Assembly: GCA_014361195.1 (NCBI GenBank) | Contig: JACIWA010000001.1 | Coordinates: forward strand, 1 to 64,000 | DNA from: Thermoplasmatales archaeon | GTDB lineage: Archaea; Thermoplasmatota; E2; UBA202; JdFR-43 | DNA: 64,000 nt | Direction: 5' to 3' | Notes under the pieces: model-generated | The model's database searches: none | Told to the model about the DNA's origin: nothing | Seen by the model: the letters and a program-made list of their open reading frames with translations, nothing else | Shown here: positions 1 to 64,000 of the stretch, one piece after another | Layout: the number at the start of each line of letters is the position of its first letter | Numbering within the stretch: position 1 is the first letter of the stretch | Made by a program: the position numbers and the translations under genes

Positions 1-610
1 ACTCTTTTGGAGAAATTATAACCAAATCATAGCTTGAAGAAGATGTAAGCTTAGAGGGCTTATCATATCTTATTTTTATTTCAAAATTGCTTGCAAAATA
101 TATTTTGCTTTCTGATGGCTTATATTTTACTGGGAATAAATGAACTGTAACAAAAGTTACACGCTCCATTTTATCATTCAGCCCGCATCCAATGCGATAG
201 GAATACCATGAGCTTGGATAAATTTCATTGCTTGAATAAAATTCGGAATTCTTGGGATAGAAAGCATTTTCTAATGATAAAGGCAGGAGGGGCGGGGAAG
301 GACGGATTTCATTCTCTATTCTATATTCTTCTATATTTCTGGCGAACACATCTATGCTTTTAACATTTGCACCAAATTCTATTTCGAATGTCTTGCTTAT
401 TTTTGGTAAGACAGGATAGCCATCATTCATCAGATAAGAAGAGCCATCGATTTTTAATTCAATGTATTCTTCATCGTATTTTTCAATAGCAAGCTCTGGC
501 ACTGAAAAGCTATAGCTAATCATCTTTTCTCCGCCCTTCGCTATTGTTAAGCTCGCGAAGCAGAATAAAAATACAATTCCTGTAGCAATTATCTTCCTCT
601 TCATTTTCAT
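1..610 (-). CDS. Gingipain-like (C25) secreted peptidase, N-terminal part only
   Basis: The gene runs off the left edge, so only about 203 N-terminal residues are visible. It starts at ATG 610..608 (MKMKRKII), after an AAAGGG ribosome-binding sequence. A signal peptide (hydrophobic stretch IVFLFCFASLTIA) is followed by a propeptide-like beta-rich region with the PVLPKISK segment typical of C25 propeptides. The visible part ends at YDLVIISPKE, which is where the catalytic domain begins in this family. It parallels YEYLIITKSDF in the complete C25 protein at 21694-23778. The catalytic His and Cys lie outside the window, so activity cannot be judged. It is divergent from the gene at 694. The expected role is extracellular protein degradation. 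Confidence 0.75.
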   Translation of the reverse strand, partial: MKMKRKIIATGIVFLFCFASLTIAKGGEKMISYSFSVPELAIEKYDEEYIELKIDGSSYLMNDGYPVLPKISKTFEIEFGANVKSIDVFARNIEEYRIENEIRPSPPLLPLSLENAFYPKNSEFYSSNEIYPSSWYSYRIGCGLNDKMERVTFVTVHLFPVKYKPSESKIYFASNFEIKIRYDKPSKLTSSSSYDLVIISPKE

Positions 611-693
611 CCCTTTGGTAAATAGTTTATGTTTTTATATATTTTACTAATACAAATAGCAAATTTTTTAAGTATATCAAACATTATAAACAA

Positions 694-1407
694 ATGAAAA
701 AAATAAAGCCCGCAAGAAATACATTAATACTTTTCCTAGGTATAATTTTGATAATTTTTGTTATTTTAGTAGCCCCATCTATTTATAAGAGTTATAAGGA
801 AATATTGAACCCCAATCCAGATAGTGATGGTGATGGTATACCAGATAAGAATGATGCTTTTCCACATGACCCAAAGGAATGGAAGGATAGCGACGGAGAC
901 GGCATAGGAGATAATGCGGACTCCGACGATGATAATGATGGCGTGCTTGATGTATTTGATTATCTTCCATATGATGATGCAAAGATAAAAGTTGAGATAA
1001 GTAAGATAAGAATAAAAGATTATCCTCTTATTGGAGATAAGGCGGAAATATTTCTAAAGATATTTATAAATAATAAGGAATATAGATTTCCAGAAAAAGG
1101 TTATACTACTTTTGATATAGATAAGGATACTTATGTGGAGTGGAACGTAACTCAAGATGTGGATGACAGCATCGGTTATCATCAGGTAAGGATAGAAATG
1201 TATTATAAAACAATAATTGGAACAGATAAAAAAATTGATATAAATCCAAAAAGGGAAGAGGATATCATAAACATTTCGTACTATATAGGAAATAAAGTTG
1301 GGTATCAATATCCTGAGGGCAAAGATTATGCATGCTTTGATGGAAGCGACGATGGTTTAAAGGAGAGAGATGCAATGATTTGCTTCAGAATAATAACTGT
1401 AAGTTAA
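694..1407 (+). CDS. Membrane-anchored protein with thrombospondin type 3-like calcium repeats
   Basis: A protein of 237 residues. Residues about 10-30 form one hydrophobic segment, probably an uncleaved signal anchor. Residues about 42-95 hold acidic repeats (DSDGDGIPDKNDAFP, DSDGDGIGDNADSDDDNDG), the calcium-binding pattern of thrombospondin type 3 repeats. The remaining 140 residues are a beta-rich extracellular domain I do not recognise. The start is probably leaderless: the upstream 40 bases are AT-rich with no clear ribosome-binding site. It is divergent from the C25 gene at 610, with about 80 bases between them. The anchor and repeats are seen directly; surface location is inferred; the function is unknown. 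Confidence 0.7.
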   Translation: MKKIKPARNTLILFLGIILIIFVILVAPSIYKSYKEILNPNPDSDGDGIPDKNDAFPHDPKEWKDSDGDGIGDNADSDDDNDGVLDVFDYLPYDDAKIKVEISKIRIKDYPLIGDKAEIFLKIFINNKEYRFPEKGYTTFDIDKDTYVEWNVTQDVDDSIGYHQVRIEMYYKTIIGTDKKIDINPKREEDIINISYYIGNKVGYQYPEGKDYACFDGSDDGLKERDAMICFRIITVS

Positions 1408-1424
1408 TTATATATTCATGCTAA

Positions 1425-2033
1425 TATTTGGAAGCGTGTTTGGAAGAGATAATCCAATATCCTTCAGCTTAGCTATTCTTAGAGAGAAAATTGAGGTTTT
1501 TCGAAAAAGTATTTGTTTTAATCTTTTTTATTCCAGAAAATTTTTCTAAAATAATGCTTTCCACCACTGACATTACTATATTTTGTGATATGTCTTTCGA
1601 CATAAATGTAAGAAATGTTGCAATGGGAACAGTAACAGGCATAAATAGAATTTGCAAAAAATTTAGGGCTAAGTGAAGAAGACTGCTTTTTGGAAACATG
1701 ATTGCAAACCTTTTACTGATTTCCTTACAAATTTCAATTTTGCTTCTCATTGAGATATATGTTTTTAAATTAACTATTGTTGGCTCAACGGTGTTAGCAA
1801 CACTTTTTATTATAATTGGATTTTTTTAATGATCGGAATTAGTTTTCTAATCTCCTTACTTTCAAGAACACAGGAAGAGGCAAGCCAAATCGGATGCTGA
1901 TTAATTTTCCAATGATGTTTCTGGGGTATTTTTCCCAATTACCGGAGGATGGCTTTATTATGTTTCAAGAATTTTCCCATTAACATATATAAATGAGGCT
2001 TTAAGAAAAATAATGATTGAGGGAGCAAGCTTT
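1425..2033 (+). pseudogene. Decayed ABC-2 type transporter permease
   Basis: No single frame is open, but joined frames give a recognisable C-terminal half of an ABC-2 permease. The pieces are a segment around EFAKNLGLSEED, a membrane helix (LISLQISILLLIEIYVF), another helix (VLATLFIIIGFF), then GISFLISLLSRTQEEA, and the typical end GVFFPITGGWLYYVSRIFPL followed by TYINEALRKI. Several stops and frameshifts separate them. The last part runs into the start of the decayed ATPase, as if a deletion removed the gene junction. The open frame on the opposite strand (1469-1750) is an antisense shadow. The remnant once exported a lipid, drug or similar substrate together with the next gene. Confidence 0.7.
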
Positions 2034-2836
2034 TAGGAAAAAATACGGAAAACTAACAGCGGTAGATGAACTCTCATTTGAAGTAGAGGAAGGAGAAATT
2101 TTTGGCTTCCTTGGCCCGAATGGGGCGGGAAAAACAACAACGATAAAAATGCCCACATGCCAAATTTTGCCCACGAGCGGGAAAGCAAAAATTTTTGACT
2201 ATGACACAATGAAGGATAGAGATAAGATTAAGAAAATTATAGGTATTTTGCCTCAGGAAGGAAAATTAAATGAATTGCTGACTGCGGAGCAGAACATATA
2301 TTTTTATGGAATGCTATATGAAATGAGCAGAGCGGAAATAAAAGAAAGAGCAAAAGAATTGCTATCACTAATGGAACTTGAAAATAGAAGAAAGGATCTT
2401 GTAAAAAATTTTTCTGGGGGTATGAAACAAAGATTAAATTTTATCCTTTCAATCATTCACAGCCCAAAAATAGTATTCCTCGATGAGCCAACCCTTGGGC
2501 TGGATCCGCAAGCAAAGAGTGGCAATAATCGATGAAGGAAAAATACTGGCGATAGGTAACCCCTCTGAAATTAAAAAAATTGTTGAAAAAGAGAAGATAG
2601 TAGAAATATACATAGATTATGAACCTCACCTTATAGAGGATATTAAAAGCATTAAAGATGTGAAGCATCTGGCTTATAAGAATGAAAAACTTGTTGTAAC
2701 GGTAAAAGACAGGAAAGGGCTTTTGAGAGATATAACTGAAAAACTTTCAGATAGAAATATAAAGGCAATTGCTACAGTTGAACCAACTCTTGAAGATGTT
2801 TTCATTTATTTGACAGGAAAAAAACTAAGAGATTAA
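2034..2836 (+). pseudogene. Broken ABC transporter ATPase (ABC-2/NatA type)
   Basis: The first frame (to 2535) carries Walker A GPNGAGKTTTIK, the signature FSGGMKQRL and Walker B/D-loop IVFLDEPTLGLDP, then goes out of frame. A second frame from about 2505 to 2836 continues with RVAIIDEGKILAIGNP and the C-terminal domain typical of DrrA/NatA-type ATPases, ending TLEDVFIYLTGKKLRD. The missing stretch between D-loop and RVAIIDEG would hold the H-loop histidine, so roughly 40 codons were deleted with a frameshift. The N-terminus is also lost: the frame enters at RKKYGKLTAV without the usual initiator segment. With the upstream permease remnant this is a dead two-gene exporter. Confidence 0.85.
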
Positions 2837-2858
2837 TATATTGAATTCTTATAATTGT

Positions 2859-3692
2859 ATGCGAGTTATAGATGGAAAGGCACTGGCAAAAAAAATTGAA
2901 GAAAAAATAAAGGAAAAAATAAAGGAAAAAGTAAAAGATAAGGAAATAAAAATTGTGACTTTTGTCATTGGCAATAATGAAGAATCACTCCTTTTTGCAA
3001 ATTTAAAAGATAATGCCTGCAAAAGAGTTGGAATCGATCATGAAATCATAGGGTTTGATTTTATAAAGCAAGATGATTTTGAAAAAGAAATTGAGAAATT
3101 GAATAAGGACGGGAGGGTGAGTGGAATAAATATCCAGCTTCCATTGCCTCCGAAGCTGGATTATAATAAATTGATAAGCAAAATTGATTATAGGAAGGAT
3201 ATAGAAGGAATGCATCCTTTAAATATAGGAAAAATTATTCTCGGGGAAGAAGATATTTTGCCATCCACACCAAAGGCAATTTTGAAGATAATAGAAAATG
3301 AAAAGATACTTTTAAAGGGAAAAAATGTTGTTATAGTAAATCATAGCAAAATAATTGGAAAACCCCTTGCAATTTTGTTGCTTAACAGGGATGCAACTGT
3401 AAGCGTGTGTCATGTTTATACAGATGATTTAAAAAAATACACCAGGAAAGCGGATTTGCTTATAACCGCAACAGGTGTAAAAGGACTTATAAAAGAGGAG
3501 CACATAAAGGAGGATTGTATAATAATTGATGCGGGCATAAAAAAAGAAAACGGGAAAATATATGGAGATGTTGATGAGGGCGCGGCAAAAAAAGCGATTG
3601 CATTCACGCCTGTGCCGGGCGGGGTGGGGCCTGTTACAATTGCGTGCATGCTTGAAAATGCGGTAATTGCTTATGAAAAAATTCATAAATAG
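2859..3692 (+). CDS. folD: Bifunctional methylenetetrahydrofolate dehydrogenase/cyclohydrolase FolD
   Basis: The product interconverts 5,10-methylene-, 5,10-methenyl- and 10-formyl-tetrahydrofolate in the cytosol. Family landmarks are seen: GINIQLPLPPKLD (substrate site), DYRKDIEGMHPLN, the Rossmann segment with HSKIIGKPLAILLLNRDATV, and the C-terminal FTPVPGGVGPVTIACMLEN. The start ATG 2859 (MRVIDGKAL) is preferred over the TTG at 2841, because FolD proteins begin close to IDGKALA and are about 280 residues long; this choice gives 277. It follows the dead ABC exporter and precedes a small site-2 protease by 17 bases. The gene is lysine-rich near the N-terminus (KEKIKEKVKDKE) but otherwise intact. 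Confidence 0.95.
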   Translation: MRVIDGKALAKKIEEKIKEKIKEKVKDKEIKIVTFVIGNNEESLLFANLKDNACKRVGIDHEIIGFDFIKQDDFEKEIEKLNKDGRVSGINIQLPLPPKLDYNKLISKIDYRKDIEGMHPLNIGKIILGEEDILPSTPKAILKIIENEKILLKGKNVVIVNHSKIIGKPLAILLLNRDATVSVCHVYTDDLKKYTRKADLLITATGVKGLIKEEHIKEDCIIIDAGIKKENGKIYGDVDEGAAKKAIAFTPVPGGVGPVTIACMLENAVIAYEKIHK

Positions 3693-3709
3693 TTTGGTGT
3701 TTTCCAGCG

Positions 3710-4330
3710 ATGAGGGCCTATTATTCTTTCTATGAAATGCCTGCGGTAAAGCCGAAAATGAGTTTTAGCAAGGAGGAGATAAAGCATCTTTTGATTTCAA
3801 TATTTTTGCTCGGCTTAGCATTTTCCATTGCAAATTCATTTCCAATCCATAAAAATTTTTCGCTTTTTGTCCGTCTTTTGCCTTTTTCATTCCTTGCAGT
3901 TTTAACCGCATTTGCCTTTCATGAAATAGCTCATAAATATGCGGGAATAAGATATGGCTATTGGTCGGAATATAGAATGTTTCCTTTTGGATTACTTCTT
4001 GCAATTCTTTTCAGTTTCCTAGGCTTTGTTTTTGCAGCTCCGGGAGCGGTGCAAATATTTGGCTTTCCTACAAGAGAGCAATCGGGTAAAATTTCAATGG
4101 CGGGCCCTCTTTCAAACATATTGGTTTCCGCTTTATTCCTAGCAATTTCTAAAGTAACTAAAATAGAGTTGCTAATTCTTATAGCTTCAATAAATGCGTT
4201 TCTTGCGATTTTCAATCTTATACCTATTCCCCCTCTCGATGGCATAAAAATTTTGTCATGGAATATGCCTGTATGGGTTGCAATGTTAGCATCTTCAGCA
4301 ATCCTCCTTTTCCTCTCCTTCCCTTTTTAA
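3710..4330 (+). CDS. Small site-2 type metalloprotease (M50 family)
   Basis: A 206-residue integral membrane protein with about five hydrophobic segments. The zinc motif HEIAH is near residue 71, inside a membrane segment, and the second metal-ligand motif NLIPIPPLDG is near residue 172. This is the reduced core topology of M50/site-2 proteases, with no PDZ domain. Such enzymes cut transmembrane segments of regulators, or act in membrane protein turnover. The substrate is unknown. It follows folD closely and may be co-transcribed. A larger M50 protein with a different architecture is encoded at 47779-49263, so the two probably have different targets. Confidence 0.85.
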   Translation: MRAYYSFYEMPAVKPKMSFSKEEIKHLLISIFLLGLAFSIANSFPIHKNFSLFVRLLPFSFLAVLTAFAFHEIAHKYAGIRYGYWSEYRMFPFGLLLAILFSFLGFVFAAPGAVQIFGFPTREQSGKISMAGPLSNILVSALFLAISKVTKIELLILIASINAFLAIFNLIPIPPLDGIKILSWNMPVWVAMLASSAILLFLSFPF

Positions 4331-4367
4331 CCGCAAAAAATAAAAAAGTTTTAGCCCTTATATTCAG

Positions 4368-4441
4368 GCCGCCTTGGCTCAGCCGGGTTAGAGCGATTCC
4401 TTGGTAAGGAATAGGTCCCGGGTTCGAATCCCGGAGGCGGC
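4368..4441 (+). tRNA. tRNA-Thr (anticodon GGT)
   Basis: A 74-nt cloverleaf. The acceptor stem GCCGCCT pairs with AGGCGGC; the D-arm contains GGCTCAGCCGGGTTAGAGC; the anticodon stem ATTCC/GGAAT encloses loop TTGGTAA with anticodon GGT; the T-arm is CCCGG-GTTCGAAT-CCCGG. There is no intron and CCA is not encoded. An A/T-rich stretch at about 4335-4352 sits at the right distance for a TATA element, and TTTT follows the 3' end. Confidence 0.97.
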
Positions 4442-4634
4442 TTTTAACTTTAATAAGTTTTAAAATAATAAATTATTTTTCTGCCAACCTAAAGAAAAAA
4501 AATTTTTGCTGTGACTGAAATAGGAGATACAAAATTGGTGCAATAAAAGAAGTTTTAGGAGGATGGAAGTAGGAAAAATTTCTTGACAACAAAAATATAG
4601 AAAACTATTTATACCTATCTAAGACCCCTCCCCT

Positions 4635-4735
4635 CATTTATATACCACATGAAGGATTATTATCAAGAGCATGTAAATAAAGCGCCCTAATGCGGGCACA
4701 TGCGTTTCAATCCCCCTCCCTCCCTCTTTTTTAAT
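4635..4735 (+). other. Possible small structured RNA in a gene-poor stretch
   Basis: In the 1.2 kb without an intact gene between tRNA-Thr and 5653, this segment has a TATA-like ATTTATATAC (about 4637-4645). About 25 bases on there is an inverted repeat: GCATGT (4669-4674) with ACATGC (4698-4703), and GCCC (4684-4687) with GGGC (4694-4697) stacked inside it. A pyrimidine tract ending in six T residues follows (about 4715-4732). This fits a short transcript with one bulged hairpin. No known RNA family is recognised. A 13-codon frame (ATG at 4649) is also present and may be chance. Confidence 0.25.
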
Positions 4736-4756
4736 GTTTTGGTTTAGGCTATAGTT

Positions 4757-5640
4757 TAAAGTTTTCTATTTTTTATCCTGCCCTTCAGTAGTCTATCATT
4801 TATATGCTCCGCTATTTTTACTGCATCTTCTTTTCATCTCCACCGATCCCATGCGATACTGCTCCTACCTATTGCTCGCATTCTCGTCTTTTATCTCATT
4901 TATTAGGTTAAAAGCTTCTTCAAATCCGCCGATTCTAATTCATCGGACAATAAATCTCTTCTTCATCCAGTAATCAAAATTCAACATACCTTTCTGATAG
5001 CAATTGAGAAAATCTCTCCTCAACTCTTTCCCTCTCCTTTATCATTTCCATTATTCATCATATTCAAGCATAACAAATATAAGGAATGCAAGCCATTCTT
5101 TGATCAATATCTTCCAGCATTTCCCAAATTCTCCATAAAAGAAGCAATCTTTGCCATTGAGCAAAACCCTTTCATAACTATCTTTTCCTTCATTGTCAAT
5201 CCAAAATGCTTTTTCAGCAAGTCAAAATACCTCTTTTTATTTGCAATATTAGCCAGGGATAGAGCTTCATATCTCTTTTCCTTTATATTTTTTATTTCTT
5301 TCATTGCATGTTTCAAAAGTTTCATGGCTTCTTCTCTTTCATTAACCTCGTACACCATTTCCTCCGCTTCTTTAAGCAATTTATTTGCCTCCTCGGTTTT
5401 TCTCAGGCACCATCATGCGGAGTGCGAGAAAATAAAGGAGAATAACTCCTATCCTTTTTCCTTCAGTATTTCGCGTTACCTTTCCAGTAATTCAAGGGCT
5501 TCTTTTCTGTTTTCTTCTCTTTCAAAGCCATTTTTCTCAGGCAAATCTTGGCTATATCATCAAAATTTATCATCTCAAAAACTTTCACCAATTTTATCAC
5601 ACAGGAATGAGGGAAAATCTTGAATATATACTTTGCAGTT
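4757..5640 (-). pseudogene. Decayed alpha-helical repeat (TPR-like) protein gene
   Basis: Scattered minus-strand pieces in different frames share one style of degenerate helix repeat. Examples are GGFEEAFNLINEIKDENARA and EDAVKIAEHINDRLLKG (about 4780-4930), AMKLLKHAMKEIKNIKEKRY followed by EALSLANIA (open from 5104 to 5379), and ENRKEALELLER with FEMINFDDIAKICLRKMAL (about 5470-5590). Stops and frameshifts break the gene at least four times. The pattern resembles archaeal TPR/Sel1-like proteins made of about 30-residue units. The 91-codon piece at 5104-5379 is the longest open part and is unlikely to work alone. Confidence 0.5.
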
Positions 5641-5652
5641 AAGTTAGAATTT

Positions 5653-6924
5653 TTAAGGTTCTTTAATCAGTTCAAATAAGTTAAAGTAGTGATATGGTGT
5701 TGAAGAAGCTATTTTATCTCTTTCTGCAAAACTTACAACAAAATCCCCTGTTTCAGGGCATGCAATCCACATATTCCATGCTCTATTGAAACTTGTTCCT
5801 TCCGCAAGCCATATCAATATTTTTAAAAGCAAATCACTATCTCCTCTATAAGTGCTCTGGAAAATTTCCATGGAATTGTTTAAACCAAACCTTCCGTAAT
5901 TATCCTCTACCATTTTGCTTACCACTTTGTAGCTCCTCCATATCACAAAAAACGGGTCATTCTCTGTAAATATTCTTATAAATCCTTTCAGCCCAGAAGG
6001 ATCATAATGCTTCCTTTGAGTTTTTGCAATCTCAGGGTAGATGAAAAAATTTGTCCTCCTCACAACTTCCTTAATTTGCCAGAAAGGAGGAATTGCTTCT
6101 GTGGCATCATCATATGTTCCAACATAATAATGGCCTGCACTCACCTCAACCGCATAGCCAACTGGTATTTTCGCATCAGATAAAATAAAGTTCCATCCCG
6201 CGGTATTATTTTTTACTAAATATCCTATCGCCTCCTCTATGGATGAAACATGGTCAAGCACCATTGCAACTTTTATTACCTCAGGAGTGCCATAGAAGGT
6301 TGAATCATTGCTCCAGCATACTTGCATTCCAACAGCAATTCCTCTCTCATTAAATCCGCCTCCTCCGTGCAATGAGCCAGCAAAAGAAGGAGAAACAGAT
6401 GCGTATCCATTTTTCGGTTTCCTTACTATAAGAACAGAATTTTCATGCACATATTTCCCGGTTACTGGATCCTTTATATCCATCGGTAAATCGAAGCTTC
6501 TAAAATGATATAGTTTTCCATCGGAAGTAGCATTTCCCCATGCAGAAATACCAAAGCAGCCCATTCCCCAGGTAGCAACTGACATATAAGCAACAATCAC
6601 ATCATTAAACTCTACTCCCGACCCATCTGCAATACCCCTCAGCTCCTCAATATATTCTTCTGGTATGTAATTTTTTGTAATATTCCACATTTCAAGTAAA
6701 TACTCATAGTTTGAGCATTGACTCAAAAAAGCTCTTATATTTTCCCTTATCTCATTTCTCAATAGAAAGCCATGCTGATAACCCATTTCATAATTTGTTC
6801 CACCTATATGTAAAATTTTAACCCCTTCTCTTTCTTCAAGCCATCCGCCACAATTGCTCCTAGCAAAAAGGGGCGAGGCAAGAAGTATAACAAGCATAAA
6901 TGTTATCAACTTTCTCTCACTCAT
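5653..6924 (-). CDS. Secreted Ntn-hydrolase of the C45/acyltransferase-like family
   Basis: A 423-residue protein with an N-terminal signal peptide (LITFMLVILLASPLFA). The body matches the isopenicillin-N acyltransferase / phospholipase B-like Ntn-hydrolase fold. A GGTNYEMGYQHGFLL segment comes early, and the candidate nucleophile Cys near residue 123 lies in WGMGCFGISAWG. The downstream strands are HFRSFDLP, SFAGSLHGGGGFNERGIAVG and NFILSDAKIPVGYAVEVS. In this family, cleavage before the Cys exposes the catalytic N-terminus. The likely reaction is hydrolysis or transfer of an amide-linked acyl group outside the cell; the substrate is unknown. It stands alone, divergent from pyrG. Confidence 0.75.
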   Translation of the reverse strand: MSERKLITFMLVILLASPLFARSNCGGWLEEREGVKILHIGGTNYEMGYQHGFLLRNEIRENIRAFLSQCSNYEYLLEMWNITKNYIPEEYIEELRGIADGSGVEFNDVIVAYMSVATWGMGCFGISAWGNATSDGKLYHFRSFDLPMDIKDPVTGKYVHENSVLIVRKPKNGYASVSPSFAGSLHGGGGFNERGIAVGMQVCWSNDSTFYGTPEVIKVAMVLDHVSSIEEAIGYLVKNNTAGWNFILSDAKIPVGYAVEVSAGHYYVGTYDDATEAIPPFWQIKEVVRRTNFFIYPEIAKTQRKHYDPSGLKGFIRIFTENDPFFVIWRSYKVVSKMVEDNYGRFGLNNSMEIFQSTYRGDSDLLLKILIWLAEGTSFNRAWNMWIACPETGDFVVSFAERDKIASSTPYHYFNLFELIKEP

Positions 6925-7023
6925 GAGAGGGCATATAAAAATAATATTTAATTTTTTTCAGAAACTCAAAGGAGTTATGGAATTAAAAGCGCAAATTCTT
7001 TTAACCAATTTTCTATTATTGGT

Positions 7024-8616
7024 ATGCCGAAATATATTGGAATAACCGGAGGGGTTTTATCAGGCTTGGGAAAAGGAATAATCACTTCTTCAATTGGCTT
7101 ACTCTTAAAAAGCAGGGGCTATAATGTTACAGCAATAAAAATAGATCCTTATATAAATTGTGATGCGGGAACAATGAATCCCTATCAGCATGGAGAAGTT
7201 TTTGTTCTCTCGGATGGGGGAGAAGTTGATCTTGATCTGGGCAATTATGAAAGATTTTTGGATATAAATCTTAAAAGAGATAACAATATCACTACAGGGA
7301 AAATATATAAAAATGTTATTGAAAAAGAGAGAAAGGGAGAATATTTAGGAAAAACTGTTCAAATTGTTCCTCACATTACCGATGAAATAAAGGGGTGGAT
7401 AAGAAGGGTTGCGAAAGAAAGCGGGGCGGATTTTTGCCTTATTGAAATAGGTGGCACAGTAGGAGATATAGAATCAATGCCTTTCCTTGAATCAATGAGA
7501 CAGCTTTATATAGAAGAGGGGCGTGAAAATGTTCTATTTGTTCATACAACCCTTGTCCCTGTTTTGCAAGTTGTTGGAGAGCAGAAAACAAAACCAACAC
7601 AGCATAGCGTTAAGGAGCTGAGAGCAATAGGAATAAATCCAGATATTATAGTCGGGAGAAGCATTAAAGAGCTGAGCAAGGAAACAAAGGAAAAAATTTC
7701 TCTTTTCTGCAATGTGCCAGTTGAAGGAGTATTTTCCTCTCCAGATGTTGGAAACATATATGAAATACCTCTTCTTTTAGAAAAACAGGGCTTATCCCAT
7801 TATATAATGAAGAGATTCAACATTCCTTACAAGGAAGCAGATCTGGAAGAATGGAAAAATTTTGTTGAGCGAATGAACAATGTGAAGAAAGAGGTAAGCA
7901 TAGCAATTGTTGGAAAATATACTCATCTTGCAGATTCATATCTGAGCATAATAGAAGCCTTTCATCATGCGGGCTCTAAAAATAGGACAAAAGTAAATAT
8001 TGTATGGGTTGAGGCGGAAGAGCTAGAAAGAGGAAAAACAAACGCCCTTGAAGGAGTGGATGGAATTCTTGTGCCAGGGGGCTTTGGCGTGAGGGGGGCG
8101 GAGGGAAAGATAAGGGCGATTAATTTTGCGAGAGAGAAGGAGAAGCCATTTTTGGGTATATGCTTTGGGTTTCAGCTGGCAATTGTTGAGTATGGAAGGA
8201 ATGTGATAGGGCTTGATTGCAATTCACTGGAAATGGATAATAAAACGAGGCATCCGATAATAACATTATTGCCGGAGCAGAGAGGAATTGATAAGATGGG
8301 AGGGACAATGAGGCTTGGAGAAGATGAAATAGTAATAAAAGAAAATACCCTCGCCCACAGGCTTTATGGAAAGGAAAAAATTTATGAAAGGCACCGCCAC
8401 CGCTATGAAGTAAATCCGGATTATTTTGAAATACTTGAGAAAAATGGGATTGTTTTCTCTGGATTTTCTGGAAAAAGAGTTGAAATAATTGAGTTGCCAT
8501 CTCATCCTTACTTTATAGCTTCTCAATTTCATCCTGAATTCACATCTCGCCCGTTGAAGCCATCTCCTCTTTTTGATGGCCTTGTAAGAGCATCTAATAA
8601 ACAGTTACTCCCATAA
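7024..8616 (+). CDS. pyrG: CTP synthase
   Basis: A 530-residue enzyme making CTP from UTP, ATP and glutamine. The N-terminal synthase domain starts with [18 protein letters not shown] and contains [20 protein letters not shown]. The C-terminal class I glutaminase domain holds the nucleophile Cys near residue 380 (GICFGFQLA) and the His/Glu pair in HPEFTSRP. Length and motif order are normal. The ATG at 7024 directly precedes the canonical start. The stop overlaps the convergent ACT-regulator gene by 23 bases. This is a housekeeping pyrimidine-synthesis gene. Confidence 0.98.
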
Positions 8617-9091
8617 CCCCTCTTGCTTTCCTCAATTTTTTTATCAGCTTTGCTGGAACTGGCTTTTCTGTTACAATAAAAAGCTTTGGCTCTTCACTAA
8701 TCATATAGTCATCTACATTTGCCTGCCTTATGCTTATTCCTTCTCCTGCAATTATCTCAGAAACACTTGCAAGTATTCCGGGCATTGAAGCATCTTTTGG
8801 TATTATCTCTATAACACCCCATCCCATTTTTGGAGCAAGCAATTTAAAACTGCATGTTGGCATCAGATTTGAAAAAATTTTTCTCAGCTCCCTGTTTTTT
8901 TCAATTATTTCAACGGTATTCATTACAACTCTTCTATCAACATTTATTGCTCTCGCAATTTTTGAAAAAGAAAGCTCTATGTTTCCACAATAAACTTTTC
9001 CTTTTATAACACTCAGCCCATATGAAAGAAATAGTTGAATAACCTTTTGCTGTGCTTGTCCTCCAAAATAAGAGATAATTTTTTTCCACAT
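8594..9091 (-). CDS. ACT-domain transcriptional regulator (COG2150-like)
   Basis: With the start chosen at ATG 9091 (MWKKIISYF) the protein has 165 residues. An N-terminal helix-turn-helix-like half ([18 protein letters not shown]) is followed by an ACT domain ([20 protein letters not shown], then a second half ending [11 protein letters not shown]). This matches archaeal predicted regulators of amino acid metabolism, in which the ACT domain binds an amino acid. The frame is open upstream to TTG 9136, but that region overlaps the repeated operator-like elements, so the shorter start is preferred. It is divergent from trpB2, which suggests it controls trpB2 and itself in response to tryptophan or another amino acid. 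That link is inference. Confidence 0.75.
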
Positions 9092-9128
9092 GCTAATAAT
9101 GTCTAATAAATTAAAATAATTTGCTACC

Positions 9129-9180
9129 ATGAACAAAAATTTTCTATTATGAACAAAAATATACTTTAATGAACAAATTT
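9129..9180. promoter_or_regulatory. Three operator-like direct repeats spaced exactly 20 bp
   Basis: ATGAACAAAAAT occurs at 9129-9140 and 9149-9160, and ATGAACAAATTT at 9169-9180. The period is exactly 20 bp, about two DNA turns, so the copies face the same side. They lie between the divergent ACT regulator (start about 9091) and trpB2 (start 9219), just upstream of the trpB2 TATA-like sequence TTAAATATTA (9192-9201). A weaker similar stretch, ATACAAAAAT, follows at 9181-9190. This layout fits cooperative binding by the neighbouring regulator. Confidence 0.6.
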
Positions 9181-9218
9181 ATACAAAAATGTTAAATATT
9201 ACTATTTAATTCATTTTT

Positions 9219-10577
9219 ATGAAAAAGATAATAATTGATGAGGAAGAAATGCCTGATAGATGGTATAATTTGCAGTCGGAAATTAAAGCTCCTCCTCCAC
9301 TAAATCCATCAACTCTTGAGCCAGTGAAAGCGAGCGATTTAGAAAAAATTTTTCCAAGAGAGCTAATAAGGCAAGAGTTAAGTGAGGAAAAATGGATTTC
9401 TATACCTCAGGAAGTTAGGGAAATATATAGGATATGGAGGCCAACTCCTCTTTACAGAGCGGAAAGACTTGAAAAATTTTTAAAAACTCCAGCAAAAATA
9501 TATTACAAATGGGAAGGAACAAGCCCTCCTGGAAGTCATAAGCCAAATACTGCGGTTGCACAGGCATATTATAATTCAAGAGAAGGAATTGAAAGGTTGA
9601 CAACTGAAACCGGGGCGGGGCAGTGGGGCTCCGCGCTGGCATTTGCTTGTTCTGTTTTTGGGCTGAAATGCACAGTTTATATGGTTAAATGCAGTTTTGA
9701 GCAGAAGCCTTACAGGAGGATACTTATGGAGACATGGGGTGCGGAAGTGATAGCGAGTCCGAGCGGAAATACAGATTTTGGGAGGAAAGTTCTAGAGGAA
9801 GATCCAGATAGCTCTGGAAGCCTTGGAATAGCAATAAGTGAGGCAATTGAGGATGCTATAACTCATGAAAATACTAAATATTCTCTTGGCTCGGTTCTGA
9901 ATCATGTATTACTTCATCAGACAATAATAGGGCTTGAGTTGAAAAAACAATTTGAGAAAATAGATTCCTATCCAGATATGATTTTTGGATGTGTTGGAGG
10001 GGGTAGCAACTTTTCTGGTGGAATATTTCCATTTATCCCAGATAAAATAAAAGGCAATGAAATCAGATTTATAGCTTGCGAGCCAACCGCATGCCCGAGC
10101 TTAACAAAAGGAATTTATACATACGATTATGGCGACACTGCAAAAATGACACCTCTTTTGAAAATGTTTACCCTCGGCCACTCTTTTATTCCTCCCGCAA
10201 TTCACGCGGGTGGCCTCCGCTACCATGGGGATGCACCTTTATTATGTAAAATTGTGAAGGATGGAATTGTTGAAAAAAGAGCTTATAGCCAAAAAGAGGT
10301 GTTTGAGGCGGCGAAAATATTTGCAAAGAGTGAGGGATTTTTAATTGCTCCAGAAAGTGCTCATGCATTAAAAGGTGTTATAGATGAGGCAATTAAATGC
10401 AAAAAAGAAAATGAGGAAAAAACAATTTGTTTTTTAAATAGTGGTCATGGAGCTTTTGATCTATCTGCATATGATATTTACAATAGAGGAGCATTGCAAA
10501 ACTATGAGCTATCTGATAAAGAAATATTTAATGCATTGAAGAAATCAAATATAAATATTGATAAATTATATACTTAG
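9219..10577 (+). CDS. trpB2: TrpB2-type tryptophan synthase beta chain
   Basis: A 452-residue PLP enzyme of the TrpB2 class, longer at the N-terminus than TrpB1. The PLP lysine is in [11 protein letters not shown] near residue 107. Other landmarks are [15 protein letters not shown], the phosphate-binding [11 protein letters not shown], and the C-terminal [10 protein letters not shown] and [10 protein letters not shown]. TrpB2 converts indole or phosphoserine with serine to tryptophan, often without a TrpA partner; no trpA or other trp gene is adjacent. The ATG lies 18 bases after a TATA-like TTAAATATTA, so the mRNA is probably leaderless or nearly so. Upstream repeats suggest control by the divergent ACT regulator. 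Confidence 0.93.
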
Positions 10578-10613
10578 AAAACATAGTATATATACTTAAT
10601 AAACTATGTATCT
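10571..10613. repeat. Palindrome-bearing repeat, copy A
   Basis: An AT-rich element between the convergent ends of trpB2 and the thioredoxin-like gene. It contains TACTTAG, the perfect palindrome AGTATATATACT (10585-10596) and a longer inverted repeat ACATAGT/ACTATGT (10581-10607). About 34 of 43 positions match copy B at 12954-12996 in the same orientation. It may be a bidirectional terminator or a recombination site; the sequence alone does not decide. Confidence 0.45.
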
Positions 10614-11380
10614 CAATTTAATAAACTCAATTTTACCGCGTCTACATATTCCGCAAGGAAATAAGGAAATGGTTTTTCCCATGGATTTTTTGCTATATGC
10701 GGAATTGCATTTGAAATGGTTGCAATAATGGCTATATTATCTTTTTCTATATCTGGAAATGTTAAGTTTCCATGAACTTTTTTACCATCCCATATCTTTA
10801 CTTTTTCATATTTTTCCCTTATAAAAACATATTCATTGAAAGCATAGTCAAGAAAAGCATATCTAAATGGCTTGCCCGCATAGTCATTCCATCTCGAATT
10901 TATCTCCGCTATATAAACACGCAAATGCCCAAAATATGGCTTGCCTTCCTTGTTTACTAATTTTATTCCCACTTCAATTTCCGCTTCCCCCAGCCATTTA
11001 GCATTTATTTCAATTTCAACATTTCTCACAGCCCTTTTACTAGCATTCTCTATAGCATTTTTATAGTCACTATAAACTGTGCCTGGATTATAATCAACAA
11101 CTTCATACCCACCATCAATATAAAGCATTGGAGCATATGCATCTCTGAGCCAAGAGCCTCGCAAACTCGCAATTTCGCTTTTATCATAAACAAGGGTAAC
11201 ATAGCAAAAATCAAGCTCACCTGACAGAGCCTGCAAGGCATCACTTGCCTTGGGGCAATGCGGGCACCAGCTCAGCGTGCCGAGCTCCGCAAAAACCTTC
11301 CTCGAGCTAACTTCTCCTTTTGCTGGAAAAAATAATGCAATGAATAGAATAGCAACAATTGCGATTGTTTTAAGCCTCAT
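10613..11380 (-). CDS. Secreted thioredoxin-like protein with CPHC motif
   Basis: A 255-residue protein with a signal peptide (TIAIVAILFIALFFPAKG). A thioredoxin-like domain follows, with the redox motif WCPHCPKA near residue 38, then a region with YAPMLYIDGGYEVV containing the cis-Pro-like turn. The C-terminal half (from about residue 120) is a beta-rich domain, probably Ig-like. The CPHC dithiol is typical of DsbA-type oxidases. It probably acts on disulfides in exported proteins, which are numerous in this genome. It sits between the convergent trpB2 and the methyltransferase gene upstream on the same strand, with a 29-base gap to the latter. Confidence 0.75.
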   Translation of the reverse strand: MRLKTIAIVAILFIALFFPAKGEVSSRKVFAELGTLSWCPHCPKASDALQALSGELDFCYVTLVYDKSEIASLRGSWLRDAYAPMLYIDGGYEVVDYNPGTVYSDYKNAIENASKRAVRNVEIEINAKWLGEAEIEVGIKLVNKEGKPYFGHLRVYIAEINSRWNDYAGKPFRYAFLDYAFNEYVFIREKYEKVKIWDGKKVHGNLTFPDIEKDNIAIIATISNAIPHIAKNPWEKPFPYFLAEYVDAVKLSLLN

Positions 11381-11409
11381 GTTAATAAATGCATTTTAGG
11401 TTAAAAATT

Positions 11410-11958
11410 TTATGATGGCCTCAGCAAATATGATTTTATAAGATCCCTTCTTTTATGATATGATATTACTTCAAAGCCGTCTGGCAATTCTCTTTTTCCA
11501 AATATCGTATCGAGGAAATCCCATTGTTTCCTGCAGATTATTTTTGCATTTTTTTTGCAATCCCTTCTTATCCTTTCAAAAACTTCATTTCTCGGCTCAA
11601 CTCCAAAAGAAACAATTATTATATCAAAATCGCTTATTGGATAGCTGAGTGCATTTCCCTCCTCTACTTTTATATCAAGATTGTATTCAGAAATTATTTT
11701 TCTTGCAATCTCAATTGCTTCTCTATCTTTATCTATGCCTGTATAAATCGCTTTAATATTTTTTGCAAGAGAAATAAGTGTATTTGGCAAAGGACCGCAT
11801 CCAATATGAAGAATCTTATCCTTTTCCTTTATTTTTACCATTTCAAATTCCTCAACAATCGCTCTTTCAAAAAAATTGATATATGCTTTTGCAAAAAATT
11901 TTGATAATAGCTTTTCAATGAAAATAAACATGCGGTCATGCATTCTTTTTGTTTCCAT
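11410..11958 (-). CDS. Nicotianamine synthase-like / class I SAM-dependent transferase
   Basis: A 182-residue protein with one class I SAM-binding core. Motif I is ILHIGCGPLPNTLISLA, followed by YTGIDKDREAIEIARKII (acidic ribose-binding loop) and DFDIIIVSFGVEPR. The GSGPLP-like motif I and the short helical N-terminus resemble archaeal nicotianamine synthase-like proteins, which transfer aminocarboxypropyl groups from SAM to make metal-binding compounds. A small methyltransferase is the alternative. The C-terminus reads DGFEVISYHKRRDLIKSY. A TATA-like AAAAATATAAATTTT lies upstream, beside an inverted repeat shared with the divergent recombinase gene. Confidence 0.6.
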   Translation of the reverse strand: METKRMHDRMFIFIEKLLSKFFAKAYINFFERAIVEEFEMVKIKEKDKILHIGCGPLPNTLISLAKNIKAIYTGIDKDREAIEIARKIISEYNLDIKVEEGNALSYPISDFDIIIVSFGVEPRNEVFERIRRDCKKNAKIICRKQWDFLDTIFGKRELPDGFEVISYHKRRDLIKSYLLRPS

Positions 11959-11991
11959 GCTTCGTAAAATTTAGCAAAATTTATATTTTTA

Positions 11992-12017
11992 GTGGCTATC
12001 GGTAATCCGTGAGCCAC
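11992..12017. repeat. Inverted repeat at the recombinase start
   Basis: GTGGCT (11992-11997) and AGCCAC (12012-12017) flank a 14-base spacer, immediately before the recombinase ATG at 12019. It lies between the divergent promoters of the recombinase and the methyltransferase-like gene. Candidate roles are an operator for autoregulation or a half-site pair for the recombinase. Confidence 0.4.
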
Positions 12018-12018
12018 C

Positions 12019-12843
12019 ATGAGAGTGGCAATATATGCAAGAGTTAGCACTGAAGATCAAGCAAAGGAAGGGTTTAGCCTGAGCAATCAGCTTGAAAAAT
12101 TGAGAAGCTATTGCATGGCAAGGGGCTGGGAAATAGTTGGCGAGTATGTTGATGATGGATACAGCGGGAGGGATATAAGAAGGCCCGCCTACCAAAAAAT
12201 GATGGAAGAAATTGATAAATGGGATGCATTGCTTGTAATAAAAATGGATCGCATCCATAGAAATACTAAAAATTTCATGCTGATGATGGAAAAGTTGAAG
12301 TCAAAAGGAAAAGAATTTGTTTCAATGACAGAAAGCCTCGATACAAGCACCGCAATGGGAAGGTTTGTAATGGACATAATCCAGCGAATAGCCCAGCTCG
12401 AAAGCGAGCAGATCGGCGAGAGGGTATATGACGGCATGCGCCAGAAGGCGAAGGAGGGAGCGGGTTTGCTTGGCTCCCCATCACCATATGGGTATGAATA
12501 CAGGGAGGGGAAGCTTGTGGGGATTGGGGAGGAGATGAGGGTTGTTAAGGAAATTTACAGGAGATATTTGGAAGGGATGAGTTTGAGGGAAATATGTATT
12601 TGGCTGGAGGAAAATGCGAGGAGTAAGTATAATGGGAAGTGGGATAAGAAAACTGTTTCTAGAATCCTTTCGAATCCTGTATATTGCGGGCTGGTTGAAT
12701 GGGATGATATTCTTTTCCCAGGGGAGCATGAGAAAATTGTTGATATTGAAGATTTTAATCTTGTTCAAATTTTAAAGGCGAAAAAGGCAAGGAGGAAAGG
12801 AAAAATTTTTGTTATTGAGGGAATGAAAAAAAAGTATATATGA
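12019..12843 (+). CDS. Serine recombinase (resolvase/invertase family with recombinase domain)
   Basis: A 274-residue protein. The N-terminal resolvase domain (about 1-140) has the nucleophile Ser10 in YARVSTEDQAKEGFSL and the arginine-bearing KMDRIHRNTKNFM. The recombinase domain (about 150-255) reads SPSPYGYEYREGKLVGI and ends near SRILSNPVYCGLVEWDD. It stops soon after, without the cysteine zinc ribbon and coiled coil that bring large serine integrases to 450-550 residues. So it is a short member, either naturally reduced or 3'-truncated. No transposase or phage genes lie beside it. Inverted repeats stand at its start, and palindrome-rich repeats follow its stop. Confidence 0.85.
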   Translation: MRVAIYARVSTEDQAKEGFSLSNQLEKLRSYCMARGWEIVGEYVDDGYSGRDIRRPAYQKMMEEIDKWDALLVIKMDRIHRNTKNFMLMMEKLKSKGKEFVSMTESLDTSTAMGRFVMDIIQRIAQLESEQIGERVYDGMRQKAKEGAGLLGSPSPYGYEYREGKLVGIGEEMRVVKEIYRRYLEGMSLREICIWLEENARSKYNGKWDKKTVSRILSNPVYCGLVEWDDILFPGEHEKIVDIEDFNLVQILKAKKARRKGKIFVIEGMKKKYI

Positions 12844-12852
12844 TTTATTTTC

Positions 12853-12996
12853 TTAGTATATTGTTTATATATACTAAATTATCTCAGTAAATGTTTTTTA
12901 TATACTAAAATAGTTTTGCCTGCTGTGGAAAAATTTTTTATCAGAAAAATAGATACTTAGTAAATTCAGTATATATACTTCATTTACTCTGTAATC
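12853..12996. repeat. Palindrome cluster after the recombinase, including repeat copy B
   Basis: TTAGTATAT (12853-12861) and ATATACTAA (12869-12877) form a perfect 9-bp inverted repeat, and a third copy ATATACTAA is at 12900-12908. Copy B of the 43-bp repeat (12954-12996) contains the palindrome AGTATATATACT (12968-12979) also present in copy A. The cluster lies between the recombinase stop and the convergent SRP19 gene. It could hold terminators, recombinase sites, or both. Confidence 0.45.
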
Positions 12997-13264
12997 TTTT
13001 ATTATAAACTTCCTCTGCTATCCTTCTTATTATCTCAACTTTTTTTCCTTTTTTATCAACAACTATCCTTCCTTCTTTTCTCCACCATTTTTTTGGATAA
13101 CTTTTTTCCTCCTTTAATGGATTTAACCCAATTTTCTTTGCAGCCTGAAAAATCTCATCTATTGTAGGATTTTTGATGGCAAGGCTTTTTTTAACCTTCC
13201 TCCCTTCCTTTCTGCTAAACTCAATATCAAAATAAGAAGGCCATATCACCCATTTATCCTTCAT
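12980..13264 (-). CDS. srp19: Signal recognition particle subunit SRP19
   Basis: A 94-residue protein from ATG 13264 ([13 protein letters not shown]). The motif [20 protein letters not shown] opens the SRP19 fold, followed by [34 protein letters not shown] and a basic tail. It binds SRP RNA and helps SRP54 assemble for targeting exported proteins. A TTG start at 13276 is possible, but the ATG matches family N-termini. The gene overlaps the S8e stop by 11 bases, so the two are translationally coupled. The SRP RNA gene is not in this window. Confidence 0.93.
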
Positions 13265-13646
13265 TCTTTTCTTCAATCAAAACCGCATTTATGCAACCAT
13301 GCTGGCCCGGGCGGGAAGTAACTTTTGCCTTTCCAATTTCTGTAAGAATTATTGCCCCCTTTGTTATTATATCTCTCCTTACATAGTGAGGATTTGCGGG
13401 ATTTTCAACAACATCTTTTATCTCAACTCTTTTTGTTTCTCCTGTCTTTGGATTTGTAACATTTGCATGCTTTGCGGATATAACCATCACTTTTTGATTT
13501 CCTCCTCTTACCCTTATCTTCTTTAATTTATCCTCTCCTATTAATGGTAAAATTGGATCCCTACCCATTTCATATTTTCTTTTCTTCCTTGCGGGTCTGT
13601 AAATACCTCCTGTTTCTTTTCTTCTGCTTCTTCCATGCCACTGCAT
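13254..13646 (-). CDS. rps8e: Ribosomal protein S8e
   Basis: A 130-residue small-subunit ribosomal protein specific to archaea and eukaryotes. The N-terminus [20 protein letters not shown] is the family signature, followed by [20 protein letters not shown], and [15 protein letters not shown] near the end. Length is normal. It heads a two-gene operon with srp19. A TATA-like TTTATACC lies about 25 bases upstream of the ATG, so the transcript has a short or no leader. Confidence 0.98.
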
Positions 13647-13718
13647 AGTTGGAATATAAAAGGTATAAATAATTTTTGCTTTTAAAAAATTAAAAAGAGG
13701 TAAAGAAAGAAGCTAAAA

Positions 13719-14380
13719 TTATAATGTAGCTCCTAGGTTGTTATATTCATCAAGCTCTTCCGCTAAGCTAAGAATATCATCGCGATTTTCTGTATCAAGT
13801 GCGTCATTTACCATTGAAATTATTTCTTCTTCTGTTAGTGGATAGTTAATGTCTGGATGAGCAGCATTTAGTAATGCAGCAACCGCCTGGCGCAGTAAAA
13901 TTCCCGCTGCATCTTGAATATCATCTCCGCCTTTGTAATTAAGAACTTGTAAGAGAGTTAGTTCGCCTATATTTGTGTATGGTGAAGAAGCGGTTCTATC
14001 AAAGATACTATTTATTTTATCATCGGGATTGTAGTCAATCCATGAGTATATATGATTCTTCCAGTAACCATGGCTTAATCCTTCATATGGCTCTGGCTCA
14101 TCTGGCTCACTTCCATAAGATTCAAAAACAGTTATAGTTACGCTTGCGGTATCTGTTCTTATTTCATTGGTGTCTTTTTCTGTAAGAGTTGCGGTGGTAT
14201 CCAAGTAATAAGTGCCAGGACCGGCATTATCATTAGTTATATGCTTCTCAAAGATTATAGTATCAGAATCAGTAAGTGTTACTGGGAAAGTTTGATCTGT
14301 ATAAGCAGTGAAACCATCTGGTATAGTTTGCACGTCATAAATCTCTGCTTCTTCATGGATATAAAATGATTTCGGGTGGT
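13719..14380 (-). pseudogene. Frameshifted C-terminal part of the papain-like protein (GYWKN domain)
   Basis: This frame overlaps the end of the papain gene at 14353-14380 and continues with real-looking sequence and no independent start or signal peptide. A beta-rich domain (about 100 residues, TDTASVTITVFE near its end) is followed by a domain opening EGLSHGYWKNHIYSW, with GILLRQAVAALLNAAHPDI and EELDEYNNLGATL at the end. That layout is known from the C-terminal regions of many bacterial and archaeal exported proteins. The upstream frame is open only because it is antisense-like over the papain C-terminus. One base gained or lost near 14355-14375 would restore a protein of about 820 residues. 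It is either a sequence error or a real break. Confidence 0.7.
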
Positions 14381-16182
14381 TTAACTGTAATATAAATATA
14401 AACTGTTGCAATATTCGAGTAAGCGATTCCATTATATGCTTTATATGTGAATGAATCTTTTCCATAGTAGTTTGCCTGAGGTGTATAAATAAATGAGCCA
14501 TCTAAATTTAAAACAATGCTTCCATTATTTGGACCGCTAAAAAGAATTGCATATAAAGTATTTCCATCTTCATCAAAGTCATTCATCAACACACCTGGCG
14601 CATCCACAATTAAAGATGCATCCTCATTTATTAAATAATAATCATCATTTGCATGTATTTTTCCAGTTGAGCTTATTATATTAAAGCTTGAAGTTGCGGG
14701 AGTATAATCAGGTATGCCTGCTTTATCCTTTGCCCTCACTTTGAATGTATAATTTCCATCTGGAAGATTATAATAAGTTTTTGATGTATAGCTTGTCCAT
14801 TCGCTCCAGCTCGAATCATATCCTTCAAGAATGTATGAATAAACTAAATATTGTGTTGGAGTATTTCCATCTGTGCCATCCCAAGTGAAGGTTACATTAT
14901 TATAATCTATTACTCCAGATGGGCCAATGGTGATAAATGTATCTGGGGCGGTTGATGAATAATTTACCCATACAACATCCCCTTCAATATTGCATTCTCC
15001 ATATGCAATTCCGAAAAATCCATTACCCCATGGTCCCCATTTTGCTCCCCAGCTATTCTTGCAAATCCAATAGCCCGCATAATTTGGATTTCCTGGAGTA
15101 TCTTTATATCCAACACATACAACCTGATGCCCTCCTCTATAGGAGCCACTTTGATGCTTATAGACACCATTGCTATCAAAACTTGGGCTTCCCTGATAAA
15201 AATCTGTATATACATCAAAACTTAAGCAAACTGGTCCATGATTTATGATGAGATTTTTTATTGTGTTTATATCATTTGTATAGGTATATCCATACCCACT
15301 TATTGGAACAAGTTTATATTGCCAATCAGAGCATTTATTGCTACATGGAGTAGTATCATAGCCAGTATAAGGGAAGCATGATTCTGGTATTGCTCCTCCA
15401 TTGTTATAAATGTATTGGAAAGCATAATAAGCATTATTTCCATTGCATCCTGTTCCATAGCTATAGCATGATAAAATATATTGCTCAGATAAATCTAAGT
15501 CAAGATTTGCATCTCCTTCAAAAATATTGATCATTGCTTCAAGTGCTCCCATTGCTGCAAAGTCCCAGCAACTTCCACATGCTCCTTGATTTTTTGCGGG
15601 AGTTGTGTAATCTTTTCCATTTACATTTCTCCAGTCCCATTCAGAAAGCAAGGAAGCAGAGAAATATTTTTCATTTTTTGAAAAATCATTCTGAGAATTT
15701 TTTACAACTATCTCTTCCTTTACGCCTGTTAAGAGTTTAAAGCCAAGAGGAAAAATATATTCAGGATTTTCATTTGAAAGATAATATCCCTTCTCTTTCC
15801 ATGCATTTATTCCCCCTTCAATATATTTCACATTTATGAAATTATTTTCAAGCAAAAGCTTTATTGCCTCTTTGCTTTTTGATCCATCTTTGCAATATAA
15901 TATTATTTCTTTTCCTTTGAAATTTTCCATATTATTTATGAAACAAGAGCTACATCCTCCATATGGAACAGAAATCGCTCCTTTAATGTGTGCAATGCTA
16001 TATTCTTCAGAGCTTCTTATATCTATTATTATTGCATTTCTTCCAAAAATTTCATCCGCTTTTATTGTATATGAATTTTCATTTCCTTTTCCGTGTAAAA
16101 TGAAAGTAAAGCCCGCTATTATTATTCCTACTAAGAGAGCAAAAACGAATCTTTTATATTGATTTAAGATTTTTGTTTTCAT
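14353..16182 (-). CDS. Exported rhodanese-papain (C1A) fusion protease
   Basis: A 609-residue protein. Residues about 12-30 are a signal anchor. Residues 35-135 are a rhodanese domain with active-site loop ILYCKDGSKS. A papain-like C1A domain follows, with catalytic Cys near residue 205 (NQGACGSCWDFAA), His near 351 (RGGHQVVCVGY) and Asn near 375 (ICKNSWGAKWGPWGNGFFGI). Then come a fibronectin-like stretch (about 415-500) and a VCBS/cadherin-like domain (about 508-605, HANDDYYLINEDASLIVDAPG region). The expected role is extracellular proteolysis. The rhodanese may handle sulfur compounds, or simply protein contacts. The frame ends early compared with the coding sequence that continues downstream in another frame. 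Confidence 0.88.
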   Translation of the reverse strand: MKTKILNQYKRFVFALLVGIIIAGFTFILHGKGNENSYTIKADEIFGRNAIIIDIRSSEEYSIAHIKGAISVPYGGCSSCFINNMENFKGKEIILYCKDGSKSKEAIKLLLENNFINVKYIEGGINAWKEKGYYLSNENPEYIFPLGFKLLTGVKEEIVVKNSQNDFSKNEKYFSASLLSEWDWRNVNGKDYTTPAKNQGACGSCWDFAAMGALEAMINIFEGDANLDLDLSEQYILSCYSYGTGCNGNNAYYAFQYIYNNGGAIPESCFPYTGYDTTPCSNKCSDWQYKLVPISGYGYTYTNDINTIKNLIINHGPVCLSFDVYTDFYQGSPSFDSNGVYKHQSGSYRGGHQVVCVGYKDTPGNPNYAGYWICKNSWGAKWGPWGNGFFGIAYGECNIEGDVVWVNYSSTAPDTFITIGPSGVIDYNNVTFTWDGTDGNTPTQYLVYSYILEGYDSSWSEWTSYTSKTYYNLPDGNYTFKVRAKDKAGIPDYTPATSSFNIISSTGKIHANDDYYLINEDASLIVDAPGVLMNDFDEDGNTLYAILFSGPNNGSIVLNLDGSFIYTPQANYYGKDSFTYKAYNGIAYSNIATVYIYITVKPPEIILYP

Positions 16183-16227
16183 CTATGCTCTCAGAAAACA
16201 ATTATTAACAATTTCTGCTTTAGCAAT

Positions 16228-16959
16228 ATGGTTCCAAAGAGCCATCCTCGCTACAAAAGTTTGATGATAAGAAATCTAATTGCGGAAGGGTATGAAAAAG
16301 GAATTGTGCATGTTACCGGCCTAATTGCTCATGGAAGAGGAGAGGCATTTGATTATCTTCTTGGAGAAAAAACCCGCAAGTTTGCGGAGGAGGCATCGCT
16401 TGCTGCGGCTGCTTTCCTTGCGGTGGCGAGAAGGCCGGTTATATCTGTTAATGGAAATACCGCGGTGCTTGCTGGAAAAGAAGTTGTGAAGCTGGCAAAA
16501 GAAAGCGGGGCGAGAATAGAGGTAAATCTTTTTCATAGAAGCGAGGAGAGGATAAGGAAAATAATAGAATTGCTTGAAGAAGGAGGAGAGGAGATTTTAG
16601 GGCTTGAAGGAGATGCAAAAATAAATGGACTGGAGCATGCAAGGGGGATATGCAGTTATGAAGGAATTTATACAAGCGATGTTGTTCTTGTTCCTCTTGA
16701 AGATGGAGATAGATGTAATGCATTGAAAAAAATGGGGAAAATTGTTATTACAGTTGACTTAAATCCTCTATCAAGAACCGCGAGATGTGCAGATGTAACA
16801 ATAGTTGATAATATCACAAGGGCAATTCCAAATATAAGAAAAAAATACAGAAAGATTGAGAATCCGGAAAAAATAATAAAGGAATGGGATAATAAGAAAA
16901 ATTTGCAAAATGCCCTAAATTTCATCTGCAGAAGATTAAGATATATTTATAAAAGCTGA
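16228..16959 (+). CDS. 4-phosphopantoate--beta-alanine ligase (archaeal PPS)
   Basis: A 243-residue cytosolic enzyme of the archaeal coenzyme A pathway (COG1701/DUF137), which joins 4-phosphopantoate and beta-alanine using ATP. Landmarks are the N-terminal PKSHPRYKSLMIRNLIAEGY, LIAHGRGEAFDYLLGE, RPVISVNGNTAVLAG, FHRSEERI, PLEDGDRCNALKKMGK and VDLNPLSRTARCADVTIVDN. Length is normal. It starts 45 bases from the divergent papain gene and is followed after 14 bases by a glycosyltransferase gene, so the three plus-strand genes to 18306 may form one operon. Confidence 0.95.
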   Translation: MVPKSHPRYKSLMIRNLIAEGYEKGIVHVTGLIAHGRGEAFDYLLGEKTRKFAEEASLAAAAFLAVARRPVISVNGNTAVLAGKEVVKLAKESGARIEVNLFHRSEERIRKIIELLEEGGEEILGLEGDAKINGLEHARGICSYEGIYTSDVVLVPLEDGDRCNALKKMGKIVITVDLNPLSRTARCADVTIVDNITRAIPNIRKKYRKIENPEKIIKEWDNKKNLQNALNFICRRLRYIYKS

Positions 16960-16973
16960 GCATTTTAGCATAG

Positions 16974-18104
16974 ATGAAAATTGCCTGGTTTACTGATACA
17001 TGGCTTCCAACGAGGGATGGGGTTGTAACTTCATTGCTTGCATTCAAAAAAGAGATTGAAAAGAAGGGTAATGAAGTTTATATTTTTGCTCCAGGAAAAG
17101 AAAATTGCGAGAATGATAATGTTTTCTACTACAAATCGAGACCATTTAAAAAATATGAAAATTATAGATTTGTTTCATTTCCATCATTTTTTTCAAAAAG
17201 AACAGAGAGGATAATAGAAAAAATAAAGCCTGGCATAATACATTCACATTCCCCAGGCTTCATGGGTGTGCATGCATTAATCGCATCATATAAAAAAGAG
17301 ATTCCTCTTTTCTTCACCTACCATACATTTATAGATGATTCAGCTTATTTAATAATCAGAGACAAAAATTTTCAGAATTTTGCAAAAAAGTTGCTGTATC
17401 AATGGCTCAGATATTATATGAAGAGATGTTCATGCATTATTGCTCCGAGCAATTATACCGCTAGATATATAAATGAAAAAATAATTGAAAAAAACATAGA
17501 GGTTATTCCAACAGGAATAGATTTAAAAAGATTTGAAACCAAAAAAAACAGAAGCGGAATTAAGAAAGAAGATGGCAATAAAATAATTCTTCATGTTGGA
17601 AGGATAGTAAAGGAAAAAAATATTGATTTAATAATTGAGTCTGCTCCATATATACTCAAAAAAATTGATGCAATTTTCCTTATTGTTGGAGAAGGACCCG
17701 CAAGGAAAGAATATGAAGAAAAAGTAAAGGAGAAGGGATTGCAGAATAGCTTCATATTTACCGGTTTTGTTGACGATGAAAAACTCCTCCACTATTATGC
17801 GTCCTCTGATGTTTTTGTTTTTCCATCAATATATGAAACCCAGGGAATTGTTGCTCTTGAAGCGATGGCATCCGGCCTGCCTGTTGTGGCTGCGAGGGCG
17901 AAGGCTCTGCCAGATTTTATAAGGGATGGGGAAAACGGTTATCTTTTTGACCCGCAGAATGTGAAGGAGTTTGCGGAAAAAGTGATTAAGGCGATTGAGG
18001 ACAAAAAAATTGCGGAAAGAGGTATGGAGTATGTTAAAAATTTTAGTATAGAAAAAATGGCGGAGAAACTGGTGAGCTTGTATGAAAGTAAAATGCGAGC
18101 TTAG
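16974..18104 (+). CDS. Family 4 glycosyltransferase
   Basis: A 376-residue GT-B enzyme. The N-terminal acceptor domain opens KIAWFTDTWLPTRDGVVTSL and includes HSHSPGFMG. The C-terminal nucleotide-sugar domain contains ILHVGRIVKEKNIDLIIE, FVFPSIYETQGIVALEAMAS with the E-x7-E donor motif, and GLPVVAARAKALPDF. It resembles glycolipid or alpha-mannosyl/glucosyl transferases that act on membrane lipids at the cytoplasmic face. Donor and acceptor cannot be told from sequence. It lies 14 bases after the PPS gene, and its end overlaps the Pcc1 gene by 23 bases. Confidence 0.92.
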   Translation: MKIAWFTDTWLPTRDGVVTSLLAFKKEIEKKGNEVYIFAPGKENCENDNVFYYKSRPFKKYENYRFVSFPSFFSKRTERIIEKIKPGIIHSHSPGFMGVHALIASYKKEIPLFFTYHTFIDDSAYLIIRDKNFQNFAKKLLYQWLRYYMKRCSCIIAPSNYTARYINEKIIEKNIEVIPTGIDLKRFETKKNRSGIKKEDGNKIILHVGRIVKEKNIDLIIESAPYILKKIDAIFLIVGEGPARKEYEEKVKEKGLQNSFIFTGFVDDEKLLHYYASSDVFVFPSIYETQGIVALEAMASGLPVVAARAKALPDFIRDGENGYLFDPQNVKEFAEKVIKAIEDKKIAERGMEYVKNFSIEKMAEKLVSLYESKMRA

Positions 18105-18306
18105 AATTGAGTTTAAAAGTGAGGAAGAGGCAAAATGCATAAATGACGCAATAAAAATAGATAATGAAGGATATATATCTACAAGGGTGAGGGGAAAATT
18201 TATTGAAGCGGAAATTGAAGCGGATGAAATAATGTCAATAGTCCATACCTTAGAAGATTTCTTTTCCTGCTTAAAAGAAGCGATGGAGATTTTTAATCAA
18301 ATATAA
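18082..18306 (+). CDS. pcc1: KEOPS complex subunit Pcc1
   Basis: A 74-residue protein with the small alpha/beta fold of Pcc1/CTAG subunits (VKCELRIEFKSEEEAKCIND, then a strand-rich centre and the C-terminal helix SCLKEAMEIFNQI). Pcc1 forms the dimerising hub of KEOPS, which makes the universal t6A37 modification of ANN-decoding tRNAs together with Kae1 and Bud32. It overlaps the glycosyltransferase end by 23 bases, so it is translationally coupled, and it overlaps the convergent transglutaminase-like gene by 14 bases. The other KEOPS genes are not in the window. Confidence 0.85.
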   Translation: MKVKCELRIEFKSEEEAKCINDAIKIDNEGYISTRVRGKFIEAEIEADEIMSIVHTLEDFFSCLKEAMEIFNQI

Positions 18307-19252
18307 GGCTTTTCTTTTCAAGCTCTACTTTTGGCATCTTATATGTTTTTCTAACGCTCTTATCATATTCTTCTTCGCCTATTTCCTGCAATATTTTTCT
18401 TCCTTTTTCATCCAATGCAAGAACATTATTATTTATTTTTGCAACTGTTGCGGGCGACACCTTTAGCAGTAAATTCATTCCAGTTGCAAGCCCTAGTGGA
18501 ATTGACTCTGTTTTCATTATTCCTCCAGGAATTGCCTCAAACCATATTCCAATTGAATCCTCTCCAAACTTTGTTATTGGTATTCCAGTCGCAGCCTGCC
18601 TCTCTGGAAGAGGACCAACATCCGCAACAACCCATTTTCCATCTACAAATGCCTCTCCCTCTCCATGGAAAAGGAAATTTCCCATTGCATCGTACCATTC
18701 CACCATCAGTGGATCAGGGGCAATAAATGTATCATACCATTGAGGAATCATTGAAAGAGCATATAGCTTATATCTTGCCTTTATCCCCGCAACCCTACAT
18801 AGGGCTATGAAAAGAGATATTTTATGGATGCATGTTCCATATCCTCTTCTTAAAGTTTCCTCAACCCCCCAGAAAGGAACTATTTGAAGAATAACTTTCC
18901 TTTTAACAAATTCAAAAACATCATTTGCATATTCATATGGCTCTTTTTCAAAAGCTCCAAGCTCATTTGCCATTGCAATGATTTCTTTTGAGTAGGGATT
19001 GCAGAATAAAGTGGGGCGAAGATATTTTTCATCTGATTTAACAAATTTCATATTTTGGTGGTAGGAAGGTAACTCATAGACTCTTTTTGGAGGAGTATAG
19101 TTTATCCCTTCTCCTTTCCTAATTTTTTTCAATTTAAAGAAGTTTTTCAATAAAACTTTACTCAAAGAAAAGCTACCTCTTATGAACAATTTAACCATTT
19201 GCTTTTTTGGAATATATTCCTTATCTTTCCATTCTCTAAACATTTCCACCAC
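18293..19252 (-). CDS. Cytosolic transglutaminase-like protein
   Basis: A 319-residue protein with no signal peptide. A transglutaminase/papain-like core is visible: candidate Cys in GYGTCIHKISLFIALCRVAG (near residue 140), His in FLFHGEGEAFVDGKW and Asp in WVVADVGPLPER. The N-terminal 80 residues are basic and helical, and the C-terminal part carries GIWFEAIPGG. Such domains act as proteases or amidases, or cross-link proteins; the substrate is unknown. It overlaps the upstream LuxE-like gene by 17 bases, so the two are co-expressed and probably act together. Its intracellular location is inferred from the missing signal sequence. Confidence 0.75.
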   Translation of the reverse strand: MVEMFREWKDKEYIPKKQMVKLFIRGSFSLSKVLLKNFFKLKKIRKGEGINYTPPKRVYELPSYHQNMKFVKSDEKYLRPTLFCNPYSKEIIAMANELGAFEKEPYEYANDVFEFVKRKVILQIVPFWGVEETLRRGYGTCIHKISLFIALCRVAGIKARYKLYALSMIPQWYDTFIAPDPLMVEWYDAMGNFLFHGEGEAFVDGKWVVADVGPLPERQAATGIPITKFGEDSIGIWFEAIPGGIMKTESIPLGLATGMNLLLKVSPATVAKINNNVLALDEKGRKILQEIGEEEYDKSVRKTYKMPKVELEKKSLIFD

Positions 19253-20597
19253 TCATATCCATTGCAAAAACCCTTCTCATTTCTTCCGCACATCCCCTCA
19301 TTTCCTCTCCTTTTGCTCTACTTACTTCAGCTTCAAGAACAGGGCTATTTCTGCTGCAAACAGGACATTCTTCAAGCATTCTTACTTCATCCCCAGAAAT
19401 TATAAAGCCTGGATAGCTGAATGCAAGACCATCAATAAATGCAAATCTTCCTTTCTCACCATAAGAAACTTCTTCTCCATTCTCATCCAGCACCATTGCA
19501 TGATAATAGCTTTTCGGTATATGAAGATAATGCCCTTCCCTGCAATGCACCATCCACCCATTTCCCTCAACCATTCCATATAAATCCAGGCAATTTTCTT
19601 GGGGTATTCCAAAAAATTCCTCAACCTTCTTCCTAAATTCCTTCACAGGCATCCTCTTTCCTTCATATATCTTCCATCCCCCGCCAGTAAGCACTGCCCC
19701 ATTATCGCCAAAATCAAATTTCTGATCGCTGTTTTCCAATTCTTCAAGTACAAAATTTATGAGAAATGGCAGGCCGACAAGAGCAATTTTTTTCTTTTCC
19801 TTCTCTTTTTTTCTCATCCATTCAATTACCCTATTAACAAGTTTTTTTGTTTCTCTTTGAACCGCATATCTTATTATTCTTCCCTTTAAGCTGTTTTTCA
19901 TTGCTTCCTGAATAACTTCAGCGGATATTTCTCTATCAAGAGCAACTTCAACACTTTTTATTGCATCAAAAAATACCTTACAGACCTTTCCTGCAAAAAC
20001 ATTTGTTTTCATTGGATTTGGCATAAAAAGATACCCTTCCATTTCATATTCCCATATAGGATATCCCATTCCTATAACTGATTTTGCAATTGCATATTCA
20101 GAAGCATTAAATGTTCTTATGTCGCGAGGGATGAATGTGTGGCGCCCGCTTGTCCCACTGCTATAGGAGATGACAAGTCCCGCCTCGTTGAATTTGTTTA
20201 TTATTTCGTCGTAACCGTAGCTTTTCTTGATTAGTATGTTTGGTAAGTCTCCAGTGTAAATTGTAGCAAGCCACATTGCAAATTCCTGGCCAGAAGGATA
20301 TGCTTTAAAAAATTTATCTGGAAGCAATGGTATTTTTTTGAAATCATCTATACTTTTTATATCATCTGGTGTGACATTTTTTTCTTTGCAATATTTTTTA
20401 TAAAAGGAATTTTTTTCATAATGAATCTTGAAAGCATATTTGATTGCCTTGAATTTATAATTATTTGCTTCTTTATCCGGTATATTGAACAAATCATATG
20501 GTTTAAAAACGCTTTCTTCTCCAGGGTTTAGTTCATTTGGTATATAATTTTTTAGCCTTTTATTCATTTCATCAATGTATTCCTCATATTTTTTCAT
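19236..20597 (-). CDS. LuxE/acyl-protein synthetase-like adenylating enzyme
   Basis: A 453-residue protein of the LuxE branch of AMP-forming enzymes. The phosphate-loop motif SYSSGTSGRHTF is near residue 147, followed by the LTGGGWKIYEGKRMP segment, LDLYGMVEGNGWM (adenine-binding region) and GFIISGDEVRM. A C-terminal ECPVC pair with CSRNSP nearby could bind a metal. LuxE activates fatty acids and carries them as an enzyme thioester; here the acid is unknown. No LuxC-type reductase is next to it. Instead it is translationally coupled to a transglutaminase-like gene, an uncommon partnership. Confidence 0.8.
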   Translation of the reverse strand: MKKYEEYIDEMNKRLKNYIPNELNPGEESVFKPYDLFNIPDKEANNYKFKAIKYAFKIHYEKNSFYKKYCKEKNVTPDDIKSIDDFKKIPLLPDKFFKAYPSGQEFAMWLATIYTGDLPNILIKKSYGYDEIINKFNEAGLVISYSSGTSGRHTFIPRDIRTFNASEYAIAKSVIGMGYPIWEYEMEGYLFMPNPMKTNVFAGKVCKVFFDAIKSVEVALDREISAEVIQEAMKNSLKGRIIRYAVQRETKKLVNRVIEWMRKKEKEKKKIALVGLPFLINFVLEELENSDQKFDFGDNGAVLTGGGWKIYEGKRMPVKEFRKKVEEFFGIPQENCLDLYGMVEGNGWMVHCREGHYLHIPKSYYHAMVLDENGEEVSYGEKGRFAFIDGLAFSYPGFIISGDEVRMLEECPVCSRNSPVLEAEVSRAKGEEMRGCAEEMRRVFAMDMSGGNV

Positions 20598-20665
20598 TGG
20601 TTAAAATTTAGAAATTTTATTATATTCTTTATTTAAATTTTGGTTTAACTCAGTTAAAGAAAAAT

Positions 20666-21337
20666 TTAACTTTTCCTTATCCTCCTTACCCCTTTTTTTG
20701 TTCCCACTATGACTTCATCTGCAAGTCCAGCAAATAAGCCATGTTCAACAACCCCTGTGATTGCTTTCACCTCATCGCATATTTCCTCATCTATGGCTTC
20801 ATATACGCAATCAACTATAATGTTTCCATTATCTGTTAAAAAATTTTTTCTCAACTCAGGAACTAAGCCCAATTTTTTTATCTTTTCAGAAGTTTTTTTC
20901 CATCCAAACTTTACAATTTCTACAGGCAATGGAAATGAAAATTTATCAACAATTTTGCTCTCATCAACAACAATTATCTCCTTTTTGCTACATTTTGCGA
21001 CAATTTTTTCCCTGAGCAGTGCTCCTCCTCCTCCCTTTATCAGATTTAATTTCCTATCCACTTGATCCGCTCCATCAATTGTAAGATCTATTTCCTCATA
21101 ATCATTTATATCTCCAATTTTTATTCCGCAATTTTTTGCAATTTCCTCACTTTCCAGAGATGTGGCTATTCCAACTATTTCAAGCCCTTCCTTAACTCTT
21201 TTCCCAATCTCAATTATTGCATATTTTGCAGTTGAACCGCTTCCAAGCCCAACAACCATTCCATCTTTTATTTCCTTAACCGCTTCCCTTGCCGCCTTCT
21301 TCTTCAAATCTTCTACAGAAATCTTTAAATCTTCCAC
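20666..21337 (-). CDS. rpiA: Ribose-5-phosphate isomerase A
   Basis: A 223-residue enzyme interconverting ribose 5-phosphate and ribulose 5-phosphate. Motifs are MVVGLGSGSTAKYAI, DLTIDGADQVD, LIKGGGGALLREKIVA (catalytic Glu and Lys region) and GVVEHGLFAGLADEVIVG. The start is GTG 21337. Only 34 bases separate it from the divergent RNase P RNA, so the two promoters overlap. Length and motifs are normal. Confidence 0.96.
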   Translation of the reverse strand: MEDLKISVEDLKKKAAREAVKEIKDGMVVGLGSGSTAKYAIIEIGKRVKEGLEIVGIATSLESEEIAKNCGIKIGDINDYEEIDLTIDGADQVDRKLNLIKGGGGALLREKIVAKCSKKEIIVVDESKIVDKFSFPLPVEIVKFGWKKTSEKIKKLGLVPELRKNFLTDNGNIIVDCVYEAIDEEICDEVKAITGVVEHGLFAGLADEVIVGTKKGVRRIRKS

Positions 21338-21343
21338 AAAAAA

Positions 21344-21354
21344 TATTTATAAGG
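21344..21354 (+). promoter_or_regulatory. TATA element for RNase P RNA
   Basis: TATTTATAAGG, centred about 24 bases before the predicted 5' end of the RNase P RNA at 21372, which is the standard archaeal TATA spacing. It also lies in the upstream region of the divergent rpiA gene. Confidence 0.6.
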
Positions 21355-21371
21355 CATATATATAGATTGAT

Positions 21372-21661
21372 GGTCAGGAGTGGAAGGGCGGCCAACGGTG
21401 CTTTGCACCGAGGAAATACCCCCCTCATTCCCGGACCAGGGGCGTAAAAGCCAGGGCGAGAGCCCTGATAGAGGCGCAGAAAAGCCACAGCCAGAGGTGA
21501 GGATGATTCCCTGAGGATGACGTTGCTTCTGGATTTGGTGAGACTGCTTCTACCCTGGAGCAAGTCCAAGCACCAGGATCGGCTGCCCGGGACCGCCTGG
21601 GGGTAGGACGCTGAGACGAATGCCGCCGAAACAGAAGGGGGATTACTCTCCACACCTGACC
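21372..21661 (+). ncRNA. rnpB: RNase P RNA
   Basis: A 290-nt GC-rich RNA in AT-rich surroundings. P1 is formed by GGTCAGGAGTGGA (21372-21384) and TCCACACCTGACC (21649-21661), with one mismatch. The conserved core is present: a GAGGAAATACC version of the first conserved region, AGAGGCGCAGAAAAGCCACA in the middle, GAGACGAATGCCGCC, and the fifth region ACAGAAGGGGGATTAC. It processes tRNA 5' ends with protein partners. The open frames crossing it are meaningless. Confidence 0.93.
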
Positions 21662-21693
21662 AAAAATTTTTATTTCAAAATGGAATTAATAGC

Positions 21694-23778
21694 ATGAAAG
21701 TTTTAGCTCTGCTGATTGCTTCTTTGCTAATCTTTCCAACTTTTAATTTTAAAGAAGAGGAAATGAGCTTTTCTTTTTATTTCAAGCCAGAATTTACAGG
21801 AAAGGAAGAGGTTGAAATAGCGATTGAAGGATGCAATAAGTATGAATATAATGGGCTCATTATTCCTGTAAAAAACCTTTTCATTCTTCTGCCCTATAAA
21901 AAAGATGTTAAGGATATTGAAGTAAATGTAAAGGAAAGGTATGCGGGAGAATATAAGATAAAGGAGGGAAAGCCAGTTATTGTTGCGAATAAAAAAATTT
22001 TGCGAGAAGGAAAAGAGATCAATGAGAAATATGAAGTTGTTGGAATTTATTATGCGAGAGGATACAAAATTCTTATTATTAATTTGATTCCTGTTTCATA
22101 TAGAAATGGAAAGGTTTATTATTATGAAGAAATGGAATTGAAAATAAAGCTAAAGGAAGGAAATGAAAATGAGCTTTATAGGGGAATTGAAGAGGATAGG
22201 GATTATGTTAAGAAGATTGTTATAAATCCATGGATTGCGGAAACTTATCCGAAAAAGGAAATAAATGCACAGTATGAATATCTGATAATAACAAAGAGCG
22301 ATTTTGTTCAAGCATTTGAAGAATATGTGGATTATAAGGAAAGCAAGGGAATAAAAACAAAAATAGTTAGTGTTGAGGAAATAGAAAAAAATAAGGAATT
22401 CTGGGGAGAAAAAGAAATTTTTAATGACACACAGGCAAAAATAAGGAATTTTATAAGGTATGCATATTCTGAATGGGGGATAAAATATCTCTTGCTTGGA
22501 GGAGATGCGGATATAAATAATAGCAGAGAAAATATTATTCCCGCCCGCTACTTATATGCGAGTTGCGTCGGCCTGCCTCTGGGGGAGGAGATTGAGGCGC
22601 AGATACCTTCTGATGTTTATTATGCTTGCCTTGATGGAAATTTTAATGAGGATGAAGATGATAGATGGGGAGAAAATTCCACGGACAATGAGCATGGGGT
22701 TGAGGAAGCGGATCTTTTCAGTGAGGTATGGGTTGGAAGGGTTTGTGCAGATAGCGATGAGGAGATAAAAAATTTCATCAGGAAGAGCATTTCATATCAG
22801 GAAAGCAAAGGTAATATTGAAGTGCTTCTTGTAGGAGAATTTCTTGGATTCGGGGGAATTGCGGATTGGGGAGGAAATTATATGGATGAGATAAAGCAAT
22901 TGATTCCTCCTTATTTCAACATTACAACTCTTTATGAAAGGGATAAATATTGGCATAAGGAAGATTTAATTTCATTGCTGAATAGAGGTTGCAACATAGT
23001 TAATCATCTCGGCCATGGATGGACAACACATGCTTTGAAAATGAGCAACAGCGATTTGGATAATTTGCAAAACAAAGAATACTTCTTTTTATATTCCCAG
23101 ACATGTCTCGCTGGATCATTTGATAATGCATATCCTTATGGAGATAGCTATGCCTACTATAATGATGACTGCTTTGCGGAGCATCTCACCCTTGCCCAAA
23201 ATGGAGCATTTGCATGCATAATGAATTCAAGATATGGTCTTGGAATGGAAAACAGCACGGATTCACCTGGACAGAGATATAATATTGCATTCTATAAAGC
23301 AATTTTTGAAGAAAATATTAATGAAATGGGAAGGGCAAATCACTATTCAAAAGAGAAAATTGCATGGAGAATAAATGAAAATGGAATGAGATGGACACAT
23401 TATGAAACAAATCTTTTTGGTGATCCTCAGATAAGAATAAAGCATCCTGAAGAAAAGATAAATATCAGTATAGAGATTTTGAAGCCTCTGAAAGGCATCT
23501 ACTTCCTTGATTTTGGTCCTTTGCTTGGTTTTATAAATAGAACAATAATAATTGGAGCAATTTCAATTCATGTAAATGTAATTAGCGAGCCAGAGGGAAA
23601 AATAAGGGAAGTTAGATTTTATATAAATAATGAAACAAAGTTAAGCTTCGAAAATCCACCATATAAATGGCTATGGGATGAAAAATGCTATGGAAAATAT
23701 AAAATAGTCATTGAAGCAATAGCAACAAATGGAAAAATAGAAAGAAGAAGCATTGATGTTTTTATTTTTAATTTTTAG
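21694..23778 (+). CDS. Gingipain-like (C25) secreted cysteine peptidase
   Basis: A 694-residue protein. There is a signal peptide (KVLALLIASLLIFPTF) and a propeptide to about residue 195. The catalytic domain starts at YEYLIITKSDFVQAFEEYVD and has the GIKYLLLGGDADI strand. The catalytic pair is His near residue 441 (NHLGHGWTTH) and Cys near residue 470 (YSQTCLAGSFD). ENSTDSPGQRYNIAFYKAIF and NLFGDPQIRI follow, the latter marking the end of the C25 domain. The last 110 residues form an Ig-like domain (VRFYINNETKLSFENPPYKW). It is predicted to degrade proteins outside the cell. A paralogue begins at 610 on the other strand. It starts 32 bases after the RNase P RNA. Confidence 0.93.
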   Translation: MKVLALLIASLLIFPTFNFKEEEMSFSFYFKPEFTGKEEVEIAIEGCNKYEYNGLIIPVKNLFILLPYKKDVKDIEVNVKERYAGEYKIKEGKPVIVANKKILREGKEINEKYEVVGIYYARGYKILIINLIPVSYRNGKVYYYEEMELKIKLKEGNENELYRGIEEDRDYVKKIVINPWIAETYPKKEINAQYEYLIITKSDFVQAFEEYVDYKESKGIKTKIVSVEEIEKNKEFWGEKEIFNDTQAKIRNFIRYAYSEWGIKYLLLGGDADINNSRENIIPARYLYASCVGLPLGEEIEAQIPSDVYYACLDGNFNEDEDDRWGENSTDNEHGVEEADLFSEVWVGRVCADSDEEIKNFIRKSISYQESKGNIEVLLVGEFLGFGGIADWGGNYMDEIKQLIPPYFNITTLYERDKYWHKEDLISLLNRGCNIVNHLGHGWTTHALKMSNSDLDNLQNKEYFFLYSQTCLAGSFDNAYPYGDSYAYYNDDCFAEHLTLAQNGAFACIMNSRYGLGMENSTDSPGQRYNIAFYKAIFEENINEMGRANHYSKEKIAWRINENGMRWTHYETNLFGDPQIRIKHPEEKINISIEILKPLKGIYFLDFGPLLGFINRTIIIGAISIHVNVISEPEGKIREVRFYINNETKLSFENPPYKWLWDEKCYGKYKIVIEAIATNGKIERRSIDVFIFNF

Positions 23779-23781
23779 CCA

Positions 23782-24123
23782 TCATATCTTATGCCCTTCT
23801 CCTTCAAGAAGTTTTTTGGAATTTCTCTCTACTGGATACATTTCTTCTCTCCTTGCTCCTTCCGCCTCTGCAGAAATGCGAGCAAAAATTCCTGTTGTTA
23901 ACTGGCGTGTAATTGTGGCATTGTGCTTTTTGACAAGAATTGCTCTTATTTCGTTAATTGTAATTAGCTTTCTCTCAGTAACTTTTTTCATAATTTCATT
24001 TACTTCAGATGGAGAAGGAATTAGCAGTTTATCTCCTTCCTTTGCTCCCCATTTCCTCGCTATTTTTCCATTTTGTTTTATTTGGGGGACTTTCTTCAAA
24101 ATCTTTCACAGCTCTGTTTTCAT
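23782..24123 (-). pseudogene. Broken MGMT/ATL-family (alkyltransferase-like) gene
   Basis: An AAGAGGAG ribosome-binding site (24125-24132) precedes ATG 24123, but codon 6 is TGA where family members would plausibly have Trp (MKTEL-stop-KILKKVPQIK). Reading on, the frame resembles a family of about 130-residue MGMT-like DNA-binding proteins: KLLIPSPSEVNEIMKKV, KLITINEIRAILVKKHNA, LTTGIFARISAEAEGARREE. It then jumps straight to YPVERNSKKLLEGEGHKI. The stretch that normally carries the PYWR-type motif is absent, a deletion of about 20 codons. Two independent lesions argue for a dead gene. An internal TTG (24099) could still start a 105-residue product. Confidence 0.65.
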
Positions 24124-24139
24124 CTCCTCTTAAAAGTTA

Positions 24140-24438
24140 TAGATTATTCTTCTAAGGAAGGCATTTGAGGAATCAAAAGATTTGAAAGAGTGCGTTGTTT
24201 TTATATCTCTGCTTATCTTTTGCTAAAAAGTAATTCTTTTATCTTTTCCTGTCTTCTTATATTCATTATATCTTTCCGTACATTGATCATAAATTCTATC
24301 CCTTAAATTTTCGAAAAAGGATTTAAAAGCGATAAGGAAATTTTATCTATCAGCAAATGCTTGGAATGAAATGCATGTAGGTATAGGATATAGAAGAGTA
24401 ATGGAAATTGTAAATAAATTTGGACAAGAACCCCAATG
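24140..24438 (-). other. Gene-free stretch with possible decayed coding sequence
   Basis: No intact gene. On the minus strand, pieces such as NLRDRIYDQCTERYNEYKKT followed by GKDKRITF, and THSFKSFDSSNAFLRRII in another frame, look like a protein that has lost its frame. The helical, charged character would fit an N-terminal transposase or unknown cytosolic protein, but I cannot assign a family. Nothing else is visible here. Confidence 0.3.
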
Positions 24439-25935
24439 CTATAAATTTTTTAGCAATTGATTAAACGCCTGGTAATTTTCCAAAAATCTTAATATGATCA
24501 TCCAAATTATTTTTACTCTATTTTTAGGTATACTCATTTGCAGTGTCGCCCAGTCACTTTCAGCGCCATAATAATCTATAGCCCGAACCTTTATTAGATA
24601 ACTTCCTTTATCTTTCCAGCTATGACTCACGTTCTGGGATTCGTTAGATTCGAGGTATGATGTGAAATCAGAAAATCCATCTCCCCAGTGGATCTCATAA
24701 ATGGTGTCGTGATTACTGGAATCTAATGATATTATTGAGTAATTGTAAATAATATTTGGTGACCCTGAATTAGGCCCGGTGACAGTTGGGACGGTTGGTA
24801 CCCCATTTTGCCAAATATTTATTAACGGTTGGTTATCTTTGTTATTACCTCCCAAGATCATGTAAGGTGTGTCCCCAATACCATCACCATTTTCATCTGC
24901 TCCTTTGTAATCGTCCCAATAGTTTCCATAATAAAACTCCGAATCCCATTGATTTATACTATAATCCTTCGCATGAAAACCTTTGCTTCCAATGAAATTA
25001 TTATTAAAAAGGTAATTATTACCACAATCGTGCATAATAAAGATACCCCACTGATTATTTTGAACAGTGTTTTCAAATATTATATTATACCCGGATGACT
25101 CATGTATATAAAAGGCATTTTGATTATTTTTAACAATGTTTCCAAATATAGTATTGCTATCAGATCGAATATCTAAACCCGCATCCTCCTCATATTTTCC
25201 GCTATTTTGTATTACAAAACCATGTAAAGTTACCGTGTTTGCATCAATTGTGATCACGCTTCCTCTTCCTCCACCATCAATTACGGGATGTTCATAGGTT
25301 AATGAAACCACACCAATACAACATTTGTTGATAACAATATTTTCCTCATAAACCCCGGGAAAAACAAATACTGTATCACCTTTTTTAGACGCATTAATTC
25401 CATCCTGTATCTTGTTGTATGGGTGGTCATAAGTTCCATCCCACGGGCCTTGGGTATTGTTATCATCGACAAAATGGTGCCGTTTATCATCCCAAGGAGG
25501 CAAACCTTTTTCAGGTTTTGGCAAACGAGATGGATCAACTTTATTTGATGACTTATAATCAAAATGGAAATACCATCCATCACCTCCCGCCGGAGACATC
25601 CCGTCTATATGATAAGTTTTCCATGGTTTTTTCATCTTTGGTTCTTTCCATTCGATAGTCACGAAGTCGCATATATCCATTACCTTTGTTGGTGGAGTTT
25701 TGGTATCTATAATTTGTCGGATCACACCTTTTCGACCGTCACTAGTGTTAAATTCACGTCCTATCAAATCTTCCTCACCAATTGGATTTAAAAAGAAATG
25801 GGTAAAATCATCATTCTCATCTAGATGTATTGATGTTTGTTTAGATTGCGTTGCATCTAAAAGAGGAAATGCTAAAAATATTGTTACAATAAAAATCGCT
25901 ACAAATCTTTTTATTTTTTTCTCATTCGAGAGCAT
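24439..25935 (-). CDS. Exported NosD-like beta-helix protein with PKD domain
   Basis: A 498-residue protein. A signal peptide (FVAIFIVTIFLAFPLLDA) is followed by an N-terminal domain of about 120 residues. A right-handed beta-helix starts at WDGTYDHPYNKIQDGINASK and includes DTVFVFPGVYEENIVINK, with repeated SNTIFGNIV-type coils. The calcium-binding-like DENGDGIGDTPYMI follows, then one PKD domain with YEIHWGDGFSDF and SHSWKDKGSYLIKVRA. The C-terminus FLENYQAFNQLL resembles a short conserved tail seen in many archaeal members of this group. Arginine codons are mostly CGN (CGT, CGA, CGG), whereas neighbours use AGA/AGG, which suggests a different origin. It is likely a surface carbohydrate-binding or adhesion protein. 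Confidence 0.8.
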   Translation of the reverse strand: MLSNEKKIKRFVAIFIVTIFLAFPLLDATQSKQTSIHLDENDDFTHFFLNPIGEEDLIGREFNTSDGRKGVIRQIIDTKTPPTKVMDICDFVTIEWKEPKMKKPWKTYHIDGMSPAGGDGWYFHFDYKSSNKVDPSRLPKPEKGLPPWDDKRHHFVDDNNTQGPWDGTYDHPYNKIQDGINASKKGDTVFVFPGVYEENIVINKCCIGVVSLTYEHPVIDGGGRGSVITIDANTVTLHGFVIQNSGKYEEDAGLDIRSDSNTIFGNIVKNNQNAFYIHESSGYNIIFENTVQNNQWGIFIMHDCGNNYLFNNNFIGSKGFHAKDYSINQWDSEFYYGNYWDDYKGADENGDGIGDTPYMILGGNNKDNQPLINIWQNGVPTVPTVTGPNSGSPNIIYNYSIISLDSSNHDTIYEIHWGDGFSDFTSYLESNESQNVSHSWKDKGSYLIKVRAIDYYGAESDWATLQMSIPKNRVKIIWMIILRFLENYQAFNQLLKNL

Positions 25936-26113
25936 GATTCCTTAACAGATTCTTATTAATAAAGTTTTGTATGGAATTGTAGAATAAGAAGGAGTAAGCC
26001 TTTTCTATACCAGTTTCATTAATAGCAGTGGTTCCATTTTTCACAGAGCTATCCTCGCTCTAAAATTTTCCAATAAAGTTAAATACATAAAGGTGTTATA
26101 GGCGGGTGATAAA

Positions 26114-26299
26114 ATGGAAGGAATAGTTAAAAGATGGGTAACCTCTTATGGATTCATAGAGGTAGAAGGAAGAAAAGATGTTTTTGTGCATCAGTCGGAT
26201 GTAAAAGGAAACCAGCCACTAAAAGTTGGACAGAAAGTAAAGTTTGAGATTAAGAAGGGGGATAAAGGAGAAAGAGCGGTAAACGTTGAATTGATATAA
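26114..26299 (+). CDS. Cold-shock domain protein (CspA family)
   Basis: A 61-residue OB-fold protein: GIVKRWVTSYGFIEVEGRKD with VFVHQSDVKG carries the RNP1/RNP2-type nucleic-acid binding residues (WVTSYGFIEV, VFVHQ). It binds single-stranded RNA or DNA, probably as an RNA chaperone. A GGTGAT ribosome-binding sequence sits 4 bases before the ATG. It is 33 bases ahead of lonB. Bacterial-type cold-shock proteins are found in only some archaea. Confidence 0.92.
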   Translation: MEGIVKRWVTSYGFIEVEGRKDVFVHQSDVKGNQPLKVGQKVKFEIKKGDKGERAVNVELI

Positions 26300-26332
26300 A
26301 ATTTTATATACAGCATTTTTCTATAATAAGAA

Positions 26333-28219
26333 ATGTTGCCAATAGATGAATGGATAGAAAGCAAAAATTTTAACACAACCGCAGAAATAAGCATTCCAAA
26401 ATTGCTTATAGAACAGGTAATAGGGCAGGATCATGTAGTAGAAGTAGTGAGGCAGGCAGCTCGCCAGAAAAGACATATAATGCTTATTGGTGAGCCAGGA
26501 ACAGGTAAGTCAATGCTCGCAAGAGCGATGACCGAATTTTTACCAAAAGAAGAGCTAGAAGATATTTTAGTATATCCAAATAAAGATGACCCAAATACTC
26601 CCCTTATAAGAGTTGTTCCCGCTGAAAAAGGAAAGGAAATTGTAGAAAAAATGAAAATAGAAGCGAGGAGGAGGGAGCAACAGCAGAGCCAATTTGTTAC
26701 AATTATTGTATCTTTCATAATAATTCTCTCCATATTTGGAGCAATATACTATGATTTAACGCTTGCATTTTTTGGATTGATAGCAGCTGCAATGATTTAT
26801 CTTATAGCGGGGAGGGGAAGCATTATTCAAAGGAGAGAGGAGGCAAATATACCAAAAATACTTGTTTCCCACACAAAAGATGATACCCCTCCATTCATTG
26901 ATGCAACCGCCGCCCATTCTGGCGCCCTGCTGGGAGATGTGCGCCACGACCCATTTCAGGCGGGAGGGCTTGAAACTCCTCCTCACCTCAGAGTTGAGGC
27001 GGGAGCAATTCATAGAGCGCATAAAGGAGTGCTTTATATTGATGAAATAAACACGCTTAGCCTTCAATCCCAACAGCATTTACTCACCGCCATCCAGGAG
27101 AAGAAATTTTCAATAACAGGACAATCTGAAAGAAGTGCGGGAGCAATGGTAAAAACCGAGTCTGTTCCCTGTGATTTTATTCTCGTATGTGCTGGAAATC
27201 TTGATGCAGTTGCTGGTATGCATCCTGCTTTGAGGAGTAGAATAAGGGGCTACGGATATGAAGTTTATATGAACAATGTGATGGATGATAATGAAGAAAA
27301 CAGGGAAAAACTCATAAGATTTGTGGCTCAGGAAGTAGCTAAGGATGGAAAAATACCTCATTTTGACAAAAAAGCGGTCGCTGAGATAATAAGAGAAGCA
27401 CAGAGGAGAGCGGGGCAGAAAGGAAAATTATCTCTAAGGCTTCGTGAATTAGGAGGACTTATAAGAGTTGCGGGGGATATTGCAATAAAAGAAGGAAAAA
27501 ATGTTGTTACACAGGAGCATGTCCTTAAAGCAAAGGAAATTGCAAGGAGCCTCGAACAGCAGGTTGCAGATCGCTATATAGAGAAGAAGAAAACATATAA
27601 ATATTTTGAAACAGAAGGAGCAAAAATTGGAACAGTTAATGGGCTTGCGGTTATGTCAGCGGATCCTTCAATGAGTGAATATTCTGGCTTAATTCTTCCT
27701 ATAGCTGCAGAAGTAACTCCCGCTGGCTCGCAGGCGGAAGGAAAGGTGGTTGCAACTGGCAAGCTGGGAATAATAGCAAGGGAAGCGGTTCAAAATGTTT
27801 CCGCAATAATAAAGAAATACATAGGCGAGGATATATCTAAGAAGGATATTCATATTCAGTTTATAGGGACATATGAAGGCGTTGAAGGCGATTCCGCTTC
27901 AATATCAGTTGCCACTGCGGTTATTTCTGCAATGGAAAGAGTTCCAGTTAGCCAGGAAGTTGCAATGACTGGGTCATTGAGCATTCATGGAACAGTATTG
28001 CCAGTAGGAGGAGTAACCGCAAAAATAGAAGCTGCTGCAAAAGCGGGAATAAAAAAAGTTATAATACCAAAGGCAAACTTGCAGGATGTTCTGATTGAGG
28101 ATAAATACAAAGATATGATAGAAATCATACCTGTATCAACACTTAAAGAAGTGCTTGAGCATGCTCTCGTCGGAAAAAAGAAAAAAGATTTGATAAAGAA
28201 ACTTGCTTCCTTAGAGTAA
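26333..28219 (+). CDS. lonB: Membrane-anchored ATP-dependent protease LonB
   Basis: A 628-residue archaeal LonB. The AAA+ domain has Walker [15 protein letters not shown] (near residue 53) and Walker [13 protein letters not shown]. Between the Walker A and B regions is the LonB-specific insertion with two membrane helices ([20 protein letters not shown] and a second ending in AAMIYLIAG). The C-terminal protease domain carries the catalytic Ser near 519 ([10 protein letters not shown]) and Lys near 562 ([11 protein letters not shown]). It degrades misfolded cytosolic and membrane proteins and is the main regulated protease of euryarchaea. Length and motifs are complete. Confidence 0.97.
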
Positions 28220-28236
28220 CTTTTATTCAAGAATAA

Positions 28237-29433
28237 TTATTCAACCCATCCCGGCCCTACCTGAGCATAAACTTTTGCTATATTTATTGCAAATTCAACA
28301 TCATTAAATCTAAACTCTCCAGAGCTTTCAATATATTCATATTCAATTCCACTTTCATTAAATGTTTTATTTAAAAATCTATTCCATGAATAGTTATAAT
28401 TGCTTTCAACCTTTATTGTCACATTTCCAAAATATTTATAGCTTGCGGAACTTGAATAATTTACCCTCACAAGATATGTTCCATAGCCCGCCACCCCCGC
28501 CTTCCCTGGCATTGCAATAACATCAATTAATGTAAGATTAACTATGCGGGATGAATTCTCTATCTCCAAGGAAGGAGGGAATAGAATTGTGTTTCCATCA
28601 TGCTGGCTCAAGAAAACTGCCCCTCCTTCATATACGTAGCTCTGGTCAACAAAATAGGCATTATCCGCTTTATATATTATTGTTCCAAGAGGGAAAGATA
28701 ATTTCTTATTTTCTGTAATATATCCTTCATAGATAATGCAAAAGTTGCCATTTGAAACCGAAAATGTTGCATTAAATGGCCTCGCCATATAGGGGAAAAC
28801 TTTTTTTGAAAATGCGTAGTTTTCATTCATTAAATCTATAAAGAATGAGCTTCCTATATCAAGCCCAGAAAATATTGTTTGGTTCAAAATTATTTCATTT
28901 CCTCCTTTTACTGTTAAATTTATTCTGCAATAATCACCATATTCATCTACCTTTATGGATATGGATGAATTGTCTGAAAATGAAATATTGTAATAGTCTC
29001 CGATATTGAGTTTGTTTATATTCAATTCCAGGGATTTTACTGAAATTATATTTGATAGAGTTCCATTGCCATATGTTACATTTTTTTCTTCATATCCATA
29101 ACCATTTATTTCTAACACGAAAGTAAAATTACTGCCATGGCTTGATAAAATTTGTAAAGAGTCAAAGGAGCGGGAGGAAAGAAAATATGGCAATTCTTTG
29201 CTTCCTAGAGTAATTGAATTTGTTATAGGCGAGGAAATTTTTCCTATTGAGATTAAATCAACTGCATATTTCAGATTTGCAAATTGATTTGTAACAACAT
29301 CCATATGCTCCGCTTCTCTTTCCTCCATCCATCTTGGCACATAGTGGAGCTGGATAACTGCGAGAACTGAAACTAATAAAACAACAACGAGTATTGCAAC
29401 AACGACTCCTACCTGTCCCTTATTTTGCATCAT
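28237..29433 (-). CDS. Pilin-like exported protein, last gene of the surface operon
   Basis: A 398-residue protein whose N-terminus (KGQVGVVVAILVVVLLVSV) looks like an archaeal type IV pilin-type signal: a short basic stretch, a KG junction, then an uninterrupted hydrophobic helix. The rest is beta-rich and Asn/Ser-rich, with many potential N-glycosylation sites and no recognised domain. Related short pilin-like proteins are common next to archaeal surface genes. It lies 19 bases after the cohesin gene, with an AGGTGA ribosome-binding sequence. It is convergent with lonB. It may be processed by a prepilin peptidase and join the same surface structure; this is inferred from the operon. Confidence 0.65.
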   Translation of the reverse strand: MMQNKGQVGVVVAILVVVLLVSVLAVIQLHYVPRWMEEREAEHMDVVTNQFANLKYAVDLISIGKISSPITNSITLGSKELPYFLSSRSFDSLQILSSHGSNFTFVLEINGYGYEEKNVTYGNGTLSNIISVKSLELNINKLNIGDYYNISFSDNSSISIKVDEYGDYCRINLTVKGGNEIILNQTIFSGLDIGSSFFIDLMNENYAFSKKVFPYMARPFNATFSVSNGNFCIIYEGYITENKKLSFPLGTIIYKADNAYFVDQSYVYEGGAVFLSQHDGNTILFPPSLEIENSSRIVNLTLIDVIAMPGKAGVAGYGTYLVRVNYSSSASYKYFGNVTIKVESNYNYSWNRFLNKTFNESGIEYEYIESSGEFRFNDVEFAINIAKVYAQVGPGWVE

Positions 29434-29452
29434 TTGATATATTCACCTTTTA

Positions 29453-32413
29453 TTAAATAACTTTGCGATATTTTCTGATTATAAGTATTACTATTGCTGA
29501 TATTGCCAGTCCTAAAATTATATATGGATAGATGGGCTTTTTCTCTATCTTTACTATTTCTATTTTTACATAATCTTCTTCACTATAATCAATTCCATCA
29601 AAGCTTCTTACATAAATTAAATGCTCCCCTTCCGCAAACTCGCTGATATTTAGCAAATAACTCCATGAAATTTTACCTTCAGCATCCTGCCAATGCCCAC
29701 TATCAACTCTTATTTCCACCTTTTGTATTGTTTCATTTCCATCTTCATCGCTTGCAAATCCCTGAATAATTATATTTTCGGATGTTTTTGTGCCATTTTC
29801 TGGGCTAATAATTTTTATAATTGGTTTATGATTTTGAATTACCTTTATCATTACACTTGATTCCGCTTTTGCTCCTTTATCATCAGTAACAGTCAATTTT
29901 GCAGTATAATTTCCAGTATTATTATAAGAATGCTGCTTTGTTGAAGGAGGGGAGCCAGAGCCATTATATTCTGTAATTCCATCATTATCTATATCAAGCT
30001 CCCAGTAAGCTATGTAGCCATCTTCATCACTTGCATTAATTATGAAATTAACCACAAGAGGAGCATATCCCTCGCTGATATTTACTTGAAGTGAGCATTT
30101 TGGTGGTTTATTTTCTGGAGGAGGTGGAAAAGGAGGAGATGGAGGTGGAGAAGGAGGAGAAGGTGGAGTATATACAATAGTTGTAAATATCCATGTGTCA
30201 GATGAATTTTCATATTGTCCATCACTTGCAACTATTCTCCAATAGTATGTAGTGGAATAAGCTAACTGCAAGGTATAGGTTGTTGAATTAGTTGTTGCTA
30301 ATTTTGGTGGATCTGGTGATTTTCCAAGATAAACATCATAAGTTAAAGCGGATCCATCTGGATCAGAGCAACTCCATGAGAGAGTTAATGTTATGGCAAC
30401 ATCTGTTGCCCCATTTGTTGGATATATCAATGCTGGCTTATTTGGAGGATGATTTACAAGAGATTTAGTTGTAAATCTCCATATATCAGATGAAGTTTCT
30501 GCTATGCTATCATTTGCAATTGCATACCATTCATATGTTGTGTTATAAGCCAAATTATACCATGTTATTGAAGTATCTGTATTATTTGCAACATTTGTTT
30601 TTGTTCCTATTAATTGCCATGTTACATTTCCTAATTTACGGCCATAGAAACTAACATTCATCAAATTTCCATCTATATCAACAACATGAACAGTAAGATT
30701 TGCATTTGTGCTTAAATTTAGAGAGTTATTTGCTGGAGTCACTAGCAAAGGCTTGTTTGGCACATCATTTACCGGTGTTATATTGATATAAACTGTTGCA
30801 ACATTTGAGTAATCTTTTCCATCATATGCTTTGTATTTGAATGAATCTGTTCCATGATAATTTAGAAATGGTGTATAGATGAATGAACCATTTGAATTCA
30901 ATGTTAAGCTTCCATGGATTGGATTGCTTACAAGAATTGCAGCTAAAGTATCATTATCAGCATCGCTATCATTTGATAATATTCCAGGAGCATTTACAAT
31001 TAAAGCAATATCTTCATCTGTGCTATAATAATCATCATTTGCAATGGGTGGATTATTTAATTTACTAACATTTATTTGCTTTAATATGCTACTTTTTGTC
31101 CCTAAATTATCTGTAACTGTTAGATTTACATCATATGTTCCAACACTACTATATTGATGAGTTGTATTTTCTTCATAAGCAAAGCTTCCATCTCCAAAAT
31201 TCCATGTCCAATTTACTATGTTTCCATCTACATCATAAGAAGTGCTGTTGAAATAGATTGTTTGCCCTATAACTGGATTTAGTGGTTCATATATAAAGTT
31301 TGCAACAGGAGCATCATTTATGCTATTTATTGTAATATGAACTGTTGCAATGTTTGAATAATCTTTTCCATCATATGCTTGATATGTGAATGAATCTGAG
31401 CCATGGTAGTTTGCTTGAGGCACATAAACAAATGAGCCATCTTCATTTAGTGTTAATGTTCCATGAGATGGATTGCTTACTAAAACAGCAGTTAAAGTAT
31501 CTCCGTCTGCATCATAATCATTTTCTAATACTCCAGGTGCCTCTATAATTAAAGAAATATCTTCATCTGTTGTGTAATAATCATCAATTGCAACAGGTGA
31601 GGAAGAACTTATCAAAATTGTTTTATTAACTAAATATACAAATATTTCCTCCCCGTAAAAATTACTTATTGTAACATTTGACATATTTATGCTAGTTGGC
31701 CCTAAATTTATTCCCTTAAATTTTATTTTTGCCATGCACCCGCTTCCGCTCGCATTTGTAAGAGCAACTATTTTTATTCCATCTTCAATTTCCGAAAAAT
31801 ACAAATTAACCCCGCTTCCTTCAATAGAGCCATTTTCAATTTCAACAAATTCAACAAAATATTTATCAAAAAGAAGATCAAAGGTTATTGCATTCAAAAA
31901 GCTCACATTCGAAATATTAAGAAAAGCATAAAATTCCCCGCTCGCTCTGTCGGGTGCCTCCACCCGCAGGCAAGTGGAAGTGGAAACTATTTTCATTCCA
32001 TTCCATGAAATGTTTATTTCATTTCCATCAATGTCGCTTATGTTGCCCTGAATTGAGATATATGAAGAGCCATTGGTTAAGCTTTTAAATTTTATTTTTG
32101 TGAGATAGCCAGAGCCATTTACAGCATTAAGAGCCATAATATCATTTACAATTTTTATCTCCCCTTCTTTTAAGGAATAAATGCAAGGAATTTCAGTCCC
32201 ATTTATACTTCCATTTTCTAATGATTCAAACATGAAAATTGATGAATTATAAAATATGGAGTAGTCCGCTGAATTAAACCACCCAACATTTTCAACATTT
32301 ACATATATAAAGAAGCTATCTTCAACTAAAACCACTGGAGGGGCGGATATAAATACATATCCTCTTGCAAGAATTGGAATAAAAAGCAGAGCAAGAAAGA
32401 TTATTTTCTTCAT
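29453..32413 (-). CDS. Membrane-anchored scaffold with two cohesin-like modules
   Basis: A 986-residue protein. After a signal peptide, residues about 20-145 and 150-270 are two cohesin-like beta-sandwich modules (ADYSIFYNSSIFMFES..., GSGYLTKIKFKSLTNGSSYI; then ITFDLLFDKYFVEFVEIENG, MAKIKFKGINLGPTSINM). Next come a VCBS/cadherin-like domain (DDYYTTDEDISLIIEAPG), a PKD domain (WNFGDGSFAYEENTTH), a second VCBS-like domain, two fibronectin type III-like domains, a proline-rich linker, another PKD and an Ig-like domain. A C-terminal membrane helix (PYIILGLAISAIVILII) with a basic tail anchors it. It overlaps the upstream dockerin gene by 4 bases (ATGA). The inferred role is to display dockerin-bearing proteins on the cell surface. 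Confidence 0.82.
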   Translation of the reverse strand: MKKIIFLALLFIPILARGYVFISAPPVVLVEDSFFIYVNVENVGWFNSADYSIFYNSSIFMFESLENGSINGTEIPCIYSLKEGEIKIVNDIMALNAVNGSGYLTKIKFKSLTNGSSYISIQGNISDIDGNEINISWNGMKIVSTSTCLRVEAPDRASGEFYAFLNISNVSFLNAITFDLLFDKYFVEFVEIENGSIEGSGVNLYFSEIEDGIKIVALTNASGSGCMAKIKFKGINLGPTSINMSNVTISNFYGEEIFVYLVNKTILISSSSPVAIDDYYTTDEDISLIIEAPGVLENDYDADGDTLTAVLVSNPSHGTLTLNEDGSFVYVPQANYHGSDSFTYQAYDGKDYSNIATVHITINSINDAPVANFIYEPLNPVIGQTIYFNSTSYDVDGNIVNWTWNFGDGSFAYEENTTHQYSSVGTYDVNLTVTDNLGTKSSILKQINVSKLNNPPIANDDYYSTDEDIALIVNAPGILSNDSDADNDTLAAILVSNPIHGSLTLNSNGSFIYTPFLNYHGTDSFKYKAYDGKDYSNVATVYINITPVNDVPNKPLLVTPANNSLNLSTNANLTVHVVDIDGNLMNVSFYGRKLGNVTWQLIGTKTNVANNTDTSITWYNLAYNTTYEWYAIANDSIAETSSDIWRFTTKSLVNHPPNKPALIYPTNGATDVAITLTLSWSCSDPDGSALTYDVYLGKSPDPPKLATTNSTTYTLQLAYSTTYYWRIVASDGQYENSSDTWIFTTIVYTPPSPPSPPPSPPFPPPPENKPPKCSLQVNISEGYAPLVVNFIINASDEDGYIAYWELDIDNDGITEYNGSGSPPSTKQHSYNNTGNYTAKLTVTDDKGAKAESSVMIKVIQNHKPIIKIISPENGTKTSENIIIQGFASDEDGNETIQKVEIRVDSGHWQDAEGKISWSYLLNISEFAEGEHLIYVRSFDGIDYSEEDYVKIEIVKIEKKPIYPYIILGLAISAIVILIIRKYRKVI

Positions 32414-34884
32414 TTTCCCAATATCTTATTTATCAGCAGTTGCAAGTCCTCCAAATCTACTGTTCCATCTAAATTTAAGTCAGCTGGCGGGGTTTTTTCA
32501 TCCAGCAGTGCAATTATCCTTCTTATTTTTGTTATATCAAGTGCATTTATTTTTCCATCCATATTTGCATCTCCTCTTGAAAAAACATTTATTATCTTTT
32601 CTTTTGAAGCACTTTCCCCATATATATCAGTTACTGTAAGAGTTACAATATAACTCCCAGCCTTATCATATACATGGCTTGCATTTTTTTCATAACTGAA
32701 ACTTCCATCTCCGAAATCCCATAGCCATGAAATTATTTCTCCAGAAGAAGAATCATTGAAATATGCTATCTCTTTTTCAAATACAAAAGAATTTGTAAAA
32801 TTTGCTTCAATAGCACTCTTTGTGCTGAAATAATAAATTTCTGATGAAATATTTGCCTTTCCATCACTTACTTCCGCATACCATGAATAATTTTTTCCAT
32901 GTTCGAGAGTTAAATTAATGCTAACCACTCCATTTCTAGAGCTTATAACAAAAACATTCCCATTTAAATAGAATTTTACGCTCATCACATCATTGTCTTC
33001 ATCATATATCTCTGCCATTAGAGAAGTCCTTACATCAACCACTGAGCCATTTTCAGGATAAATGATAGTTATGCTTGGCTCATGATTTTCTTTTTCAGGA
33101 GTTGAGAAATTCTTTCTTTCTCCATATGCTATTCCTCCATCTGAACCAACCGCAATTGCTCTGTAAGAATAATTTCTACCGCTTTCAAGCCCCTCAACTG
33201 TACAATTTACCACTCCATCTTCTTCAACAAGCATAACCTCAGATGTAATATTTTTTCCATTCCCTACCTCAAACCACAGATAACAGAATTCATTGCTACC
33301 AAGCGAAACATTACACTCAAGCTTAACACTGTTGAATGAAGGAATTGCGGAACTCTCGCCAAGCACTGGAGCAAGAGGCGCAGAGCTTGTTAAAAAGGAG
33401 AGATTTGTTCCATATGAAATTCCTTGGCTATTCCTTACAACCGCCCTGTAATAATATCTTGTATTCTCTTCTAAGCCAGATATAGTTTCCTCAAAAATTC
33501 CTGGTAAGCTCATCATTTTTTCATCTGTTCTATAAATTGTTTCATTTCCTTCTTTCCAGTATTCGAAGCATACATAGCATGCCTCCCCTCCTGTATCAAC
33601 CAGGTTTGCCCTCAATATTATTGCATAATTTGCAAAAGAAGTTTCAATGCTTGCTTTTGTAGAATTTGTTTTAAATGTTTTATCCATTCCATAAGAAATT
33701 CCCTTGCTATTTTTTGCAACCGCTCTGAAATGATATGTTTTTCCAGATGTTAAATTTTCAATTTTAATTGAAAATTCTTCATTTTTATTTATTGTTAAAA
33801 TGCCCGTAGCAAATCCATATGAAGTTGTTTCTCCATATTCAAACCATACCTGGCAGTATTCATCCCCCCCTCTATCATCCAGTTTTCCTTTAAGATATGC
33901 GGAATTGCTCGTTATATTTTCAGCTGAAAGAGTTGAAACAGATGGAAGAATAACTTTAGTTGTGAAATTTTTTTCCTCTCCATATGCAATACCCTGTAAA
34001 TTTTTTGCAACCGCTCTGAAATAATATGTTTTATTCACTTCCAGCCCGCTTATCTTTGAAGAGAATGAGGAAGGAGATGTTTTTACAATATGAGAAGTGT
34101 TATATCTGTAATCTTCAATTTTATCATGCGGGGCATCATCATAAACAAACCACACCTCGCAACTGCTCGCCCCCACCTTGCTCAAATAGCCATTTAAATT
34201 TGCCTGATTATATGAAACATCGCTTGCATCATTTGTTGCTACCTCTGGAGGAGATGGAGATGTTTTAAATGTGACATCGTTTCCATAAAATGTTTTTCTT
34301 GAGTTTTTTGCAACAACCCTGAAATGGTAAGTGGTGTCTGGTTTAAGTCCGCTCAATGTTGCGGAGAAATTTGCTGGGCCATAATAAGTGTTTTTAGTTG
34401 TTGAATTTCCATAAGAAATTGTTTCTCCATATTCAAACCATACTTGGCAGGAAGTATCGTTTAAATGAATCAACTCTCCATTGATTTTTGCTGAAGAGCT
34501 TGTTATATTTTCCGCACTCAATGTTTTTGCATATGGCACACCAACAAGGTTAAAGCTAACATTTTTTGAAGTAAGAGATAAATCAAGCACAAATGTTCTG
34601 TTGTTATCTTCATTATTGTAATAGCAATATACTTCTATAGTATCACCACTCTGGCATTCTGGTAAATTGCTGAGATCAGCCTGATAATATCCTTGCTCAT
34701 TTGTATAAACAACTATTTGTGTTAATCTTGTTAAATCCTTTATAATTACTTGAGCTCCGGAAACAGCATTTCCTTTCGAATCCTTTATGTAGCCATATAC
34801 TGGGAATGGCTGGTCCAATCCAACGCTACTCATTGCGGTCATTATCATCAAAAAACACACTACTATACTTTTTATTTTTCTCAT
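32410..34884 (-). CDS. Secreted dockerin-containing repeat protein
   Basis: An 824-residue protein. A signal peptide is followed by a carboxypeptidase-regulatory-like beta domain (VYGYIKDSKGNAVSGAQVII). Five or so fibronectin-like repeats follow, marked by LSAENITSSSAKINGEL, VWFEYGETISYGNST and GLKPDTTYHFRVVAKNS. Then an Ig-like segment and one PKD domain (WLWDFGDGSFSYEKNASH). The C-terminal 55 residues are a dockerin: two EF-hand-like calcium loops (RGDANMDGKINALDITKI and DLNLDGTVDLEDLQLL), each followed by a helix. It has no membrane anchor, so it should depend on a cohesin for attachment; the cohesin protein is the next gene. It overlaps both neighbours by ATGA. Confidence 0.88.
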   Translation of the reverse strand: MRKIKSIVVCFLMIMTAMSSVGLDQPFPVYGYIKDSKGNAVSGAQVIIKDLTRLTQIVVYTNEQGYYQADLSNLPECQSGDTIEVYCYYNNEDNNRTFVLDLSLTSKNVSFNLVGVPYAKTLSAENITSSSAKINGELIHLNDTSCQVWFEYGETISYGNSTTKNTYYGPANFSATLSGLKPDTTYHFRVVAKNSRKTFYGNDVTFKTSPSPPEVATNDASDVSYNQANLNGYLSKVGASSCEVWFVYDDAPHDKIEDYRYNTSHIVKTSPSSFSSKISGLEVNKTYYFRAVAKNLQGIAYGEEKNFTTKVILPSVSTLSAENITSNSAYLKGKLDDRGGDEYCQVWFEYGETTSYGFATGILTINKNEEFSIKIENLTSGKTYHFRAVAKNSKGISYGMDKTFKTNSTKASIETSFANYAIILRANLVDTGGEACYVCFEYWKEGNETIYRTDEKMMSLPGIFEETISGLEENTRYYYRAVVRNSQGISYGTNLSFLTSSAPLAPVLGESSAIPSFNSVKLECNVSLGSNEFCYLWFEVGNGKNITSEVMLVEEDGVVNCTVEGLESGRNYSYRAIAVGSDGGIAYGERKNFSTPEKENHEPSITIIYPENGSVVDVRTSLMAEIYDEDNDVMSVKFYLNGNVFVISSRNGVVSINLTLEHGKNYSWYAEVSDGKANISSEIYYFSTKSAIEANFTNSFVFEKEIAYFNDSSSGEIISWLWDFGDGSFSYEKNASHVYDKAGSYIVTLTVTDIYGESASKEKIINVFSRGDANMDGKINALDITKIRRIIALLDEKTPPADLNLDGTVDLEDLQLLINKILGK

Positions 34885-37800
34885 TTTCTCACCTCAATTA
34901 AAAATTCACCACTTTTCTCAACTCTTAAAACAACCGCATCTCCTGGATAAACCATAAAATCATAAGAAGGAGGAGAGATTCCAACTACATAGCTATCAAA
35001 ACCTCCTTTGCTAACATTCCATTTAGCTATTACACTTCCAACAGGCATTATATCACTCCCTATAATCTCAGCAATTTGGGAAGCATTTATGGAATAGAAA
35101 GCACTCCAACAAAAATGATTAACAACATTTTTTTCATTTTTTGTAACATTTACAAATCTATTTTCTATAGGAAAAGCTTTTTCAATAAAATATCCGCTTT
35201 TTGCCACTCTTAAAACAATTACATCATATGGAGAAACCATAAAATCATAAGAGGGAGGAGAGATTCCAACTACATAGCTATCAAAACCTCCTTTGCTAAC
35301 ATTCCATTTAGCTATTACACTTCCAACAGGCATTATATCACTCCCTATAATCTCAGCAATTTGGGAAGCATTTTTTTCTTCTCCAAACCAGGGCAAATAA
35401 TTGACAACATTTTTTTCATTTTTTACTATTTCTATTTTTGTTGCTACTTGAATTATTTTTGATACACTTGCATTTTTGCTTCCATCAGATACAATTAGAG
35501 TTACATTGTAATAGCTCCCTATTTGATAAATATGTTTTGGATTTCTTTCATAGCTAATGCTTCCATCTCCGAAATCCCATAGCCATGATGTTGTTCCCTG
35601 TGAGAGATCAACAAAAATTATTTCTTCTTTTGAGCAGGGATTTTCATTTATCACCATAAATTCCGCAAATAAAACTTCTCCTACATAAATTTCTTTTGAA
35701 ATTGTAGAATTTTTTCCTTCATTATCAATTACCTTCAAAATCACATTATATTCGCCACTTTCATTATATTTATGACTTGCATTTTTTTCATAAGCAATGC
35801 TTCCGTCTCCAAAATTCCATGTCCAATTAACAACGAACCCATCTACATCATAGCTTAGATCTATGAAAAGGACTGTTTCATTAACTTTTGGGTTTGAAGG
35901 TGTGCATTCAAAATCCGCAAATGGCTCATCATTTACTGAACTTATTGTTATATTTACCCATGCTTCATTGCTCCAAGCGTTGCTATTATCCTTTACTTTA
36001 TATTTGAATGAATCTGAGCCATGATAATTTGCGGATGGTATGTATGTTACTGTTCCATTTGCATTTACTGTTACATTTCCATAAGATGGATTTTGGGTTA
36101 TTGTTACACTGCTTGCATTTATTGTTCCATCTATATCATAATCATTTGCCAATATTGCTATTATAACAGGTGTATCTTCATCTGTTGTTGCATAATCATC
36201 AATTGCAACCGGAAAATATGTAACAATAAAATTGAATGGAGTGGTTTGATTTGTGTTATTCGATAAATCTTCTGCCAGAATATAAAAAGTATAATTTCCG
36301 CTCGATAGATTTTCTTTTATGTAAAATGTATTTCCATAATTGCTCATAATTCTTTCCACTCCATTTATATTTATCCTTACTTCTCTTACCCCTCTATTAT
36401 CAAAAACACTGCATGAGACATTTACTTCTCCAGCCTCAACAATTTCCTCAAAACCTATATTTTCTATTTCAGGAGGTAAAGTATCGACAATTTCAAATGA
36501 ATAATTTCCAGATATGTTAAAGAAGTCATTTACATCTACCGCATATATGAAAAAAGTATGCAGTCCTATATCAAACGTTGAGTTATAGTAATAAATTCCA
36601 TTTCCCTTATCATCAGTAATCCCGCTCATTGAGAAGTTCCCAAATGAAAAAACTATTTTCACTTCCTTAACCTCCACATTATCATGCACAAAACAGGAAA
36701 TATTTAATGGCAATCCATACTGCCCGCTGGCTGGAAAAGTAACATTCTCCATGCTCGGCGGCTCGGGCTGGACAATTATTGTAAAGGTTAATATCTCTGA
36801 GGTATTTGAGTTATTGCTCGCATCCTTTGTAAAGATGAAGAAGGTATGATTTCCTGGCTGATGGCATTGAATTTTGTAATAATATTTTTCTCCTGAAAGC
36901 ATGCTTTCATTTATGTAGCCCCCGTTTGGAAAAGTTATATTTATCTTTGCTTCCACTACTTCAACATCATCAAAAATGTTGCAGGAAATGTTTACTTCTT
37001 CTCCCACTTCTTGAGGATTTGGATAAGCGAATAAATTTTCTATTGAGGGAGAGGAAAAATCATTAACTGTTATTTGCTTAATTGTTGTGTTTTTTGCATA
37101 GTCATCATCATAAACAGTTAAAGTAACATTGAAAATTCCATTTCTTCTGTAAGAATGCTTTGGGTTCTTATGCTCCTCCTTTCCGCCAGATATATTTGTT
37201 CCATCTCCAAAGTCCCATTCCCATATTTTTATGCTTCCATCTAAATCATAGGATAAATCATAGAATCTAATCTCTTCCCATACTGTTGGGCTATCTGGCT
37301 CAAATGTGAAATTTACAAAAGGAATTATGTTTGAGACATTTATTTCCTTTTCAATAATTGAAAAAGCACCATCATTATCATACACAGTAAGCTTTACTTT
37401 ATATTTTCCATCATCGCTGTATCTATGCTCAACAAATTTGCCATATCCAACACTTCCATCTCCAAAATTCCATGTATAATTAACTATGTAGCCATCTATA
37501 TCATAACTATTGCTTGCATTAAAAGTAATATTATCTAAATCTGTTGGCTCCTCTGGCTGGAAAGTGAAATTTGCAGATGGAGGAAAAGCTATTATAAAAT
37601 TTTTTATTGATGACTTTCTTGAATTATTGTTAACATCTTCTGTCCATACATAATAATTATATACACCCTTTTTCTCAAAAGAAATTACAAAATAATAGGC
37701 ATTAGTTGAATTTATATTTATTAAGCTTTCATTTATATAATTTCCTTCTGGAGTAGTTATATTTATAATGGCTGAGCTGACTCCTTCCTTGTCCAGAATA

Positions 37801-38678
37801 TTGCATGTGATATTCACTTCTTTTCCTGGTTCTTGAATTAATGGAATTGCCCGCAGATCAACTATATCAGGGGGAAATATATCTATACCTCCATATTCTT
37901 CCATAAGTGGATAAAAATCAAAATTTCCTTTAATAGGTGGCTCTATTGGATATGGCGCATCCCCTATTCCATCTCCATCAGCATCTGCCCCGCTGTATTT
38001 ATCCCAATAATTTCCAACATTTAAATGGCTCCAGTTATTCATGATGCTCTCATCATATGCATCTTGCAAATTAGAAATAAATGTGTTATAAAATATTGTA
38101 TTGTTTATGGTATTCGCACCAAGTAATATCCCTTTCCTATTCCCTATAAAATAATTTTCTTTTATTATACTATCTCTAAAACCAACTCCAGATATTGCAT
38201 ATGAATTATTGTAGAATATATTTTCTGCTACAAGTATATTTTTCCCTCTAAAGATATATACTCCTCCATATAAAAAAGAAAAGTTGCAATTTTTTATTTC
38301 ACAATTATCTCTGTTAGGCAGATATATTCCAAAATAACCATCGCTTGAACCAACTATAGTAAACCCTTCTATACTCACTGAATCAGAATTAATAATTATA
38401 GCATGATTTCCATTCTGACAATTTATTATTGTTCCATTTCTTTCACCAATCAATTTTATATTTTTATCTATAGCTATACTTTCATTATATACACCCTCGT
38501 ATACATAAACCGTATCGCCCGGCGAAGCAGCAGAAATTGCATCGCTTATTCTTGTGAAATCACCGCCTCCATCATCATCTACATAGATAGTTTCTGGGTT
38601 TGCTTTTTCAATTCTAAACAAACCTAACAGTAGCAAAAGTATAATGAAGATAATTCTTTTCAATTTTACAGCCACCAT
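34881..38678 (-). CDS. Giant exported beta-helix, PKD and VCBS-repeat protein
   Basis: A 1265-residue protein. After a signal peptide there is a NosD-like beta-helix (ETIYVDDDGGGDFTRISDAI, then DTVYVYEGVYNESIAIDK) to about residue 240, with a calcium-loop-like DADGDGIGDAPYPIEPP. It continues with Ig-like domains, PKD domains (WNFGDGSVGYGKFVEH, WEWDFGDGTNISGG, WNFGDGSIAYEKNASH, WLWDFGDGSISYERNP) and a VCBS-like domain (DDYATTDEDTPVIIAILAND). At the end is a tandem pair of domains with IAKWNVSKGGFDSYVVGISP. There is no C-terminal membrane helix and no dockerin. It overlaps the upstream gene by 13 bases and the downstream gene by 4. It may bind polymer or other cells; the ligand is unknown. Confidence 0.85.
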   Translation of the reverse strand: MVAVKLKRIIFIILLLLLGLFRIEKANPETIYVDDDGGGDFTRISDAISAASPGDTVYVYEGVYNESIAIDKNIKLIGERNGTIINCQNGNHAIIINSDSVSIEGFTIVGSSDGYFGIYLPNRDNCEIKNCNFSFLYGGVYIFRGKNILVAENIFYNNSYAISGVGFRDSIIKENYFIGNRKGILLGANTINNTIFYNTFISNLQDAYDESIMNNWSHLNVGNYWDKYSGADADGDGIGDAPYPIEPPIKGNFDFYPLMEEYGGIDIFPPDIVDLRAIPLIQEPGKEVNITCNILDKEGVSSAIINITTPEGNYINESLININSTNAYYFVISFEKKGVYNYYVWTEDVNNNSRKSSIKNFIIAFPPSANFTFQPEEPTDLDNITFNASNSYDIDGYIVNYTWNFGDGSVGYGKFVEHRYSDDGKYKVKLTVYDNDGAFSIIEKEINVSNIIPFVNFTFEPDSPTVWEEIRFYDLSYDLDGSIKIWEWDFGDGTNISGGKEEHKNPKHSYRRNGIFNVTLTVYDDDYAKNTTIKQITVNDFSSPSIENLFAYPNPQEVGEEVNISCNIFDDVEVVEAKINITFPNGGYINESMLSGEKYYYKIQCHQPGNHTFFIFTKDASNNSNTSEILTFTIIVQPEPPSMENVTFPASGQYGLPLNISCFVHDNVEVKEVKIVFSFGNFSMSGITDDKGNGIYYYNSTFDIGLHTFFIYAVDVNDFFNISGNYSFEIVDTLPPEIENIGFEEIVEAGEVNVSCSVFDNRGVREVRININGVERIMSNYGNTFYIKENLSSGNYTFYILAEDLSNNTNQTTPFNFIVTYFPVAIDDYATTDEDTPVIIAILANDYDIDGTINASSVTITQNPSYGNVTVNANGTVTYIPSANYHGSDSFKYKVKDNSNAWSNEAWVNITISSVNDEPFADFECTPSNPKVNETVLFIDLSYDVDGFVVNWTWNFGDGSIAYEKNASHKYNESGEYNVILKVIDNEGKNSTISKEIYVGEVLFAEFMVINENPCSKEEIIFVDLSQGTTSWLWDFGDGSISYERNPKHIYQIGSYYNVTLIVSDGSKNASVSKIIQVATKIEIVKNEKNVVNYLPWFGEEKNASQIAEIIGSDIMPVGSVIAKWNVSKGGFDSYVVGISPPSYDFMVSPYDVIVLRVAKSGYFIEKAFPIENRFVNVTKNEKNVVNHFCWSAFYSINASQIAEIIGSDIMPVGSVIAKWNVSKGGFDSYVVGISPPSYDFMVYPGDAVVLRVEKSGEFLIEVRK
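34949..35373. repeat. Near-identical 140-bp duplication inside the giant gene
   Basis: The segments 34949-35088 and 35234-35373 are each 140 bases and differ at only one position by eye, lying 285 bases apart. They encode the same part of the two C-terminal tandem domains, which outside this core are clearly diverged. So the core was duplicated recently or is kept alike by gene conversion. Confidence 0.9.
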
Positions 38679-41600
38679 TCTCTTACACTACTCAATGGAT
38701 ATCTGTCCTGTGCAGAATATGGAGGAATATTATAATATGTTTGCTCAGGTGGTCTATCACTCCAGTAGTTTCCTTCTGTTCCTGCATACCAGGAATTGTT
38801 TCCTTCATCCCATGCCTGGAGAGTATTATTTAAGAAATTGTTATGATATATTTCATTGAAATTGCAATCAGATGATGAGATGTTAATTCCAGCAGAATTT
38901 TCTGTTATATTTGTTTCATATATTTTGTTGTTTGTAGATGTTCTATTTATTAAAATTCCATAAATATTTTTCTCAATTATGCTATATCTTATTTCGTTAT
39001 TCCTCGATGAATTATTTACAATTATCCCATACGTATTATTCCATATTTTATTTGGTGTACTTTTTTCTCCTAAATAATTGCTTTCTGACGAATCCATGAT
39101 TATTCCACATAATGTGTTATTCCATATTAAATTCCCCCTTATAGGATATGAATCCCCCTGCGATGATTGCATCATATATATTCCATTTTTATTAAAAGAA
39201 ATGTTGTTGCTCTGCAGGTAGTTGCTATTTGACGCAACCATATAAATTCCATTGCCATTATTTGAATATATATTATTTTGCTTGATTGAGTTTGTATTTG
39301 ATGCAAATAGATAAATTCCATTGCCATTATTTGAATATATTGAATTCTGCTGTATGGAATTGATATTTGATAACTTAAGGAATACAGCATCCATTCCATT
39401 AGAATAGATTTTATTTTTAATTATCTGATTATTTCCTGCTATATCTATTTTTGAATTTTCCATATATATTCCATATTCAATACTGGAAAATATTTCATTT
39501 TCCTCTAGGTTGTTGCCTGTTCCTCCACAATCAAATAAATAAATACCATTTTTATTATTTCCAACTATATTTTCATCAATAATGTTTGCATCGCCCCAGA
39601 TAATATATATTCCATAGCCATTTGCATTTGAAGAAATGTTATTTCTATAAATCTTGTTGTTATATCCATAAGAAATATTTATTCCATCTTCATTGAAAAT
39701 TATTGAATTGTTTGATACATTATTGTTATTTGAATATATTATTTCTAATCCTTTCTTATTTTGTTTTATTGTGTTTAAGTAAAGAGTATTTTGGGAAGAA
39801 TAGTCCAGCATGTATATTCCACTTTCACTGCTATTTATTATTGTATTATTTTCCAGTATATTATAGCTGCTCATTTGAATAGATATACCATATTCATTTC
39901 CATCTATTAAATTGTTTGAGATATTATTCAGATCCGACCTTGATTTTAGCTTTATTCCTTCCATTGAATTGTTATAAATCTGGTTATTAAACAGTATATT
40001 TCCACTCGCTGAATAGATAAATATTCCGCATTCAGAATTTGAATAAATAGAATTGTTCATAAGAGTATTATTATCACATACATCCTCATTTGGTCTTTCA
40101 AGATAAATTCCGCTATTTCTGTTTTTATACAATGTATTGTTTTCTATTATATTTTCTCTTGATTCACTAATTCTTATGCCATGGGTAGCATTATAAATTA
40201 CATTTTCAGAGATGAAATTTAAATCAGAAGATATGATGTGAAATCCTTCATTTGTAATAGATGAAATGGTGTTATTAAAAATTATATTTGTACCGCTCGA
40301 CTTTAAATAAATTCCATTATTTTTGCATAAAGTAATATTGTTTGAAGAAATGTAATTATTGCTCGAAGAGGAAAGATATATTCCAAAATTATTATTCCAT
40401 ATCTCATTGAACCAGATTGTATTCTGAGAAGAGCCTGAAACTAAATAAATACCATCATTTGTATTTGAATAAATATCATTTCCTTGAATTATATTTCTTG
40501 TTGAAAGATCAAGATAAATCCCATATCCATTTTCATGGATAGCATTATTGGCAATATAGTTATTTTTTGGGGTTGATATCATTTTTATCCCAAAATTTGT
40601 GTTTGAATAAATATTGTTATCTCTTATGATACTGTTATCAGATTTGTAAAAATGCAATCCCTCGCTGTTTGAATTTATTTCATTTCTTCTTATATTAACT
40701 CTAACAACATTTTCTGCCCATATTCCATAAATATTTTCATGAATTTCATTATCAACTATGTCTATAAATGAAGAATATCGGATGATTATTCCATAAGTGT
40801 TATTGGATATGGTTGTATTTGATATACTGCTATTATAAGAGCCATAAAAACTTATTCCATATGTTGCGTTTGATATAGAGCAATTGTTTACATAAATTCT
40901 TGAACAATTATCTATAAATATTCCACTTGTAGCATTTATTTTAAAGCCCTCTATTATTACCCAGTCAGCAGTGATTCTTAACCCACCCATGCTTATTTTT
41001 GGGTTGCCCATTCCAACAAGATTAACTGATTTGTTTATTAAAGCTCCATTATAATTTCCTGAATATACATAAACTGTTCCTCCGACACATACCGCATCTA
41101 CTCCTTCTTGAATTGTCCTTAAATGCTTTTCATCGTACCATTCAAGAGGGGCATCATCATCAACCCATACTACTGTTGTATATCCAACTCCCTCAGCCAT
41201 CCAATTTAGAACATTTCTCAAATATGCTTCTCTGCTTTCATTTGTTATAGCATTAGAATTGAGATCAAAACCAAGAACAATTGAGCGGTTTGCACCTCTT
41301 AAGGCGTCTATCGCATACTCACCTACAGGAACATATCTTGAATAAACTTTAATGTCATCAACCGCCCACTCTGCGCCGTCTCCTCCCTTATAAACAAATG
41401 CAATACAAACATTTTGTCCGGCATAATAGCTTAAATCAATTGTTCTTTTTACCCAATTCTGGTTTGTTGAAACACTCATCTCTGCTAATTCAACAAAGTC
41501 TGTTGGAGGAACTCTGCTTCCTGTTGAAATCCATACTCCATGATAAGTATAATAGCTCATATATCTATTCCATTCATAAAATTCTAATATGCCGTTGCTT

Positions 41601-43795
41601 GGAACCACAAAAGATGGGCTTACAAGCCAGTCATTGCAATTCTGCCACCAGTGCACTGTCTCATCATGATATGCACATTTTCTACCACTCAAAGTAAGTG
41701 ATTGCCATCCAGGATTGCTAAAACCAAGAATGTATTCTTCCCATCCATTTGGTGGAAAACTGCTCTCAAAACTTTCATTTATTACCTCATTTTTTCCTTC
41801 AGAAATAAGAGAATAATTAAACAGAGCTGAGCTATTTTTATTCAGTTCATAAATTTTCATAGGCGAAGTTATGACAATATTTGCTAGTCCATAAGTAGAG
41901 GAGTATGAAGATGTTCCAATTACTCCTTTTAATATTCCTCCAGATATATTCATAGGGCCATATGAAAAAGTTCCTGGATTTGGATAATAATCATTTGCAA
42001 AGTATCCTGTTATACCTGAATGATATCCTGAATTTATTCCTCCAATTGGTTCAATCAGACCAAGAGTTTCTCCAAGCCATATTTCATGCTCATTTACTCT
42101 ATTTCCAGAATAATTCTGTAAATCCCTGACAACATAAGTTCCAGTTAAAAGAATTGTTCCATTGTGATTTAAATGCTCTTTTATTTCATAAACATGGTCT
42201 GAAGTATCATCTGCTCCTTCTGTCATTGAAGTGCTCCATGTATTGTTTATTCCGTCATTAATTGCCTTTCCTCCATCCCCGGGAAAATCTCCGCAACTCC
42301 ATATAACTATGTCATACTCATCAAGCAATGTTGCTGTTATATTTTTCCCTTTTTCAGAGCCGCCTACAAATTTCCAGCTATCTATTGCCTTACCTGTAGA
42401 GTAATCCACTCCTAATCTTGAAAGAGCTACAAGTATATTACTAATTCCATCCCAGTTTCTTGGGCTTGCTGGCGTGTTATCAACAACAAGAACACTTCTA
42501 TAAGTAAATGGAGAAGATATAACAATTGTTTTGTTTGCTATTCCTATTCCTCCCTCATTATCCATCACTTTCAGCTTTACAGTATAGTTTCCTGAGCTGC
42601 TGAACATATGATATGGATTTACACCAATTGCATCATCAAACTCGCCATCATTATCAAAATCCCATGAATAGCTTACAATTTCACCATCTCTATCATATGA
42701 GCCAGATGCATCAAAAAATACATAATTTTTTGTTGTTGGCTGCTGAGGAAAATAAGAAAATATTGCAAATGGCAATATATTTGGAACAATTATATTATAG
42801 CTTGTTGAATTTGTAGCACCATTATTATCTGTTACAACTAAGGTTACAGTATATGTTCCACTTCTGTTGTAATAATGAACTGGATTTTGCTCTGTGGAGG
42901 TTGCTCCATCTCCAAAATTCCAGTAACAGCTAACTATATACCCATCTGTATCAAATGAACTATCAAGAAAAGATACAATTCCTTCGCCACTATTGTTATC
43001 CCAGCTGAAATTTGCTACCGGTTTTTGATTTTCTGTAACATTTACTGGTGGATTTTCAAAACCATATCCACTTGTTGCTGTTGCTGTTTGATATTCATCG
43101 TCAGTAACAGTTAAAGTAATGTTGTATATCCCACTGCTTGAATACCTGTGCAAAACAACTTTCCCATAACCAATGTTTCCATCTCCAAAATCCCATCTAT
43201 AAGAAATTATTTCTCCACCATCCGGGTCATAACTTTGGCTTGCATTGAACTCAACAATTTCCAGAGTTTTAGGACTTAGAGGGGCATATCTAAATTTTGC
43301 AACAGGGGGAACATAATTTACAATGCCTTCTCTTAATATCCCAGCAAAAATAATTGAATTGCTTTCTTCATCAACAATAATTGCACTTATCTGCCAAAAT
43401 GTTATATTCCCGAATATCGCATTTCCATTTATATCTATATATTCACCTATATTCCATCTATCATTTCCATCTCCTTTAAAGGTTGCATTTTCCCCTATCA
43501 AATTTCCTTCCGAGTTAAAGGAGTATTGCTTGCTTTTAATCTCTCCTTTCCATATCACTATTTTTAATTTATCAAGATTTAATTCACTCCCTCCTCTATG
43601 CTCTATTATTATATGTTCTGCTTCATTTATATAGCCAACAAAAGTAACATTTGGAGTATTTTCTGGCTGATTTATTGAAAAAACATATATTCCAACAACT
43701 GAAAATGTGCTTATTGCTATTGCAAGAAGTAATATAGTTCCAACTACCTCCGATACTCCACTATCCCCGAGCCAAACAAACTTTTTATTCCTCAT
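38666..43795 (-). CDS. Pilin-anchored giant beta-helix protein, first gene of the surface operon
   Basis: A 1709-residue protein. The N-terminus (DSGVSEVVGTILLLAIAIST) is a classic archaeal type IV pilin signal (DUF1628-like). Three PKD domains (WDFGDGNIGYGK, WNFGDGATSTEQ, SWDFDNDGEFDD; residues about 160-420) come next. Then there is a Rossmann-like domain opening YRSVLVVDNTPASPRNWDGI, interrupted by a choice-of-anchor-J/MAM-like domain (residues about 670-815), and resuming with GEYAIDALRGANRSIVLGFD. Residues about 880-1680 form a very long right-handed beta-helix with 22-24-residue NosD-like coils (NNTIFN-type turns). A GGTGG ribosome-binding sequence lies 4 bases upstream. Prepilin-type processing would place it in or on a pilus-like structure. 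Confidence 0.88.
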   Translation of the reverse strand: MRNKKFVWLGDSGVSEVVGTILLLAIAISTFSVVGIYVFSINQPENTPNVTFVGYINEAEHIIIEHRGGSELNLDKLKIVIWKGEIKSKQYSFNSEGNLIGENATFKGDGNDRWNIGEYIDINGNAIFGNITFWQISAIIVDEESNSIIFAGILREGIVNYVPPVAKFRYAPLSPKTLEIVEFNASQSYDPDGGEIISYRWDFGDGNIGYGKVVLHRYSSSGIYNITLTVTDDEYQTATATSGYGFENPPVNVTENQKPVANFSWDNNSGEGIVSFLDSSFDTDGYIVSCYWNFGDGATSTEQNPVHYYNRSGTYTVTLVVTDNNGATNSTSYNIIVPNILPFAIFSYFPQQPTTKNYVFFDASGSYDRDGEIVSYSWDFDNDGEFDDAIGVNPYHMFSSSGNYTVKLKVMDNEGGIGIANKTIVISSPFTYRSVLVVDNTPASPRNWDGISNILVALSRLGVDYSTGKAIDSWKFVGGSEKGKNITATLLDEYDIVIWSCGDFPGDGGKAINDGINNTWSTSMTEGADDTSDHVYEIKEHLNHNGTILLTGTYVVRDLQNYSGNRVNEHEIWLGETLGLIEPIGGINSGYHSGITGYFANDYYPNPGTFSYGPMNISGGILKGVIGTSSYSSTYGLANIVITSPMKIYELNKNSSALFNYSLISEGKNEVINESFESSFPPNGWEEYILGFSNPGWQSLTLSGRKCAYHDETVHWWQNCNDWLVSPSFVVPSNGILEFYEWNRYMSYYTYHGVWISTGSRVPPTDFVELAEMSVSTNQNWVKRTIDLSYYAGQNVCIAFVYKGGDGAEWAVDDIKVYSRYVPVGEYAIDALRGANRSIVLGFDLNSNAITNESREAYLRNVLNWMAEGVGYTTVVWVDDDAPLEWYDEKHLRTIQEGVDAVCVGGTVYVYSGNYNGALINKSVNLVGMGNPKISMGGLRITADWVIIEGFKINATSGIFIDNCSRIYVNNCSISNATYGISFYGSYNSSISNTTISNNTYGIIIRYSSFIDIVDNEIHENIYGIWAENVVRVNIRRNEINSNSEGLHFYKSDNSIIRDNNIYSNTNFGIKMISTPKNNYIANNAIHENGYGIYLDLSTRNIIQGNDIYSNTNDGIYLVSGSSQNTIWFNEIWNNNFGIYLSSSSNNYISSNNITLCKNNGIYLKSSGTNIIFNNTISSITNEGFHIISSDLNFISENVIYNATHGIRISESRENIIENNTLYKNRNSGIYLERPNEDVCDNNTLMNNSIYSNSECGIFIYSASGNILFNNQIYNNSMEGIKLKSRSDLNNISNNLIDGNEYGISIQMSSYNILENNTIINSSESGIYMLDYSSQNTLYLNTIKQNKKGLEIIYSNNNNVSNNSIIFNEDGINISYGYNNKIYRNNISSNANGYGIYIIWGDANIIDENIVGNNKNGIYLFDCGGTGNNLEENEIFSSIEYGIYMENSKIDIAGNNQIIKNKIYSNGMDAVFLKLSNINSIQQNSIYSNNGNGIYLFASNTNSIKQNNIYSNNGNGIYMVASNSNYLQSNNISFNKNGIYMMQSSQGDSYPIRGNLIWNNTLCGIIMDSSESNYLGEKSTPNKIWNNTYGIIVNNSSRNNEIRYSIIEKNIYGILINRTSTNNKIYETNITENSAGINISSSDCNFNEIYHNNFLNNTLQAWDEGNNSWYAGTEGNYWSDRPPEQTYYNIPPYSAQDRYPLSSVREWWL
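39242..39340. repeat. 69-bp tandem repeat encoding 23-residue beta-helix coils
   Basis: A 30-base stretch (39242-39271) recurs exactly at 39311-39340, 69 bases on, which is one 23-residue coil (NSIYSNNGNGIYL / NNIYSNNGNGIYM). The coils elsewhere in the helix are more diverged. Confidence 0.8.
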
Positions 43796-43934
43796 TTTTC
43801 CACCATTTGCTAACTTTTTGCTAACAATATATATTTAACAAATATATAAAGATTTTGCTGGATAGATTAATCGTAAACCTGAATAAAGCCTGAAACAACC
43901 ATAAATTATATAATTCATTTTTTAATAAGGGAAT
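43796..43934. promoter_or_regulatory. Divergent promoter region of the surface gene cluster
   Basis: 139 bases separate the five-gene minus-strand operon (start 43795) from the plus-strand gene at 43935. The direct repeat TTTGCTAAC / TTTGCTAAC (about 43807-43834) and the AT-rich TATATATTTAACAAATATATAA (shown here by position 43830-43853) offer TATA elements for the operon. A second TATA-like TTATATAATTC lies near 43910 for the plus-strand gene. Shared control of both units is likely. Confidence 0.45.
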
Positions 43935-46900
43935 GTGAAAATGAAGTTAAAAACATTTATTGTTGTTATGCTGTTAGCATTACCAACTACATTGCCACTT
44001 ATAAACGCACAGGGAAAACCTGATCTCTATATTGTCAGATACCGTTATTCCCCGGAAAAAATATATGAAGGAGACCAGTTAAGAATAAATATTACAGTTG
44101 GAAATAGAGGGAATGAAAAGGCGGAAAGCATTGCAATCGCTCTTTTTGTAGACAATTCAACAAATAAAGTAGATGAAGCAACAATTCCATTGCTGAATGC
44201 AAGCGAAGAAAAGGAAAAAGCATTATACTGGCTCACACAAAAAGGACAACATACTCTCTACATCTTCCTTGATTACACCTCAACAATAGACGAGCTCGAC
44301 GAGGACAACAACATCTTAACCCTCCAAATAGAGGTGCATGAGCCCCAGTACCCGCAATTCCCGCCCGCGCCTGAGCGGGCGGAATGGTGGGATGGGAGAT
44401 GGCATTACAGGGTGCCAGTTATTTTTTCGATGATCGGGGAAAGGGAAAATTATCCTTTTGAAAATAAGATGGTTTTCTGCGAGGTGAATTTTACATATCT
44501 GATGGATAAGATATATGAACTGCAGGCGGGTAGCTTTTCAAAGAGGACTTTTTATCCCAACTCCATAAGAGTTGTTGAATATGAGCTGAAAAATGATACA
44601 TGGGTTGTTAAAAGGGTTGTGGGCAGAGAGGTTATTTTTAGCGATGAGTATGACGCATATAAAAATGCAAAAGTGAAAATAGCATGGGTTATGGAAGGGG
44701 AGGCGAGGCCACATGAAAGAAGATTCTATTATATTTACTGGGATACTGTTGAAAATGGATTTAAGGAAGGAGATTTTGGAAAAATATATTCTGGAATAAA
44801 AAATTGTGAGTTTGAGGAGCAAACTTCATGGAAAAATGTTACTGAAGGAACAATAAAATGGAATATGAGTTATTATGTTGACCCTGTTGAAGGAGATGGT
44901 TGCTACAGGATATATGCAAAGGGAATTTATGGAGCGGGCTATTTATGGAGTCCGAGCTATTCAAAATTATATCAGGATTTTAGAATTCCGGATGGAGGAC
45001 TGAGTTATTATATCCTTCATTCCAAAATTTACTTTTCATCAGATATGGATGTAATGTGGAAAATAACAATTGATGGACAAACGATTGAAGCTGGCTACTC
45101 TACAGGGGGATGGAAAGAAATAACAAAAAATATTACAAGCTATTTAAAAGGAAAAAGCTATGCAACTCTTTCTTTCATAATAGATGTCCCATCCACAATA
45201 TTTGATACAAAAGAGCATGAAATTTTAGCTTATATCGATGCTTGCTGGATAGAAACTCAAAATTTGGAATATGAATTATTTGAAAATAAATCCTATGGAT
45301 GGAGTGGAAAAGTAAAAGAAATAAAGAAAAATTATGTAATAGGAGTAGCTGGAAATGATACAATAGATAGAATAGAAGTAGAAAGTGATGCGGAGCTTGA
45401 TGAGGTTGTAGCAATTCTTTACTCACCAGAAGGAAAAATTGAATCATATTCAATGCCAATAAGTGATGCAAGCTTTGAAAGAGACGGCTCAACATCTCTT
45501 TTCTCAAATAATGAATGGACCTCAAGCTCAAGAACAACAAATATTGCCCACTCTGGAACAAGAGCAATCGAATTAAAATTGAAGAATTATATAGGAAAAT
45601 GGGAATTCCAGAATAGAAAAGTTAATTCAAATGATTCTTGCGGGCTCAGGCAAAATATTACCTATGAAATACCCTTATCAAATATCCCTTCCCTCTATTT
45701 CTGGTATAGAATTGATAAATATAATTCAAAAAGCTCCCTGATATACACCCTCTATATATATGGCTCATCTCCTAAATCAATTGAAATACCAATAAGCTCA
45801 CTAACTGCAGATAAAGAATGGCACAAATATGAAATACCAAAAGAAAAAATAGATGAATGGCGCCAGAGTGGCGGATCAGTGAGCGCAATAGAAATAAAAA
45901 TTGTTGCGAGGGCGGAGGAGGCGGAAAATACAATTTATATCGATGATCTGGGCTATTCTTTTGTTCCATCAGATGGCAGGAGAGCATGGTATATAGAAAA
46001 CTTCTATAGATTTGTTAATAACCCAGGGAAATGGAGAATTGATATAATATTGGTAGATGGCTCAGATTATAGAATTGAGAAAAATATCTTCATTGATGTT
46101 GATACCGCTCCTGATTTGACAATAACAAAAATTGATTGCCCCAAAAATGTTAAAGAAGGGGAAAAAGTAAATTTTGCTGTTTATGCGAAAAATAGCGGGG
46201 TAAAAGATATAAATGAAAGTGTTCCTATAAATGTTTCCCTATTGGTATATCAGGGAAATAGTTCATATAGATTTGTTAAATCAATAAATGGGCTAAGGGT
46301 AAATGAGATAAAGAAAATAGATTTTGAATGGAGTGCAATATATGGAATGGAAGAATATAATGGTAGATGGGAAGTGGTTGCAAGGATAAATGAGAAAGGA
46401 GAAATTCTTGAAAAGGATATGAGCAATAACTGGTGGCATACTTACCTAATTGTTGAACCAATGCCTGATTTAGAGATAAACATGGATGATGTTCTTTTTG
46501 AACCTTCGAATCCATCGGAAAATTCAACATTTAATGTATCAATAATTGTTCATAATGTTGGATACAAAAATGCAACCGCAAAAATATCTCTGTATTCAAA
46601 AAAGATTGGAGATGAAAAATTCATTTTAATTCAAAATACAACAATTGAGAAATTTGTAGAAAAGAAAAAGTGGGAGAGAGTAATTATACCCTGCAAAATG
46701 GGGGGAGGAAAATATAATATAATGGTTGAAATAGCTTGTGAGGGAGAGGTAAATCTAGAAAACAATTTTGTTATAAAAGATATAAAAATAGGAATAGTGG
46801 AAGATTTTAATTCGCCATTAATAGAAGGAGTAAGAGCGGAGCCAGAATTGCAGGGAATTGGAAAATATGTAAATATTTCCGCAAGAATATATGACAATGA

Positions 46901-47798
46901 AACATCCGTGGATAGAGCATATGTTGTTTTAGGAGAAAATGAATATATAATGAAAAGATTCGGTTGCACAGATATATATTATGCAAACCTGAGATTTAAT
47001 GAAATCGGTTTTTACGAGTTCTTTATAATGGCTTTTGATACTTCAAGCGAGGAAAATTATGCGGAAAGCAAAGAGCTAAAATTCAGAATCATCTATGAAG
47101 GAATAGAAACATCTCCGCCGAATATAACAGGTATAGCAATAAATCCGCCGACCGCCAGGCAACTTATCGGGGAAAAGGTGAATATTTCCGCATATATAGA
47201 AGATGAAAGTGGAATTAAGGATGCTTTTATTGTTATAGATGGCTCGGAATATAATTTATCAAAGGGAGCGGGGAAAATATATTATTATGAAGGATCCTTT
47301 AATAAATGTGGTAGATATTCATTCTTCATAAAGGCAATTGATAATTCTGCAAATTTAAATACCGCAATCTCTGAAACATATTATTTTGAAATTCCTTATG
47401 ACTATGATTTAGATGATGTTCCTGATGAAATAGAAATCTCCATAGGTGGAAATCCAAAGAATGCGAGCCAGACGATAAATGTGAGCGATGGAAATGTGAA
47501 TGGCTATCTTATATGGATAGAAAGTGAAGGAACATACATTTATTGGAATAAAGATAGAAACGAGACATATAAAACAAAAGAAGTTGATGTTGATGGAGAT
47601 GGATTGCCTGACTATGTTTTTGATAGAGATGGGGATGGAGAAATAGATTCATGCTATAATAGAATAATTAATTCTTTAACTCCATATAAAGAGATAAAGG
47701 AAGAGAAAGTTAAAACAAACCCTTCATGGCTTATCCTTCCTTTACTGCTATTTCTGGTTGTTTGCGCACTTTTTATCTTCATAAAGAAGAGAAAATAA
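43935..47798 (+). CDS. CARDB-type giant surface protein with C-terminal membrane anchor
   Basis: A 1287-residue protein starting at GTG 43935 (ATG 43941 is an alternative). After the signal peptide come a CARDB-like domain (PDLYIVRYRYSPEKIYEGDQ, DNSTNKVDEATIPLL) and a DUF2341/concanavalin-like region opening EWWDGRWHYRVPVIF. Beta-sandwich domains and two more CARDB-like domains follow (PDLTITKIDCPKNVKEGEKV; PDLEINMDDVLFEPSNPSEN), then paired Ig-like domains and calcium-loop-like DVDGDGLPDYVFDRDGDGEI. A C-terminal membrane helix (WLILPLLLFLVVCALFIFI) ends in KKRK. It is divergent from the cohesin/dockerin operon and probably part of the same surface system. The end overlaps the S2P gene by 20 bases. 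Confidence 0.85.
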   Translation: MKMKLKTFIVVMLLALPTTLPLINAQGKPDLYIVRYRYSPEKIYEGDQLRINITVGNRGNEKAESIAIALFVDNSTNKVDEATIPLLNASEEKEKALYWLTQKGQHTLYIFLDYTSTIDELDEDNNILTLQIEVHEPQYPQFPPAPERAEWWDGRWHYRVPVIFSMIGERENYPFENKMVFCEVNFTYLMDKIYELQAGSFSKRTFYPNSIRVVEYELKNDTWVVKRVVGREVIFSDEYDAYKNAKVKIAWVMEGEARPHERRFYYIYWDTVENGFKEGDFGKIYSGIKNCEFEEQTSWKNVTEGTIKWNMSYYVDPVEGDGCYRIYAKGIYGAGYLWSPSYSKLYQDFRIPDGGLSYYILHSKIYFSSDMDVMWKITIDGQTIEAGYSTGGWKEITKNITSYLKGKSYATLSFIIDVPSTIFDTKEHEILAYIDACWIETQNLEYELFENKSYGWSGKVKEIKKNYVIGVAGNDTIDRIEVESDAELDEVVAILYSPEGKIESYSMPISDASFERDGSTSLFSNNEWTSSSRTTNIAHSGTRAIELKLKNYIGKWEFQNRKVNSNDSCGLRQNITYEIPLSNIPSLYFWYRIDKYNSKSSLIYTLYIYGSSPKSIEIPISSLTADKEWHKYEIPKEKIDEWRQSGGSVSAIEIKIVARAEEAENTIYIDDLGYSFVPSDGRRAWYIENFYRFVNNPGKWRIDIILVDGSDYRIEKNIFIDVDTAPDLTITKIDCPKNVKEGEKVNFAVYAKNSGVKDINESVPINVSLLVYQGNSSYRFVKSINGLRVNEIKKIDFEWSAIYGMEEYNGRWEVVARINEKGEILEKDMSNNWWHTYLIVEPMPDLEINMDDVLFEPSNPSENSTFNVSIIVHNVGYKNATAKISLYSKKIGDEKFILIQNTTIEKFVEKKKWERVIIPCKMGGGKYNIMVEIACEGEVNLENNFVIKDIKIGIVEDFNSPLIEGVRAEPELQGIGKYVNISARIYDNETSVDRAYVVLGENEYIMKRFGCTDIYYANLRFNEIGFYEFFIMAFDTSSEENYAESKELKFRIIYEGIETSPPNITGIAINPPTARQLIGEKVNISAYIEDESGIKDAFIVIDGSEYNLSKGAGKIYYYEGSFNKCGRYSFFIKAIDNSANLNTAISETYYFEIPYDYDLDDVPDEIEISIGGNPKNASQTINVSDGNVNGYLIWIESEGTYIYWNKDRNETYKTKEVDVDGDGLPDYVFDRDGDGEIDSCYNRIINSLTPYKEIKEEKVKTNPSWLILPLLLFLVVCALFIFIKKRK

Positions 47799-49263
47799 GG
47801 CGAATATAGGGAACAAATATAATCGACAAAATCATGAATAAAATCAGTATGGATACAAATTTTGATGCTATAGAAGAAATTTTTTCCGCTTTTTTACTCC
47901 TTGAAAATAAAAAAGAGATACTATCTTTAAGTATATAACCTCCATCAAGAGGTAGCAGGGGCAATGAATTAAATGCCCCAAGGGCAAAATTGAGCCAGAA
48001 AATCCAGTAAATTAGATTATATGAAATCCAGAATACTGGGGTGCAGGAAAAGGCTTTTGCCAGATCTTCTGGAAAAGGAGATAAGCCATAAAAGGGAAAA
48101 GTAATGAAATTTAGAAATTTGTTCAAGTATGAACCAAAATTACTTTTTGTCAGAGGATTCAAAAGATTTTTGTAATAATTTGGTTCAATAACAATATCAT
48201 TTAACCCTAAAACTGAAATTCCTAAAAATCCTTTTCCTTCATCCTCGCTTTTGTGGGTATAATTATATTTGTTTTCAAGAATTACGATTGCATTTCTGAA
48301 ATCATTCAAAAAATATTTAATTTCTATCTCTTGATATGCCTTTGTTTCATTCATTACCCTATAAAAATCACTCCAATTTTTTATCTTATTTCCATTTATT
48401 TCATAAATTATGCTTCCTTCAACAATTCCATATTTTTCCGCTGGATAATTTTTTTCCACCCTATTTATATATGCACCAAAAACTATTTTTTTGTTGGAAA
48501 TGTTGTAAAAATTTCCAGGTACCATTTCTTTCTCTATTTCCTGAAAATCTTTCAAACTCTTTATCTTGCTCCCCTCTATATTGGTTATTATATCTCCTCT
48601 TTCCATTCCAAATGCGGGGTTGCTTACAATCAATCCTTCTTCCTTAGCAACAATATTCATTGATAAAAATGAGAGCAGGATTATGCAAACTATTGCAACA
48701 ATTATATTTGAAGTGGGCCCAGATGCAAAAACCCTGCCCCTCTTTATTTTTTTAGCTCTCTTCAACCTTTCTTCATCTGGTTCAACAAATGCCCCGATTG
48801 GAAGAATAAGGAAGATAAGGCCAAGAGATTTTATTTTTATCCCCCCATACCTTGCAAGTATCCCGTGGGAAAATTCGTGTATTACCATCGCAATTGCTAG
48901 CGCTATTACTCCATAACCAACAGGTATAATTGGATTTATTCCAGGTATCCCAAGCATCAGCCGGGGGGATGGCGCCCTCTCCACGGGGAGAGAAAAAGAA
49001 ATAATTGCGTTTCTTAAGATAAGATAAGTGGTTATTGTCATGGCAAGGATGCATATTAAGATTGAGATATTTCCATAATATTTCCAGTCAAATTTTTTTG
49101 ATATTCTGTCAATTAAATTTTTACCCTTTTCTGTTTTCCATATTAAGAGGGGAAAAGATGCTTCCAGGCCATATTTTTTACCAATTTTTTTCAACATGTA
49201 AAGTAAGATAAACCAGGAGGCAAATACGACGAGAATATAAAAAATTATTTCACTCCTTTCCAT
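47779..49263 (-). CDS. Site-2 protease with PDZ domain (M50 family)
   Basis: A 494-residue membrane protease. The zinc motif is in VIHEFSHGILARYGG near residue 132, the LGLIFLILPIGAFVEPDEE segment follows, and there are PDZ-like regions (MERGDIITNIEGSKIKSLKD; KYGIVEGSIIYEINGNKI). The second metal motif is GAFNSLPLLPLDGGYILKD near residue 445. Multiple membrane helices flank these. It cuts within the membrane, for example to release membrane-bound regulators. It overlaps the upstream DUF373 gene by 14 bases, so the two are coupled. Confidence 0.92.
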   Translation of the reverse strand: MERSEIIFYILVVFASWFILLYMLKKIGKKYGLEASFPLLIWKTEKGKNLIDRISKKFDWKYYGNISILICILAMTITTYLILRNAIISFSLPVERAPSPRLMLGIPGINPIIPVGYGVIALAIAMVIHEFSHGILARYGGIKIKSLGLIFLILPIGAFVEPDEERLKRAKKIKRGRVFASGPTSNIIVAIVCIILLSFLSMNIVAKEEGLIVSNPAFGMERGDIITNIEGSKIKSLKDFQEIEKEMVPGNFYNISNKKIVFGAYINRVEKNYPAEKYGIVEGSIIYEINGNKIKNWSDFYRVMNETKAYQEIEIKYFLNDFRNAIVILENKYNYTHKSEDEGKGFLGISVLGLNDIVIEPNYYKNLLNPLTKSNFGSYLNKFLNFITFPFYGLSPFPEDLAKAFSCTPVFWISYNLIYWIFWLNFALGAFNSLPLLPLDGGYILKDSISFLFSRSKKAEKISSIASKFVSILILFMILSIIFVPYIRLIFSSL

Positions 49264-50326
49264 AGATATCCTCTAAAATATGATATAGCACGCTTCCTAT
49301 AAAAGCAACTAATATTCCAGCGGTTATTTTTGCAAGAAATGGAACTGATAAAACATATTCAGTAAATATTGACTGTATTGATTTTTCTCTTATTATTTCA
49401 AGCAGGATTGTAAGGGATGCGGAGAAAATTAATCCAAATGCTGCAAGCGAGAATGGAACTATTGAATAACTCCATAAAACTCTCTTTTCTTTAAAATAAA
49501 CATCTATAAATCTTCCCAAAGCAATGTTTAATATAGCTATGATGATCCACCATATTATATCATTTAAAAATTTTATAACATATTCAGAAGTTTTTAAGTT
49601 AGCATTTTTAAGCAATTCTATTTCAGATATAACCGCAAGGATTATTATAAAAAAGGAAAGTATTGTGGAAAAAACTGTCATTCTTCCTATCTTTAAGCCC
49701 AAAATAAATTCTTTAAAAGCTTTTAAAATGGTTTCTTCAATATGTAGAACTCTTATGAGTAAATATACTCCAAGAACAATAAATATGGAAGAAAGGCCAA
49801 GAGAAAAGGAGCCAAATATTATTGCAAATCCCCAGATGAGCAATATTATTGCAATCGGTAACATAATTCTTCTTTGCAATTTTTCCTCCCTCAGTAGTTT
49901 AGTGAGCAGATAATATGTTCCTTCGAGTGTCTCACTTTGTTTAACAACAACCCTTTTTAAAGAATCTATTTTTACTCTTGAACTTATTATAGGGATTATA
50001 TATTCATCCTCCGCCCCATCTGTAACAAGAATTACTTTATCCGGCTTCACTTTTTCAAGAACTTCATCTAATTGCTTTGCAATAATTGAATCTGATATAA
50101 CACCCACTCTCTTATCTCCACATATTGTTGCAATTTCCGCATTTTCCATGCTTTCATAAGTAGCAATAGCGGAAAAAAGGCAATTGGAATCCGTATCCTC
50201 AGGATCTTTAAGTGCCAGTTTTTGCGCAGCTTCCAGATTTGCTTTTTTACCTACTATAGGCGAATTTACGCCCGCCTTTTCTCCGAAGTCATTGTCCCTG
50301 TCTATGCATAGGATAAGTGTTTTCAT
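49250..50326 (-). CDS. DUF373 family membrane protein
   Basis: A 358-residue protein from ATG 50326 (MKTLILCIDRDNDFGEKAG). The soluble N-terminal half carries conserved acidic stretches (CIDRDNDFGEKAGVNSPIVG, ALKDPEDTDSNCLFSA, VGVISDSIIAKQLDEVL, ILVTDGAEDEYIIPII). The C-terminal half has six or so membrane helices. DUF373 is an archaeal family of unknown function; the N-terminal half resembles nucleotide-binding alpha/beta folds. It is translationally coupled to the S2P gene, which may process it or share its pathway. Confidence 0.9.
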   Translation of the reverse strand: MKTLILCIDRDNDFGEKAGVNSPIVGKKANLEAAQKLALKDPEDTDSNCLFSAIATYESMENAEIATICGDKRVGVISDSIIAKQLDEVLEKVKPDKVILVTDGAEDEYIIPIISSRVKIDSLKRVVVKQSETLEGTYYLLTKLLREEKLQRRIMLPIAIILLIWGFAIIFGSFSLGLSSIFIVLGVYLLIRVLHIEETILKAFKEFILGLKIGRMTVFSTILSFFIIILAVISEIELLKNANLKTSEYVIKFLNDIIWWIIIAILNIALGRFIDVYFKEKRVLWSYSIVPFSLAAFGLIFSASLTILLEIIREKSIQSIFTEYVLSVPFLAKITAGILVAFIGSVLYHILEDIYGKE

Positions 50327-50410
50327 CTGAATAAAATTCATTTACTAATAAATAACCTTTTCCATAATTTTAACTTTTTATTTTTCAAAAAATTAAACCA
50401 CTAAATATAT

Positions 50411-53374
50411 TTAAGTATCGTTAAAAGGTATACTTAACTCAAAAATTGATTGTGGGCTATCAAACCAGTATCTCTTGTAACCTTCAGCTAGAAGGTTTTT
50501 ATCGTCGGTAAATAAGCACAAGTAAGCTCTAATCTTAAGATTTTCGAATTCAAATATTTTTGGTGAATCAAATTTACCAAAAATTCTTACAAATCCATCA
50601 ACCTTATACTCAAAGTCAGTATGTTTTATACCTTTAGGATCAACAAACACAATAAAGTAATCATCGCCTCTCTTTAGCCAGAATATGAAATCTGGTTTGA
50701 AGCTTCTAATAATGTTACTTTCTGGATCATAATATGGTATATAAACCTCATCCAAATATTCGTCTATTTTACTGAATATCCACCAATCTACTCCTAATTT
50801 ATCTCTGTTATTTTCAAGAAAATTCTCCAAATTATTAATGAAATTAATTTCGCTCTTTGTCTTAATTACATGCTTGATATAATCTATTTTTTCCTTTGTT
50901 GAAAGAATCAATGGTGTAAAGTAATGCTCTGCGACATACTTTATTCTTAAATCTTTAAAAGTTTCTTCTTTCGAATATTTTTTAGAAATCTCTTCATATA
51001 ATTTACTATACTCTTCTGGAGAAACTTTCCCGTATATATCCTTCAACTTCTTTTCTTCTTTCTGCTTTTCTGGATAATTTGCTACTTTCCTTATCTTCTC
51101 ATCTAATTCTTTCTGTTCTTCTGGCTTTTCGAAGAAAACTCTAATTTTCTTGAAGTGGATTATTTCATCCTCTAAACATTTGAATTTATCCAAGTCTTTG
51201 AGATTCAGGTTGAAATGACTTATAATTTTGGATATGATTGTTTTAAACTGTAAACCTTCAATCGCAGATAATTTATAGTATTTATCCTGATTTTCGAAGC
51301 TCTTTTTTATATGTTGTAAAAGTTCTGGAGAGATATCGTGTGAAACAACAATTACTCTATCGTCTGTACTATTAAAATACTCCCTCAGAACATCCAAATG
51401 ATTTTCTGAGATTGGAAATTTTTGTGGTTCTCTTTCCAAGTATAATTTTCTTGACTCTTTGTATACAGGAATAAGTAATGTATAACTCTGAACATTTTCG
51501 TTTATAGTTAAATCCAAAACACCTTTTAATTCTTTTTCAACTCTCAGTGTATTTATGACCTCCTTCAAAGCGTTTCTATTTGTGCCAAAAACAAATAGAG
51601 TTTCTAATGGCTGAATTGCCGTATCACTACCAAATTTACGTAATATGCCATCATCTTCATTTTTATTGGATAGATTTTTTAACCGTTTTCTTTTGTTCTT
51701 AAGAGGTTCTATTCTTATTCCTCTACCTATTGATTGTATGACAAATTTTTTGGCGTCTGTTCCTGTCCCTATGTTAATAAATAAAATCAAATTTGGTCTG
51801 TTAGAGTCCCAGCCCTCATAAAAAGCTCTAGAACCCATCAAAATGCTAATTTCTCCCCTTTCTTCTATCCTTTCAAAAATACTTTTATTTTCATAGCTTT
51901 CATTAACCTCATAACCCTTTAGATTATCTTTTATCCACTTTACAGCATCCCCTATTTTTATTAGAGCAAATGGTTTATCACTAGTTTTAAGTTTGAATAT
52001 TACCTCCTGACGTTTTTCAGGAATAGTTAAAGCTTCAATACTGCCAAAACTATCGGAATTGTAGATAGTGCTAAGAATACTCTTTAATGTAATTGATTTG
52101 AGCAGGTTTTCATCGATGGTTACAGGAATATTTTCATAAACAAATGATGGATTCTCAGAAAATTCTTTTAATAGCTCTTCTATTGATTTTTTTAGCAAGT
52201 TTTCGTCTACATCACCCTTTCCAATACTTTCTAATTCATTGAAGAATAACTTTAGGTCAGGTTCTTCCTCTTTCACTTCAGAAAGATTTACGGTATTGAC
52301 TAAAGTTAACATCAATGGTTCATGGTAAATACCCTTTACAATTCCAACTGCATTTTCATGAACCTTCTTTATGTAGGTTAATAGAACCAATGATTTTAAA
52401 ACAATCTTTTTCTTTTCTATACTATTGTAATCTTCTTTTTCTTTGAAAGCTCTGATTTCTTGCTTGAGAATATGGATATGTTTTCCGTAACCTTCTGAAA
52501 CAAATCTTTCTAGGTTGAAATTGAAAACAGTTGTTATTATATCACTATTATCAACAAAGGTAGCTGAAAAATTAAATAAGAACCCGTTTCTTGCCATGAT
52601 AGAATAAAGCATCTGCCTTTTTGACTCTTCCTTATCTCCTTTGTGTGCCTCATCAAGAATTATGTACCAATTACCACCATTCTCATAGTTTCTGAAATCA
52701 ATTATTTTCTCCTTTTGTTCATCACTTATCAAGTCTGATCTATAATAGAAGACTGTTATTTCATTAGAGAAAGGCACCAAGCTCTCTCTTTTCACTGTTT
52801 CGTATTCTGTTAATTCTATCAGTTTAATTCCTAAATCCCTTTTTGCTAATTCATTAAATTCATTAACATGCTTTTTGAATTGAGCAATCAAATCTTCTCT
52901 ATGTGTGAGAAAAAGAATATCTCGTTTTGGAATCTCTCCAGCATCCATCAGTTTTTTCAAAATTTCAATTAGCTTTATTAATACCAAAGATTTTCCTGAG
53001 CCAGTAGCCATCCAGAAAGCGGATCTGTTGATAAAATTTTCAAAATTTATGATATCATTTTCAGAAGGATAATATTGTTGTAGTATATCTGCAACTTTTC
53101 CTTTAAGTTTAGAAAGCTTAATGCTAACATTCTTTTCTAAATTTTTCTCTAATCCATTGGCAATATACCTTTGATAAAATTTAGATTTATCTGCATTATC
53201 AATTTTGAAAAACAAGTATAAGCATTTAATAGCATTTTTTAAAGCATCTTCTTGAAAATCCCATAACCTCTTGCTATTTGAAAAACTTTTTGTATCTAAA
53301 GAGCTCCAATTGTAAGGCAATTCTTCGAATTTAATATCTTCAACTATTGATTCTAGAATTGGTCTAACTATCAT
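50411..53374 (-). CDS. res: Type III restriction enzyme, Res subunit
   Basis: A 987-residue protein from ATG 53374, which overlaps the mod stop (ATGA). It is an SF2 helicase with Walker A FWMATGSGKSLVL near residue 123, DEAHKGDKEE near 241, FNFSATFVDN, and the late helicase motif region with SIGRGIRIEP. A C-terminal PD-(D/E)xK nuclease follows (SFKPDFIFWL near 893, VFVDPKGIKH near 909). With Mod it cuts unmethylated foreign DNA after ATP-driven sliding. Codons are markedly AT-biased with few GCG, unlike the host housekeeping genes nearby, which suggests transfer. Confidence 0.93.
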   Translation of the reverse strand: MIVRPILESIVEDIKFEELPYNWSSLDTKSFSNSKRLWDFQEDALKNAIKCLYLFFKIDNADKSKFYQRYIANGLEKNLEKNVSIKLSKLKGKVADILQQYYPSENDIINFENFINRSAFWMATGSGKSLVLIKLIEILKKLMDAGEIPKRDILFLTHREDLIAQFKKHVNEFNELAKRDLGIKLIELTEYETVKRESLVPFSNEITVFYYRSDLISDEQKEKIIDFRNYENGGNWYIILDEAHKGDKEESKRQMLYSIMARNGFLFNFSATFVDNSDIITTVFNFNLERFVSEGYGKHIHILKQEIRAFKEKEDYNSIEKKKIVLKSLVLLTYIKKVHENAVGIVKGIYHEPLMLTLVNTVNLSEVKEEEPDLKLFFNELESIGKGDVDENLLKKSIEELLKEFSENPSFVYENIPVTIDENLLKSITLKSILSTIYNSDSFGSIEALTIPEKRQEVIFKLKTSDKPFALIKIGDAVKWIKDNLKGYEVNESYENKSIFERIEERGEISILMGSRAFYEGWDSNRPNLILFINIGTGTDAKKFVIQSIGRGIRIEPLKNKRKRLKNLSNKNEDDGILRKFGSDTAIQPLETLFVFGTNRNALKEVINTLRVEKELKGVLDLTINENVQSYTLLIPVYKESRKLYLEREPQKFPISENHLDVLREYFNSTDDRVIVVSHDISPELLQHIKKSFENQDKYYKLSAIEGLQFKTIISKIISHFNLNLKDLDKFKCLEDEIIHFKKIRVFFEKPEEQKELDEKIRKVANYPEKQKEEKKLKDIYGKVSPEEYSKLYEEISKKYSKEETFKDLRIKYVAEHYFTPLILSTKEKIDYIKHVIKTKSEINFINNLENFLENNRDKLGVDWWIFSKIDEYLDEVYIPYYDPESNIIRSFKPDFIFWLKRGDDYFIVFVDPKGIKHTDFEYKVDGFVRIFGKFDSPKIFEFENLKIRAYLCLFTDDKNLLAEGYKRYWFDSPQSIFELSIPFNDT

Positions 53375-55815
53375 GCTGTCCACCAAATCAGAGGTTTAAC
53401 TAATTTATAATCTAAATCCTTTAGGTTAACCTTTTCTCCATCTTCAAATTCAACTTCATCAACACTTATTCTTTTAATCCATTTTCCAAGAAAGCAAGAT
53501 AGAGTTTCAGCAATATCTATGTTCTTGTAAAGCTTAGACAAATCAACTTTTACTTTATTTTTCTCATAATCAACTTCTAAAGCCTCCAACAACTTCAAAT
53601 CTTTCATAAAAATGTATTGATTGTATGGATCTTCACCTGGAGCTAAGAAAGGATCAGAATCCTGATATTTTACATTTCTTAATGTTTGTTCGAATTGCTC
53701 TAATTCAAAATATTTGAAAAAGCCACCTGCATTATTTTCATTGTATTTTTCTTTCACATCTTTTTCCTTTGAAATCCCTGTTTTATCATAAGCCAATACC
53801 TTTTTCATTCTCGGCAAAACCACAGTGTAAAAATGCTCTCCCATCTCAATGCCAATCCATTTTCTTTTAAGCTTGTGTGCTACCGCAGTTGTAGTGCCTG
53901 AGCCAAGGAAGAAATCCATAACTAAATCTCCTTCATTGGATGTAGATTCTATGACACGCTTTAAGAGGATTTCGGAGTTTTCGGTGATAAATCCCCAACT
54001 TCGTGAATATCCCGGAATATCTGTCCAATTATTCTTTAAAGTAGTCCATAATGGTGCATATAATATTTTTTCCTTTTCTATCTTTATTCTTCCACTATTT
54101 TCTAATTCCTTAATTTGTTCTTGTTTTAACCCCCATATTCTTCCTTCGGGGGCCTCTATTTTCTTACCGAAAATAATTCGATATTTATCTTCTTCTCTTC
54201 TCCCTTTTCCAGGTAAAAATGGTTCCCACCATTTTTCAATTTCTCTTTTTATTCTAATTTCATTAAATAATGCTTTATCTGTTTTAGCATAAAAAAATAG
54301 AGTATCAATATCAACCATAAATTTATTCAATCCTTTAGCATATTTAAAAAATTCTTGTGTTCTATTTACAACAATCTCATTCCTAAAATTCTCCTCACCA
54401 AAAATTTCATTCATCAAAAGCCGGACATACATATTGCCGTTGTAATCGCATCTTACAAAGATACTTCCTTTTTCATTTAATAATTCTTTTTCTTTCACCA
54501 ATCTCAATCTATTTTCTAAAATTGTAATCCAAGTAGCATCTTTGAATTTTACATTATAGAAATAGTCAGCATCTTGCTCTTTGTTGAAAGGAGGATCAAT
54601 GTAAATTGTTTGTATTTTTTCTTTGAATTTTGGGAGGATTGTGTTTAATGCTTGGTAGTTTTCGCTTTTGATTAGCCAACCATCTAAAGCTTCATCTAAG
54701 TTATCAAACAAAGAGAGAATTTCCAATTCCAAATCTTTGAAGTATTTTGTATCTATTGGCAAGAAATTGTATTTAGAATTAAGAGTCTTTCCATCCAAAG
54801 TATTAGTGAAGAAATCCTCTGTTTTGAAGTTTTCATCAACAATACCTAAATCTTTCCATTCTTTTACTTGCTTTTCAAAATTTTTGTGTTTCAAAATCTT
54901 TTCAATTACTTTAATTCCTTTCTTTGCTATCCTATCTAGAGTTACAACATAATTTGAATTCAATACAAACTTTGGCTTATTCCAAATTCTTACCAACTCA
55001 TCTTCAAACTGGGAAATGAAATCAATTATCTTATAAGCAATCTCTTGTAGCACTTTCAATTGCTTTATTCTTTTCTCACTAAATTCGCTTTTATCCGAGA
55101 ATTCATACTGATAAAGCCACAAATCAAATTGTTCTTTCAGAAATTTCTTAGCATTTTTGGTTATGAAATAGTCCACTTCGCTTTGTTTTTCAAATATTCT
55201 AAAAGCTTTCTCTAAAATCTCCTCATCTAATTTTATGCCTTTTTCTTTAAGCTTCTTTATGATTTCATTTAGTTTTGTTTCTCTTCCTCTTTCTGAATAC
55301 ATAACATAGAAAGAAATTGTACCGTCTTTTCTTACCTCTTTTAATTCATAAATGATCTCTCTTTTCTCCCATGCTTTTTTGTGTTCTAACTTTGAAACAT
55401 CAAAGAAGAACTTGAAACCATCAGTTTCAATATTTATGCTGTTGAATATTCTATCAGTCTTAACATAATAAAGCATATTAGTTTTCCAGAACAAGCTTAC
55501 ATCTTTCCTATCAGTATAAACTTTTTCATAAATTCTTTCAGAAAATGGAGTACTAACAAAATAAACCGAGCCACTCTCGCTGAAGTATCGCTTGAAGAAA
55601 CTATAAAGTTTGTAATATAATTCTTCTTTAAATTCTGGGAATTCCTTAAGTTTTTCTTCAATTTCTTTTTTCAATAAAATAAATATCTTGTCGAAGTATC
55701 TAGATTTAATCTTCATTAAGTTAATGTAACCAGAAAATCCTTCGATTTTTGCCCCTATAAAAATACCTTTAAGAGATTCATAAAACCTGCTTTCTGAATT
55801 ATTTTTAGCTTCCAT
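53371..55815 (-). CDS. mod: Type III DNA methyltransferase, Mod subunit
   Basis: An 814-residue protein from ATG 55815, preceded by a GGTTGAT ribosome-binding-like sequence; a TTG at 55863 would add 16 residues. The catalytic motif IYIDPPFNKEQDADY (near residue 408) precedes the SAM motif DFFLGSGTTTAVAHKLKRKW (near 636), the beta-class order of type III Mod proteins that methylate adenine N6. The N-terminal 380 residues hold no recognised motif, and a C-terminal segment continues beyond the SAM-binding region. It lies in one operon with res. The target sequence cannot be predicted from the protein. Confidence 0.93.
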   Translation of the reverse strand: MEAKNNSESRFYESLKGIFIGAKIEGFSGYINLMKIKSRYFDKIFILLKKEIEEKLKEFPEFKEELYYKLYSFFKRYFSESGSVYFVSTPFSERIYEKVYTDRKDVSLFWKTNMLYYVKTDRIFNSINIETDGFKFFFDVSKLEHKKAWEKREIIYELKEVRKDGTISFYVMYSERGRETKLNEIIKKLKEKGIKLDEEILEKAFRIFEKQSEVDYFITKNAKKFLKEQFDLWLYQYEFSDKSEFSEKRIKQLKVLQEIAYKIIDFISQFEDELVRIWNKPKFVLNSNYVVTLDRIAKKGIKVIEKILKHKNFEKQVKEWKDLGIVDENFKTEDFFTNTLDGKTLNSKYNFLPIDTKYFKDLELEILSLFDNLDEALDGWLIKSENYQALNTILPKFKEKIQTIYIDPPFNKEQDADYFYNVKFKDATWITILENRLRLVKEKELLNEKGSIFVRCDYNGNMYVRLLMNEIFGEENFRNEIVVNRTQEFFKYAKGLNKFMVDIDTLFFYAKTDKALFNEIRIKREIEKWWEPFLPGKGRREEDKYRIIFGKKIEAPEGRIWGLKQEQIKELENSGRIKIEKEKILYAPLWTTLKNNWTDIPGYSRSWGFITENSEILLKRVIESTSNEGDLVMDFFLGSGTTTAVAHKLKRKWIGIEMGEHFYTVVLPRMKKVLAYDKTGISKEKDVKEKYNENNAGGFFKYFELEQFEQTLRNVKYQDSDPFLAPGEDPYNQYIFMKDLKLLEALEVDYEKNKVKVDLSKLYKNIDIAETLSCFLGKWIKRISVDEVEFEDGEKVNLKDLDYKLVKPLIWWTA

Positions 55816-55863
55816 TTTATCAACCTTTGGAATTTTTATGTTTTCCAAACATGAATAGAGCAA

Positions 55864-56335
55864 ACACCACTAAAGAAAATAAGAAAAAAGAGAATTTAAA
55901 TCTTTTCCTGAAGAATGGCTATTGCAGTTTAGAGAAGTGCAAACTTGGCTAAAAACTGTTAGCGATAGCTTTTGTTCTAAAGAAAGACAGCGAATTGATT
56001 GGTGAAAGGATAACACCAGAGAGTTCACTATTCGTTGGTAGAAAAGAGAGGAGTTAAACCAATAATTGCACAAAGATTTAATGAAACAATTAATATGGAA
56101 TTATGAGAGTTCATTGCCTTAGAAATTTCATCAAAGAAGTTTTTAGCGAAGAAATGAAAAATAAAATATCATCAAAACAATATGAAAGCAAGATAGTTTT
56201 AACTGAAGAAGTAATTGAACTTAGTAATCTTGGCTATGAATGCCAACCTTTAGTAAAAGGGGTGGCTGATGAGGCGAAAGGCAAATATAATGTTAAAAGG
56301 TAGTTAAATATATATTCTTTTATTTAATCCACATC
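55864..56335 (+). pseudogene. Wreck of a tyrosine recombinase/integrase
   Basis: Pieces in shifting plus-strand frames follow one another: FPEEWLLQFREVQTWLKTVS, AIAFVLKKDSELIGERITPE followed by SSLFVGRKERG (about 55970-56055), and an open piece from 56103 with MRVHCLRNFIKEVF. That piece contains the H-x-L-R box of tyrosine recombinases. It ends LSNLGYECQPL and, after a frameshift, KGWLMRRKANIMLKGS. The catalytic tyrosine region is not intact. The neighbouring type III restriction-modification genes may have arrived with it. The assignment rests on the box and general layout. Confidence 0.5.
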
Positions 56336-56336
56336 C

Positions 56337-57527
56337 ATGATTTCAGTATCCAACAGGGTAAAAAATATATCATATGCGATAAGAGAGGTAGTTGTTTATG
56401 CCCGTGGGCTGGAGAAGAAGGGTATAAAAGTTCTTAAAATGAATATCGGTGATCCAATAGCATATGATTTTGACACACCTTTGCATATAAAAGAAGCTCT
56501 TTATAAAGCGGTTTTAAACAAAAACAATGGCTATGCTCCATCTGAGGGCTATGTAGAGTTAAGAGAAGAAATTGCAAAAAGAGAAAAAAGAAGGAATGGA
56601 ATGAGCTATAATGTGGATGATATTTGCATAACTACAGGTGTAACTGAGGGTTTGCAAATTTTCCTTTCCGCATGCCTTAATGAAGGAGATGAGCTTCTTG
56701 TTCCTGGCCCAACTTATCCTCCCTATAATTTAATCACATCTTTTAATGGAGCAAAACCTATTCCTTACGCTACATTAGAAGAGCACAATTGGCAGCCAGA
56801 TGTTGATGATATAAGGAAAAAAATAAATGATAGAACAAAAGGAATTGTTGTTATAAATCCAAATAATCCAACAGGAGCCCTCTATTCCAAAAAAACTTTA
56901 AAGGAAATAATTGATGTTGCGGGGGAGCATAATGTGCTTGTTGTTTCAGATGAAATATACGATGACATACTTTTCGATGCCCCTCACACCTCCACCGCTT
57001 CTCTTGCAAAAGATGTTCCTGTGCTCACGCTTAATGGTTTTTCAAAAGTTTATCTTGTGCCTGGATGGAGAGTAGGTTATGCTCTTTTCCATAATCCAAA
57101 TGGTGAGCTCAATGAGCTTAAAGATGCTTTCTTAAGAATTGCTAGGGCAAGGCTCTGTGCAAATTCTGTATGCCAGCTTGCAATGGTTGAGGCATTGAGG
57201 GGAAGCCAGGAGCATATAAAGGAAATGGTCGAAAAATTGAAGAAAAGAAGAGATTTTGCATATAAAAGGATAAATGAAATAGAGGGCCTCTCAACAAGGA
57301 AGCCGGAGGGCGCATTTTACATATTTCCAAAAATAGAAAAGAATGCATGGAAGAGCGATAAAGAATTTGTCCTTGATGTTCTCAACGAAGCGCATGTTCT
57401 TTTCGTTCATGGCTCTGGCTTTTGCGAGAAATATGGGAAAAATCATTTCAGGGCGGTAATATTGCCTCCAATAGAAATGATGGAGGAAGTTTTTAATAGG
57501 TTAGAAGCATTTATGAAAAAAAGGTGA
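56337..57527 (+). CDS. PLP-dependent aminotransferase (alanine/aspartate type)
   Basis: A 396-residue class I aminotransferase. Features are KGIKVLKMNIGDPIAYDFD at the N-terminus, the GVTEGLQIFLSACL cofactor-phosphate loop, NPNNPTGALYSKKTLKE, SDEIYDDILFD, the PLP lysine near residue 236 (LNGFSKVYLVPGWRVGY) and GSGFCEKYGKNHFR with the carboxylate-binding Arg. It resembles archaeal alanine aminotransferases and links amino acid breakdown to pyruvate or glutamate. The FKBP gene follows after 5 bases, so the two are probably in one operon. Confidence 0.93.
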   Translation: MISVSNRVKNISYAIREVVVYARGLEKKGIKVLKMNIGDPIAYDFDTPLHIKEALYKAVLNKNNGYAPSEGYVELREEIAKREKRRNGMSYNVDDICITTGVTEGLQIFLSACLNEGDELLVPGPTYPPYNLITSFNGAKPIPYATLEEHNWQPDVDDIRKKINDRTKGIVVINPNNPTGALYSKKTLKEIIDVAGEHNVLVVSDEIYDDILFDAPHTSTASLAKDVPVLTLNGFSKVYLVPGWRVGYALFHNPNGELNELKDAFLRIARARLCANSVCQLAMVEALRGSQEHIKEMVEKLKKRRDFAYKRINEIEGLSTRKPEGAFYIFPKIEKNAWKSDKEFVLDVLNEAHVLFVHGSGFCEKYGKNHFRAVILPPIEMMEEVFNRLEAFMKKR

Positions 57528-57532
57528 AATAA

Positions 57533-58555
57533 ATGAAAGAAATAACAAAAGGAATAGTTGCTCTTGTAGCCATTTTAGCGATAATATCGGGGATTTATGG
57601 ATATACTCTCATAGAGAAAAGCTATTTAAGAGAAGGAGATTTTGCGGAAATTTATTATATTGGCTATTTTGAAAATGGAACTGTTTTTGCATCCTCTTTC
57701 AATGAAAATGTGAGCTTCGATACTCCTTTTGATGATAAAAATTATAATTTAACTCCCTTAAAAATATATATGGGAGACACAACTAATCTTTCAGAAAAAA
57801 TAAAATATCCAGAGGGATGGAGCTATACGTCTTTAGGAAATATAAAGGACTGGAAAATTAATGAAATAGAAGGATTGTATGAAGCATTGAAGGGAATGAA
57901 GAAAGGAGAGGAAAAAATAATAGAGCTTGAGCCAGGTAAAGCATTTAAAAATAAAGTTGTAAATGGGACAATTTTCATTTCATCCTTGGCCTTTGGATTT
58001 GATACAAAATTCAAGATTTCAAACATAAGCGATGATGCCGTGGATATAGAATGGATGCCAGAAATAGGAGAAAAATTCACTTTCCCGGATTATCCCCATT
58101 TACTATGGGAAAATTGTACTGAAGTAGTTTCTTACAATAACACAACTGTAATATTGAAAACAACACCTGACAGGCTGGATAATTTAACTCTTTATCCATG
58201 GTGGGAAAATGCGAGCACCGCAAGCTATAATGATACGCATATATTTATAACAACTACTCCTCCTTTAGGAAATTTTACCGCTATTATATATGGAATGGAA
58301 ATAAGTGGAAGTGTAAAAAATATAACAGATGAAAAAATATATCTCGAATTTTATTATGGCGGGCAGACATTCAGCGAAGAAGTAAACAGGACAGAAACCT
58401 TCAATAGGACAGCGGAATATCCAAAAGTTTTTGAGGGAATCCAAAAAGCGGTTTTGGAAGAAGAATTGCTGAAAAATGGATATAGCTTCCATGAGCTTGC
58501 GGGAGAGAAAGTTATTTTCAGAGTAAAGGTGGTGAATGTCTATAAAGCGAGTTGA
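57533..58555 (+). CDS. Membrane-anchored FKBP-type peptidyl-prolyl isomerase
   Basis: A 340-residue protein. An N-terminal helix (GIVALVAILAIISGIYGYTL) anchors it outside the cell. An FKBP domain follows (EGDFAEIYYIGYFENGTVF; LYEALKGMKKGEEKIIELEP), with the IF insertion region replaced by a long stretch. The C-terminal half (about residues 145-340) is an extracytoplasmic beta-rich extension typical of long archaeal FKBPs. It probably folds exported proteins. It overlaps the convergent DHH gene by 16 bases. Confidence 0.9.
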   Translation: MKEITKGIVALVAILAIISGIYGYTLIEKSYLREGDFAEIYYIGYFENGTVFASSFNENVSFDTPFDDKNYNLTPLKIYMGDTTNLSEKIKYPEGWSYTSLGNIKDWKINEIEGLYEALKGMKKGEEKIIELEPGKAFKNKVVNGTIFISSLAFGFDTKFKISNISDDAVDIEWMPEIGEKFTFPDYPHLLWENCTEVVSYNNTTVILKTTPDRLDNLTLYPWWENASTASYNDTHIFITTTPPLGNFTAIIYGMEISGSVKNITDEKIYLEFYYGGQTFSEEVNRTETFNRTAEYPKVFEGIQKAVLEEELLKNGYSFHELAGEKVIFRVKVVNVYKAS

Positions 58556-59826
58556 TTCCTGATCTCTATTTCAAAAGCATACAGGAAATCATTTTCTCTT
58601 CCTTTTGGAATAATTGCTCCTGCCGCTGAGCAATGGCCTCCTCCTCTTCCCCCCAGTGAAATTGCTACTTTTTGGATTGCCTCAGATAAATTAATTTTTT
58701 TTGCAAGAATCAAAGGAAGCCTCGCAGATACTTTTATTCCATCATTTGTTGCTGCAAAGCCAATAAGGGGGGATTTTATTTCCTCTTCTTTTAATAATAG
58801 CCCAGTCACTGTACCGATTAAATTTTCATTTATATGGCCATCTCCATGAAAATAGAGTAATTTTCCATATTCTTCAATCTTGTTTTTTGCAAATGAAATG
58901 CATTTGTATAAATTTCTCCTGTATTTTTCCAGTATTTCATCGCATTTTTCATAATTTCTTTTCATGCATATATCAACCGCGAAATTTGCTTCTCCATTTC
59001 TTGCCATTGCATTTAAAATTGTTGTAATATCTCTTAAATCTTTTCCATCTATTTCATATACTTCTCCAAATATCCTGCTTATTTGCTCGTATGTGAAACC
59101 CTGGCTAATTAGTAACTTTATTAGAGAGGATAACAATATTTTCTTCTCTTCCCTACTTAGCTCATTCCAACTTTTTTCATGATTAATTCCAATTTTTTTA
59201 AGAAATGAAATTGAGCTACCTATTCTTTTAAATAATCCTGGAATAAAAGGGTCTGATGCATAGGCAAGCATTTTATAAAGAGGCTTTTCTCTTCCATAAA
59301 TCCTTATATCCTTTTTTATTTCAACTCTTGAACTGGCTAAAAGTTCTCTATTCATTCCAACAATCCTGCAGTATTTCAAATCCTGCAAATCACCTATTGC
59401 ACCAACAATTGCTAAATCTGAAGTACAACTGAAAAAATTTGATGAAATTAGGTAGGATAAGCCCGCAGCGGAAATTTCCACTTCTCCATCTATTCCATAA
59501 AAAAAGGGATTTATAGAATTCTCATGAAACTTTTTGCTAAAATGATGGTCAGAAATAACACAGGAAATATTCTTTTCCTTTATTTCTTCAATGCTTCCAT
59601 TCCCCAAATCAATAAACCATACGAAATTATCTTTATTCTCTTCAATTACTTTTTCATCGAGATAATTAACAAATTTAACCTCATTTTTTATTCCTCTCTC
59701 CTCTAAAGCATTACTTGCGATAGCGGCGCCTGCAACCCCATCCGCATCGTTATGGCTCAAAATAGTAATCATATCCTGCTTTTCTATTAACTTTGAAATC
59801 TCTTTTGCCTTATTTTTTATTCCCAT
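58540..59826 (-). CDS. DHH-family phosphoesterase (archaeal RecJ-like nuclease)
   Basis: A 428-residue protein. The catalytic DHH domain has ILSHNDADGVAGAAIASNAL near the N-terminus, FIDLGNGSIEEI and the DHH motif CVISDHHFSKKF near residue 96. The C-terminal DHHA1 domain ends with LGGRGGGHCSAAGAIIPKG. This is the RecJ-like layout of archaeal single-strand exonucleases, some of which join the replisome as GAN, while others act on oligoribonucleotides. The substrate here cannot be fixed by sequence alone. Confidence 0.88.
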   Translation of the reverse strand: MGIKNKAKEISKLIEKQDMITILSHNDADGVAGAAIASNALEERGIKNEVKFVNYLDEKVIEENKDNFVWFIDLGNGSIEEIKEKNISCVISDHHFSKKFHENSINPFFYGIDGEVEISAAGLSYLISSNFFSCTSDLAIVGAIGDLQDLKYCRIVGMNRELLASSRVEIKKDIRIYGREKPLYKMLAYASDPFIPGLFKRIGSSISFLKKIGINHEKSWNELSREEKKILLSSLIKLLISQGFTYEQISRIFGEVYEIDGKDLRDITTILNAMARNGEANFAVDICMKRNYEKCDEILEKYRRNLYKCISFAKNKIEEYGKLLYFHGDGHINENLIGTVTGLLLKEEEIKSPLIGFAATNDGIKVSARLPLILAKKINLSEAIQKVAISLGGRGGGHCSAAGAIIPKGRENDFLYAFEIEIRNQLAL

Positions 59827-59862
59827 CCCCGCTGAGAAATGAAAAGGGAGTAATAAATTTTT

Positions 59863-62076
59863 TCAAATTTTTAGGGCCTTATTTGCAATTACAGCCTGAC
59901 CAAATGAAATTCCCCCATCTCCACATGGAACAAGAGTATTGATGAAGAATCTATATCCTTCCTTGATTACTCTTTTTTCTATTTCTGTAACTATATGCTC
60001 ATTATAGGCACATCCTCCCGCAATAACAATATTTTTTGTGCCAACTTCATCCGCTTTTTCAATTGCAAGAGATGCAAAAGAGTCAGCTAAGTATTGCTCC
60101 GCAGAATAAGCCAGATCCTCTTTCCTTTTTTTAATATTATCCAGAATATTTACAAAAATTTCCTTCGTTTCTATAATCCCGTTTTTAATAACCGGCTCGA
60201 TCTCTAAAACATTATTTCCTCTTCTTGCTAGGCTTTCAAGCTTCATTGCTGGTTCCCCTTCATATCTCATAACATGGCACACATCAAGCAATGCAGAAAT
60301 CGCATCTAAAACTCTTCCACAACTACTTGTCTTTATTGAGCCTTTTCTCTGTCTAAAAATTATCTCTATCTCCTCTTCACCGTGAGGGAAGAATTTCTTT
60401 CTCTCATAAACAAAATCCTTTATTTTCTCTCCTAAAATCCCACACAGCATTCTCAAAGGATATTTAGTTGCCAAATCCCCGCCAGGCATCGGATAATAGC
60501 GGAGATGCCCCAGCCTCTTATATTCATCTATTGTTGAATATATTACCTCTCCTCCCCATGCATTTCTATCTTCGCCATACCCAAATCCATCAATTGCTAT
60601 TCCTATCGCTTCATCAAGATTATTCTCCTCCATCGCCTTTGCAGTATGTGCATGATGATGCTGTATCTTAAAAACAGGAATATTTTCAGCCAGCTCTTCA
60701 GCATATCTTGTTGTAATAAAATCTGGGTGTAAATCACATGCTATTCCATCTGGTTTAAATTTCAGAATTTTTGAAAAATGTTCTATCGTTTCTTTTAAAA
60801 ATTCAAAAGTTTCATAGTGAGTTAAATTTCCTATATGCTGGGTAAGAAAAGCATATTTATCTTTTAAAAAGCAGGCGGTAACATTTTCCTCTGCCCCAAG
60901 AGCAAGTATATTTTTTACTTTAAATTTTAAATTTATTGGAACTGGAGTATATCCTCTGCTCCTCCTTATCAAAACTGGCCTTTTACCAATAAATTTCACT
61001 ATTGAATCATCGCTCCTCTGGTAAATTTTCCTGTTATAATAGAGAATGAAATCCGCTCCAATTTTCATTATTTCCCAATCATCCTTTATTATTGGTTTTC
61101 CGGGAAGATTTGCAGAGGTCATTATCAAAGGGTGATCAACTTTTTTGAATAAAAGATGATGAAGGCCAGTATAAGGTAACATTACTCCATAGTTATGCAA
61201 TCCTGGAGCAACATAAGGCAATTCTTTTTTCTTTTCAAGCAATAAAATAGGGTGGATATAACTTTTCAAAATTTCTCTCTCTTCTTTCTTTAAATAGCAT
61301 ATCTCCTCTGCCATCTTCTCATCTTTTACCATCAACGCAAAAGGCTTTTCATCTCTTCCCAGCAATTTTCTCAATCTTTTTACCGCATTTTCCTTTGCAA
61401 CACATGAAAGATGATATCCTCCAAGCCCTTTTATCGCAACTATTTTTCCATCTAAAAGCATCTTACAAGCCACCCAAATTGCTTTTTCTCCCTTTTCAAC
61501 AATCTTGTCTCCCTTCAAAAATATTTTTGGACCACATTTTTTGCACGCATTTGTTTGAGCGTGAAATCTTCTATCCGCAGGATTTTTATATTCTTTTCTG
61601 CATTCCTCGCACATTTCAAATTCATCCATTGTTGTATTTGTCCTATCATAGGGTAATTTTCTTGTGATTGTAAATCTTGGCCCGCAATTCGTACATGTTG
61701 TAAAAAAATAGTTTTTCCTCCTCTCATCTTTTTCTATATCTGAAACACATTCATCGCATATTGCAATATCTGGAGGAAGTGAGGATAATCCCTTTCCTTC
61801 TCCCTTGCTTTTCTTTATTTCAAAGGTTCTGTAATTTTTTTCCTTACCATATTTGATTTTAATTGAATCAATTTTCGCCATCGGAGGCTTTTTTTCCTTT
61901 AAAAGCAAAATAAATTCATCGATTTTCTCTTTTTCTCCTTCTACTTCTATTTCAACCCCCGCCTGCCCTAAATTTAAAACATATCCATTAAGCCCGCAAA
62001 TCTTTGCAATTCTATAAACAAATGGCCTGAAGCCGACGCCCTGCACAACCCCCTGAACAATTATTCTGGCGAGCAC
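59863..62076 (-). CDS. hypF: Hydrogenase maturation carbamoyltransferase HypF
   Basis: A 737-residue protein that makes the cyanide ligands of NiFe hydrogenases from carbamoyl phosphate. The domain order is complete: acylphosphatase (IIVQGVVQGVGFRPFVYRIA), two zinc-finger-like parts (CDECVSDIEKDERRKNY; CEECRKEYKNPADRRFHA; ACKKCGP), a YrdC-like domain (AIKGLGGYHLSCVAKENAV; IMTSANLPGKP) and the Kae1-like domain (FKIQHHHAHTAKAMEENNLD; GFGYGEDRNAWGGEV; VIAGGCAYNEHIV). The start is GTG 62076. No other hyp or hydrogenase gene is in the window. Confidence 0.97.
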   Translation of the reverse strand: MLARIIVQGVVQGVGFRPFVYRIAKICGLNGYVLNLGQAGVEIEVEGEKEKIDEFILLLKEKKPPMAKIDSIKIKYGKEKNYRTFEIKKSKGEGKGLSSLPPDIAICDECVSDIEKDERRKNYFFTTCTNCGPRFTITRKLPYDRTNTTMDEFEMCEECRKEYKNPADRRFHAQTNACKKCGPKIFLKGDKIVEKGEKAIWVACKMLLDGKIVAIKGLGGYHLSCVAKENAVKRLRKLLGRDEKPFALMVKDEKMAEEICYLKKEEREILKSYIHPILLLEKKKELPYVAPGLHNYGVMLPYTGLHHLLFKKVDHPLIMTSANLPGKPIIKDDWEIMKIGADFILYYNRKIYQRSDDSIVKFIGKRPVLIRRSRGYTPVPINLKFKVKNILALGAEENVTACFLKDKYAFLTQHIGNLTHYETFEFLKETIEHFSKILKFKPDGIACDLHPDFITTRYAEELAENIPVFKIQHHHAHTAKAMEENNLDEAIGIAIDGFGYGEDRNAWGGEVIYSTIDEYKRLGHLRYYPMPGGDLATKYPLRMLCGILGEKIKDFVYERKKFFPHGEEEIEIIFRQRKGSIKTSSCGRVLDAISALLDVCHVMRYEGEPAMKLESLARRGNNVLEIEPVIKNGIIETKEIFVNILDNIKKRKEDLAYSAEQYLADSFASLAIEKADEVGTKNIVIAGGCAYNEHIVTEIEKRVIKEGYRFFINTLVPCGDGGISFGQAVIANKALKI

Positions 62077-62146
62077 AAGAAAAAATAAATGGCATATAAT
62101 AATTTTGATTGGGATAAAGTTATTTATTTGAAAAACATTATTCTTG

Positions 62147-62611
62147 ATGGAGGAATTTCCTGTTGTTACTATAAAAAGAGGGAAAATTAAGAGGGAAAAT
62201 AAAATATGGAGGAAAAAGGAAAGAATTGATTTGATAGATGGTTTGATAGAAAAACATGGTATGGTTTATATAATCGATATGGATGGTAAAGAAAAGGGCT
62301 CGCCGAATTTAAAACTTTATAAATCAATCGGGAAAAATATATGGGCGGATACATTTCCAAGAAGCATAGATGATGTGATTGACCTGTTTGTATGTGGAGT
62401 GGAAAGAATAACAGTTCGTTCTATTAGAGAGGAATTTTTTGAAGAAATAAAGAGCATAAGTGAAAACGAGATTTTTGTTTTTGAGAATATAGAGAAAGCG
62501 GAAAAATATAAACTGGCTGGAGTTGTTACTGAAAAAGAGCTAAACTTTGATAGCAGATTTCAGATATGGAAAATTGATAAGGAGAACGAGGTTATAAGGA
62601 GGTTAAAATAA
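62147..62611 (+). CDS. HisA-like half-barrel protein
   Basis: A 154-residue protein whose first 105 residues align with the N-terminal half of the HisA/HisF (beta-alpha)8 barrel. PVVTIKRGKIKR is strand 1, HGMVYIIDMDGKEKGSPNLK is the strand 2 region with the D-x-D and G-S-P-N turn, ADTFPRSIDDVIDLFVCGVE is strands 3-4, and RITVRSI follows. It then has only a short tail instead of the second half; HisA is about 240 residues. Proteins related to HisA but outside the histidine pathway are known in archaea; this one is unusually short. The stop overlaps the DUF2240 start (TAATG), so the two are coupled. Confidence 0.55.
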   Translation: MEEFPVVTIKRGKIKRENKIWRKKERIDLIDGLIEKHGMVYIIDMDGKEKGSPNLKLYKSIGKNIWADTFPRSIDDVIDLFVCGVERITVRSIREEFFEEIKSISENEIFVFENIEKAEKYKLAGVVTEKELNFDSRFQIWKIDKENEVIRRLK

Positions 62612-63072
62612 TGGATGATTTAAAAATACTATTTGCTTTCTTGTTCAATAAAAAGGGGGATAAAATAAGAGAAGAGGATGTTTTCAATGTTCTTTCATTT
62701 GAAATGGGATGGATGACCCCAAAAGAAGGCAAGAAAATAATAGAGAAAGGGCTGGAAAAAAATTATATAAAAATAGAGGAAAATTTAATAAAACCAAATT
62801 TTGATTATAAAGAAGTAGAAATACCTCTTGGCTTCAAATTCGATGAGAGTAAAATCAGTGAATATGAAAAAGATATATTTTCTAGAATTGTCAGCAGAAT
62901 AGAAAAAAGTTTAAATATAGGGAATAAAAGGATAATGGAGGAAATAGAAGAAATGAGTAAAAATATGGAAGTCTATCCAGAAGTAGCAGCTCTTCTATAT
63001 GCAAAGAAAAGAGGAATTGAGATAGATGATTTCGTAGAAGAAATAGAAAGAATGATATTTTCAAAGAAGTGA
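62611..63072 (+). CDS. DUF2240 family protein
   Basis: A 153-residue cytosolic protein of the archaeal DUF2240 family. The N-terminal winged-helix-like part reads ILFAFLFNKKGDKIREEDVF and GWMTPKEGKKIIEKGL, followed by a strand (NLIKPNFDYKEVEIPLGFKF) and a C-terminal helical bundle with VYPEVAALLYAKKRGIEI. The function is unknown; a nucleic-acid role is suggested by the helix-turn-helix-like start. It is coupled to the HisA-like gene and convergent with the next. Confidence 0.85.
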   Translation: MDDLKILFAFLFNKKGDKIREEDVFNVLSFEMGWMTPKEGKKIIEKGLEKNYIKIEENLIKPNFDYKEVEIPLGFKFDESKISEYEKDIFSRIVSRIEKSLNIGNKRIMEEIEEMSKNMEVYPEVAALLYAKKRGIEIDDFVEEIERMIFSKK

Positions 63073-64000
63073 TATTATAACTGGAATCATTAAAAATCCC
63101 ATGCAAACACTTCTCCTTACTCTTAGTTCAAGGCATAATATTCCAATAAGAGAGGAAGTTAATAATATCAGCAGTCCCACTGGCCCATTTGATATTATAA
63201 CCATTACTATTATTATCAGTAGGGAAATTTTCAGAATTAATTTATAAGAAATTTTGGATATGTTAATTGCAATTTTTTTCCCTATATAAATTGTAGCAAA
63301 ATATGAAAAGATGGCGGAGATTATTACCGCAATCATAAAAAGATTCAGAGGATATGGAAAAATAATTCCTTCCCATCTTTCAATATAAATTAATTCCTTT
63401 ATTGCAATTGCAAAACCACTTCTTGCTTTTAAAATAATAAAAAGAGCAATTATAACAAAGAAACTTGTTGCGGTGTTTGTTGCAGAAAGAATAGATATAA
63501 CCTCTTCATTGCTTCTTTCTTTTTTGATTGTCATTACAATTGTTGTTGCAATTGCAGAGCTTATTCCTGGCAAAATCGAAACTATTCCTCCTGCGACTGC
63601 GCCCTCGCAAATAGCCCTTTTGCTCAAATCTCTCTTCTTGCTTTCCACTAATTGCTCAGGGATATCTGTTTTATAGGAGTAAATCAATGCGGGCAAGCCG
63701 AACAAACCAGTAAGGGCGGGGAAGATCGGCGAGGATTTTATAAGAAATGAAGAGCTCATGTCCCAAACCGCAAGCCCCAGCAAGCCGGAAATAAAAAATA
63801 TCAGCAATGCGGAAAGAAAGTTTTTGTTTGTGAAAATCACTAATATTGAGATGCATATAAGAATCCATGGAACAACTTTCTCTATTGTGTAATAAAGATT
63901 AAGAGGACTTGTTAGGATAAATTTGAAAGGATAGAGAAGAATCATGCATATTATAACTGATAGCAAACTTGAATATGCGGATATTTCAACCGCTTCATAT
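63061..64000 (-). CDS. TctA/DUF112-like membrane transporter, C-terminal part
   Basis: The reading frame is open to the right edge (residues EAVEISAYSS precede the visible methionine-like start), so the gene continues outside. About 310 residues are visible, with seven or more membrane helices. The characteristic segment is CEGAVAGGIVSILPGISSAI, followed by VMTIKKERSNEEVISILSAT. The ILPGISSA loop matches archaeal DUF112 proteins related to TctA, the membrane subunit of tripartite tricarboxylate transporters. No TctB or TctC gene is visible in the window. It overlaps the convergent DUF2240 end by 12 bases. The substrate is unknown. Confidence 0.75.
   Translation of the reverse strand, partial: YEAVEISAYSSLLSVIICMILLYPFKFILTSPLNLYYTIEKVVPWILICISILVIFTNKNFLSALLIFFISGLLGLAVWDMSSSFLIKSSPIFPALTGLFGLPALIYSYKTDIPEQLVESKKRDLSKRAICEGAVAGGIVSILPGISSAIATTIVMTIKKERSNEEVISILSATNTATSFFVIIALFIILKARSGFAIAIKELIYIERWEGIIFPYPLNLFMIAVIISAIFSYFATIYIGKKIAINISKISYKLILKISLLIIIVMVIISNGPVGLLILLTSSLIGILCLELRVRRSVCMGFLMIPVIISLL

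Follow-up and report, generated by a model that had tools for sequence, protein, structure and literature searches.

To our knowledge, operators have been defined for only a small number of archaeal regulators. The described system closest to the locus considered here is that of TrpY and its TRP boxes in Methanothermobacter thermautotrophicus, reportedly described by Xie and Reeve in 2005, and the TRP box, which we take to be TGTACA, is the reference for all boxes compared below. The M. thermautotrophicus TrpY acts as a repressor of both trpY and trpE, and the TRP boxes that it binds lie between these two genes (PMC6737238); a paper cited in PMC3729527 carries the title 'TrpY regulation of trpB2 transcription' (Karr et al. 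2008). The homologue of T. kodakarensis, TkTrpY (TK1227), is 42% identical to MtTrpY, falls in a separate branch of the tree and neither binds nor controls the trp operon, from which it follows that function cannot be read from membership of the family by itself; Tar (TK0271), an archaeal aromatic regulator, is an activator (PMC6737238).

Results

The window, i.e. the whole stretch of 64,000 nucleotides that was analysed, contains a regulator gene and a trpB2 gene which diverge from an intergenic region with a repeat array (Table 1). The regulator matches the NCBIfam family of TrpY over its full length (residues 2-162) with 182.8 bits against a cut-off of 180, a narrow margin, and nearly all its orthologues begin with M-W at the same trpY start position. 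Its Pfam ACT match of 21 bits lies under the 27-bit gathering cut-off; the AlphaFold2 model, for which 26 relatives were the input, has a pLDDT of 91.6 and shows a helical HTH region at the N-terminus and a C-terminal part of the ACT type, and the ACT part is strongly conserved among relatives. Foldseek placed this model near amino-acid-binding ACT enzymes and Lrp-type regulators (PH0061, ST1022, Lrp), and a sequence search found no TrpY homologue with a solved structure. Lrp/AsnC proteins share with TrpY the N-terminal HTH, the C-terminal alpha/beta ACT-like ligand domain and the formation of multimers on phased sites, but their TM-scores are low (about 0.3) and the family is absent among the Pfam and NCBIfam matches of the regulator, TrpY being a family of its own. 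An earlier note on this DNA had held that ACT regulators of this type have no known operator, and this was wrong, since the protein belongs to the TrpY family, whose M. thermautotrophicus member binds published TRP boxes (PMC6737238).

A second TrpY-like paralogue, 39% identical and scoring 138 bits, below the family cut-off, is encoded on the minus strand of contig 8 of the same genome (G000, about 45182-45690; L033:3182-3691). It lies ~320 bp from a divergent gene for a TIP49/RuvB-like AAA ATPase, with neither a box array nor an aromatic gene beside it.

Table 1. Features of the trpY-trpB2 locus (positions in the window)
Feature	Position	Strand	Basis or remark
trpY, TrpY-family regulator, 165 aa, N-terminal winged HTH and C-terminal ACT domain	8594..9091	-	NCBIfam NF053754 TrpY_fam
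Putative trpY TATA box	9107..9120	-	AT-rich, ~16-29 nt 5' of trpY ATG; read from the sequence and from archaeal promoter geometry
Putative operator module 1, ATGAACAAAAATTTTCTATT	9129..9148	+	Second half most diverged; module surplus relative to the sister genome
Putative operator module 2, ATGAACAAAAATATACTTTA	9149..9168	+	Boxes 9150 and 9160; G9151 in 32/33 and C9164 in 33/33 genomes
Putative operator module 3, ATGAACAAATTTATACAAAA	9169..9188	+	Boxes 9170 and 9180; G9171 in 33/33 genomes
Putative trpB2 TATA box, TTAAATAT	9192..9199	+	Immediately 3' of the array; aligns with TTTATATA/TTTAAATA in all orthologous regions
trpB2, TrpB-like PLP enzyme, 452 aa	9219..10577	+	NCBIfam NF009057 (722 bits) and TIGR01415 (653 bits), both over cut-off

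Between the start codons of the regulator (ATG at 9091, minus strand) and of trpB2 (ATG at 9219, plus strand), the 9-mer ATGAACAAA occurs in three exact copies on the plus strand (9129-9137, 9149-9157 and 9169-9177), with a step of 20 bp. The earlier note had reported three repeats at this spacing, and the copies are indeed exact; the unit, however, is neither 9 nor 12 bp long but a 20-bp module, present three times over 9129-9188, and its spacing of 20 bp spans two steps of an array with 10-bp pitch. Each module holds two TRP-box-like hexamers, so that successive hexamers begin exactly 10 bp apart: TGAACA at 9130, TTTTCT at 9140, TGAACA at 9150, TATACT at 9160, TGAACA at 9170 and TATACA at 9180, followed by TGTTAA at 9190, which overlaps into the trpB2 TATA box. 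It counts against reading the array as an operator of TrpY that the boxes of the window are TGAACA and TATACT, not TGTACA, and that the box at 9140 is a poor one. Given the putative TATA box upstream of trpY, the promoter of this gene would be leaderless.

The survey of related loci used one narrow peptide pattern and yielded almost only Thermoplasmatota. It found the divergent trpY-trpB2 pair at 34 de-duplicated loci of this phylum, the window included, to which one more (L165) was added later, and this order holds in most relatives that have both genes. When 33 intergenic regions with a gap of <200 bp, again including that of the window, were aligned, only one block proved alignable, namely AATGTAYAAAATTRTACATTAAWGTACA together with the trpB2 TATA box that comes after it, and its flanks were not. 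The block consists of three boxes at 10-bp pitch, in which one position is nearly invariant and two are fully so (Table 1). The consensus of the orthologous boxes, TGTAYA/TRTACA/WGTACA, is TGTACA-like, and the copies in the window are variants of it; TATACA at 9180 is retained for the most part in the family and order to which the window belongs. The autocorrelation of TGTACA-like hexamers peaks at lags of 10, 20 and 30 bp, with z of about 50, 34 and 22 (values uncorrected for relatedness). In every genome box 9170 lies 21-23 bp from the trpB2 TATA box, whereas the distance to trpY ranges from 60 to 93 bp, and it is this constancy on one side against variation on the other which suggests a fixed coupling of the operator to the trpB2 promoter.

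The pair and its array are thus conserved across many uncultured Thermoplasmata, the organism of the window included. Judged by footprinting, the putative operator is real, conserved and functional, and joins the known TrpY/TRP-box kind. The proposal of helically phased repeats in a divergent promoter, next to an ACT-domain regulator and trpB2, is borne out by the array in orthologous promoters, and phylogenetic footprinting, which had been named as a check, found the motif kept 5' of orthologous trpY-trpB2 pairs throughout the phylum. A local amino-acid-responsive circuit, putative as it is, is well supported.

The array is also unique in its genome. The 1.25-Mb genome holds 23 single copies of ATGAACAAA, and exact pairs of it at 17-23 bp start-to-start occur only twice, both at the trpY-trpB2 locus; the reversed control pattern at the same pair spacing gave none in the whole genome. 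The regulon was judged by a 45-bp operator profile (R1) together with sequence patterns. This profile, derived from these same promoters and hence informative for the absence of other sites and not for the re-finding of known ones, picks out a single strong site in each family genome, at the trpY-trpB2 locus, with an E of 1.9e-8 in the organism's own genome, where the next match (E 0.03) is noise. It finds no site above noise in family genomes that do not have trpB2 or have it relocated from trpY, and one genome with relocated trpB2 (G015) retains degenerate traces of the operator.

A second exact TGWACA-N14-TGWACA site (contig 4, 86639), 5' of a phenylacetate-CoA-ligase-like gene, was rejected as chance because it is missing from the sister species and from the family. 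Among the weak additional profile matches in f4 genomes, one is another trpB2 promoter (G059) and the others lie 5' of unrelated or no clear genes. In one f4 genome (G064, L189-L192) isolated operator-like palindromes such as ACATTAATGTACATTTTTGTACATT occur at other intergenic places, with no aromatic gene recognised nearby.

The closest comparison for the length of the array is the sister genome (G001), whose TrpY is 87% identical and whose intergenic region measures 107 bp vs 127 bp here, i.e. exactly 20 bp less; in most family members it is about 107-116 bp. The third copy in the window is best read, from these lengths, as a putative lineage-specific gain of one 20-bp module with preservation of phase.

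In the organism's own genome (96% complete) the search for TrpA gave nothing beyond a sub-threshold match of 49 residues, and for TrpC and TrpE there was no match; TrpB2 is therefore probably stand-alone. The remainder of the tryptophan pathway seems to have been lost from the organism, and its TrpB2 probably works on salvaged indole under the control of the trpY circuit.

Elsewhere in the phylum TrpY is divergent to ADH synthase, chorismate mutase or trpA (L016, L030, L045, L048, L050, L151, L157, L160), all of them aromatic amino-acid genes, and these TrpY promoters often carry TGTACA-type boxes. Several relatives (L032, L088, L089, L101, L015) have an extra pair of TGTACA-type boxes between the trpY TATA box and the start codon, e.g. 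AGTACAAAATTGTACGTT. Such a geometry is a repressing one and fits autorepression; the trpY-proximal pair is missing from the window, which weighs against autorepression of trpY there.

Discussion

The locus shares with that of M. thermautotrophicus the NCBIfam family of its regulator, the combination of HTH and ACT domains, the divergent promoter, the TGTACA-like boxes (as we understand the methanothermobacterial ones) and trpB2 as a target. It differs in that TrpY of M. thermautotrophicus lies beside a complete trpEGCFBAD operon and regulates several promoters, whereas trpB2 is the only recognisable target here, and in that the boxes drift to TGAACA/TATACT and keep an exact 10-bp pitch in 20-bp modules, unlike the TRP boxes of M. 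thermautotrophicus as we know them. A trp biosynthetic operon as TrpY target was not found in this genome; such a target belongs to the TrpY of M. thermautotrophicus, does not define the family and is lacking for TkTrpY as well. With TkTrpY the regulator shares homology, and differs from it in that TkTrpY was shown neither to bind nor to regulate the trp operon. What is new, for the TrpY/TRP-box kind, is the modular operator and the unusual setting.

We consider it probable that the repeats serve the adjacent TrpY as its operator, built of tandem 20-bp modules, at which bound TrpY most likely blocks the trpB2 promoter while its ACT domain senses an aromatic amino acid. TrpY dimers are predicted to occupy the modules from one side of the helix, in the space between the TATA boxes of the divergent genes, and would most likely keep TBP/TFB off the trpB2 promoter, and off that of trpY as well; tryptophan or another aromatic amino acid, sensed by the ACT domain, would set occupancy or multimerisation. 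Since the target is presumably a stand-alone TrpB2, the circuit would adjust the amount of tryptophan made from salvaged indole. It is reasonably plausible, further, that we deal with a dedicated TrpY-trpB2 circuit which, after the loss of de novo tryptophan synthesis, tunes the salvage of indole to tryptophan, and whose operator may evolve by whole 20-bp (two-turn) modules in phase with the trpB2 TATA box.

TrpY could be a constitutive repressor of trpY and trpB2 that does not respond to amino acids, or its signal could be Phe, Tyr or indole in place of Trp; the sub-threshold Pfam score of the ACT domain fits this, and trpB2 of M. thermautotrophicus is reportedly repressed without the tryptophan-driven assembly needed at the trp operon. 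We hold this to be possible but rather doubtful, as the ACT fold is predicted with high confidence, its matches by foldseek are amino-acid-binding ACT and Lrp proteins, and this part of the protein is strongly conserved.

The main rival to repression is activation from the same site, in which TrpY, bound just 5' of BRE/TATA, would recruit TBP/TFB and induce trpB2 when aromatic amino acids are scarce. An array that lies 5' of the trpB2 TATA box, ends at it and keeps its fixed distance is what one would expect of a factor touching the basal machinery, and Tar, a different archaeal aromatic regulator, does activate; however, the characterised TrpY is a repressor, and the trpY-proximal boxes of several relatives are in a repressing position. 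Activation is, in our view, unlikely, and repression is the likely action of TrpY on trpB2.

That the array is a true operator bound by some other protein, for instance of the Lrp/AsnC family or the TrpY-like paralogue of contig 8, is very unlikely. Lrp proteins too are generally known to bind phased sites, and the genome does encode this second, sub-threshold TrpY-like protein, but the latter adjoins unrelated genes, and matches of the profile exceed noise only at divergent trpY-trpB2 pairs, whereas family genomes that have trpY by itself show none. That the repeats arose by chance or by recent slippage, for which one may cite the AT-rich region and the one lineage-specific module, is contradicted by the conserved footprint, the array being kept across the phylum; no 9-mer recurred three times at 20-bp steps in any of 20,000 shuffles that preserved the dinucleotides of this intergenic DNA, and this origin is extremely improbable.

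With TrpY as the probable binder, the footprint offers a precise candidate binding site for the family across Thermoplasmatota. The regulator tracks aromatic amino-acid genes, and the divergent neighbours of its homologues may serve as a guide to its wider role. That it is tied to trpB2 in a genome from which the other trp genes appear to be missing bears on the role of lone TrpB2 enzymes.

Two neighbours of trpB2 may be mentioned in addition. A gene on the minus strand (10613-11380), convergent with trpB2, encodes a putative secreted protein of 255 aa with a CPHC thioredoxin-like motif and no Pfam match. A few genes from trpB2, on the plus strand (12019-12843), there is a serine recombinase with Resolvase and Recombinase domains, which adjoins genes reading like SRP19 and ribosomal protein S8e.
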